A DNA stretch of 64,000 nucleotides from Tubulanus polymorphus (taxonomy: Eukaryota; Nemertea; Palaeonemertea; Tubulaniformes; Tubulanidae): assembly GCF_964204645.1 (NCBI RefSeq), contig NC_134026.1, positions 20,602,650 through 20,666,649 on the forward strand, written 5' to 3'. How positions within the stretch are numbered: position 1 is the stretch's first letter; the number at the start of each line of letters is the position of its first letter. The position numbers were made by a program, and so were the translations under genes. The notes under the pieces were generated by a model. The model saw nothing but the letters and a program-made list of their open reading frames with translations. It had not been told where the DNA came from and did not search any database. Positions 1 to 64,000 of this stretch are shown in pieces.

Positions 1-1786
1 CGGCTTTGTTTAACCTGACATCTATTTCTGGAACAAGTGCCAAAATTACCAGACTATGATATTTTTAACGGACTGACTTACAACGATCAATTATATTAAG
101 GCCGGCCTTGCGTGCATCTCGCTAAAATTTACCTTGTGGATGGTTGAATTATAGATTTTGACATAATCTATGAAAGAACAGCGCCTTCTTGGAGATGTCT
201 TTTTCTCGAATCGTATTTATGTGTGTATATTAATTATTTGTTATTAGAGAGAATAAAGCATTCATTCATTCCTTCAGCCTTAGTCAGAACGTGGACGACA
301 GAAGATAAACGTAAATACAAACTTGGAGAATATACGTAGGTTTACAAGTACATGTAAATAGTGTGTATTTCTCTCAGAACAGGAAGATCGCTATCAGAGA
401 TATCTAGACCGATATATTCCAGTGGTTAGAAGTGGTTATATCCACTCCATTGTGGCTGAAAAAATATGGAAACACGTAAAATATTAAGGTTGGAATATAC
501 ATTTTAGAACACCCGAACAACCAGGATACATCTACTGGATATTCACAGTACGATTTTAGGTACTGTTCCCTCAAGTGAAAAAGACTAGTTAAGAAAAATC
601 TCCCTAGTCATGTGGATGCCAAAAAGAAATGATATTGCATTTCCTTGATAGGGTCGCTTGCGATTTGTTTTTTTTTTCGTGTCAGTAGTTATGGATTCGG
701 AACCAATTTTCACCGCTTTGCTTGTGGTCTAATCTTACCGGGATCCCATTCCTGGCGCGTTTGGGTTGCAGGTTCAGTGTTATCACCGACTACAAAACTG
801 GTAGAAGCGAATGTTGCAATCGCCAAAGCAAGCAACAAAACTATAGACAAAGATAATCGTACATGTCATTGTATATGGTTTTCTCCTTGCTTTGAGCTGG
901 GTGGTTACTACGAAACAGTGCAGGCGCAAAATATCAATTGAGAAACAGATGATCGAGACTCGGCCTACCGTTTCGAACGAGCAAGTTGATAACTGTCATC
1001 TTCGTTCAACGTGATAACGCTTTGCAGAGGTCCCGCGCCACCGCGACACGTTTTCGCAACGCAGCCTGATACCGGCTAGCATGTGTATTGGCGTAATTTT
1101 TCCCATCACGGCAGTCAATCATTGACTAGAGGGATGGGGCATTTCAGTAATGATTGAAGTTCGAGCAAATCAGTGCACGTCGGGTGCAAGGGCTAACTGA
1201 AGTTGGTAATGGTTGATAATTGTTCTTAATCACTCTCTTCGCTTATCTCATCCTCATTATTTTTCATCATCTTTTCTATTCTTTTCTTGCTTTTTCTCTC
1301 CGTCTCCTTTTTTGATTTTCAAGGGTGCTTGCTATAGCGGCCTTATGGCCTTTGCTTGGCCCTCATAGGAAAGCCTTCTTAATTTCATTTTTGTTCTATT
1401 TGTAAATATTCTCATAATATGCTTTCTTGTGAAATAAATTGAAATTGAAATTTTTACTGAATTTTCACTTTTTACTGAACTGCTTACAATTCGTCTGAAA
1501 TAACATGTCATAACACATAATAGAAGTTAAAAAAACGATATTTTTTAGAATTAGAAATTAACGTATTCTGTTATTTTTCGGCGGAATCGCCTCGTAGGAA
1601 AGTCAACCAATAACTTAAACGCGTTTGAACTTATTATTAATGAGGCCGAGGACGGTTTCAGAGAAACTTATCGTTCTCTCCCGCAACCTCTACGGCGGTA
1701 CTTACGAATGAAATGACACTCGAGCGTCGCAACGCGTCAATCGTTGGCATAGAATCACCGTCACCAGAAGCCGATGAGAAACAGTC
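1..1786. other. Non-coding 5' flank with a possible LINE 3' end
   Basis: I see no convincing coding exon here. About 1322-1454 reads like the 3' end of a non-LTR retrotransposon: a GGCCTTATGGCC-type stretch, an AATAAA, then a short repeated GAAATT tail. A second AATAAA followed by repeated CATT units lies near 251-277. Both assignments rest only on tail shape. The last 150 bases before position 1787 are the likely promoter and 5' UTR of the fibrinogen-like gene; an AACCAATA (CCAAT-like) string lies near 1605, but no clear TATA box is seen. Confidence 0.4.
1322..1454 (+). mobile_element. Probable 3' terminus of a non-LTR retrotransposon
   Basis: The stretch has a GC-richer body followed by AT-rich sequence, an AATAAA and a simple tail of GAAATT-like repeats, the usual look of a 5'-truncated LINE or LINE-dependent SINE 3' end. 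No reverse transcriptase sequence is present, so the family cannot be named. Confidence 0.35.
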
Positions 1787-4700
1787 ATGCTCCGTCTGGG
1801 TGTGAATTCGTGTCATTTTTTGGCCGTTCTAATTGCCGTGGTGGTCGGTCATTACAATATACCGCCTTTGGTATACGTTCCGTACAGAAGCGTTCCGGGC
1901 TGCGAATATAATTTCTCATTAGCAAGTGGCGTTGCGCTTATATTGAAGACGACCGCAGTCAACAGTGACCTCCAATGTGCTCGAATGTGCAAACGCACGG
2001 ACAACTGTTTTTCGTTCAGTTACGCGGACGAAGCGACCGTTAACTGCGAACTCTTAATGAATAATGGCACTGAAATTGATGATTGTTCGAAATTGGCTTT
2101 TCGACCGGGATGGAAGTTTCTTTTCATGGTGCGTACAACGTCTATTATCGTTACATTTTTTCTAATTTAATTTTTCTTTCCTACGTTTAGATCACATTAG
2201 ATTTAAAATTCAACCCGGCTTAACCCAGTCGTGCAAAATGTTGTCGTCTATCCATAAGAATACGAAGCTTTACCTGCATTCGAAAAATGTGTGTCGCGAA
2301 AAATTCACCTTGTGTGCGGCCTTCGAGAAATTATGAGAACGAATTTAATGGTTAGGAAAACAATTTCTTTAATTGTAGACGTTATCCTTAAGAATCGTAC
2401 GCCCAACTAGAAAATGCATTTTCAATCTTTCATGTTAACAAAGGGAGTCAACTGCGGTGCTATACGTTTTACAAATACAAGCGACCTTATGACGGCGTGG
2501 GAGACGTACCAAAGTTCATTTCTCATCACAAAAAGGCAGATTTACGCTCGAAATTCGTCCGGAGCTTCGGAGGTGACATGGTTAAAACGATATTATTTTC
2601 GCGGGAACGAAATAATCTTTTTCGTTCGAACGAAATGTTTTTCGTGGGAACAAAAAGTTTATCGTGGGAACGAAAAGCTTTTCGCGTGAACGACACAGAT
2701 TGTCATGTCTAATATATGAATTATTACTAGGTGTTTGCGTTGTGATATATATTCTGGTTTATAATTTCCGGTTTACTTCCGGTCATTGTTACAGAATTGC
2801 GCGTCAAGATAAGTTTGCGTGGTAACGATAAGTGAAGCCTAAGATCGTATACACCAAATCATCGTAGACACTCGGACATTAAAAGATAATCTGGGCCATT
2901 TAGGCGGGATTTCAGAAATAAATACATAATTCAATTCAATTAATCTTTATTGTCCCTTGAGTAATAATACAAGTCAGGTTGTTTAACAATAAAGATGAGA
3001 AAAAGTATGAAATACAATTTCTTTTAGAGATCATGATAAAAACGCGGTAAAGAGTATGAATAAACATAAAAAGATAACAATAGCAGTGGTTAACTATTTA
3101 CACACGTTTATGTTCTTCGAAGCCCTGTGTAAATGACAACCCAGCCGTAGTGCTCGGTTATTTTTACTCACATTTACCGACGAAGACCGTTTGCGTTCCT
3201 AAACTATATTTCGCAAACTTTACTGAATGGTCATCAATATTACTCTTTGTTTCATCAATTAAATTTTTCGCTCTGAACCTTACACATACTTCCAAAATGC
3301 ACCATCATTTCTTTGAAAATTCGATTTTCTTGTTTATTCTCATTTTCCGGCTAAGTAAATGAATCATATTATTGAAAGGCACGGGAAGGTTCACTATATC
3401 GGATTGCGTATGTCTTGTTTTGGATTTTGGAGGCGCCAAAACAAAATTTTCAAACACATCAAAACGCGCAGATAATTATGGCGAACTTTTCGTGCCTTTA
3501 AAATGGTGCGGATAAATATGGTTGGAAAGATGAAAAGAATAGATTAATGTCCCCAGGTCGTATGATCAGTTTACTTTCAATAGTTTACCTCATGCGGGAT
3601 AGATTTCCTTTTAATAAATTGATCAATTATGAATTCGGCATCGGGCTTTTGTAAGTATATGGAAGGGCCATTAGATGCTGGCTTTTGTCGAATGCTCTGG
3701 TACCGGTCGGTCAGATAGCTCCAAACCTCGTGTTAATCGCGCCGTAATGTTTATTGTTTGCAATCATGCAGTAACTGAATATCTTCATAGAGCATGAATT
3801 ATTGTACTCCGTGCCATAGGCAACTGTACGTGACGTCACAAAGTTCTGCAACTGTTAGTGAGATTGTCTGAAAGCTTTCATCGACAAAACTTTCATCATT
3901 TCATTGAGTCTTTTTTGTATCACGCCGTTTCAATTATTTTCTCAATTCAGTTCGATATATGCGCTAACGGAGGTCGCTTCAGTATAAAACAGCGCCGTTG
4001 TATTTGTGGACCACCCTGGATCGGAAGGTTGTGTGAGAAAAAAGCCCAAGGTAAAACGACTTAGTTGATTTACGCCGGTTAGCTGGGTAGCGAAACATTT
4101 CACCTGATATTAGTTATCGGAGGAAGGGCAAAAAAAGTTCACAACTTCAACTGTCGTACCTACCGATTGATCATAGGCCCGACTTAATAGAAATTTTCAG
4201 ATAACTTCTGAATAGTTAGAATTGCAAAATTAGAAATCACTGAGATGTTAAATCATGTTTATGTTTCATACCACGCCACTGCATTGATAGTATTCATTGA
4301 ATTGTATGATTAAGTCGAAATTTGAAAATGATTGTGAATCTGTATTTCAGGCTGTATTGATATTTATAACGAGCACGCTTCGCCTGATGGTTGGCAATGG
4401 GCCAAAATCCAGCCTCCGTCGAGCAGTTCACCCATAGAGGTGCTATGTTTGTTGGGACACAGACAGAGAGCTCATACCACAATACTGAAACGTACCGGAA
4501 CCATCCAAACACAATATTTCAACCGCTCTTGGGCCGAATACCGCGACGGATTTGAGGAAGATCCCGGCAATTTCTGGATCGGATTCGACAAACTTTCCGA
4601 AGTCATGTCCTACCAAACATCCGAGGGATATTCTTTGATGTTCGCGTTAACAGTCATTGGTCCGAACAATACGAGTCGGTCGACGCGAATAGACTTCGAG

Positions 4701-4994
4701 TCGTTCAACGTTTCCAGCGAAGAACAAAACTACACGATCAGCGTCAACGAAATCAGCGGTGATACCGGATTCTTCAATAGTTCGATTCTTCAGAACATCA
4801 ATGAAACTCTCAACGGAATGCCGTTTAGCACCTACGACCGCGCGAATGGCAACTTATCCAGCAACTGCGCTGCTGAATTCGGCGGCGGTTGGTGGTATAG
4901 CAAGAGCTGCGCAGATTTCCTTATCGTCACGGGTCGAAATGCATCCTTGTTTTCGCAACTTCTTTCTTCAGTCATCGTATTAATTTATAATTAA
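1787..4994 (+). CDS. Secreted PAN/apple-EGF-fibrinogen-like domain protein
   Basis: Proposed exons are 1787-2128, 3951-4050 and 4351-4994, with GT..AG borders and phases 0 and 1; together they give 361 aa. Residues 1-21 form a hydrophobic signal peptide. Residues 39-110 resemble a PAN/apple module (Cys 39, 64, 68, 74, 87, 100). Exon 2 encodes an EGF-like piece with four cysteines (CANGG ... CICGPPWIGRLC). Exon 3 encodes a fibrinogen-related domain: the CIDIYNEH start, FNRSWAEYRDGF, the NFWIGFDKL match to the usual EFWLG, FSTYDRANG, and NCAAEFGGGWWYSKSCADF. Many N-glycosylation sequons are present. The family usually continues about 40 residues past WWY with an NLNG motif; here it ends in a short hydrophobic tail, so the final lobe is missing or lies in an exon I did not find. 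Likely role: extracellular recognition or adhesion, inferred from domains only. Confidence 0.8.
2600..2692 (+). repeat. Short tandem repeat, about 21-23 bp unit, in intron 1
   Basis: Four to five imperfect copies of a unit like TTTTTCGTGGGAACGAAA lie in tandem inside intron 1 of the fibrinogen-like gene. The unit is itself partly palindromic (TTCG...CGAA). Confidence 0.7.
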
Positions 4995-6525
4995 CGCCCA
5001 TATTGTTTCATCACACCGGTTATTGTTATATACGCATATATTATGTTGCATTATGTATACATTCATTCCGCGGGCATTAGCATTACTCTGCACCCAACCG
5101 TTATAGAGGGAAACTAGTTTTGAGATTTAAATCTAGAACGCACAGAAACGTTGGCCATTTAATGGTAAACATTTTATTCTGAGATATTATCCCATTATTA
5201 ATTCTAAAATTCTGAAATCTTTCATTTTTAATGTTAAATATTACATTTCTCGTCATCAATTCAGGTTTCTTTTTTAGAATTTCATGGAAATATTGTGTTC
5301 TCGGAGTAAATTCGCAATACGTTTTATCCAATGGAAATGAACCCAGGACAGCATAATTTTCCATTGAATAAAAATTGAAAAATAAGTATTGGAATTGATT
5401 CTGATATTGTATCTCAGAGCAAAAATAACTTCGATTAAATCAAAAAGTTTGGCAATTTCATTTCGAGATATTATGTCAGAATTGATTCCGAAATATTTTT
5501 TTTTTATCTCGTCTGTAAGAACGTATACGGGCTAGTGAAAAATTCGGTTATGACCGAATTCATTATTTACCAACGAATTCATTCCGTACATTAACTGAAA
5601 ATACGAGATTGGTATATTATCCCTGGAGCCCGATCACGTACGCTGCAACCAACGCTGTTGTGGTGCGTGGATAGATTCGCCCCCGTCCCGTTTCACGGGG
5701 AATAATGAATCAAATAGAAATCATGTTTAAATGGATTAAAACACTGTGAAAAAAGAGGTTACTTAATGAATTTCCCGTGCAAACGAACAAATGATTTTTG
5801 TCTCTGCTGAATAAACTGATATAAAATAAAACAGCGATAAAACTGCATGGTACTCTCGAGGAAAGACCGTTGAGATGTCGTCAATAGATCTAGGGCCTAA
5901 CGTTATTTGAGGTGGATAATCATTCTAATTTGCATTTTTAAAAAACTACAGAAAAATGATAAACGCGCGGATGATAAAAAGAGTTTCGTTACAGGAAACA
6001 GGAAAAAGTTCCCAGGACACTCTCTTGCATCATCTCGAATCTCATATTCTTTTACAGTTTCCCAATTTTTCTACCGCAGACAAAGATACATGTACATACC
6101 AAGATTTAACTGGCCTCACTCAATTGAATTTATATGTACAATACTTATGAGTGAAAATGAATTTTCAGCTAAAATTTCTTCCTTCTTGACGTCTTAAGAC
6201 CACTTAGGGCCATTCCCTCTCCAGCGATATCCAGTGACATTTTAATGACTAATTCTTGCAATCGGAAAACATTCAATAATCAAATCAATGGTCGAAGTTA
6301 TGTAATACAATACATATTTCAATCAAGCGTGTCGAATTCTTGAAGCGTCGAGGTAAAGACAAGAAAAAAATTGCCCGATACTGAATTGTTACGTTTCTCG
6401 ATATAGTTTGAAACGACTGTACCACAATAAACATAATCTGTACTCCTCCAAAGAACTTGAATCAAGACAAATTCCGATTTTAACCGGGTCTATTCGATTT
6501 CACTTGAACGGAACGGATTCTAAAA
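4995..6525. other. Intergenic region between convergent genes
   Basis: This lies between the 3' ends of the fibrinogen-like gene (plus) and the hemopexin-only gene (minus). An AATAAA at 5367-5372 is a plausible polyadenylation signal for the upstream gene, giving a 3' UTR near 400 bases. Otherwise it is AT-rich sequence in which I see no exon. Confidence 0.5.
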
Positions 6526-8895
6526 TCAACAGCCCATCCATCTTTGATCCTTCATTATTGGGCCCACCATGGGCTCTCTGTTGGCACTTGTATAGTAGTA
6601 ACTTAAAAGAGAATAAACGAACACTCAGCATCGTTTAACCAAATATCGAGCTACATTTACTTCAAAACTGGTGACATCGAAAAACATCACCAGATAACGA
6701 ATTGTGGAAACTTAGCGAAATCAAAAACGTTATTTCAACGATTTTACGTGCGACGAATGTTTCGAAAGTTCTTTTGAGACATTGCTGTTTAAATGTCTGA
6801 ACTTTGTATTTGCAGAACCTTTCCTAATCTACATCAAAAGATACTTACTATTGACCTTGGAATAGATAATAAGCGTTGCCTCTGAACGCGGCCGCGTCAA
6901 TCCTACCGGGTGGCGCTTTGGGAAAAAAGCTGTTCAAATCGTACACCGTATTTCTCCTTGAACCCATGTTAATTTCGTCGAAGAACCAAATCTTGTTACC
7001 CTAGAATCGATTATCGAGAATTAAGAAAATACTGGAGTGATTTGAAGTGAAATTGTTTATCTATAATCATTTTTGAAACCCCGATTTTTTGTGTGATTTG
7101 GATCGTGAGATAATTGATTTCAGTTCACAAATGCCACCATTTCGAATCCAAGTTAAAGTCATGGTCTGAAAAGGGAAGCATCCCAACCTAACTTTGTTTC
7201 TTGTCACCTCTGAATAGCCTGTTCTCGTTTTCTTACCTCGATAATGTTCGTCCAGCCTCCGTTGTCCACAAAAGCGGCATCGGGGTATCGTGGATAGTCA
7301 CTCCTTCTCTGATAGTCTATCGGATAGCCCTCGTCTAGGTAGAATCTTCGTTCGGCCGTTTTATATTCGTATCGGAATAACTGGGTTCCTACGAAAAAAA
7401 AAACAGAATGTCCGTGAAACAAAAATATCTTCCTGTTTCAATGCTAACTTGTGCGCGCTAATTCTTAATTTTGAGCTGTTTTATTTGGTTTAGGTATATC
7501 CGAAGGTAAGTAATGTTCCAAAGTAAAGTCAAATTTATATTAATTGTATAGGTTAAATTTGTTGCATGAATGTAACTTTGTAGAGTTTGTAAGTTTGTAG
7601 TGTTCCTGGAGTATATGCTTGAAATTTCTGGTGTCGGAAAGTGAGATGAATCCCCCTTTGTCTAATAAATTCTCACAATTAGCCAATGATACATTTCAGG
7701 AAGGTATTCCAGTCACTATTTACATCTAATTCATTTAGCAAAATATTTACCATACTATTTATAGAGCCAACCAAGTGATTATAGTATCTAACAATATGTA
7801 CAAAATTTAAATGCATTAATATATAAAGGTAGTCTACCCAACTCGCCCAAAACCGCTAAGTTGATAAAAAATGATCATTGTACGCGCACGCAGTTTTACT
7901 TTGATTCGTTTTTTACTATGATATAATATATCATCGATTCTTGTGCTAATGATATCAGATTTTATACTTACCAGCGAATAAGTACACTTTTTTCGTTCGC
8001 GGGCTGTACGTGGCTGCGGTTATCACATTTCTCGGTTCCGGGAAGAACAGCGCGCTGATGACGGCCTGGCTATCTACACCACGCGTAGTCATGATGTACG
8101 CCTTGTAAGGAGTGAAAGCGTACGTCAACCCGTCCGGAGCTGTAACGAATTTTGAAAGCCGATTGTTTTCCCCGTCCAAAAGAGAACGTCGTGGTATGAA
8201 AACATCTCGATATAACTTACTGTTGATGATAGCCTCGTACGCGCCCCGGCATGGACCTGATGTCGGAGGGTGTGTTGGAGGTAGCATCGGTTGCCTCGCA
8301 ATAATGGGAACTGGTCTACCTTTTTCTAAGTATTCCTGAAATTGTATAGATTCAGGCGAACACATCTTTTCATAAAAGTTTTAGATAAATTGTTTAATGC
8401 GACCAGTCTATGGAATCCCCTTGCCCAGACGTGAACGGAATGCCCGTCAGTTCAATGTTTTGAAATCCGAGCTTGAAAACCTATAATTTAAATTGGCTTA
8501 TGTCTAAACAATTTCTTGATTGAGTTCAGTCTCTTACTTTCACATGTGATTAGAAACGTGAAGATAATTGTATTGTTTTACGCCATATATGTATAGATGT
8601 ATCATTATTACAAAAGGTTAGACAAATCGTAGAAATGCTCCAAAAATATTTCAATGCTAGCTTTAATAGCAGGATTTAATAGATGTTACCCGATTTTAAA
8701 TTCTCCAAATTGTCGATATAGGTCAATGGCATTCAGCCAGCAAATGGTCCAAATGTCGTGATAAAGATAAATATCATATTGCACGAAAATACCGAAGGAC
8801 TTACGTACATCTGGATTGACAGAGCGTTTCAAGAGACCGCTGGTCTCCAAACCCAAAAAGGCTATAGCCGCTACAGTTATTACGACAACATGCAT
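6526..8895 (-). CDS. Hemopexin-only MMP paralogue (no protease domain)
   Basis: Minus-strand exons: 8809-8895, 8221-8335, 7972-8139, 7237-7388, 6849-7000, 6526-6601. They sum to 750 nt, giving 249 aa. Exon 1 encodes a signal peptide (MHVVVITVAAIAFLGLETSG) and ends VNPD, like the full MMP next door. Exon 2 begins EYL, the first residues of the neighbour's prodomain exon, then runs straight into the hinge (EKGRPVP, Pro/Thr-rich, Cys58). Exons 3-6 encode four hemopexin blades, ending with the sealing cysteine (QRWMGC, Cys249). Exon lengths 168, 152 and 152 match the paralogue exactly. The cysteine switch and the zinc-binding HExxHxxGxxH are absent. Expected product: a secreted four-bladed propeller that might bind matrix or modulate MMPs (inference). 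Exon 1 needs the weaker donor GTACGT at 8808; the stronger GTAAGT four bases on would shift the frame. It could be a recent pseudogene, but no stop codon or other frameshift is seen. Confidence 0.82.
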
Positions 8896-10469
8896 GGCAA
8901 ACGACTGCGAGCAAAAAGCGCAACGTAACTGTTTCGAAAGTGTTTAAATAGGAGATATTAACTGATAGTAATTCCTCGGTGTTTGCTAACTTTTTTATAC
9001 GATTCGTAGATTAGGAACAAAGTTGTGTATTATATAATTCGCACCTGTAACTGAGAAAGCCCACATTTCGCAACGATTGATCATTTCAAATCATTTCAAA
9101 AATTAGCTTATGTCGAGAAATCCACTTCAATGCAAATAAACAGGATTTTCCCTGAATTTATGCACTTTCATGTGAACTTACGCTCGAATTTCCTGATTTA
9201 CTAAAGGATATAGACGATTTTGTAACGATCATTTTCGATATTTCTTTTTAAGATAAAATCCGCTGAACAGGATATGGATTGTTTGCGTGCTTATGTTATC
9301 AATCGAATTAGGGCTGCACACCTTCCCAAGGCCCATACAATGTAACAGCAATCTAGACACAATTTATTTTTTTCGAGTGTATATTCAGCGTGTGTGATTG
9401 TGTCTTGTCTGTGGACGACTAAGTCAGCGTATTGCCTGTCTGTACTTTGATAAAATGTCCTATAGTCTACCGTCAAATTGTGTAAGTGTAATGTCGAATA
9501 GTGTTTCATCGGCTTTTTGACACTACGCGGTGATACTATACGGAATTATACGGAAGCATATTTTTAAACGGAAAGAAATAGGCTGGTTGTCGGTCTTTAT
9601 TTTCAATAAGAGAATGGTCTAATTAGAGACAGCATACTGCCTCATATGACCCTTTACCTTTTGTTCATTTGTCGATAGTTTGACTGGCGCACTTGGTGTG
9701 AACACTTGCAGTGTTCCAGAACTAATTCAAGAGCCAGATTTGTTTCAAGTGCAACTGCGTTTGACTGTATTTGACCTGTAACTAGAATCGGTATTCATAC
9801 AGCTATAGTAATAACTGAACTGGTTCTACTGGTTAATTTGATAGTTCTACTGGTTGATGTACTATTTCTAGTGGTTGATGTACTAGTTCTAGTGGTTCAT
9901 GTACTAGTTCTAATGGTTGATCTACTAGTCCTAGCGGTTCGTGTACTAGTTTTAGTGGTTGATCGACTAGTTCTAGACTTATCAACCACTAGAACTAGTA
10001 GATCAGCCATTAGTCTAGTGATTAATCCATTAGTTCAGGTTGATAAGTCTAGTCTCTGACAGATTTATCAGTTTTAACGTCCTGTTGACGCGTTCCTTTT
10101 TACCGCGATATCATCGAGGTTTTAGAAACTTTAGCCTGAGTTTCATCGTCGCTAGATAGATGCATTAATCCGAAAAAAACAACTACGTATCACAAAAAGT
10201 TCATAATTCTGAAAATGTATTTTGTTTTACAGTTTTTGTGTTTAATGTATATACCAGTTTTTGTGTTTTATGTATATTCTGGTGTCTTCCGTACTTATCG
10301 CTTCCGTACGTGTGTAAAAGGTCTAACTGTGATATGATACAGCGACGTAGTTTTACCAGTCATATCAGCATCAAATATCGACAATAAACAGTTTTTTTTT
10401 CATTTCTAGTCATAATTTGCAAAGGTTTGCGTGATTCTGCTAAGCGTAAAACCCGCTGCAGCTATATTT
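8896..10469. other. Intergenic; contains upstream sequence shared by both MMP copies
   Basis: No gene is seen. About 9250-9540 is clearly similar to 16310-16540 (shared strings such as ACAGGATATGGATTGTTTGCG), and each lies upstream of one of the two minus-strand MMP genes, so it marks the duplicated unit. The rest is AT-rich apart from the minisatellite listed separately. Confidence 0.6.
9821..10052 (+). repeat. 21-bp minisatellite followed by a foldback end
   Basis: From 9821 to about 9977 there are seven to eight tandem copies of a 21-base unit close to TAGTTCTAGTGGTTGATGTAC. It is followed by inverted copies (CACTAGAACTAGTAGATC), and the terminal stretch is bounded by AGACTTATCAACC (9974-9986) and GGTTGATAAGTCT (10038-10050). 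Because 21 is divisible by three, the array stays open in one frame and encodes a repetitive Val/Leu string; this is a by-product of the repeat. Confidence 0.85.
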
Positions 10470-10662
10470 AATTGTAGCCGAGTACTGAAAAAGGACAATG
10501 ATTGATGGACGTGTAGACGACCTGAGCAAGGGGATGCCTATGGCCGACATTGATTTTCTGGATATAGCCATCGATGATACGCTGGTAATGCCGATAATGA
10601 CCACAATCATGGTTTCTTTGGCAATGATGAGTTCAGAGTTTGCCTGATGGCGGACATCTGAG
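10470..10662 (+). pseudogene. Decayed last-exon fragment of the EF-hand gene (copy A)
   Basis: The stretch aligns with the last exon of the intact EF-hand gene and with the 17.6 kb copy: KGMPMADIDFLDIAIDD is still readable (the intact copy has KGMTMADIDFLDISIDD). The conserved Trp codon has become TGA (10486-10488), and a deletion after IDDTL shifts the frame through the final calcium loop. No first or second exon is found nearby. This is a dead partial copy left by the tandem duplication. Confidence 0.85.
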
Positions 10663-11266
10663 CACTTTTCAAAAAAATGTTGAGTGAATATTGCTAAGGG
10701 TCCATAGAAAAATGTAGATGGTACTAGCCTAGATAAATCCCGTTTGCTTTAGCTTTTAAGACTTTACTTAGTATAAAAAAAAGTCTGAAACAAAAATATC
10801 TTTCGAAATAAAAGCTGCACTATACTGTTTCGGGTCATAATTAGTAGGGGTGCGAAGCATGGCGTGTATGAACATGGTATTAATTGGTCATACATTTTTT
10901 GCTTCTTTTTTCAAATTCCATTTATCAATTTCAGTAGAAAATGCACTTCTTTAATTCAAGATGATCGCACGTATAAAGGTCATTGAAGAAATCCAAAGAG
11001 TGCATTTTTTAACATTCGTTCGAGGGACGGTTTCCAGTATTCATTCAATGTATATGGATGAAAAAAATAGTGCAATAGTTGAAATATTACTATGTACTTT
11101 CCCCCTCTTTCTGCATTCAACACGAAATACAAATCACATATTGTTTGAAACGACAGTTGTATCACTATGAACATATTCTACACATTTCCAAAGAATTGAA
11201 TCAAGACAAATTCTGAATTGAATAGATTCGTTTTATCTATTTGATTAACCTCAACGGACTCTAAAA
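10663..11266. repeat. Duplicated flank: source of the inverted copy at 13.2 kb and paralogue of 18.0-18.25 kb
   Basis: The segment 10678-10872 is present again in inverted orientation at 13193-13387, almost base for base. The segment from about 10846 to 11050 matches 18025-18250 (shared GATCGCACGTATAAAGGTCA-type sequence and an upstream TTATCAATTTCAG), again downstream of an EF-hand copy. The part next to 11267 is the likely 3' UTR of the full-length MMP gene. No coding exon is supported. Confidence 0.75.
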
Positions 11267-15312
<4,046 letters not shown>

Positions 15313-17286
15313 GGACAATAATTACTCCTAACGACAAGCACAACAGAGCTGTTTGAAATCCTTTAAATGGGGGATATCACTTGATAGTAATTTATCTGTG
15401 TTTGCTTACTATTTCATACCTGTCATTCGTAGACCAGAAACAACACCGGGTAGTAATTCATCATTCCCACGTCGGAATACATTTCCGTTGTGATCTATCT
15501 CTAAATTTGAATAGCTGGCATATGATCGTATACATTACTCTCTGCCCACGCCCATGACATAACCAGCCAAGACGAGTCTGATTTCATTTGTGAAGGACAT
15601 CTTTGGTCGCTTTTTGTGTATCACTCACAAAGTATATTTTGCATTTCGTATCATCGCTCTCTTTGGTACGAATTCGCAAATGGCCTACGCTACAGTTCTA
15701 TTTGGAGTTAAACTTCACATTTTATTCACGCATACAATGAAGGCAATTAGTCAACACAACTCGAATCAGTAGTGAATCCAGCGATCAGCCATTCCCCACC
15801 CTATTTCTGTGGACCAAAGAATTTTCTTGAGATGTTCCGGGGCGTGGTGTAAGTCGCCATCGTTTTCATTATTTTCTTTCTATATATCGACCCTTCCCAA
15901 AAGGCTCATTTTGCCCCTGTTAGATTACTGATTACCCTTGTTTTGTGCATTGTCGGACTGATGACAGAACTATAGCCGAACTTAACTGATTCATATTCGG
16001 TGGCTTGTTGCACAGTCAGTCAGTCAATCTTTACACTTGTGGTCTTAAGTTGTTCGACTGGCAATTGAACTTAGATGGGCTCAAACTGGTGTTAAACATA
16101 AGCCATGAATGCTCAACTGGCCCCAGCAGATTTTCGTTTGTTTGTCGAATGATCGTTGATATTTCCGATGCTTTGATAATTGAAATGTCTAATTATCGGA
16201 AATATCACCGATCATTCGACAAACAAACGACATTTCTACAAATTCACAAAATGTTTTTGTTCAACCAATAATTAAACGATCATGTTCTCATCAATCAAGA
16301 AATTTTATGTTTTCTGAAAAGATAAAACTAAACGTACAGGATATGGATTGTTTGCGCGCCTGTGTAATATATCGTATAAGGGCTGTACAAGTTCCCACGT
16401 CTCGTACAAACTTGCAGTAAAATACTCTCGGCCCAATTTGTGATATTTCCACGATTCAGTGTGTGTATACGGTCTTGTTACTGCAAAATCATTTTTATTG
16501 CTTTTGAAACAATGAGTCGTAATCGCCCCGAACCATTCCAAACCAACAGGAAGGTTCGGTCGATTGATTTGCTTGTTCTTTCGCGACCATAGTGTTGCGG
16601 CAACAACTTTGACAATCTCCTACTATCAGCTATTGGGCCACAAGAAAGAAACAAAATAGATATATCGATCTTAGATTAGTCTCACAATCAACATCACTGT
16701 TATTTCAATTCAAAGTATTGACTCGTTCGGTTTAGCGAAATCCGTTTCGACACCAGAAACCGAAAAGGATTAGTAAATCTAATTTTTGTAGCGACCATGA
16801 AGAAAAACTTTTTTAAAAAGTGTGATCAGGTTGTTTATCGGGATGCGCGTGAGAATGTTTTACTTTAAAAAAACAGATTTCTGCGTGCGGGATGCGCATT
16901 TTTAATTTTTTACTGACGACCTTTTTAAAGCGCGCGGAAAAATTATTCCGATGAAAAACAAGCAATTTGTTTGCGTGGCCGTTCGTTTAGATTTTATATT
17001 CAGAATAATGATACTACTCAAGTCGTTTCGTAAAACTGGCCACTGGCGGCAAAACAGGAATTATCACGTAAAAAACTGATGGATGATTGATGACTATCAG
17101 GATTGTCCTAAATTGGGTTCATTTTCTGTATGTTGTCGTATCTTGCGTTAAAATGTATGTCGAACGAGTGAGTACAGGTTTTCACTCCCAGGCCAACTAC
17201 GCAACGATTATACATCATCAAGCAGCGCCGTCGCGTTGTTGCCACGAGAGATTGCGAGGAGAACTTGTTACCCACCTATAATCGCT
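15313..17286. other. Intergenic region upstream of the MMP gene
   Basis: No coding exon is seen. It contains the inverted repeat at 16134-16230 and the MMP-upstream block shared with 9250-9540. A segment near 16795-16950 resembles 18870-18995 (AAAGTGTGATCAGGTT, GGGATGCG strings), so upstream sequence of the EF-hand gene was duplicated along with the gene. Confidence 0.55.
16134..16230. repeat. Inverted repeat with about 36-base arms
   Basis: The left arm 16134-16169 (TCGTTTGTTTGTCGAATGAT...) is repeated in reverse complement at 16192-16230 with few mismatches, separated by about 22 bases. A transcript could form a long hairpin. No terminal target duplication is obvious. Confidence 0.85.
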
Positions 17287-17816
17287 ATGGCTGCTGCACG
17301 AGAGTTTGCTGAAAGACATCGTTGATAAGACGGAAAAATACATCGTCGATGACCTGGAACCCACTATCAGAAAGTACGATCATACAAAATTCGATAAACT
17401 TATTCTGCTGCTGTAAACGGCAGCATGGCACACGGAATTGGCTCACGGAATTGGCTCATCGCGTGTGCCTATGGTAATAATCGGGCTTCGTGATAGAAAA
17501 ATGCCTTTTGGCGACGTTTGGTTTAACGATTCAATCTCACGATAAGCACCGTCACAAATCTGAATCTTGAATTATGTTTATATACAGTTACATTGTAGCC
17601 GAGTACTGGATAAGGATAATAATTGAAGGCGGTGCAGATGATCCGAACAAGGGGATGACCATGGCCGATATCGATTTTCTGGGTACAGCCATCGACGATA
17701 TGCTGGTGAATAATATCGCAAATGCCCATAATGACCTCAATGGTTTCATTGACAAAAATGAGTTCAGAGTTTGCCTGTTGGTGGACATCAAGGCAGAAAA
17801 ATCCGGCTTTCTTTAG
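17287..17816 (+). pseudogene. EF-hand gene copy B, disrupted
   Basis: Positions 17287-17416 align with exon 1 of the intact gene: after ATGGCTGCT two bases are missing relative to it, and in the restored reading alignment LLKDIVDKTEKY and DDLEPTIRKYD are recognisable, but the first calcium loop is lost and a stop follows. No exon 2 was found. The last exon (17588-17816) keeps an AG acceptor and an open frame of 75 codons with KGMTMADIDFLGTAIDD and a final loop HNDLNGFIDKNE. The first calcium ligand of that loop is His instead of Asp, which should weaken binding. It is most likely a pseudogene; a truncated transcript from the last exon cannot be excluded. Confidence 0.8.
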
Positions 17817-19567
17817 CTTGTTAAACTTCATTCAGTATGAGACGTCAGTAACAAAATCAATATTATAGCCGTATAGTTTCACGTCTATTCGACCTTTCAA
17901 AACAAAATCTGAAAGGATTATCATTATGGGACCAGTCATGACTGTGATAGTATGGAGTCCCGAATTCTACGATCATTATCTGCCAACTACTTTATTGTTT
18001 TTTCTACGTTCGTTCGTTACTGTATAATTAGCAGGGTTGTGAAGCTTGGTATAGATAAACAGGGTATTTCATTTGCAATTGGGCCTACGTTTCAATGTTG
18101 TTGTTTTATGTTGATTTCATTTATCAATTTCAGTTAAAAATTCGCTTCATTTTAATTCAAGATGGTCGCACGTATAAAGGCCATTGAAGAAATCCAACGA
18201 AAATTTTTTCTAAACATTCTTTCGAGTGCAATTATAGACGATAAAGGTTTGGATCCACTTTTTCCCTCTTAAAATAAACGAATATCTGAACATGGGTCGC
18301 TTTTTATGAGTATTGCGTTCACTGCATTCAACACAAAATATAGACCGATATAAACACAGCAATGTCACGGCCATGAGGTTTAAAACCGGTACAAGCACTT
18401 CATGAACTTATTATTCGCTTTCCATACATGCACAATACTAATATACGTACTACGTTTTAGATTTGGAGCCCAAACAAAAGAGGTACAGGACACCCTGTAT
18501 ATCTATTTTCGAGCGCTTATTTCTTTCTATAGATTTTTCTAAGCCTAATCATCAATAGAATCTCATCTCGAACTGCATAGTATAGTGTTAAATGATGGTT
18601 TTTCGTTTTACACCTATTTCATATTAGAAAAAAAACACCCTTGTTTCTCATCAGCATTTTTGGAAAAGTGACGAGGGAGGCAGGTTTTCATTTTCACCAC
18701 CCTTCTTAAAAATAGAGAAATAAAAAGCCTAATACCAAATTCCAAAAGTAACGAGGGTGACTATTATTTTTAATTTCTTAAATTGGCAAATTTAGGCGTT
18801 CACGGCCTTGAATCAGGATGGAAAGTGCGTCGTTACCGGAATGCTCTCTTCCCACAGTAGTAACGACCGTAACACAAAAACATTTGAAAATGTGATCAGG
18901 TTTTTTCGGGATGCGTGTGTTACGTTTAAAAAGGTGTCAAACAATTTATCTATGATCAATTTTTTTTAGCACGCAAAAAAGTAGTACGCGTGTTGTGGGG
19001 TTCTGCCATCCTAGCCCTCATTTCTAATCAACGAATTTTTCGAATCAGCCCCCATATCACAAGACGTAACAGGTTGGCTAGATATCAATGATTAATTTGG
19101 AATTATATGCATTATGACCTGGTCGATACATGATAAAGGTACTAAACTTACTAAAACTGAAACGTCGGATATGAAGGGCAAGTGTGACGTGTTTTTCTTT
19201 TAATTATGACATAAATGATAGAAATATTAATTACATATCTAATCTATTACGAACGTCAAATTGAGGTTGGAAGGCCGCTAGATCACCAAATAATCACCTA
19301 TGTCACAATTACCCATTACTCCCACTAATTATAGTCACCGTCCATAAAGGTTGAAATAGATTTCTATGTATGCCCTTATTAGCCCATATTTTTAACTTAT
19401 ATATACTTGAATGGAGATCCAATCTAGACAATTCATTCAAAACAAATAAAATGAATATTAATTCACTGTTAAATGTCGTATAAAAGGCCACTGTCGCATA
19501 TGCCTGGGCGAATGTCTTTTCGGGCGAACGTTCGGGCGTGTTGGTTGTCACGAGGTCAACGCGTGCC
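17817..19567. other. Intergenic, upstream of the intact EF-hand gene
   Basis: The first part (about 18025-18250) is the paralogue of 10846-11050 and marks the end of the tandem unit. 18870-18995 resembles 16795-16950. A string CCAAATTCCAAAAGTAACGAGGGTGAC near 18735 recurs near 20012 inside the EF-hand gene. No gene is seen. Confidence 0.5.
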
Positions 19568-19574
19568 TATAAAA
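19568..19574 (+). promoter_or_regulatory. TATA box of the EF-hand gene
   Basis: TATAAAA lies 78 bases before the start codon at 19652, in a GC-richer context. It predicts transcription start near 19595-19600 and a 5' leader of about 50-55 bases. Another TATAAAA lies about 80 bases upstream and is less well placed. Confidence 0.6.
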
Positions 19575-19651
19575 ACTGCGCTCATTAACGCGTTCGCCGC
19601 AGTCGTTCGACTATCACAACGCTACTACCAACGAACACTAACGAACTCGTC

Positions 19652-22389
19652 ATGGTTGCTTCGCACGAGGATATGCTGAAAGAGGTCGTGGAAAAAACGA
19701 AGAAATACGATGTCGCTGACCTGGAGGCCAGCATACGAAAATACGACGCCACTTTTGCAAAAATCGACTCGGACAAGGATGGTTTCCTATGCAAAGATGA
19801 TTTAGTTAAGGCGGCAAAGGAGCTAGGGGAATTAGTCGACGAGTCAACTGTCGAGGTAAAAATTTAGTAGATGAACATAGATCATATGCAATTAAAAAGG
19901 GAACCAGAGAACAAGCTTATGAATACGAACTGTTTACTATCAATTCATTATTTTTCATTTTCCTGTAAAATTTCAGTTGGTTATTCTTTATTTTCCCATA
20001 AAATTTCAGGGCCTTATTCCAAATTCCAAAAGAAACGAGGGTGACTTTTTCTATTTCTTACACAAGATTCGTAGAGAAGCCGCGTTTACCGTGTGTAGAA
20101 TGAGCCAACGAGACGAGTAGTTCTATAAAGGTTAACTTAATAGGTTGACGCACGAGCTTTCGCTGCTAGCGTATAGAAGCTTCAATATATACACTTGCAG
20201 CGAAAGCTAGCGCGTCAGAAGATAGTTAACCTTTAAAGTACTACTCGTCTCGTTGTTAATGAAGCTTCTTCTATACACTAGCAGCGAAAGCTCGTGCGTC
20301 AGATAAGATAGTTAACCTTTAAACTGCTCATCTGCTGTTGAAGCTTATATACACTAGTAGCGAAAGCTCGTGCGTTAAACAAAATAGTTATTATTAAGTA
20401 CAACTGGTCTCGTTGTACACATCCATGTTTAAACAAGCATTTCTCATTTATATACGAGCATATATTTGCGAACACGGTTGAATTAGCGTCATATGTCTAT
20501 AGCGCTTTTGTATGGGGATTTCATTCAAAACATCAACCTTTTAACCTCAGACTCAGTCTGATTACTCCGAGCATTAACAGAACGTGGCGACAGAAGTTCA
20601 TTAACTATGAATTAATGTAGCAGATATATTGTAGATACCGTATTCGTTCAATACTGTATTATTTGCAGTTGTAGATATTATGTTTAAACTACCCAATTTG
20701 CATATTTAAATTATGCTTGAAGTTTGTCGAAATTTCTTAGATCTTATTCATATCTTGCACCCATTCTTTTGAAGATTCCTGTTGGCGTTATCTCCACCGA
20801 CACTTGGCCTTACCATTTTCTTTGATCGTTGCAGGGTGTTTACAAAAAATTCGATGTGAATGGTAGCGATACTATAACCCTACAAGAATTCTTAGAGGTC
20901 GCTGTTTTGTGAGTATTCTTCTAATAAGCCTGTTTACAGTTTCCAGGCGCCATTTTTGGGGTACCCGCCGGGTCTGTATTGTTGAACTTTTTGTCCCAAT
21001 TTTTCCCCGGTTTAATTTTTTTATTTCGTTCATATCTCTGGATTGGATGAAGATAGAAACAAATATCGATGGACTCAGCTGATAATGAAATTTTTTATGA
21101 TATCGCTCATTTATAAAGTTAATGCAACAATGCGCGCTGGTGAAGTTATAAACATTGATATCGTCTTTCCGATAATTCCACTTGAGTTATTGCTCATCCC
21201 ATTCAAAAGTTCGTAATCCTTACAAATTATAATCTACACTTTTGAAGTTGGTATGATCAATAGACATCTATGTGGTCTTATGTACATTTTAACGTTTTCA
21301 ATTATCTTTATTACTTTTTAAGTAAAAGATAAATATTGATTAACGACTTATTGTTACTCCTTTGATTCCTATATGATTTTACTGTTAGTTCTGTTCTGTT
21401 GGTTTCATGGTCTCCTATAACTTACGTTCCATTGTCTTAAGTGAAATCATCAAATCAATCATCCTCCCCAACAGGGATTCTAGCCTGATGGCATGGCTAC
21501 ACTCAGCCTCGGCACGAACCCCTGCCACACTAGACCGGGTGCGCAGGTACATGCGCAGCTTTGCCGCACGAAAACTTGCGGCACCAATCAGATTGCTCTT
21601 TGTATAATCGCTGAGAAAAGTTTCAAGGAAGAGCTATAAATGGGAAAACCCGGGCTAAAATTTCTGATTGGCTAATAATGACATCATCTAAGCTGCGCGT
21701 GTAGCTGCGCACTCGTTTTAGTATGGCAGGGTTTCGTACCGTGGCAATCTCGATGCCATCAGGTTCGAATCCCTGCCAGGGGACGATGCAAATTAATGCG
21801 TTCAGATCGCATACCGCCCAATCCTGACGGCTGTTAGACATGTGATTTATATATGCTTCATCGGTCGTCCTTTTCGAGCCTATCCCCTATTGATTTCAAA
21901 TTAAGATAGGTGCGCTATAAACCTGTTGCATATTGAAATTTGTGTTTTGAGTATGTATGAATAGTACCGTTAGCTTTATTTCAAAATTCTAACAATTACC
22001 TTTAACCAACAATAACGGAATGTCACTAGTCTAGTAAATTCCTTGACTACGTACCACGCGAAATGGCCCAGATCCTTAGTCCTAGCAGTTCGCGAGTTAA
22101 TAGAATATTCTACAATTATTCTTCCTTGCGTTACAGTAACGTTGTCGCTCGCTTCTGGAGGGAAACGATGTTTGAGGGAGTCGATGACCCAACCAAGGGG
22201 ATGACCATGGCTGACATTGACTTTTTGGATATATCAATCGACGATGCACTAGCGAAAGATATCGCTGAGGCGGATAAAGACAAAAACGGTTTCGTCGACT
22301 TTGAAGAATTCAAGGTTTATTTGTGGGCTGACGTCAAGGGAGTCTTCGGCAAAATTCAGTGGTTCAAGGATTTCTTATACATCCTATAG
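19652..22389 (+). CDS. EF-hand calcium-binding protein (sarcoplasmic calcium-binding-like)
   Basis: Exons 19652-19855, 20835-20908 and 22137-22389 join in phases 0 and 2 to 531 nt (176 aa). Canonical loops are DSDKDGFLCKDD (residues 39-50) and DKDKNGFVDFEE (139-150). A second loop, DVNGSDTITLQE (75-86), has Asp instead of the usual Gly at position 6. A third site near residues 109-120 (DDPTKGMTMADI) is degenerate and probably does not bind calcium. There is no signal peptide or membrane segment. Length and four-site layout fit invertebrate sarcoplasmic calcium-binding proteins acting as soluble calcium buffers, but I do not recognise a close named relative. An AATAAA at 22602-22607 is a likely polyadenylation signal. 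Two damaged relatives lie upstream (10.5 and 17.3 kb); this is the only intact copy. TATA box at 19568. Confidence 0.9.
20103..20420. repeat. Foldback repeat with extra tandem arms in EF-hand intron 1
   Basis: An arm containing CAACGAGACGAGTAGT, GGTTAAC and CACGAGCTTTCGCTGCTAG (from 20103) is followed by its reverse complement (to about 20255). Two further copies in the second orientation follow, with strings AGCGAAAGCTCGTGCGT and GATAGTTAACCTTTAAA. This looks like a foldback element that expanded on one side. Confidence 0.8.
21459..21788. mobile_element. Foldback element with tRNA-like ends, copy 1 (EF-hand intron 2)
   Basis: About 330 bases. The left end (ATCCTCC..CAGGGATTC) and right end (CAGGTTCGAATCCCTGCC...GACGATG) are inverted copies, as are inner blocks such as GTGCGCAGGTACATGCGCAGC and its partner. 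The right end contains GGTTCGAATCC, a perfect match to the RNA polymerase III B box of tRNA genes. It shares this layout with copies at 30.6 and 40.8 kb. No protein is encoded, so it is non-autonomous. Confidence 0.8.
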
Positions 22390-23054
22390 ATGCATGAAGT
22401 CATTTCAAATGAAATGGGCCTCCTTGAAGAAACCTAATCTTTCCTGAGATATTGTTTATATAGCAGTTAGGCATGCATTAATAATGTTTAACCGTTTGTC
22501 CAATCATTAAACGCCCTGGGTGGGTAAGTGGGTCTGGATGTATCACTGTAGGTTATTTTCTGTTAACAAATGAGAGCTGTTGACACCAAAAGCAAATTAC
22601 AAATAAAGCAATAGAATGTTATTACTAAATTTACGTTGTATTTTGTTACTTCAATGATGTTACTTCAATGTAATGGAAAATGCCATGACGTTATGTATTT
22701 CGATGGAATTGAAATCCCATGTGTACCCAATATCGAGCAATTCTGAAAAAAAATAGAAATTATGTCCCAATTTCTGTTTATCATTGAAACTGCGGTGCCA
22801 GGATGCTTGAATAGAGGCATCACACATAAAGCCAAGCGGATACCACTGCGCAAGGTGTCATGTGCTTAACGTCAAATCTGAGCGCGGAACGCGAACGTTT
22901 TAGCATATGCATCGATGGGTTGAAGCTGATAATAGCTACCCAGATCACTCGAGAACGTATTCGAACGAGAGTGATTTCAGGAAAAATTCGTAACATCTTC
23001 ATTGTCAGGACTGTGGAAGGCCGATATTGATCTCAGTACTAAGAGTTGCCAAGT

Positions 23055-23239
23055 TAAAAACCCACTGTTGATATAAAAGACAGTTTCGTAGTTTATCTAA
23101 AAACTTCATTATCAGAGAAACTAAAATGATTTTGGTTATATTTCGAAAATTTGGAAAATCACGTCGGTTTCTCTGATGATGGAGTTAGATAAACTCCGAA
23201 GCCGTCAGACGCTTAATAATATCAACTGCGGGTTTTTAC
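23055..23239. mobile_element. Foldback/MITE-like element, 185 bp
   Basis: The left end TTAAAAACCCACTGTTGATAT and inner block AGTTTATCTA...ATCAGAGAAAC are mirrored by GTTTCTCTGATGATGGAGTTAGATAAACT and ATATCAACTGCGGGTTTTTA. The arms are imperfect, with a loop of about 45 bases. It is non-coding and probably a decayed foldback transposon. Confidence 0.75.
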
Positions 23240-24222
23240 TAATAGGGTGCACGCAGGGCTACTGTGGTAGTCGAGGATTCTACGTATGGCAGGCGAGGAT
23301 CCGTCAGGTTCGCTAGTAGTTTGTTGGTCGTCTGCGTTTAATTTCCTTCTACATTTGAATGAAAATTTCTCTTAACTGAATCAATTATTTATGAAAACTG
23401 TGTCCATATCTCATTCCATATTTCATATTTGGTGAGTCCAGTAATAATATACGGATTCAGGAGTCTAAAAGTCCAGTTCAAAGTTCATTGAAAATGAACT
23501 GATTTTGACGATGGACGACTTCTGCTCGTCACGCCATCTAGCAGGATAGGTTGTTTTGCGGGTACGCCATTGTCGGTGTATAGTCAAAAGAATGACGCGG
23601 TTAAGACGGATACATTTCCAATGCGTTCATTCATACGCAAACGAGCTTCGAATATGTTCACTTTTTCTTTGCAGCATTTATAGCTTGCTATACATGCTGC
23701 GGGAGCGAACGATGATGCAAATGATGATGTATTTTACTCCCGACGAAAGAATACTGACAATTCGCAAATACTCGTTCGCCGTATAATTCTGTTACCAGAG
23801 TGTCGATACCAGACGACTAAATTGGACCTGTGTTTTACACCCTAAAGGAGTATGACTCCACATACTAATTGCATCTAGCCAGCATCTCTCTCGATTTAGA
23901 CATTTCGGTCTTTGTGTATGCCTGTAATACCCCGATCTCATGAAATCGGAAAGCTGATTCAATTATGAGCAACGAGGCTTTGCTTTATCGCCATCTCCGT
24001 AAATATGGATTTCTACGTATTTCTGATTACTAAAAAAGAAATTTCTTTCACAAGAAGTCTAATGTAAATTGTTATGAAAGGTAGAATTCATATACGAATG
24101 TATATACACGAACAAACTTCGACGTCCAGAAGACATTACTATTTTCCAATCACTCTGTGCCTTTTAGTCTCAGTAATTAAATCAGAGTAAGATAATTCTA
24201 TGGAAGCCCTGAAACGACATAA

Positions 24223-24289
24223 CGAATTACGTTTTTACGAATTACGTTTTACGAATTACGTCTTACGAGTTACGTTTTACGACTCACAT
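24223..24289 (+). repeat. Tandem repeat of ACGAATTACGTTTT-like unit
   Basis: Four to five adjacent copies of a 14-16 base unit (ACGAATTACGTTTT with variants ACGAGTTACG and ACGACTCAC). Confidence 0.85.
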
Positions 24290-25512
24290 TTTGGGCAACG
24301 ATTTACCACTACATTTCGGTTCAATTTATCACAAGAGGTCAAGGTTGTGGTGCACTCTCCGTGTCAATTCCGATGAATTTTTCATCTTTTCGGATTTTTC
24401 TCCGAGTTTGTAATTCAGAGCAGAATAATTTTCCGATCTAAATCCAAGTCAGTAACAAATAATTCTGATTATGTTTTACACGTTTTAGATCTTAATCCGA
24501 GTTTGTAACTCTTAAGAAAATAGTTTTTCATAAATTTCAATTTCTTTCAAATTATCCCTGGTGTTTTCCATCGGCCATTAGTCCGGTCAAATTGGAGTTT
24601 AACCGGGAACAAATTGCAACAAAAGGTTTTTTGATTGTTACCATACCTGTTTTGAGTTATATTGACCTGACTACATGGCTTAAAACCTATGGAAATTTAT
24701 CTCAAAAACCCATTCCTATCTATATGAAAGAGGACTGACGAGACTAAGATATCGGAAAACTCGTTTTATATGTTAAGTATTCAAAGTACATCCATCTCAT
24801 TTCCGTCGGTCGTGGGGGCCGGGAGGCCCTTAAGCTTGTAGACGAGACAAAAAGGGGAAAAACGAACATCCGAGCCACCCTAAAAAGTGAGCTCGTGGAA
24901 CCGATTCCAGATTTAGATTCATATCGTTTTTTGTTCGGCTTCTAAGAATGACGTCACACTTCCGGGTTGGGAAGGAATCAGCGCCGCCTATCAAAAGTCC
25001 CATTTTTACAGTAATTGAAGAATTATGAAATTTGAAAAACTATAATTTTAGCCATATCTACAAAAACTTCTTCACAGCCCCTTTAAACCTCCATTCCAGA
25101 GACTTCCGGGATGTACATTTATTCAAAAGCACAGTGATCGGAACGGGTTATTATCCTATTCATCACAGTACGTTAGATTTTCGAAAAGAACTAATGATTC
25201 GGTTGCTAGGCAAATATTGCCGTATTACCAGGGTGTATAAGGCAACGTATCGCGCTACTGGCGGTTATGTATTCCATTAATTCTTCAAGGACTGCGAAGC
25301 GATGGTAGAAGCCCGGCGAAAGCGGTTCCGCCTGGACCTCGCGTATCACATCGTACGTACTGTGACGACGAGCCGAGAGCAGACGATACCAGCCCGTGCG
25401 TTCACTCGTCAGCGTTAACGGTGACTTAACCCGATGATGAGCCGATGAGCTTGGAGGTCTTTTATTTATTCATTTACGTATATCCGACGTAAGGCGTGGT
25501 TATCATACGCGT

Positions 25513-25840
25513 GTAAATAGTGTCCGAGCAATTCTGATATTTGAAACAATTCAAAGGGAAAAAACAACTGAGGATAGATACCTAATTCATATACAAAACC
25601 GGTAAGTGATGTATATTATATCAATTAAGTTTACTTTCCGGTGGGCCTAGGAGTGAAAAGAGTCTACTCGTGGACTCTAAAACGCATGGATTCTATTACG
25701 CAGAGTCCATGCGTTTTAGAGTCCACGAGTAGACTCTTGTAAATTGTAAACTGTTTCCGAACAATTCTGAGATTTCAAAACAAAGGGAAAAAGCAATATA
25801 GGATACCTAATTCATAGGCTATATTAAACCGCTTAGTGGC
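25513..25840. repeat. Direct repeat pair around a perfect 32-bp palindrome arm pair
   Basis: Two diverged direct copies of about 95 bases (25513-25610 and 25745-25840, sharing GAACAATTCTGA-like, CAAAGGGAAAAA and ATACCTAATTCATA strings) flank a hairpin with identical 32-base arms (25659-25690 and 25706-25737) and a 15-base loop. Confidence 0.85.
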
Positions 25841-28600
25841 TTCGGGTGTTTTTTGAGATATTTTTTTCCGAATATCGCTCAAGTCGGGCACATTTTTACG
25901 GTCATTTGAATTCACAGAATAGAATCTATCTGGTTTTATCACGAAACGAATCGTTGAGTCCATGGTTGTGTTTAGTGAACCATCATGAAGAGCTAGATAC
26001 GTAGATTAGTCTGCTATTGTTACCTTTCGGCTGAGACCTCATCCGCTGCAAAACATGGCTTCCCGTACAAAACTATAACGACATTATTCATGGCGCGGTA
26101 TTCGGTAGGAAAAAATCACCTCCACTGTCGCGCTGGTATATTTTTTTGCTCCGGTGATTTTTTTTGCCGGCGGCTATGATCGGTATTTGTCTAGTTGCGT
26201 CCGCTGTGGTTTATCGGTTGTGGGGATGAGATGCGTATGAAATGCTAAATTGAGGTTAATAACGAATCGACGTTTTCTGACATTTTCTGAATTTATATCA
26301 ATAGTTTCGTAATAACGTTTATGTATAACGAAGAATGAAACGCCAGTTTTTTTGTATTTTGGTCACAATGTCAATTTATCTAATCAGAGCGCCAACGCTC
26401 GCACCCAACGTGGTCGAATCGTTCCTTACGGCGATTTGATACCAGTTTTAAGATAGCGCCGATGACAGACGCTACCTTCTTGTTCAAGTACAAGTTCAAA
26501 TTATTTTTGCAGATAGCATATGACAAACTATAAAATTGTCCTGCTTACTTCCTGGTCCACTGTGTGAGATGATATACTTTTCATTCGGGTTGCCCCGCTA
26601 GTATCACTCGGCAGAACCATGCACTCAAATTTGTTAACCAGAATCCAACGATCTGATGGTGGGCCATTTGGAGTGCTTTTGCAAAAGGCTACGATCTAGG
26701 GATAGCACAACCCTTATTCCCATTACGACTGTCACCATCCGCTCAGATGTAGTACTTTTACTTGAAGCTACTCAGGCGGCGGATGATGAACTATTGGAAA
26801 AAAAAAACATTCATCGTTTTAGAGTTCATGGCATAACTAAGCGAGTGTTGATGCGAGTAGCTTAGTTAAAAGTGCTGGATCTGGATTGATAACATATGCG
26901 TTAGCTGGGACATGCTGCAAATCATAGTATAAGCGGGTTTCGTCTTTAACAGAATCGTATTAACGAGGTTCGGCAGTAAATGTCACGTTACGAATATCGG
27001 CTCATTTGCCCTACTCTTATGTATTTCATATTTTCTTAAACGCAAAACTTCTTTATTGGTTATGATTGTTCGGGCAACTAACGCTGTATGGATTGACAAC
27101 GTGTTGGTATTGAATATGTCTGCAATATGTACGCTTTTAGAATCAGATATTTTTCGATCCATATTGAAATATAATGTAGAATATTTTTAAATTCCACACT
27201 CATATTCAGGCCTCTATACGCATTACTGGGAAAAGTGTTGTGATAGTCACATTCAGACTTCGAGTACCTTGCAGCTGGCAGTACTCGGAAAGCTTTGAAA
27301 AAAAACGACCACCAAACCACGCAACCTTTCGATTCGATTTAGTTTCATTCATCTCATTCAACATCGGTTAATTATGAGACTAATCGGGTTATATCTTGTG
27401 ACGGTTTGATAAGAGGCTTCACTCGTGACCGGGAGAACGTCTGAATATTCGGCCTTTTGGGAAATTAGAGAAAGTGCGCGACGATTCAGAGGGCCGCCGC
27501 AAGTGGAATGAAATTGTTGAAGAACGTTACGGCTGCAGTATCGTACTGAAATGAGAAATTAACTTATACACACACACATTATATTGACTGGATAAATTTG
27601 TGCCACACTGTTGCATACGCTCCTTGCGCTCCTTGTATTACCACTCCACTCGTGTCTACGGGCTATGATTATCTGTTTGACATTTTCTCCCATCTTCATG
27701 TGATTAACCAATTATGAAATCTTTGAAAATGTACGGCGTAAGAAGCTACGTGAGCGCTGCCCGAGAGTAACGCTCGGGGAGTAGCTAGCAATTAGCAGCT
27801 TACGAAATCTCAAAATGCGAACGCTCGTCGGGACGTGGCAGTTTCGTCAATTGGCGTAGCCTATATACGCCGGCTGATCAAATTGGATTAGCTCGCCGGG
27901 GCGCATCGGGCAAATGATGTCCCCCGGGGCTTGACTATTTTATGTGATACGACGTTCTAAATGCTTAATCATTTATCTTTTTCGGTTGCACCATAGACCC
28001 TAAATGAGTTTCGGTTTAGAGTTTATGTGGTTCCGCCAAACAACAGCCAAATAGCGCTAGATTATGTTTGTCGTTGATTGAGAATCACGTTGATTGAGAA
28101 TTCCAACGTAAGGTTTTTCAATTTCTAGTTGAATTATCTTGACAAGATAATCACTCGGAGGTGTCACCGATCTATTTAGAAGTTGATCTAAACCGAAAAC
28201 GCTCCCGAAGTTTAATTAAAGTCTGGTCTGTGTTGATGATAAAATTTGACTGGCGGCAAGTTTTAACTCAGGCGACTATTTGTAAACTACATTTAACACT
28301 GACTTGTCCAATACTGTACGCTTTATTGAATTATTCGGTTTTTTTCTAATAAAGATCATGCCAACTACCTGATATTTTATCGTTGAAGTCATTGACATCG
28401 CCTAGATTGAAATAGAATTGATACAGAGGATAGTATATTAATTTAATATCCACGTAATTATTAAGTTTTCTATGTTCTATTTCAATATTGCCTTTATCTT
28501 TTAATCCTAACCTTTCACTTCACTCGGCACTGGTCATTTGGACTTTCTTCTACTGACGTCTGGCCATTGTCTAGTGGAGCAATATAAATTCACGTCCCTC

Positions 28601-28626
28601 TATCCCTCTCTCTCTCTCTTTCTCTT
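28601..28626 (+). repeat. (CT)n microsatellite
   Basis: A pyrimidine tract of CT repeats with one TTT interruption, in non-coding DNA. Confidence 0.9.
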
Positions 28627-30629
28627 TGGCTCTCGTCTCGACAATAAAGCAAACTTTTAATCACTTCAATATTGTTTGTGTTTCCGAGCTAGTTCCTGGT
28701 ATCAGAATGTTTGTACCTTCCCGAGGGAATATGATAGACAAAACCGATGATAGCACCAAAATATTCATTTGAATGGTACCCTGATCTACGACACTTGCAA
28801 AAGCTTCGCAGTTTTCGTGATAATGGCGATATTCTAACTCGGATATCGCAAAAATATGCATCCGAAGTACCGTACCCTTGATAATTCTAGATAGCAACCG
28901 GTATGTCAATTCACGACACCGTGATGTTTGATGCAAGAAAAATGATGATGTCTGCGGATTCAGATGACTTATTTATGCGCAAAGAATGTTCACCGATGAG
29001 ACTATGAACACCGCGCCGAAGACTCGTGTGACGGCTACTAATACGTGCTCCAACACGAATGGGTGACGATGTGATTCTTAATGCTCATCTTGATTAAGTC
29101 GCTTTTTTACTAGTTTCTACTGGTAAACCAGATGCTTAACTAAGATGAGCATCGAATATCAGATCTTAAGACAGTAACTTAAAGAATCGAATGTAGCAGC
29201 ACGGAAACTAGATAACATAATATCCATAATTAAGTTCATATAAAAATGAACGTGGATGATTATCGGATGAATATCGGTGGCTAGATAGCCTACTTACCAT
29301 TCTAAATTCTTTCCGAAATAGCATCTAACATCATAAGAAACACCCTACATAAATCACACATAGACCTAGATTTGTATGGTTAATTTTTAATTTAAGTAAA
29401 TTCAAGAAGTTAATTATATATGTATACTTAACTGCTGAAATCAAGTACAATCACTAAATCGGCTACAACACCACCAGTACATACTTCCATATCAGGTTCA
29501 AACTCTCAGTACCTTGGGAGTTGAAAATTAACAACCCATCAATATAGATCCACATTACGAAGTGGTAATGGTCTGTGTGGTGATGTAGCTTATTATGTAA
29601 TCTTTAGTTAACAAAAACTGTATGAAACAAAAACTGGATGGGAGTACAGTTTCTATCGTACGCATGTTTTTCCTCACCCGTCATATTACAAATCGGGACA
29701 CATTCAATTAAGCCTTGACATATTACTTTGGGTAACGACGTCTCGCGGTTGAAGACGTGACTGACAACCCACGAATAGTCGGTCGATATATGTGAAATAT
29801 AAATCACCGGGAAACGATGTATGATCGATGGATCTTTAAAGGGCCAAGTCGCGAGACATTCCACAACTGAGTTCGTCACTGTTGATTATGGCTTTCCGAA
29901 CCAGTTCAATAACCGTCAGTCGAATTTAGATATCTCGTATTGAAATCGATTTGGCTCCGAGTGATTGATGGCGCTCTCATTAAAGCGTGAGTTAAAGAAA
30001 CAAACAATCCCAATGTTATACATTATAGTAATCAGTCGACGGAAGCCGAAAAACTTGACAAATTGACCATTCCAGGTGTCACGAGTGGGCTGAAGGAGGT
30101 GGACGAGTGGGCTAAACCGTTTCGGCAGCGGCGTGCTTAGAGTAGGGCGTGTGGCTTAGCGGAATAAGAAAAATAACTTTTCCAGGCAATTTGAGGCAAA
30201 CATAAAAAGCGTGTGCTTTCGAATGAGGTTCCTGAAATGCATGTGGTTCTTTTTTGACACGCGCGAGTTTTGGCTAATTTTTAGAAGACTGATGTTGGCA
30301 TTCTTCAGCGCCGCTTGCAGCCGTATACGTGCATAGGCCTATATCGGAAACTACCGGTAATACTATCGATTCTAGGCGAGCTGCTCATTTGTTAGTCCTC
30401 GCCTTATGATGAGGCGGTATAGTCTTTCTTTCGTGCCTCTCCGCGTGTGATTGCGATGTGTCAATTTTCTGCGCAGACCTGTCGGCGTTATTTATATCGC
30501 GAAATCTCCTCATGCGGCAAATATAAATACCGAGAGAGCTACACACGAGCTGCAGTTCGTCTGCGGAGACATCTTCCCACCAGTGAAGTACGTTATAACC
30601 AGAAGCCCGGCCTGTACGTTGCACCTATT

Positions 30630-31084
30630 GCATCCTCCCTCGGCAGGGATTCGAACCTGATGGCTGGAAACCCTGCCACACTAGACAAGGGGCGGGCGCA
30701 GGAAAACCCTGTTAGCCTAACCATGGTTAGTGGCTTATCCGTGGTTAGGCTAACCAGATTGAAATAAGAGACCGCACAAAGATAATGTCTAACTGCGTTT
30801 TCCTGCGCCCATTTATGCCTAACCACAGTGTACTAACCACGGTTAGTACTAACAAAGTTTTCCTGCGCCCGACCCCGGTTGCGCAGGTGCGGAGACTTGC
30901 CGCACAAAAACTTGCGGCGCCAATCAAATTGCTCGTTGTTTAGTCGTTGAGGCAAATTTTAAATTCTAGCGGATCAGGATTTCTGATTGGCTAATACTGG
31001 CATAATCTATAAAGCTGCGCATATGGGTTTTGTGCCATTGCTGTGACACGCAATGGGTTCAAGTACCTGCCGGGGGAGGATGCA
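30630..31084. mobile_element. Foldback element with tRNA-like ends, copy 2, with nested insertion
   Basis: Same family as 21459-21788: left end GCATCCTCC..CGGCAGGGATTCGAACC, right end GGGTTCAAG..CCTGCCGGGGGAGGATGC. It is longer because a second foldback, 30694-30870, is inserted in the left arm at the point where other copies read CACTAGACCGGGTGCGCAGG. The B-box-like sequence is intact at the left end on the minus strand. Confidence 0.8.
30694..30870. mobile_element. Nested foldback with GGGCGCAGGAAAAC ends
   Basis: Termini GGGCGCAGGAAAAC and GTTTTCCTGCGCCC are perfect inverted repeats; a further internal GTTTTCCTGCGCCC lies near 30798-30811. The interior is rich in GGTTAG/CTAACC palindromes (CTAACCATGGTTAG, ACTAACCACGGTTAGTACTAAC). 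It interrupts copy 2 of the larger foldback, so it is the younger insertion. Confidence 0.8.
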
Positions 31085-32488
31085 CGTATTGTCCACTCCA
31101 TCATATTGACCATCACATGGCAACTATGACTGCACTACTGTAAGTCATCCGTACGACGGCCAGGATGACGCGCTGTGATCTCGTTCAGCACGATTGAGCT
31201 CCGCCGTTACGGCGAAACGACATGCATAATCTATTTGAATTCTACGCTCTGAGAAGCTAAGCATCGACGGTTGTCAGTTCGTATGTACATCCCCACTTCC
31301 TTGAAAAGAAGCTGTACATTCTCGAGACGGGAAAAATCTTGAAGCCATGATTGTCCCGGGGGGATTAAGTGGTTCATCAAAGCTTCAATCAGAGGAATAT
31401 GGATGGAAACTGTTGGCAGGAAAATCGGAAGTAAAAGACAGTCACATTAGATTTCATAATTGCAGACCGCCGTCTTTGTTTAATGGTAGAATTATCATGA
31501 AGCGAAGCAAATGCTCGTTAGATCTCGATAAAGATCGTTTTTGAATTAAACGTCATACGAAACCCATAAACGCCTCTTCTACAATGTTTCGTAGCATGTA
31601 GCTGTGTTATACAGTGTCTCCAATGAGCTAGGTGATTAGAATATGCATAAAAAGATAATACGGAGAAAATACATCGATTACCCGAGCTGTTGTGGAAACC
31701 ATAAAGTATCAAGCTACCGAGTGTATAGCGGGGCAGACACTTCGTCGCGCAGATTGCCTCTTTATTAATGTTGCAACAACGAGGTTCTTATATTCACATA
31801 AAACGGCTAATTTCCATTGCTTCTCTAAATCAGCTTCCCGCTCTGTATATGCAGAGCAAATAAGGTTAATTTTCACTGAGTAGTAGTAGCTTTGATGATA
31901 AATGAAGGCGTGATCCTTTCCGCATTTGGGGGCTTACTAACCATGTCGGATTATCAATTTGACTCAGGACTTGTAGCAGACATAATTACGAAAACGTCGC
32001 GACTCTTGTAACTGATGTTCATAGTTTTCGACTGAGAGGATCTTACAGGCATCGTCTATAAGTAAAAGTACATATTTCTACCCATGAGTACATGTTATTT
32101 GCCCATATTTACAAGTCCTATTGCAAATATGGGCAAGGCTTTAGTCTGCATATTCTGTGCAAAACTGGCTGACATCTTGGGCGATTAAGCAAACCTTGAA
32201 AGATGAGCAGAGTTAAGCAGCTCAGATTGAAGTCAAAAATTCATACGTAACATATATAATGTATTATCACGTTCATCGGTTAGAACTATGAACGGCACAT
32301 ACGATGTGCAATAATGAACATATAGAAGCTTTATAACAACAGAGATAACTTTAACTTTAAGAGAGAAAGCCAGGCCAACCCAATCAATCAAATATTACAT
32401 TTGTAATCATAACTGAGTAAAGGTGGTGGAGTGGGATGGTATAGCCGTCCGAGGATTTGTTTGCGCAGGAAAACATACGTGTTTCCAG

Positions 32489-32725
32489 GCTATGCCACCT
32501 CACGAATGTAGCACTGACGTATATATTATTCAATGTCGCTGTCGTAGCTCGCCGTCTGAATTTTTTCGTCTAGAAAACCTTTCCCGCGGCGACGCTTCGC
32601 GCCTAATCCTGGGGCGCGGTAATTCATCAAACGATGAGACATACGGCGATGATCTTGACGACGAACGTGCAGGCTTTGGAGCTAGTTGGAGCTTTCCCAC
32701 GAAGTCGTTACGCAAAATAATGACG
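32489..32725 (+). CDS. Low-confidence candidate exon inside a 178-codon open frame
   Basis: A long open frame (32423-32959) contains a stretch bounded by a TTTCCAG acceptor (ending 32488) and a GGTAACT donor (from 32726), giving 79 codons in phase 0-0. The peptide is Ser/Asp/Arg-rich and disordered (for example RGNSSNDETYGDDLDDERAG). The opposite strand (32530-32715) is also open and encodes an Arg/Ser/Pro-rich peptide, so strand and reality are unsettled. I recognise no domain. Confidence 0.2.
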
Positions 32726-32980
32726 GTAACTTCAAATAGAATGACGAGTCCAAAATTACGCCAATCAGATCATATCTTATACCGGATCCCGCGAAATGAA
32801 AAAATTAGGCAAATGAGAAATGTCTGTTTTGATACGAAAAAAAGAGTATTCAAGTTTCGCTCTGATGGTCCGGAAACTATTCAAAAACGGTGCATTTTAT
32901 TCAACAGTTTAACTCAAGCCAGTCATAATACAACTATGTTTATAAGAATTAAAGGGTGAGGCATCAAATCAACTACTTCC

Positions 32981-33233
32981 TAAGCTGCGATCACACGGAG
33001 ACGATTCGGCGCTGGCCAAGTTGGCACGGATTAGGTCCGTGCCTATCAAACCGTTCATTCGATACTAAACAATGCTCAAACAAAGCGAAGCAGTAACCAG
33101 TTGCTTTTCAATCGCAATTATTTGTCCCGTGCTAAAATTTGGCTCGAACAGGCTCGGGCCCGTTTGGCACCCGTGTGGACTTCCGGGCTAAATTTGGCAC
33201 GGGAAAAAAAACGCTCGTGTGATCGCAGCTCTA
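32981..33233. mobile_element. MITE with GCTGCGATCACACG termini
   Basis: About 250 bases with inverted ends TAAGCTGCGATCACACG and CGTGTGATCGCAGCTCTAA (14 bases perfect). The interior has smaller palindromes (GGCACGGATTAGGTCCGTGCC). No ORF is present. A short TAA/TTA-type target site is possible but not certain. Confidence 0.8.
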
Positions 33234-34027
33234 ATTTCTTGGTTAGACTCAGCTAGAACCACTTCTTTCGTTTTTCAGACGACTTCTTTGTTCCGGGAAG
33301 TAATTGATATTCTGCGCGGCGCGGTCAGGTCGAAGCCGGTAACAAGGCAATTTTCTTCTTCCGTGTCTGTCCTTGTGTCGGGCTAGAATTTCATTTACAC
33401 CAGACGAAGTTGATTGGGGATCGGCCTCATTTTTATTCGGCCACAATTTGTGACTTGTTTTTCAAAGAGATCTGTCTAGTAGTTTGATGAGAGATATCGG
33501 AGTGATGATATTTTCCGGAGCACTGAAATATCGTTCACACCTAATCCATATATTTTGAGAAATTATTCACTATTCTATGCGCTTGTATTGGGGATGAAAT
33601 AATAGTGGCATAGTCACCAGAATGGTTGAAAATAATGCATATACGCATCGACCGCAAAATGCTGACAGGCCCTTAGCCTGGGGTTCGGGGTTCCTTTCCA
33701 CTCGTGCTTGATTTTGGAAAATCGTTAACCTGAAAAACTCATGACTATCGCGACGTATTATATGTATTTGATTTGTTCAAATATCTAGGCCTTCGTTACA
33801 TCAACGGAATCGACCAGAGGCCTAAGTTATCTGAGCATAGAATTTTCAAAAGTCAACCGGGTGGGAGCCCCAGACTCCGTTCAGTTCCAGCCAAATAGAA
33901 ATCGAACCTCTAGCCCGGCCTCATCTGTTTATCAGCTAAACTATTTGAATAAGCAACTGCAACGCTAACACATCGGTCGTTTCTTTGTGATTGGTTGAGC
34001 CGGTTCTATCAACTCTATTTTTTGCAG

Positions 34028-34099
34028 ATGTTCAGAAAACAATGAGTGGCGAAGACGAACACGAATTGCAAGAACAGAAAAACGATGCAAATGATGCGG
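34028..34099 (+). CDS. Probable first coding exon of a gene running off the right edge
   Basis: An acceptor TTTTTTGCAG (ending 34027) is followed by an exon with ATG at 34042 that encodes MSGEDEHELQEQKNDANDA and ends in phase 1 at the donor GGTAAGTTAT (34100). The peptide is very acidic and probably disordered. A five-codon upstream ORF starts at 34028 and its TGA overlaps the main ATG (ATGA). The frame is also open back to the acceptor (VQKT before the Met), so the exon might be internal instead. The donor region is duplicated 20 bases downstream. The next phase-compatible exon I find is at 60795. The product is not identified. Confidence 0.55.
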
Positions 34100-37000
34100 G
34101 TAAGTTATTATCTGTGCGGGTAAGTTATTATCTGTTCGTTTAGAACGAAGAAACGAATGCACGACGTCTTCCATGCGACAGCTTCTTCGGGCGTCGCTAC
34201 CGTCGCTGTCGGTTTTCATCCATCGCGCATCTGACTGTTTCCCCGCGGCGTCGGCTTTTGAGGTTAGGTATACGGTACCTCACGGAGTACCCAGAAATGA
34301 AAAAGAATCGTGGTGACACAAAAGAATGGCTTATTTCACCCAAGCTAGACTTAGCAAACAGCAAAGATGATTTTTTATTCTATAAGGGTCGCCTTCATTT
34401 GCACCTCTCAGCTTCCCATATTCGATTTGTATTTCGAACTGAAATATTGTGGCATTGTGACATTTTATTTTGAGATTCGTGATTTGCGACTCGAAAAATG
34501 TATTTTCAATTCTAAATGAGATCCTTCCGATGTACATATATACACTAATGTTATTTCGATAGAATTTCTAGCTTATTGACAACTACAGCGGGCTGTCATT
34601 ATTGCCCCAACACACGAGCACTCTTGACTGGATTAATGGCGTCGTACTCACAGCAGCTTTCGCTGAGAGTAAGCCACATTCATCGCCGCCGCCGTCGCTT
34701 CCTGTCACGCCGCCACGGAAATAGATTGATGTTTGAGGATGACCAAAGGGCGAACAATCCCTCAATTCTCCTTCAATCAGCGGCTATTCGATAACAATTT
34801 ACAGTTCATTAGTCGACAGCGGTGACAATCAAAGTCTGTTGATCCTAGGGTAATGTAAAATGCAGCGGCGATACTGTCTATAGTGCTGGACACTATAAAT
34901 GGCTGGCTATGATATAAACTCGTTTCAAGAAATTCGCAATTCGCAGAACGACTCGGACATTTCGTTTTTAAGTTTCATCGGTATTGTGTTGTTTGCATCT
35001 TAAACGAGCGAACGAAATGCAGGATCAGGCATTCGCGACAAATTAAGGCACAGAATCTTCCAGCATCTCCGAAGATTCCAAATCCATCTTTTACCGGTCA
35101 AGCAAATGATTCCGTCACGTTCGGTTGGTTGATTGGACGCACGCAAATCGTAGAAATCTCTCGTGATTATTTCCTATAGACAAAATACGTATACAATACA
35201 CGCATTAGTTGTAATATTGCCATTACAAAATCGGCTCATCGGATTTGAGAAAAAAATCCATTCGCTTTTTTACAGTGTGTGTGTGGGGGGGGGGGGCATA
35301 GCACACCTCACTGGATATCACTCCGGTAGCCGATCGTCAAATGATCGGGTGAATGAGCAAGTTTGCGACGGCGTGAATTACTCCGCAACTGCGCGGATCT
35401 CACGAGTTTCGGCGCTTATTTTTACCTTGTAGCGTTCAAGAAGCTCGTTTCAGACTGAGTACACTCACCTTATTCGTTACCCATCCACCCGGAAAACTGC
35501 TCAAGTCGATGAAATTTTACACCGATCCTTATCGACCGGTCTAGTAAAGTTATGTGGACCTAGTTCCACGGGTTGGGTATGCAAGTAAGAGTTAACTCCG
35601 TATTCAAATAAATTCATCTCCGATGTTTTGACTGCAGACTGAAATTCTAATCGAGAGCTACGGAACTGGCTGTCCTGATTGTCAAATCCGAACCTGGTGC
35701 TTACAGCGACAACGCTAATAGGGCCGCGTTTACCTTATTAACATGCATGATGAGAAATGATGACAAAGATTCAATTGTACTTTCAAATTATTCGTCATCA
35801 GTATAGAATGAGATATGTTTGGCGCTTCATAAGACGTAACCACGTATTTTAACCATACTGAACGTTGTAAAGCATTAATACTCTGGAAGATTCAATAGCC
35901 TATGTGTGGAATTGCCATTTCAAACTCGTAGTATAAACTGATGACTTTTTTAGATATATATCTTTTACCTAACCATTGATCGAGAATACCTATAATATAC
36001 TGGTGTTACATATACATGAATGATAACGCAGAATTTCATGACATACTCTTTGAGCGTGTATTGATACCGGATGGCACAGGTACGTCTACAAGACAACAGG
36101 TTAAACTAAATACCGATGATGAACGCCATAAACTATAAGCCTTTCTGTTAGGCGCCACGTTTAAGGTAACCGCGGGCTACGCATTATTGGATTTTCTTTT
36201 CTATTTCGTTCATATCTCTGGATTGGAAAATAAATATACGAAATGAAAATTTCAATCAAACCAGTCATCATTTTCATGATGAATATAATCATCGGTACTT
36301 TCTTCCCCATAATTCAGCTTAAGTTATTGTTCATCTCATAATTCTAACAAATTTTGAATTCTATTTTAATTGAAATATTCAGGATGTGGTTTTCTCCGTT
36401 TTTTTACAATTTAGAATCATCTTTGTTAATTTTTGTATTTAGTTGAACTTCCAAAACGCGTTTTTTCAAGTCCCATGAGTGCATCTATCTATACATACGG
36501 AAATTCAAAAGTTCCTGTATCCGGAGAATGGAAATATTTTTCAAAACTTATATCTCAATTTTTGCAATTCATTTATCTATTGGAAAATCTAAAATTGTCA
36601 CTGTCATTCACACAGTATGCTATATCAAGTGGAATCCATACGGCATTATGATATTACGGCATTATAAATTACATATTCATTTACACTTAACATTATAAGA
36701 TAACATGGTAGTGAAAAGTAACCTTTTTTCCAAGCTATTTCCCGATTCCCATAAGTTTTATTTGTAATTTACCTTATTTGCATGGAGAATTGTTACCGTA
36801 TTTTCACGTCATCAAAGTTCATACTTATAATTAATTGATACAGATGAGAAATGAGCGGGTATATTCAATTTCCATAGAATGGATTCGAAAAGACGTTTAT
36901 TTTCATTCACCCGTTCGTATTTATCAAATTAATCAGATCAGCCGTGTGTATGCGGTCGTCGATAAATCTGAGCATACATTCAATTTCTATCAAATCAGTT

Positions 37001-37483
37001 TTCCTGTGCCCGCGGGGCCTTATGTGCCAACAGCACCCGGGGCTTATGAAATAATAGCATTACTCGCATCGATGTGTTATTGGATGCGGTAAATCTGCTC
37101 GGATTTCTTAACGAAATTTGCGACGGTCATTTTCGAGGCGAAACGAAAACAATTTCATACACAACGCGTATCGTAAATCGTATTTCATTTACTGCTAATA
37201 ATACTGAACACTGTACGTACAAAACGCCTCGAAATATTTACTCATGTTCATATTGTGCGAACATAACTACAGAAATATGTAGAAGCGGCTGCACCGACCA
37301 CGCCCGAAAAACAAGCCGAAAACACCCAACAACATACACCTGGCCAAAACCCAAACCAAAAGTTGAACCCAACCCTTTCGGCGCTGACTAATTGATATCC
37401 TGAAGTGCTGGAGATAATTTGAACATTTCCGAAAAATTCCAACCCAGTGCATTGAATAACGTACATACCGATGTGCTGCACCT

Positions 37484-37650
37484 TCACCGTGGTGCGGTGT
37501 GTCGTTAGTTATTAATGTTTAACTGTGTTTGGCAGCTGGTGATGCTATCTTTCATTAGAGAAAAAACCGATTACCAATTACATCAATACACCGCAGTGCG
37601 GTGTACTAGCCAAGTCCTCACCGATTTATACGCCGCACTGCGGTGTGGAC
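37484..37650. repeat. Three GCGGTG palindromic boxes
   Basis: CACCGTGGTGCGGTG (about 37484), ACACCGCAGTGCGGTGTA (about 37589) and CGCCGCACTGCGGTGTGG (about 37632) are related short palindromes within 165 bases. They may be ends of a small decayed element or clustered protein-binding sites. Confidence 0.55.
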
Positions 37651-39984
37651 GAACTGAAAGTACCCCTTAGTTAGCTACCCATGGGAATCCGCATTCTGCA
37701 AAATAAGCGTGCTGTATCCCTATCCAACCTCCTAGCCAACATGACTGGAGCCATGACAACGGGCACTAAGAAACTCGCGGCGAGAGAAGTTAGAAAGCAG
37801 GACGTAAATAGAAATGACGGAATCTATGATGATTTTGATTTGTTACCAAAAGTGCAAGTTGTTAAGCAGAATCAATAGGTTGCAGACGCTCGAAGCGCGC
37901 GAAAGTTTATGGGTTTTTAGCCTCGAAACGAGCCAGAAAGTAGAATGAAAGATTGATAGCGACCAAAGGATCGGGCTTCTAAGTGCGGAAGTCTCCTACA
38001 GGCTGGAACTCCTGACCCGCTGAGTCAAACGCTATAACCACAACGCTGTCAGGTTTCGGCCAGCTCGCGCAACAAAAGTTATCGTGTGTAATATCAAAAT
38101 AATCGGTAGGTCGAGCTCAGATATTCAAGCGGGCTTTATGGTAGGTCACGCATTTCAGGTATTTCTATAGAAAAATGTTTTCCGATTGTTATGTTTTCCA
38201 AAATATTGACAAAGCATGTTTCAACGATTCATTGTCGAATTTAAGAGAAGTTTAACGTTCGTGACAAAATTGGATAGAAACGAGTAAAAAGTTCTTCAAC
38301 GGAACATAAGCTTTTGTAAATGTTGCAGCGAATATTTTGACAATTCAACCGAAAACATCTTTTCATGGTTCGAAGGAAACCAAAATATCTATGAAGGAAT
38401 GATAAAATGTAGAAAACAATCGAATGTCAGTTTCATAAGTTTGACTTATTGCAGGTGATTGGTGTAGATTTTCGGAAACGATTTCGGATGAATAAAATAT
38501 ACTCTCAGAAGATTTTCTGAATATCTGAATATGTTTCTCCATAAATCTTTTTGAAGTACCTACTCGGTGGTACTTGTTTGGAGCATGTACCCTACTCGGT
38601 ACACCCATTTATGATATTCGACGCTCATAAAAATGATCGGGTACACGTAATCGGCGCGCTCATAAAAACGTTGTTATACTCGGGTAGGATACTCGGCGTG
38701 CCCATAAAACGCCTTGTTTTATGCGGAATCCCACAGACATTAATGGACTAGAAACCCCACATCGTTTCAAATTTAGATAGGTGTTATATACATCATAAAA
38801 GTAAATGTACGTCATTATTGTAACATTTTGGCACCGTTCAAATTAAATTCAGGTCGAATTAGAATATGCATATTTCATTATAACGAATGAATTATTATAA
38901 ACCATAAAAATGCACCGTGTTTCGCGTCAATTTTAGCATAGCCCAAGGCGTGTAGGGTTTAGCTCTATATTTCATGTTATTTCGCCTGGTAATATGTCCT
39001 GATGTACGGTTGGGTGGTTTGGGTTATCGGATTTCGTGCTAGTGTTGATCAAGGTGGCCTCTTGCCTGGAATTCAGGGAAATCAGGGTACAGTCAGTGAA
39101 TTTTCTTTCCTTTAATAAGTCAGGGAATTGTCTGCAGGAAAAAAAACCTATTTTTGTCTCGTGCGTGTAAATCTAAAATAACCTACTGGCATTACTTGTG
39201 TATTATTGCATAATCATTAAAATGCCGTTAGATGTCAATATTACCATCTTTTCCGATCGAGGATGCTGGACTTAAATTGTTTCGTCACACTCCTTTCTAT
39301 AAGCAAGAACCTGCAAGAATATGATCGTTGAACGTCCCTATATTACTACTTTACTTAATCCCATAATGCGAAATTGAAGCGCAGATCCTAAAATTTAACA
39401 TTATTACGCATATGGATAACTAATTGAACGACTTATTTAGCTTTGACATTTTCCCCGCGGTTAAATGCGCCTGGCGTGTTTATTGCTTTTTGCTCGCACA
39501 AGTGCTTAATACGCTTTCGACATAGTCGCGGCGACGCGCCGATAAATGAAACCTGATTTTCTATCAAACCAGAATCCGTCGACTCGATGAAACGAATCGC
39601 ACGGATTCAATTAGATTTTCCATTGAGTGTGAAAGTGCGCTAGAAACCGCCGTCAATTGATTCAATTTAACGATCTTTTCGCATGTACTATCGCAAGGAG
39701 TTGATCGTTCCGGGGGTACTCTGAAAGGGTAAATTCGCTATGTGAATAAAAGTTGAATGGCGTCGTTCGACGACTGAGATTTATATGACCGCAAAGCGCC
39801 GAGGGTGGATCGAAGGAATGTAAGCAGGAGTGCGAGCCCTCCCCCCCCCCCCCCAGAGATTTTACGGTAAAAATAGACACACTGATACCTTTAAAGTTTT
39901 AATTCATAGGCTTCTCTGTACTCTGTATTTTAGAAAAATGGGTTTATTTTTCCGATTTACTTTCTTTGGGGGTGCCATTTGGGG

Positions 39985-40034
39985 GTGCATCATAAATGAT
40001 ACCCTTCCTGAATCAGACCCTAGATCCGCCCTAA
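39985..40034. mobile_element. Partial MITE end related to the 43.5 kb element
   Basis: GGGGGTGC...GACCCTAGATCCGCCC matches the right end of the element at 43519-43696 (GACCCTAGATCCGCCCCT). Upstream, a poly-C run at 39841-39854 may mark where the left end degenerated. Confidence 0.5.
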
Positions 40035-40805
40035 GCACTCCTTTTCATGGATCCTAATTCGTTATGCTACCTGGACCGGGGACCGAAGTTAACCGCCAGA
40101 CGCTTTCTTTCGTCTCAGGAACCGGTTTCAAGAAGCTTCGTTATACGCGTCTATATATAATGATAGTTACGGTTTATGCATGAGGGCTTTCATACGTGAT
40201 GCAGCATGGATATCACATTCTTTAAATCATCATTTTCTGTGTGACACATGCTGAATTCTAGATGGATTCAATCAATGAAGCCATAAACGTCCCTGGCGCA
40301 ATACGAAAACAGGACAAATACATTTGGTACGTATCTCGGTGATCAAGCACGTTTCAAATTCTATAGCGTGAAAAGAGCTTCATTTGTTTTGGTGAATTCT
40401 GACTTAGTTTTGGCAAAGACCATGGGTTGCGATAAAACATTATAACAAGTGGTTTCTTGTGTTCGCTGCAATCTTGTTCTTTTTACAACCGAATTCCCTG
40501 GTTTTCTTATCGCTGAATTTATCCCCACTTAGACACTAACACACCATCTAAGATTCTTTTGTAAGATAATAGACGCATCGAAACTCTCCTGAACGGTTAT
40601 TTCATGCTTTCTATATCGCCTCTCTTATCCATCCTAAATACGTGATAGCACCGAAATGTTAAGTAGTTTTGGTGTGTTTCGTGTACATAAAATTTATTAT
40701 CCACAAACCGGGTGGAGCCCTTAGGAAAGCTTATGAACACTTACACGACCCCGTAACACGGAAATCACGAATATCTCGGGTTACTGTCCGCACACCTGCC
40801 AAGGA

Positions 40806-41137
40806 GCATCCTCCCGGCAGGGATTCGAACCCGAGATGTCCACGGTACGAAACCCTGCCACACTAGACCGAGTGCGCAGCTACATGCGCAGCTTAGATGA
40901 TGTCATTATCAGCCAATCCGATATACCTTTTCATTTAAAAGCCCGGGTTTTTCCATTTATAGTTCTTCCGTGAAATTGACCTCAGCAATTATACAACGAG
41001 CAATCTGATTGCTGCCGCAAGTTTTCGCGCGGCAAAGCTGCGCATGTACCTGCGCACCCGGTTTAGTGTGGCAGGGGTTCGTGCCGTGGCTGAGAGTAGC
41101 GATGCCATCGGATTCGAATCCCCGCCGATGGAGGATG
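40806..41137. mobile_element. Foldback element with tRNA-like ends, copy 3 (most complete)
   Basis: Both ends are well kept: GCATCCTCCCGGCAGGGATTCGAACC at the left and GGATTCGAATCCCCGCCGATGGAGGATG at the right. Inner arms GTGCGCAGCTACATGCGCAGC and GCTGCGCATGTACCTGCGCAC are also inverted. It is oriented opposite to copy 1 and carries no nested insertion. The plus-strand GATTCGAATCC is a B-box-like string. Confidence 0.85.
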
Positions 41138-43518
41138 GCCGAGGAAACAGTCGAGCCAGGATCAGCAATAAACTGTCTGATTCGTGTGGTTGCCCGGTTA
41201 TTGTAATTCCAGTTCGTCGCTGTGTAATTGGTCGTGTATAGGCAGGCATATCGCAGAAACTGAATACAGCAATATTTTCAAATATACGTTTTACGCGTAT
41301 TCGAGCGATATTTTTCTTTTCTATCGTTATATTTTCAATGGCGCAGACCATCGAGATTAAATATATTCGAACGTCACGTAGCGCCGAGTAGAGCGAGTGC
41401 GCGTATTGAGACTGCAACATCTGGCGTGGAAAAATTGAGGCATTTCGTTCGTTATTCATCGGTGTATATCATAATCTGTACACCGTACCGTTAATGTTTA
41501 TACATATATATGTACGTAATATGTGAAGGTAGATATATGAATTATTAGCCGAAGTAAAACTTCTTCAAAATCCAGACATTAATTTTCACACGAGTCGATC
41601 GAAATATACGTAAACGCTTTCCTCAATCAGCCCGACTGGATATATATACCCCGTGATAGTGATTTCTAGCGCCGTGATAGCGATTGCTTATCGTCTCAGT
41701 CGTCGTCCTTGAAAGTGCTACTGATAGATAGATCATCGGCGCCGTCATCCGATGGCAGACGAGAGCTGTCAAAGATGAATGAATGATAATTAGGAATCGT
41801 AGTAGAAACGGCTGTGTCAAACCGACGGCTAATTCCTCACGGTGAGATAAGCTCGCGTTATAATGCGATCAGTTTATATCGTTGAACATTCAGTTAGAAC
41901 GGTGGATGAGTTTTCTCACTTTCAAATTATCTTTGATTTGATGTATTCTGGAAGGTGATCTAGAAGGCTTTTACAGTTGAGCCATAACAGAAGTGGATTA
42001 AGGATCGGGATTCGTTTAGGGTACGGACAGTCAGAACGACTTGTTTGTTGATCCAAAGTCTTCGGACTAAAGGACATGACAGCAACTGGATGATTGAAGC
42101 AGGAACGGTCTTGTTAAATGTCTGATTAGTTTTGTCCAGAGATGACGATGATATCGATATAGAGCGGCTGCGTTTGCGTAAATCCAGATAGTGAGGAGTA
42201 CGCGAACCTCCGGTGTTATTAATCGTATATATAGATACTGTAACTAGTCGCACTTGAGACTGGTGTGTATCGTGTCACATCGACTAAGCGACGACATTAA
42301 GTCGCTCACAACCGTCATAACGAGAGCCAACTCAACATCAGTGCACGCTGGTTCGCGAGAACAGTCAGCTTCTGAACGTTATAGCGCTACTAAGGACCGC
42401 AGTGAACGGGACAACGAATTCGAGAAACTCGCTTGCACGTTTTATTGTTAGCGATATTATGCCGTAAACGATTATGGATTTATTAGACTTCGGAGGTATG
42501 ATATGCTTAATTACTATTTTTCATTTCCTATATGTACCACGCGTAAAAAGAGAAAGGTGTGCATAAGCAGAGGCGGTAGAAGTTATGATTTCAAACAAAT
42601 CCAGGACCCCGGCTCCAGAGTTCTGCATAAAAACCTTACTCTCGCGGTGACTTATAGAGAATTCACTCGTTACAGCTGCTTAGTTAAATCTAATTTGGTC
42701 GGTTGAAATAGGCCTAGGGCTCACTATAAAGAAATCGAGATGTTTCGCATAATACTCGTATCAATCAGTTGTGATTTTTTTTTCATAAAAGATCTTTACA
42801 GAATCAACGAATACACAATATACATTAAAATGTTATAGTATCAGATGAAGGACTGCTTTGAAGCGACAGTTAGCTTGTAGGCCTACAAGAAAGACATCAG
42901 TCGAATTATATACTTGAATTATGATGAGACTTGATCATCAGTTAATAGTTAATTGCTTATAATTAACAATAGAGTCGAGCTCGATAGTTAAGATGCTTGA
43001 AGCTTGTATTTACAAAGTATTGATATTGATACGTAGCTGACTAGTTGTTGCGTGTATATCGCTTTGAGTGTGATTCAATATCGGTCGTGCACCGGTATAT
43101 AAATCAAAGCGCAACACTCGGTTTCAAAATGTTTACCGTCGCCGTTATATGTCATCATGGGCTGTAAACCACGAGCATGCGCACAGTCGCTCATTTTGCA
43201 TCGTTTTGGTCGTTGTGCGAGCAACAGGTATATACAACCGGAAGTCCATACCGAGTGATATCGTCCGCGATATACGGTAGCCCGATCGTGGATTGAATTT
43301 GACCGCGCATTGGACGGAATGAATCCAATTCATTTTCTATCGCATCGCTAAATTCGATTTGATATCAATTCATATTCACGACTCCCGGGACCCGAGCTCT
43401 AATCGCTCATTATCCTAGCATATGAAATGACATCGACTGATAAATGAGATCGGTGCCTATATAAGTATTACTGTATGTTCCGAGGTACATTTCAATTTAA
43501 TTTCATTAGTAAGACGTC

Positions 43519-43696
43519 CAGGGGCGGATCCAAAGGGAGGGTGCAGGAGGTTGAATCTCACCAGAAAATGAAAAATCCCTGTATATCGAAAAATGAGTTA
43601 ATGTTCTGCGGTGAGCTTTCTTTCTGGATGCCCTTATAATCATATGACAGCGCTACTTTAGGGGCGCAACGTAAATGAGACCCTAGATCCGCCCCT
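43519..43696. mobile_element. MITE with CAGGGGCGGATC termini
   Basis: Inverted ends CAGGGGCGGATCCA and TAGATCCGCCCCT bound about 178 bases of non-coding DNA. Ends of this kind are common on hAT-type non-autonomous elements in invertebrates (from memory). The flanking target duplication is not clear. Confidence 0.75.
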
Positions 43697-46220
43697 CAAA
43701 ACCCCATACAAAGAACGAAAAGAATAATTTTGAAAAGAAAAGATTTTTTCCTTATCCCTGTCGTCATGTTAATATGAATATTAACTTCCAATCTTGACAC
43801 ATTTCATCCATTGACAGATGTCGTGTAATCGACGGACGATCATGAATATTCGGTATGTGTTGTTGTGTTGTTCTTGGATGATGTATAGATTTTCACTGGA
43901 GGCGAGCTCGTTTCGGCAACATACGCAGTTGTTCGTCTGAATAGTGAGGCAAAATTGATTTTGTAAATTCATAACAAACATTTTACATCTATTCTCGATG
44001 TAGAACGCAAACTCGTCGTGTTCCGATGAGCTCTAGGCGATATATACATTAAACACTGTCTGGAAAAAAGTGTTCAGTCTTAAGCCATTGATTGCAGATA
44101 TTCAGTTTTCCACCGTAACATGATAAGTTTATATTCATATTTGTCTACTTGCAAAGAAAATTTTGTTGCGAAAATAGCGATATATAATTATTGTTTCATA
44201 TATAGATTAAGATATGTATGGCGTGGTAAAAACTAAAGCATTATATACCTTACGAAAAGCATCGACCAGCGGAAATGACAGCTCATCCGTTTTCGAATTA
44301 CGATCGATGACACCAATTAGTGCCTGTCAATCTGGGGATTTAAGTGTCGTTTAGAGGTCGGTTGAAACATTTCAAAGGTGGACGTTCTTCGACCGCTTGC
44401 GATCGGTTGCGTTTGTATTATTTGCTTCTGTAGCAACTGGTGGTCGCATCAAAAGCGGATCCAGGATCAACTGTAGAGGATAGCAACGCTTTAATCTAAG
44501 AGCATAATCTACGATAAGCCCCACAAAACTTTGGAATTGTACTGCTTTTTGTGAATTTTCCAAGCAAGGCCAAGGGCACGAAACTTTCACGACCGCAGCA
44601 CGTGAGGCTTCCGTCTGAATCCGGGTGCATGGGCGCGATTGCAATAGGACCGTTAGCGACCACAAGAGCAGCGTGTATGTCGGTTGCAACTAGGAGATCG
44701 CGCTGTAGAAGACCTATTGCGACTGGCGCCGGCTGGCAGTCGTAAGGGTGTGTAGGTCGACGGGTCTTTGCGACGCTGGCGGTTGCACATATAGTTACGT
44801 CGCAACGCGTGGCTTCCAATCTTTGGTCCTGTTTTGTAATTGAAAAACCAATTGATCATTATTCGCCACTACCTCTATCTAGGTGTGTCAGTTCAACATG
44901 ATGCGAAGTAGTTTGTCAGAGACGCTTGATGATGCATGAGCGCTAATTGAGAGATACGTAATTATATGTCAACTATCTAGCTAACTGCTAACAATAAACT
45001 ATATGCGAATAATGGAGAACGATTTCAGTGAGATAAATATTTCATCGGTTTGTAAATCGAAACGAACACGAGTTGGGGATCAATTTCATCGCTATTTGAT
45101 CGATCACTACATCCCTCCTGCTAACAATCGTAACGTATTTTCCCTGTACAAAAAAAACTCTATCTAGTTGTAAGTTATACATACTAGAGTTATAAACTAG
45201 TTTTCAGTGCGCTTGTCGTAATACACTGTAACAAAAGGTCTGAGCTTCATAATGACCATGACGGAGTTATATCTCCGTGAGTATTCTTCCGTTGCATAGA
45301 TCTCTTTTTTTCTAAAGGTCATCGATTATTGTGTCACTAGCTTCAATATGTTAGATTGCAGTCTGTAGCCAGAAGTCTGTTTAAAGGGTTTCAATAATTT
45401 AATCGAATGAGACATGGGGCATCATCATTGGATGTGTATGATTATTTTTCTTCGAACTGCGGAAGCGATGTAGTTGTATCGGATTTGCATAGCCTGTCCA
45501 GGTGTTCACGAAAAGCCAGCGTCTGTGCGGGGCAACGTGTCTGCGTAGCGTGTGATCGGTAAAATTATGGAAAATACGTATGCAATTTATCGTTCTAATC
45601 ACGTGAAAACCTCAGGCGGTGAGGACTCAACAACAAACGGAATCCTTTATGAAATTACACAATTTAATTGCCAGACAGACAAGACACTAGTATATATACT
45701 ATATGCTAGAACTATATGCTAATACTCTATTGTTGAAATCGTGGAAATTATACGTTATTGTCAGTCGATGAATTCTCTAATGTAATTCTACACAACGCTG
45801 TTGAACCGGCGTTTGTTCCAGGCAAGTGGCTATAGATCTGAGTTCGTCGCGATTGATTTTTAGGCACTTCAAATGTGAGCGCCGATGTGGTTAATCCTAT
45901 CATACTGCTTTTCGTGTCTCGAATCGTCAGTTTAAACACGGGATTATTGAAAATCCCGAAGATCGTGCGCACAGAATTTCTCACGGTTCAATTCGTAGTT
46001 TCGGTAAAAAAATTCGAAACGAGTCGTTATTACTGGCGATCTGAAAACATGAAAACACGGCATGGGAATAACTCGTCAAATGAGATGGAAGGTTCATCGA
46101 CTCCGCATTTCACGTTGTCGCTCTTAATAGCACATTTTATCGTGAAATCTAATACGTTGATCTCAGTATAAATTAAACTCAATGGAAATCAACACAGAAT
46201 GATCAACAGATTATAAGCTA

Positions 46221-46417
46221 GGAATAGAATCTTCACGTTGGTCCTAGATGAGATGACTCTCAGATTATAGTCGTATCAATAGATTATTAGCTTAAAGGAA
46301 ACTTTTCGGACTTTTCGCATCTTTCTCGTTATCAGTGGGGTATTCCTATATATGCGAAAAGTCCGAAAAGTTTCCTTAAAGCTGATCATCTAGGACCAAC
46401 CTGAAGATTCTATTCCC
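46221..46417. repeat. Double-armed foldback repeat
   Basis: Outer arms 46221-46252 and 46387-46417 (GGAATAGAATCTTCACGTTGG and mirror) enclose inner arms 46289-46320 and 46352-46383 (AGGAAACTTTTCGGACTTTTCGCAT and mirror, one mismatch in 32). Partial copies of the inner arm recur near 46445-46485 and 47698-47730. Confidence 0.85.
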
Positions 46418-49080
46418 GCCGATGACGTTATATTTATCATTACTTAAAGGTAACTTTTCGGACTTCATCTTTCTCGTTATGTCAACGCGGGATTCTCTGT
46501 ATATCGTCACAACACGGAAATAGTGTTTCATCAATAGTTATTTTAAAATTCAGCGGTTGATGTTCAATACGAATCTAAACATCTTTTCGAGATAAGGCGT
46601 ATTTTGCTGTTTTGATTTTGATTTCTAAAAATCTCTCGCTCGTGGCTGAACTTTTCCCTTTTCCTAGGTCATAATAGGAAATTCCCTTGTGGCCGTTTTG
46701 GAGTTACTGCTCAATTGAAATTGACAATTTCATGACTGTCATTGGCAACAGCTTTATTGGCTCTAATTGGATCTCCCGTCGATTTGAAATCCCTGGAGAA
46801 AATTCCTTGATTATTTGTTTTAATTAATTATGAAATAGTCTGATACGTGCAACGAATAATCATCGGCCCACACAGTTCCGCGTATGTCGGTTGGAATTTC
46901 AGTTTTGGGTGAAAAAATTGATTTGAAGTTAGAAATAATCAAAATCTAACAACCTGGGACCGGTTTTATGGACAGATATTACCTTTAACCCTGGGCTAAC
47001 TCAATTGATAATGAATTGGGTGAAAATGGCTCGTAGAATTATTGAGTCGAAACGTCAGATTCTCTTCTAGTTTTTCATTAATTTTATTGTGGGTTTTTAC
47101 TTTAAACAACAATCTGTGTTGAGCTACAAGATCTTTTATCTTTACGTAGAGACTTCGGAAGATTTTTTTGGCTGGTTTTCCATTATTTCAGATCGTTTCA
47201 ATCGCAGCGGTATCTTCCTTTGAAAGTTCGTGTTCCGTTTATAGCTAATATAGTTAAGTATTTGCATCTCACGAAGCTCAATATTTAATTCTTTAAATAT
47301 TTAATCCGCTGGTCGAATTTGAAAACAAACATCCGAATACTTTTAGTTCTGTCAAATAGTTACGTTTTCATTGTTGTTCGGCGGTGATATATTAGAATGT
47401 CATGTTGAAAAAATATTTCACTTCGATTAGTCACAGAAATTCATCATCGGCTTGTCAACGCTATTCCAATAACGACTAGTCCTCACTATTCGTCGAATAG
47501 ATTGCGAAATATTTAATGCAAAAACGATTGCATTAAACGTCAATATCAATTGTTGATAAGCTGCATGTATTCGGCGACAATCTTTCAACGTGCCCGGAAC
47601 CCGTTTTATAATGAACCCTTAGGGGTGTATCGAGGTTTATTCCCAACTCAAAACGGCTGCAATCTTTCCATGCACGAACCAACCCGTATAACAACAAAAA
47701 GGGAACTTTTCGGACTTCAACTTTCGTTATATTAGTGTTGGATATTAGCACAGTTTTTCCTGTTTCATGTCACTATTCAAAACATTGTTTTGTTACCTTG
47801 ATTGGTGGTGGTGGATTTTGTTTGTTCGTTGCTTTTTGATTTTCTCATTTCTAGGGCATTGTCCCTCTTTGGTACAGCCTTCAGGCTTGGGGAAATCCTT
47901 TCAATTATGTAGGACAAATGTACGTTACAGCATTATAAAAGATCTTATATTTAATAAATTGATAAAATGAATATGTTATTATTATTATTATTTCTTTGAC
48001 TTCATAAGGTTAACTTAAGCTCATTTAGCCGGGGAGCGGGTTTTATAGGCCAGTTTGAAATTAAACTCGAACTTAACTGACTAAAAGTTGAATTCGAAAC
48101 TAAAACAAGGTTGCAGCGAACTCCGGTCTACAAAACCGGCCTCGTACCCATTCACCAACCCATGGCAAACCGACGGAAATCACACCAACTAACTTACTGC
48201 GAGTGATGGTTTTTGTACGCTTATACTTGAACTCGCTTTCTGCATAATATCTAAAGCTCTTTAAATAGCCTTATTCGGGCACAATCTTCCAACTATTAAT
48301 TCATCTAAGTGGGTTTATCGTGTCTGGATATTACTATGATGACTATGGGTGTGGTTCGGTTATCTAATATATACATACAACGTGATGGAAGTATAATTTG
48401 TGCGCCAGGCGGTGAATACTTTGTCTCTCAATAGTTTTGCTGATTTTCAGTAGCTAGGTTTTCCCAGGGTTGTTCTATTGTTGTAGATAAACGCTTACCA
48501 TCATCGTCATATTGATATCATACTGTATGGGTTATCGAACATGCAGCAGTTCGGATACGGAGGCCGGATAATTTAACCCCGCAACTCGACTAGGATACGA
48601 ATCTCGACTACAAGGGTTCAATTACTTTGTATGAGAGCACGCTGGAGCCTGAGAACGATTTCCAAGAGAGAGTCACCAGATGTTTGAGCCTCCGTATCGA
48701 GTCAAAGCCCTGCTAGCTAGCATAGCTACTTTATGGTTATCGTAACAAGACAAGATTATGCAAGCCTCATAATCTAAAATATTGAGCTTCCCTGAAGCCA
48801 ATATCATTTTATCCTATTGGCAATCTTTCTTTAAAAGACAGTTGAATCCACTTTGATTTACTCTCACCCCACTCGCTGTCAACCTCAACAACAAAAGTCA
48901 GCCCTCATCATAAACTCCTTTTAAAATATCTCAGTACTTTGGTCTTCATAACCTAATGCGCAGTGATTCGTATCTCATTTTATATTTATATACTGTGCAT
49001 TTTTTTGTCATAACTAGATAAATCCCACGATAGATTCAGACAAAAAAGAAATGTTCAATAGCATAATGGTATATATTTTG

Positions 49081-49121
49081 AACAACGTTTCGGCTAAATA
49101 CAATTAACCATCATCAGGCGT
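49081..49121 (-). mobile_element. Solo copy of the hammerhead-like hairpin (Penelope-like)
   Basis: AACGTTTCGGCTAAATACAATTAACCATCATCAGGCG is the minus-strand version of the 13.4 kb motif, with CTGATGA, a compensated stem and GAAAC all kept. Flanking element sequence is not recognisable. Confidence 0.5.
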
Positions 49122-50114
49122 TCTTATTTGACAAATCATTTTAGACTTAAGAATGATAGTAGCAACCACCCGAAATATTCCGATAAAATTTTTAGTCGTT
49201 TTTCAATTAGTGTAGGATTTTGCACTTATTGAGTTTCTCAGTTAAGGAATAGCTTAAGAAATGTCTCGCGCAAACGCTTTCGGATCTTGCCGACATCGTA
49301 ACGATAAGGTCAAAGGGGGAATTCTTATATGTGAGTAGCGTTCGTTGCAAAATCGACCCGAGTAAGAAGGATAATGAGATGAAAGCAATATGATTTTAAT
49401 GAAGCCAAAATATCGAAAGAAGCCGCGCCGTATCTACGCCGAGTGACATTGTTAGTTTATAAAGATACTTGACTTTGATGTTCGCATTTTTCATACGCTT
49501 ATGTGAAACGAGCGAATAAGACGGGGAAAGTTCGTCTGAACATAAGCGAGATTGCTTGCTGCCGACGTGTTTATATGTAATACATATAGCACACCTATCT
49601 CCGACGGCGATGATGAAAAGTTTATTTGTTCGTTTCATCTTCAACTAAAGTTATTATTTTTTACGAGAACATAAGCGGCCGGCAGCGACTATACAGCTCG
49701 GAAGACTACTCGTATCCGATGATGTGCGTTACGTGGAGCCGCGATGTCGTTCGCACTTATGGTACGAAATATATTAATCGTATATCAATCATTAATTTAA
49801 TAATTAATGATTAGGCCATTCCAAAATAATGGTCTGTTTGCCGTAACCCGACCGACCTCAAAGGTTCCGAGTGAAAACTTTTTTTGGGATTCATTGGAAT
49901 AACTTTTATTTTTGATATTGTTTCCATATAAAAAAGGTGATAGATTTGTTTTTTTGTCCTAAAATCTTTCCAAAAAATATTATTACCTAACTAGCGACTC
50001 ATCCCGAAAACTTAAGTCGGTGTTACAGCTAACAGACAATTATTTTTTGATGGCCTAAAAATACCAAATCATTTATGATTATTTAGTTTTTGAATAAAAA
50101 GTCGGGATGAAATG

Positions 50115-50270
50115 ATGGCCGGTTGAAAAATCATGAAATTCTATAACGGATGAGTTAAAAATTTGAAATCAAATCAAATGGCCGGTTGAAAAATCATATG
50201 ATCGAATAAAGACTTTCAGTTCCGAGTCAAAAAATCAGAATTAACTAATCACCAGTTGAAATATCATAAA
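50115..50270 (+). repeat. Three spaced GGCCGGTTGAAAAATCAT units
   Basis: Units start near 50117, 50178 and 50240, about 60 bases apart, the last degraded (CACCAGTTGAAATATCAT). This is a short, decaying tandem array. Confidence 0.6.
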
Positions 50271-51319
50271 ATTAGATAGATAATCGAGTTTTATTATGGC
50301 CACAGCGCCACGGCGCTGGAGCCTATCAAAATTTGAAGGCTATTTGGTATTTTCAAGCACGACCTTAATGGGCTCAATTCAAGTTCTACAGACTTTTTAT
50401 TGTTCCTTAGTGTTGTATTTCCGTAATAAAGTAGACAGTGCAAAGAGAATTGAGAAGTCATAGTTCTATAGAAGACAACGTATCTTATTATGTAATTTAT
50501 CAACGTTGAATTTTCAATGAGATTGTTTTTTTTGCGATACCACGGATGCACATTTTAGTTCTCCAAGATGGGAAAAGCTCGACTTCTAACTATAAAAAAA
50601 CCAATCTGAATCGACGTCTAGAGTTCCCGAATGAATGTGCTATTTTATATCCCTCAATTGAAGGACTTCAAAAATATAGGGATCGTACATCATGCACTTA
50701 ACAAATTATTCAACAGCAAAACGACCTGTCGCAGGAAAGGTTTTCTTTCTAGAAATTACCCTTGTATGAAATTTTCAATCAGCAAAAAGTGAAAAAGACA
50801 TTGATAATGTCCTCCTGACACTTGCTGCAGCTCCTTTGTTGAGCTTTTTTTGCGGCGAACTCGATGCTGCTCTAAAAGAATCACGATACCAAAGACCGAC
50901 GAAATCATAGCTACTATTAGAAAGGGCAAGACGTATTAATGCGTCGTGTTTAGGGTCTGTGTAAATAAGTCTGTGTTGATACAGGTTACAGGAAAACCCC
51001 ATCTGAAATAACATCACAATTATATCGGATTATACGCGCTAAGAAAGGTTTCATTGCTTGTTTTATGGACATTTTACGCTGTGATATCTTGTTGACAAAA
51101 TATCATATAATTCCTTGTTTAAACATTCGCCTTACGTCTCTTGCTGAGGCAAGGTTATGTCCTGGCATTGTGTTTTCTGGCACGGTATTTGACTTTGGCA
51201 AACAGCAAAGATCTCCGTCCAATTCCAACGATGGAGTCACCAATGACCGATCAAAAATGTTTTGATGCCGTAAAAGCCGTTACAGTAACGTTTCTATACA
51301 TTGATACCTAGTATGCGTT

Positions 51320-51545
51320 ATCTAAGGGGTTCTGTGCGATTCGATGTTATACGTCATCAATACTGGCGTTTCAAAATAACAATTGCAATTGTGAATCTTG
51401 GCGTTCATTTTGTAATTAGATATATTTTCATAAATCGTATTTTATATTTGATGAATTTGAATAATCATTTTTGAGAGGATGTGCACTACGTCATCAATAC
51501 ATCGTTGCTAGACTGGTTACCGGTCAGTTCAATTCAATTATCGAT
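51320..51545 (+). mobile_element. Interspersed repeat, plus copy
   Basis: Shares GGCGTTTCAAAATAACAATTGCAATTGTGAAT, TTTTGTAATTAGATA, TGAGAGGATGTGCACTACGTCATCAA and GACTGGTTACCGGTCA-type blocks with an inverted copy at 61275-61500. CTACGTCATCAA-like ends appear on both sides (near 51355 and 51485). Non-coding. Confidence 0.75.
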
Positions 51546-54118
51546 ATATAAATTTTAAAAAAACTTTATTGAATATCCTTGATATCATATGATTTATATT
51601 GTATCATTTTGTTTTCGAAAATATTAAGCAATACACGCATTATTTTCCAAAGTTAGTTTTTTCTTGTTATGTTGATTTTGTACTGAGTGACTCTCAGCCA
51701 GCTCGAGCTTAAACAACCTTTATGCGCTTATCAAAAGTGCGGTCGTTCGGATGAATCCATTTGTTGTAAGCTGGTAATTCCATTTATTAACATCAAGAAC
51801 ATGAATGGCTCTTCGTCGTTTACTAGCGGCATAATGTCAGCTCCTAACATCGATCAAACATTTTACGTGCCTGTTTTGCCACAAATTGAATTTCACAGTG
51901 AACAGCATCCGAAGGTACAGCTCAGTTTCTTTCTATAATTTTTCTTAAAGCCAGATCATAGATTTAGAATCTCAGTCACGACCGACCTGGGCTTTTATGT
52001 ATTTAATAATAATAATCTTCATTTACATTGAAATTATAACGTAAACACTCAGTTTTATAGATACATGATTAAATAGATTATAAATATGTTACAGAAGTTA
52101 TAATATCAAAGAAGCAAAATGCTTGTAAAACATACTGCTATAATCACATACACACTCACATTCATCCAGAAGAGAAATCAGTTATGTAATAAATGGCGAA
52201 TCTTTACACTAAATCGTATAGCTAGAGATTGTTTTATTTTTCAATTCATATTTAAGTTCACTCAGGGATTTAGAAGTTTGTATTTATGTTTGGCGGTTTT
52301 TTATTCTCCCGCGTAGACACATCGATATCTTGAGTCGTCTGTCTCCTTAGCAGTGGCAGTAATAGCGACTTCATTAATTATTTGCCGTGTTAAAGAAACA
52401 ATTCGATTGAGGACACTTGAGGAAACCAATGGCAAACTGGTGTTATATAGTCACTATACAAGTACCCACTAAAGCACACCAACCATGTGGTTAAAATTCC
52501 ATAGACCCCTTAGACATATATTACATGCGAAATGTCATTTACCATCGTTTCAAAAAAGATACCTTACGAATCAAAACCACCGACAAGATATAAGGCCAAT
52601 AAACCAAAGAATTGTCACGTAATCCTGCATTTCCTTTGGTGATTACTTAAAAATCGGATGGAATGGCGCCAGCCATAACAGAAATCGGCTTAATAGGCTT
52701 ATTATCTACAGCAGACGTGATACACGTCAGGAAGACTTAGGTCCAACTAATAATCAAACTGATATGGAAAAATGCCTGTAGCCGATGACTTCAAGATATC
52801 TGCGTTTTGTTTTTTTTTAGACTCGATCATCCGTGTTTTAACGTACACTGGCATGTGTTTAATCAAAAATAGAAACCATCAACAGCCCGGCAACCATGAG
52901 ATTAAGAAATCCGTTTATTGGAAAATATTTGGCTCGTATACGGAGTTAGGGTAGCTTTGTGGATTTAGGCTTTCAGGATTTAGGCTTTAAGCCGTGCGCA
53001 CGCAGCAAGTCGACATACACGTTTCTAACAAAAAGTAGACTTGTTTTTGTGTGCTCCGCTGTGTGTGAGACTAGAAAACAAAATAAAAGATGTTTCCTAT
53101 TCCTGTCACTTTTGGAAAGAGCAAGTGAAAACCAAGTTTTCGTACGTCGGTATTCGTCCGGCCTTGTAAGACACGTAGTCTTCTAATTTTTGCTTCTCGG
53201 GGGATTATTGCAAAGGGAATTTTTATCGCTAACCTTTTTTGTTAGTAGAATGCAAAACGTTATACACATTCGTAATATTTGTCCTTGTCGATTTCGATGC
53301 GTTCGTTTGTAAGTTCGACAAATAACTCAAATAAACGAAGTATTGTAAAATTATGAGTTATGAAAATGAAAGTTGGTGATAGACATGTATATTGGAGGGA
53401 CAGGGAGATGCGGCTTGATCTAATAATGAAACGAGTCTTTTTATGTTTACCGAGCGTAAAGTTTAAGTGCCCCTCGACTGACACTAATTAACTAACGAAG
53501 CAGAAAACTATTAACGCCGAAACGAAACGAGTTCGTTGGCAATGTTTATTCCTTATTCGTGTTGCGTAAATTGTATCAGGGGTACACCGAACAGACCTGA
53601 CTAACCTTTTTCAACGGCGGCGAAATTCGATTTATTTTCAGACCCAAGGGAGAGTGTAGAGCGCGGTATGTCACTTGTGATGAGTGTCACCGTGTTTACA
53701 TTTCTCTTCGGCGCCGAGGAAGAAAAATAGCGGCGCACTATCTTGTCATCTCTTCGCAACACAGCAACGTAAATAAAGACGGAGAGATGATTTCCTTTCC
53801 GAGTAAAGTTTGCATAGCCTAGATGTCATTTTTCTGTTGTCATTGCGGCCTCTGCGGCCGTTTTTGAACGCTTGATAAATTTACGCATGCGTTATTATTT
53901 CGCTAGAATGCCTCCTGGCCGGTTAGGTCTTTGCCGACGCGCCCCAGCGTGTAATTCTCGTAAGGCAATATTGGTCGCCAAAATAATAACTTTTTCTTCG
54001 GTCAGTCGCTTGCGTTCGGCTGCTTACATGACGCCTCGTGTGACGTAACGTGGGAAAACCTCTAAACGTAGTGAGCATCCTACAATGATAACGAAAATGT
54101 TACTGGAGCTAATAGTTT

Positions 54119-54234
54119 ATACAACGTTTCGACTGTATTCTAATAGTCATCTTATGATTACTGCTGTATATCCTACTACAGTATCCCTGAAGATGACTAT
54201 TAGAATATAGTCAGAACATTGAATAAACTACTGG
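54119..54234. mobile_element. Diverged Penelope-like hairpin pair
   Basis: CAACGTTTCGACTGTATTCTAATAGTCATCTT is mirrored by AGATGACTATTAGAATATAGTCAGAACATTG 35 bases later. The core CTGATGA has decayed to CTGAAGA. Confidence 0.55.
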
Positions 54235-56885
54235 CTACAGTCAAATTTTTGGACTGTTTTTCATAATTATTGTGGATTATCTCTACATTATCGTCGTAAC
54301 ATATAGTGTTTCGTTACCTCTACATATTCAAACAATGTCTGAGCCATGTGTAGGCTATGAAAATTTTTGTCAATTGTGTCCATTATTTCTGAGTGAAGAA
54401 TATATTTTGCATTACTTTCAACATATACAGGGCCCGAGCTGATTTGAAATTTGAAATTAGGAGGTTACTAGTCATTAGATCTCGAAGTAAAGGGAATTCA
54501 GCTCCCAAACGACTGTGTAAAAAAACCCAATTGATTTTCGTAATACGTCGACGTTCCATTCGGATATATTAAAAAGCCTATTTACTAGTGTACACACTCT
54601 GATGTGCTATACGGTTTATTCGCGTATAAATTAGATTTTTAGAACACTAATGATCGTGTAAATACTTCGTAGAGCGTGATTGATGGGTTCGTCTTATAAT
54701 ATCCTAGAATCTATAACGTTAAAAGGTGATTTTGTTCTTTTCGCTTCGCTCAGCATCCCTTCCAGCATCTTGTTAGTCGGATGCGTCTTGTTCTCAGCTG
54801 TATGCTTCCCAGGGAACGAGTGTTTACCGGGGGTTAAGTGATATATTAAAGCTTACTTGACTGAATTGAGCATTTTCAAAAGTATTTCCGCTAAGCAGTC
54901 TCGTGTGGTTTCGGAGTTATGGAAATGTGAACACGTGTTGTGTATACGGCGTTGTGTCGTGTACGAAAAACGGGATGTTTAATTTTTTCGATAAATTCCA
55001 AAGGAAGTGGGTGGTCGAAACGAACAGGTTCAAAACACCTGACTGGTTCTTTAATCATTCCGAAATACGTTTTTCTTCATTTTGGATTGATCATAGTAAC
55101 ACGCCAGAACTAACCCGGGAATTGCATCCCATTCAAAACCGATATAGTACAAACGGGACATTACTGCACTGCCATAATCATTTGGTTGATTCAGAACGGA
55201 CCGATCGTACTCACGAAATGAATGAAAGCCATTACAAAAACAATATCGTGTCTGTTTGAAATCTTGAATAAAACATACTTAATTGCTCCTTGAAAATTAG
55301 ATTCATGAGCCCTTTCATGTTCCAATTCAAATTTCACAGGCAAATTCATCTCTAAATTCAATTCAATTATATTTAGCAAGGCAATCATGCTCGATAACGC
55401 TAGCTACGTTGTCCCAAACCTGGAGCTCTTGTTAATTTTTGTCACTTTATTGAACTTTCCCGATTTTCTTGACGAACACTCACAAGGTCCATGGACGTCT
55501 TGTTCGTATGGCAAGCCATAAAGAAACGTTGGTTCGATTTTTCAAAACGCGCGAAAATTGAGACTCGTTGAGATTTTATACCGTATCCACGCACTGCCGT
55601 ATTCACATGTCTAAGTGTCAGTCTAGATGTTGACACGTCGAGACATCGAGACATCAATTAACGATTTTACGTCGAACGTGAATTTCAATTTCACGTTCAA
55701 GGGTCGAGTAGTGGCTCGTTTCTCACGTTCTCGCTATACTATACACATACTTACGGGGTCGATCACAGCGAACGCGGCACTTTCGTTAATGTTTCTCACA
55801 TCCGGGTACCGTGCCAGCTCCCGGATACGGAACCGGAAACGCGTCGCGAACGCCATATTAAGTCCGGTACCTTTTATTGATTGATTTCGTGACTCTTATT
55901 TCGAGAAATTGTGGAAGTCGAGAACCCCGTTGATAATGATTTGAAACTCTACCGGCAAACAAACCCCCCTCGCTCGTAATGGATGGATTGTTTTTTATGC
56001 ATCGCTGTCAATTAGACACATTTCCATACATACATATACATGCGAGCTTTCAAACGTTAAATACACCGGCGTTGTAACGAAGCTCTGCCATCGCTACATC
56101 GACGCAGGTGGCGGCGTGTCTACGGAAAATGGCATCGCGTTTGGAAAATGAGCATCGCATCGGAACGCATAATATTCAAAATCTTAACTAAGCGTCCCGA
56201 CCGGTTTTAGTGGTGTTGTTGCAAAATAGACAGTATAGTTCTGATCTCGATATAAAAAGTCTCTGCTCGTACTGCAAACAACCCTTCGGCGCTCACTTGA
56301 GACGTTGAGTCGTTTTCCCACTCGTGAAAATACTTTCACCATTTGCGAGCCATTATGCGCAGTTTCGAGGGTGTTTGCCATGGAGCAATCGTATTGATTT
56401 GAACGGTAATCAATGATTTATCTCGTCTTCCAGTTGGACGTCAGGTGCGCGGTCGCTAAAATACATACGACGGAGATGCAGTTTCTCATTAGCGACGAAA
56501 TGATGATAGTTTTTTTCCGCTGTGCCAGATAAACGAACGCAGCAGGTCTTATCGTAGATACACGTTGCGAAATAAACGAGCTGCTTTTTCCGATTGAACC
56601 CTCAACCTTATTCAACCGTGTTTTGCGAAAACAGACGTTTCGCTAAAAAGTCTTTAGATGACATTTTGCCCTTAAATCATGGAATGTTTTCTAGATTTTT
56701 ACGTACTTCTACTTAATCTAGTTTAGAAGTAACGCACTGAAAACCCGACTTTCACTTTACTTAATCTTGTTTAACAGTAACGCGCTGAGAGGATTCTACT
56801 TTGACGAAAGACCAGGCTTTTTGACAATGTCGGAAAAGCAAACCGTAAGAATTCCCAAAATAATTCCAGCAAAAGAGGTCTTGAG

Positions 56886-57013
56886 TACAAGAGTATGTAT
56901 TTCGAGCAACGTTTCGACTATAATCTGATTGCCATCCACACACATTACGCCTGACGGGCTCTTAGTTTATAGCCGAAACATTGCTCGAAACATATATTCT
57001 TTTACTCGAGAAC
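56886..57013. mobile_element. Diverged Penelope-like hairpin pair
   Basis: TTTCGAGCAACGTTTCGACTATAA and TTATAGCCGAAACATTGCTCGAAA are inverted around a short centre that retains CGCCTGACGG. Same family as 13.1, 49.1, 54.1 and 59.3 kb. Confidence 0.55.
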
Positions 57014-58849
57014 TCTACATATTTTACTGAAATCATTTCGGCATTTCTTTCGTATTAATCTTACGCGGATATCCGTGTATCTGCTCGAACTAAAAGCAAA
57101 CCATTAAACGGGTAAACACTTCGAATTGTGTGTGTGTGTGTTTCCAACAATGCAGTCGTAATATAATCCCGACTGTTCAGTCGATTTTTAAGTAAATCTG
57201 CAAAATGGTTTCATACGTATGTTTAAGTTCTCGCAGGAACATCAGTGTCGAATCATCCAATATACAAGCCAAGTACCACCGCTTTTTCTGCGGTTGAGAT
57301 TGTTATTATCTCGAAGTCGTAGCTCATTCACCTCGGAGATTCATAAACCACTTGTGCCACTTTATCCGCGATGACCGAAGAGAATTTTATCATTATTGTT
57401 CGCACGGTTCTACACCGTATACGAATGATCTGTTTTCCGAATGCGGCAACGACGTACCGTTTATATCCACGGACGGTACAACCCCGTGTGGATTCGATGC
57501 CTTATACTGAGTGTTCCTTTCCGCGCACAGAACAAAAACTCGATTAAAACAGAATACGAAATTCGTACGAGCAAACCATCTGCGGAGAGTAATGAAAAAA
57601 ACCTGAATTCGTTACAAATGCATTGGCAAACTAGAAAAGAAGTCCGATGTTAATGAGCGATGTATTCATTATTCATGGAAGTGGATTGCTTAACGCAAAA
57701 ATACTGCTTTTGTTAGTAATACGTTTTTAATACGAAAACCATTAGGGGGTAACTGAACTGAACCACTAGATGGCGCAACTAACAGTAGGTTTTAAGTCGA
57801 GTTCAGTTAGTGTTTAATTAGCTTAGGCCATTCCCGAATCCAAACAGTTTCTCCAGTCACTCTATTTCATGGAGCTTCATGGAGCATACGTTATTGATTA
57901 GATTAAAGTTCAATTTTGATTAAATGCAAATGTATTAAAAAATCGAAGAATGGATAACCGAGTCTAAAGTCCTGGCGATGCCTCGTTTCCTGGTGGTATT
58001 AAATGTTTGCGAACGGTTCTTGTAAGGACATACGTAGGACCTTTGTCTTCGAACATTTTCATCGTGTGGCAGCCGGAACTCGCACTGAGAAGCCAATAAG
58101 ACATTGACGGCGATGATAGATACATATTTAGACTAAACATGGAAATTGGTTATGCATCGGTTATGGCTATTAGGTTGTTCCGTTTAGATTATTGCTTTGT
58201 CCGGATTCAGCGCGTTCATTACACGACCAGGCGTAATATAACGACGCACGGACCAATTCGCCGACGACAAACTAATAACGACTGTGTAGTTTTTAATCTG
58301 ATTACCGACGACGGTTGCAAATGGTAATGCTCATCTCTTCATTCAATCAGTTTGGTCGGTATATGTTGTTCGTATTAGTTCTACGAGTAAATCTTCGGAA
58401 TTAATGTCAGAGAATATCTTAACTGTCGGCAAGTAACACCGCCACCATCAGTGTTCCCACACCGCTACTTCTCCCATATAGAGCTTATTATAATATTGAT
58501 GTAGCTCTCTCTCTCTCTCGGCAAAAGTGGCGTGGACAACAACGGAATCTGAAGCCTGGTTACTAAAATATGCATTCAAAAACCACGAGTGATATAGATT
58601 ATCGTCCCGCGGGAGAGCGCATTACGACTGACACAAACCATGCCGGCGAAACTATTCAACTATTGTTGAAACGTTCTATATTAGTAAAAACAACAGATGT
58701 ACGAAAGAACAGTTGCCCATCAGCATTTTTGCGACAGAAAATGAAGTTATTCGCCGACAGTAGCGTAGCCCCAGTCGGTGGCGCCCTCCGGCCATGAGCC
58801 GGCCAGCCAATCAGGCCAAAGTAAACACGTGTTTTTCAGTTCCGGTACT

Positions 58850-59240
58850 CAGGCGCACAGGGGCCGACTCTTATCACGTCCGGATTGATATCCGGATGAT
58901 CCGGTGATTTCGGTGAAAAAGAGTACAATCGGAGAACGACTGTGCTATCACTTAATAGACTGGTTGCTGAGCCTAAACTGGTTGCCTGTTAATGGTATGC
59001 TGAACGTGAATCTTCTTAACCGCATGGCTCCACTCCGCAACTAAACCACCTCGCCAGAATGGAGAGTCCGGAGATATCCGGATGATCACGTGATCGATAA
59101 AAGAGGGAAATTGGAGACATCCGGACGCGTCCAGATGGACAATAGAGTCGGCCCCATGGGGTTTGGCGATGGGCTTCAGGATTTTATTACCCGGAAATAA
59201 AATCCAAGCCCATCGCCAAACCCCTGTGCTCAGGCGTCAT
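58850..59240. mobile_element. Foldback element with a second palindrome nested in its right end
   Basis: The left end CTCAGGCGCACAGGGGCCGACTCTTATC is mirrored by ATAGAGTCGGCCCC (to about 59156) and CCTGTGCTCAGGCG (about 59223-59237). Between these two halves of the right end sits a separate hairpin (59156-59224) with arms GGGGTTTGGCGATGGGCTT / AAGCCCATCGCCAAACCCC. The interior repeats CCGGA/TCCGG units. No ORF. Confidence 0.8.
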
Positions 59241-59329
59241 TATTTTCAACAAAAAAAAACGTCAAGCAGCGGGGCGATTGCCCTCTTTCATCTAACAATT
59301 TGTTCTTACTTTTTTCTGTTGCAAAAATG

Positions 59330-59455
59330 GTATACATTTCGAGCAACGTTCCGGCTAAATACTATTAGCCACCATCTTTAGAGCCGAAACGTTGCTCGAA
59401 ATGTATGCCATTTTACTATAGAACTTTTCATTTTGGCTCAATCTATTGTGGGATT
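59330..59455. mobile_element. Penelope-like hairpin pair with flank
   Basis: CATTTCGAGCAACGTTCCGGCTAAATACTATTAGCCA is mirrored by AGAGCCGAAACGTTGCTCGAAATG. The following sequence (TTGGCTCAATCTATTGTGGGATTTTTCTCGTGATA) parallels the right flank of the 13 kb copy (TTGGCTGAACTTATTGTGGGATTTCTCTTGTTAT), which helps define the element end. Confidence 0.65.
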
Positions 59456-60794
59456 TTTCTCGTGATACCTAATGAATAGTTTACGTTTTCAATGGAAGGC
59501 TTATATGTTGTTTTGTTTTTAATCCCCATACCTAGTTGTTTTGAATCGTCCCTAAGCCCCGCGAGAATTCACGCTTATGTAAACGCACTTTCATTCGATG
59601 TCCTCGATATGATCCGCCAAACGACAGTCGGGTTAGTAGCGCTGTATAAATTCGCGACGTCCTTTATGTTAGTACGACGTTTTTTTGAAGTGCGCGGCAC
59701 GCACGACTTGAAGTGTCTTAACCAGTAATTTCTACACGACATGTGAAGAATTCATTTGCGCGGTAGTATAGCCTATTTTCGGGCGGTGAACACACGGAGT
59801 ATGTGCGGAAGACGAGAGGAAGAAACGAGAGACGAATTGATTTCAGATTCACCCGCAATTAATGAGCAATACGCCGACCGGCTTTGTCATGTAAAGATGT
59901 CAGTAGAAGTGGCATTAGTTGGCACTTTATGGAATAAGTGACACGTAGTGAAGTGGAGGGTCTTATTACGGCCAATGGGTTTCCGGTATGCGGCTCCGTG
60001 TCGTTATAGCGCTGTCTCAGTACCGAGTCACTCATTCTGCGCCATTCGTAACTAAAACGTTTTATTCTGCGCAGCGTAAATCTCTTTAAAGCCGCCGATC
60101 TTGGAGAATGCGACCAGGATCGTCATGATTTGTCTGGAGAGTTTGATTTTGCCGAATATCATTTGTGCGGGGTTTTTGTTGTGGTTTGTTTTTGCGAACA
60201 AACACTATGTATACAAAATTCCGAAAAGCTGAAGTTTAGCCTGTAGTTTGATCTTATCTTGACGTTCGCGCCGGGCGCTTTCGTAATCATTTTATTCGTC
60301 CTGTTTACTCATACTAAAAAGGAAAACGGGAGCGGCAATGGGCGTTAGGATCGACTTAGTCTCTAGTTGGCTCTACCCAGCACATCCCCAAAATTGGTGT
60401 TACGTCATTCGCAACGCTCCACCCACGAACGATGGTATTGGGAAATTCTGTAATGTTCCAATTTTCCTATCGATGTCCGAAAAAAGTTAAATCCAGTTGA
60501 TGAATCAACTTGAAAGAACCTTACAGTACAATTTGTCTCAGAATACGTTTCACCACTTCTTTTCTGGAGGAGGACCCTTAGAGCCGACCCCCAGTCACAA
60601 GGACACTTTATAATAAGGTCCCAATTTTGTTGTCTCAATATTGTTCTCCCAGTTTTGAATCTCGACCAATAATCGCGTGTAGTGATTCATATATTTCCAT
60701 TCTAACTAAGCAAATGATCATGTTCCAGATGAACAGAAAACCTTCCAAAACGTGATTGAGATTTGATGACATTTTCATATCTTTATTTTTCCAG

Positions 60795-60833
60795 GTGTGG
60801 GAGATGACCGCTTCTACTCAGGAGATGCTTCTG
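60795..60833 (+). CDS. Probable 39-nt microexon of the 34.0 kb gene
   Basis: Acceptor TTTATTTTTCCAG, 39 bases, donor GGTAAGG. It starts and ends in phase 1, matching the phase-1 end of the exon at 34099. It encodes VGDDRFYSGDAS after a shared glycine, acidic and Gly/Ser-rich like the first exon. Phase-1 cassettes of this size are often alternatively spliced. Nothing identifies the protein family. Confidence 0.5.
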
Positions 60834-63590
60834 GTAAGGTTTTTTTTTCAACGCTTGTATACGTTTATTTAGTTCACAGCCGATCGTTCTTGAGATGAAT
60901 ATAGTGAAAATTCCTTTTACAGAATAAATATTTAGTAGCGTAAATGGCACAGCATACCTTTACTGTTTGTATAGGTTTAGGTTACGAATAAAATACTGCT
61001 TCGGTTGAAGTATAATAGGGAACTCCGTCCGCAATGCATCGTATATCGTTGAATGTAAATAGAATAGCATATTCAAAAACATTGTCTTCAATACGTTTCA
61101 CAAAAATACAGTTCAACGCGTTCGTTATTGTCAGGGGCAGTGGGAAATAACAACAAAAAACTAACCAGAATCAGCGCCTTGATAAACAACACATATGTTG
61201 CTTAATGTTTTCGACTATAAATGATATGATATAAACTATGTAATATCAAAGATCAGTAAGGTTACTTTGGATTTAAATATATAGATAATTGACCGGCAAC
61301 CAGTCCGGCATTTTGATGACGTAGTGTACATCCTCTCAAAAACAATTATCGAAATTTATCAAAATGAAATAAGAGTTATGAAATGTATCTAATTACAAAA
61401 TAAGCGCCAAAATTCACAATTGTAATTGTTATTTTGAAACGCCAATATTGATGATGTACGTAGTGCACATCGACTCACACCGAACCCCTATAATGCAAAA
61501 ATACAAAAAGAGGATGTATTTGTTTGTGTATAAACATTATTGTAACGTTTTTTTCTGCGTCAAATAAGTTGTAGGGGGGGGGGTAATGTTCTCGTTTCTC
61601 TCTCGGGCAGTGACCGAATGGATGTACGAAAAAGGAGCCTTTTAGCTGTGTTTGATGTCATCGTCATTAATAGAAGCTTTGATCAATTGAATAATGTTGT
61701 CTCTGTCTACCCGGCCGCTGCATCGATAACGCTAAGTCAAATCCTTCGTTTACTTTATTTGATTGCCTTGACGTCCGTCCTTCGAAATCACATTCGACGC
61801 GAAAGGGCGCGCGCTGTTGCAGGTGAGAGCGCAAAATGTGCCTCGATTTCACGCTGTACTCATGATAGCAATCTCCAAAATCCCATGTGGCCGTGCCAGT
61901 GCCCATGATTTCCACTAGTCGCGAGTTACAAGAATGATCATTCCAATATCAAACATACTTGCGAGAGATTAAACGTCACGAACGCGCCATTCCTTAATCT
62001 ATATGATTGCAATTTTCGATTACTCCATCTGACAAGGGCTTGCCGTGCCACTGCTGGACACATCGGGATTGGATCGGGATTGGTTCGACGTTTCGTTGAG
62101 AACACATTTATTCGTCAATAGGGATGTTTCCAGTTACCTCGCGCCATTTTGAGGTGGTCGCGCGGGACCCGTATATGTTGATGGTCAGATTTTGACAATT
62201 TTTACGCAAACATCTTTAGCGCTAATTATTGTCGTCCATCCCCCTTTTGCCACAAAAATGTAAGTTATGTTTCGTTAGAAAGGTTTCCATTTCTATTTTC
62301 TGATGGTGCCTTATTTTCTTCTCGGCTTCAACAATCGGACACAGTTATTGTCTGAAAAAAATGTCTGCAAAGATACGTGTCCATTACACACGTATACGTA
62401 GCTGAAGTTATATCGAGACGGCAACATTTCGGATGCAAAATAGCATTCACAATCGATTCAATAACCGATTGGTCCCTGAACTTTGCTCCCATTCATATGT
62501 GAGCTTTAGCAGATTGTGTTTGCCATTCCCGGTATACGCTCAGATGGTACTTACTTTCGTTTAGCAGCGGTTAATCTACATAAAAAAAGGTTTATCTGTT
62601 TGATCTACAAATGTATGTCCTAATGGAGAAATGCTCCTTCATAAACGTTTTGATGGCCTTTCGCCGTTGATCCAGCACTATATGCCAAGCTATTCCACCA
62701 TAAGAATTGATCGTTTGCCAATTTCTCATAACGTTTACACATCAATGCTCCGTTTAAGTCTAAATGTGACAATCGGCTATGTTTGAACAAAGAAAAAAAC
62801 TACCTTCCATTTCGCTGTCGACGGTTTTTTCATACGCGATTTAATCTGTACAGCACGAATCGATCGATATTCCGTGAAATGAACTCTGAATTTATGATCA
62901 AACGATTTCTTTAATGGCATCGCTATAGAAACCATAATAAAATCAACTATAAAGGCGCGATATGAAAGGATGTTCTGTATCTTTACCGGAATACACCAAG
63001 AAACAAAACACGATACATTTGGAAGCCGGCGTTACGACGAGTACATGCGCCATTGCACACGGACGATATACATATAGCCGGGGGCCTTATATTTGAGACC
63101 GTCACGTCGACTTCTTATCTCATCCCCCGGGCATACCAGGTTCAACCGCATTCAATTTGCAACGAACGATGCCGCCATTGGAGACCGGTAAATGTCGAAA
63201 CGATAGCGAATAATGAACACCATGAAAAGGGATAGATGTCATCAAAAGAACGTTTAAGAATACCACATATACAGTACATTATATGTCATTTATTTTGTAC
63301 ATGGCTTGGACAGCGGATACTGTTTCCGGCTTCCGGAACTGACTGGCATACGACATATTGCTATAGAAGGTCAAAGTTTGAAAGGAAGATGATTCTTAGA
63401 AGCCCATTTTAAGACATTATTTTGCAAAGTAGTCGAATAATTTTGAGAATAACATGACGTATTTGGCTCAAGATCGCCATTCAACTATTGACACACACAC
63501 TTTAGTGTATGAAATTATATCTCCATTTTTTTCATTCACTGAACGCTACCCAAGGACACTAATATTAAGTTTCTTTGTCCCTATTTATAG
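60834..63590 (+). other. Proposed intron
   Basis: It contains the inverted copy of the 51.3 kb interspersed repeat (61275-61500) and a G-run at 61573-61582. I see no exon in the rest. Confidence 0.4.
61275..61500 (-). mobile_element. Interspersed repeat, minus copy
   Basis: Reverse complement of the 51320-51545 repeat with moderate divergence (GGCGTTTCAAAATAACAATTACAATTGTGAAT on the minus strand). It shares the GACGTAGTG-CATCCTCTCA and GACCGGCAACCAGTC blocks. Confidence 0.75.
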
Positions 63591-63715
63591 GGGAGGCCAA
63601 AGAAGAAACTCTATCGCCACCAGAACGCACGAGCTCGCGTTGCGACATTACGAAGAAGAAAATCATATCCTGTTTTCATTTTGCCAGCATTTTCAACTCT
63701 TCGCTGATACCCTGA
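63591..63715 (+). CDS. Possible further (or alternative terminal) exon
   Basis: Acceptor CCCTATTTATAG is followed by a phase-1-compatible open stretch that begins EAKEETLSPPERTSSRCDITKKK and reaches a stop at 63713-63715. The first half resembles the acidic, Ser/Pro-rich style of the two upstream exons. No donor is obvious, so it may be an alternative 3' exon or a chance match. Confidence 0.35.
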
Positions 63716-64000
63716 GAACATCGTAACCAGCTGAATAGTGTAAAGATTTATTCCAGTGGTCAATTTATCAGTCAGAAACAAGGTACATCAAATGCCAATA
63801 GCCTTTATAGCACTGAGCGCAAAATCGCTGTCAGTAAGAGGCGACATTCAGCGCTTGATCGAATTATATCATTGTACGCGTGATCAACCTCGGTAATCAG
63901 CTAGAAAATGTCGAGTATCATTAGTGACCAGGTCAGACGACGACTTCGCCGCGCAATACGCCATCGATCATAAACACGAGTCTCCAACCATTACATTAAT
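63716..64000. other. Right edge, nothing recognised
   Basis: AT-rich sequence with no exon or repeat that I can support. Confidence 0.5.

Follow-up and report, generated by a model that had tools for sequence, protein, structure and literature searches.

We report that the minus strand of the window (the entire 64,000-nt stretch of Tubulanus polymorphus DNA analysed here) carries a short gene that is a diverged tandem copy of a neighbouring MMP gene, and that this copy has lost the propeptide and the protease with its reading frame still open. From its sequence, the short gene reads as a secreted hemopexin protein without a protease; we infer its expression, secretion and function. The explanation that we favour, with a probability of roughly 0.6, is a tandem duplication followed by deletion of the protease, leaving a secreted hemopexin propeller that binds partners of the neighbour MMP's hemopexin domain. 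According to this explanation, the duplication would have given rise to two MMP genes, and in the downstream copy a deletion would have brought the beginning of the prodomain exon up against the hinge exon. This would have removed the 231 codons that are missing from the short protein in comparison with the long one, namely the remainder of the propeptide and the entire protease. The phase-1 hinge exon would thereby have become a phase-0 exon, in frame after the signal-peptide exon, and the product would be a secreted hemopexin propeller devoid of protease.

Table 1. Features discussed in the text (window positions unless given in Mb)
Feature	Position	Strand	Remarks
Short gene	6526..8895	-	six exons, 249 aa; signal peptide, hinge and hemopexin region
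Short exon 1	8809..8895	-	signal peptide, MHVVVITVAAIAFLGLETSGLLKRSVNPD; differs from long exon 1 at 9 of 87 nt
Tandem donor GTACGTAAGT	8799..8808	-	4 bp longer than its long-gene counterpart
Short intron 1	8336..8808	-	5' part alignable with long intron 1
Fused exon 2	8221..8335	-	EYL (prodomain-like), hinge (EKGRPVP...) and start of hemopexin region with first cysteine
Alternative acceptor TTAG inside exon 2	8326..8329	-	with GTAAGT donor, in-frame 247 aa
Short intron 2	8140..8220	-	81 nt, open in frame
Short exons 3-6	8139-7972, 7388-7237, 7000-6849, 6601-6526	-	remaining hemopexin region and closing cysteine
Long gene	11267..15312	-	intact MMP, 479 aa, 11 exons; PRCGMPD switch and zinc site
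Long prodomain exon	14922..15007	-	opens GAATATCTA (EYL)
Long hinge exon	12722..12829	-	opens (G)ENGKPIP
Other hemopexin loci	C2:19.666-19.691 Mb (three copies); C4:21.917, C8:13.614, C9:12.104 and C2:2.212 Mb		

The spliced model of the short gene is open from ATG to TGA, with GT..AG at every modelled intron border (Table 1). Exons 1 and 2 are present as the first-pass annotation had described them (8895-8809 and 8335-8221) and are joined in frame in the model. A dispersed repeat occupies the middle of intron 1 (about 8391-8525); four further places in the genome match it at 74-78% identity. When the short protein was compared with Pfam, Hemopexin (E 1.2e-9) was the sole family above the cut-off among three listed at E up to 1, and no M10 or PG_binding match was obtained within that limit. 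A PDB sequence search returned entries of MMP-2, MMP-13, MMP-9 and MMP-12 (8 distinct sequences at E up to 0.001), the matches reaching at most residues 24-194 of the 194-aa hemopexin region. This region is colinear along its entire length with the 193-aa region of the long protein, and there is one extra codon at the start of exon 6 of the short gene. Since the two regions differ by only one residue in length, no blade has been lost relative to the long gene. This much stands of the earlier statement that four blades survive; Pfam itself scores two separate blade stretches in the short protein and two likewise in the long one. An MMP-type hemopexin domain has four blades closed by a cysteine pair; in the short protein the first cysteine of the region lies within GPCRG and the final residue is a cysteine, so that the two would form the putative closing pair. 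Retention of intron 2 (8140-8220) would add 27 residues to give a protein of 276 aa; its 81-nt counterpart in the long gene, by contrast, contains a stop.

The long gene lies upstream and the short gene downstream, in tandem on the same strand. The long protein matches PG_binding_1, Peptidase_M10 (E 8.7e-52) and Hemopexin in Pfam. The two genes align in four blocks that include exons, introns and both the 5' and the 3' flank, at 73-80% identity (E up to 1e-4). They thus possess the common exon borders and the alignable introns and flanks that characterize tandem paralogues. Mismatches amount to 128 of 738 nt in the exons and to 103 of 510 nt in introns 2, 4 and 5, which are about 80% identical; intron 3 was excluded from the divergence and indel counts because of its poor alignment (187 mismatches in 371 nt and a 208-nt gap). 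The paralogy to an MMP, the open frame, the signal peptide, the hemopexin region and both closing cysteines, all claimed in the first-pass annotation, are thus borne out by the frame and by the colinear alignment.

The M10 catalytic domain carries the motif HExxHxxGxxH, and the propeptide the switch PRCGxPD. The catalytic domain that defines the M10A group is present in the long gene and absent from the short one. The short gene also lacks the propeptide and the cysteine switch, with at most three prodomain codons (EYL) left. A tblastn search of positions 6000-9300 on either strand detected no remnant of propeptide or protease, its 13 weak alignments having a best E of 1.7. The loss of prodomain and protease, as first annotated, agrees with this result and with the Pfam result given above.

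The frame of the short gene has been spared to a degree that is informative. Relative to the long gene, a single indel event (of 3 nt) is found in the 738 nt of exon, whereas the 510 nt of introns 2, 4 and 5 contain 11. Complete neutrality from the duplication onwards would predict about 3.1 stops and 5.9 frameshifts, with a joint probability of about 1.3e-4 that none arose. The calculation assigns half of the divergence of the pair to the short branch; it gives a probability of an intact frame of 0.010 when half of that branch was neutral, 0.16 when only the last fifth was, and 0.39 for the last tenth. The low probability of an unbroken neutral frame indicates that selection probably kept the frame over more than half of the short branch. 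Part of that selection may predate the deletion. The indel count therefore speaks for a long coding history and does not prove function of the hemopexin-only form.

The first-pass annotation had proposed dN/dS on the hemopexin exons as a check. The pairwise maximum-likelihood omega of short against long gene was 0.586 over the hinge and hemopexin region (216 codons; omega 1 rejected, P 0.02) and 0.593 from the first cysteine on (191 codons, P 0.04). These values come from our own fit; two other estimators differ for this pair (dN/dS 0.211/0.216 by YN00 in Biopython, 0.181/0.330 by NG86). On this pairwise side the check came out below 1, and on the short branch itself omega was not bounded below 1. 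As outgroup for the branch models we took an MMP at C2:19.6876-19.6913 Mb, of which ten exons were modelled, open and in the same exon phases, without the first exon. Over 213 codons, 87 residues are common to all three genes and a unique change is found at 12 in the short gene, 17 in the long gene and 58 in the outgroup, the 39 codons with a different residue in each gene being set aside. With the short-branch omega free (bound 20), lnL was -1958.20, compared with -1959.14 for omega 1, -1959.96 for short equal to long and -1961.79 for omega 0.3. In the free branch model, omega 1 on the short branch is thus not rejected (2dlnL 1.9) and omega 0.3 is disfavoured (2dlnL 7.2). A model of the short branch against the rest improved on a single ratio by 8.5 lnL (2dlnL 16.9), and within it omega 1 was worse than the bound by 2.3 lnL (2dlnL 4.5). 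The outgroup is saturated at synonymous sites: its branch is at the bound, and NG86 dS is 3.6 against the long gene and has no value against the short one. We therefore give little weight to the branch-model omegas. The short-branch value of 20, equal to the bound, we disbelieve, given this saturation and the disagreement with the residue counts (12 short, 17 long). The branch models lean to relaxation of the short branch rather than to constraint, and the codon models as a whole are compatible with recent neutrality of the short gene, which may or may not still be under selection.

Protein and family searches of the genome gave hemopexin matches at no fewer than nine loci, the two window genes and seven others; such counts are lower bounds, since only the best candidates were scored. 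The list leans also on the protein searches, because the PF00045 genome search (4 matches among 16 candidates) missed both window genes. Among the matches listed, an M10 match lies within 4 kb at 8 of the 9 hemopexin loci. The closest of these M10 matches to the short gene belongs to the long gene; it lies about 5.4 kb away, on the far side of the hemopexin exons of the long gene itself. In the cluster near 19.67 Mb, the ten exons modelled for copy C are all open. Copy B shows no match to C before the middle of the exon with the cysteine switch, and 356 bp of its protease region are missing; elsewhere it is 97-99% identical to C. Copy A carries stops. Taken with the short gene, the deletion in copy B implies that protease sequence has been lost internally more than once in this MMP family, which fits both the birth of reduced genes and ordinary decay. 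The same cluster (C2:19.664-19.694 Mb) also holds stray fragments, including an inverted prodomain exon.

Judged by what would disable it, in frame or at splice sites, the short gene has a whole frame and an ambiguous first donor. The donor context is GAT followed by GTACGTAAGT, with a 4-bp insertion relative to the long gene and a competing GT that was absent from the earlier reading. In the U1 duplex, the in-frame first GT scores -0.9 kcal/mol, the weakest of the 24 donors in the three genes compared, whereas the GTAAGT 4 nt downstream scores -5.4 kcal/mol. A weight matrix built from the other 23 donors rates the two about equally (6.5 and 5.9). The donor of long intron 3, GTACGTGAGA (14684-14693), is likewise a tandem with 4-nt spacing, and the counterpart intron of copy C (I2) has GTACGTAAAC. 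Both were modelled on the first GT of GTACGT, which keeps the frame, with U1 values for first and second GT of -1.6 and -4.7 in long intron 3 and of -1.6 and -1.9 in I2. If these models are correct, the use of GTACGT in two intact relatives argues in favour of the in-frame first donor in the short gene. With the first donor ambiguous, splicing of the fused exon 2 as drawn (8809 to 8335) is a prediction from sequence.

The main rival to a hemopexin-only gene is recent silencing. It supposes that the gene was long functional, as a full MMP or in the hemopexin-only form, that either the deletion or the 4-bp donor insertion then caused it to be mis-spliced, and that stops have yet to gather. We regard this as possible, if on balance rather unlikely. 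The competition at the first donor (-0.9 against -5.4 kcal/mol) would be explained by it, yet long intron 3 and I2 of copy C are modelled on the first GT despite a second GT that pairs as well or better. A short-branch omega that is not bounded below 1, and intact-frame probabilities of 0.16 and 0.39 for neutrality over the last fifth or tenth, would also agree with silencing, while the residues conserved in the family are retained about as well as in the intact neighbour. Decaying relatives do exist in the family (copy A with its stops, copy B with its 5' loss and internal deletion), but in the short gene the frame, the other splice borders and both cysteines are intact.

Turning to the junction in exon 2, the exon reads GAATACTTA GAAAAAGGT, of which GAATACTTA encodes EYL. 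In the long gene, the prodomain exon starts with GAATATCTA and the hinge exon with GA GAAAACGGT. The EYL codons agree with the start of the prodomain exon at 7 of 9 bases (probability of at least 7 by chance, 0.0027), both mismatches being transitions. The rest of the exon agrees with the long hinge exon (12829-12722) at 80 of 106 bases, EKGRPVP corresponding to ENGKPIP. The common EYL start and its continuation into hinge-exon sequence, on which the first-pass annotation had built its case, are thus both found. When the last 60 nt of intron 1 are compared with the last 60 nt of the long intron 1, the best 16-base window matches at 14 of 16 bases, a value equalled by 1 of 2000 shuffle pairs. 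This ties the 3' end of the short intron to the stretch that precedes the prodomain acceptor in the neighbour. The earlier claim that this end was kept holds for the anchor and not for the whole, for in the long gene a further 14 bases separate the anchor from the acceptor. An origin of the 3' end from the hinge intron was not supported (best 12 of 16, equalled by 410 of 2000 shuffle pairs). The hinge exon, of phase 1 in the long gene, has become phase 0 in short exon 2, which suits exon 1. Resting on 7 of 9 bases, an origin of the EYL codons from the prodomain exon is likely, not certain. The junction is most simply explained by a deletion from prodomain exon to hinge exon together with a small intronic indel; the deletion may have been one clean exon-to-exon event.

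A weaker alternative is that EYL does not stem from the prodomain: a single deletion would have begun inside intron 1 and ended at the hinge acceptor, with some 7 bases of filler DNA added. The CAGGA sequence would fit the hinge acceptor too, and the 14 extra bases of the neighbour would be accounted for. However, the prodomain exon has the same base at 5 of these 7 positions (P 0.023), and both mismatches are transitions; we regard filler DNA as an unlikely source. This alternative concerns the origin of the junction only and is compatible with our preferred explanation of the present gene.

The second AG, that of TTAG, which the first-pass annotation had likewise not mentioned, lies 10 nt downstream of the first (CAG) acceptor. 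Combining the two donors with the two acceptors gives products of 249, 68, 36 and 247 aa, the GTAAGT donor with the first acceptor leading to a stop after 36 aa. The two matched pairs (249 and 247 aa) are the only ones that remain open. This pattern, together with the better U1 pairing of GTAAGT, would suit a compensation at two sites, in which the GTAC insertion and TTAG are used together, the EYL bases are spliced out and the protein reads DVQKGRPVP instead of DEYLEKGRPVP. Against such compensation count the two relatives modelled on GTACGT, whose donors have a comparable tandem arrangement, and the usual preference for a CAG/G acceptor over a TAG/A 10 nt on; we consider it improbable. Loss of protease exons from the short locus during assembly is very unlikely, since the window is free of N and sits on a 31.9-Mb contig (the genome, of 268 Mb in 77 contigs, has genes with introns), and since the frame is whole across the exon that contains the junction.

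As for the role of a secreted hemopexin propeller, substrates, receptors and inhibitors are all bound by the hemopexin domain of MMPs. Among vertebrates, hemopexin, vitronectin and other proteins of this fold lack a protease, as the short protein would. They are old families with other architectures, whereas the short copy arose within one MMP pair. With archetypal secreted MMPs (M10A, such as the neighbour) the short gene has in common the signal peptide, the hinge, the hemopexin region and the exon borders; it differs from them in the absence of propeptide, cysteine switch, zinc site and protease domain.

The closest likeness is with PEX, the free C-terminal hemopexin domain of MMP-2, which is, like the short protein, an MMP hemopexin domain without protease and is reported in PMC3260939 to keep MMP-2 off integrin alphaV-beta3. 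PEX is a breakdown product of a protease, whereas the short gene is a separate gene that encodes a signal peptide of its own. On the model of PEX, its product would most likely bind the partners of the neighbour's hemopexin domain, be they matrix, cell-surface receptors, inhibitors or the MMP itself. Binding of such partners could result in competition with the neighbour MMP or in a role as ligand, and the part of matrix ligand or decoy suggested in the first-pass annotation would be of this PEX-like kind. It is tempting to speculate, as a long shot, that the gene encodes a PEX that acts as decoy for its own neighbour, and that splice choice at intron 1, whose donors and acceptors match in frame in two pairings (249 and 247 aa), switches it on or off by frameshift.

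Some echinoderm MMPs with hemopexin repeats are shortened on the N-terminal side like the short gene, only the propeptide being absent there according to PMC8467561. Lineage-specific MMP expansions are described for Osedax in PMC10192322. A limited literature search, in a field where wording varies and with most subscription papers outside its scope, found no hemopexin-only gene derived from an MMP. If expressed, the short gene would be a readable case of a protease gene turned into a non-cutting ligand by a frame-keeping deletion, and would test whether free hemopexin domains such as PEX merit genes of their own. The unreduced parent copy adjoins it, which makes direct comparison possible.

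Several other features of the window were observed. The 880-nt intron of the long MMP gene contains a palindromic repeat element (13059-13533) with arms of 135 nt that are 99% complementary and surround an exact inverted copy (175 nt) of the intergenic DNA at 10675-10849. Nearly all of the 107 matches listed for it (best 40 of 911 candidates scored) fall on its ends, and it looks as if a foldback-type element had recently captured local DNA. Partial copies of the last exon of an EF-hand gene (about 19652-22389) are found at 10495-10578 (77%) and 17637-17796 (71%), one of them between the two MMP genes. Open stretches on the plus strand within 1784-4991 encode a PAN domain (1784-2128) and a fibrinogen C-terminal domain (4350-4991), which perhaps belong to one secreted-protein gene. 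Finally, a tandem array of 21/42-bp units with the consensus ACTAGTTCTACTGGTTGATGT occupies 9819-9976, upstream of the short gene.
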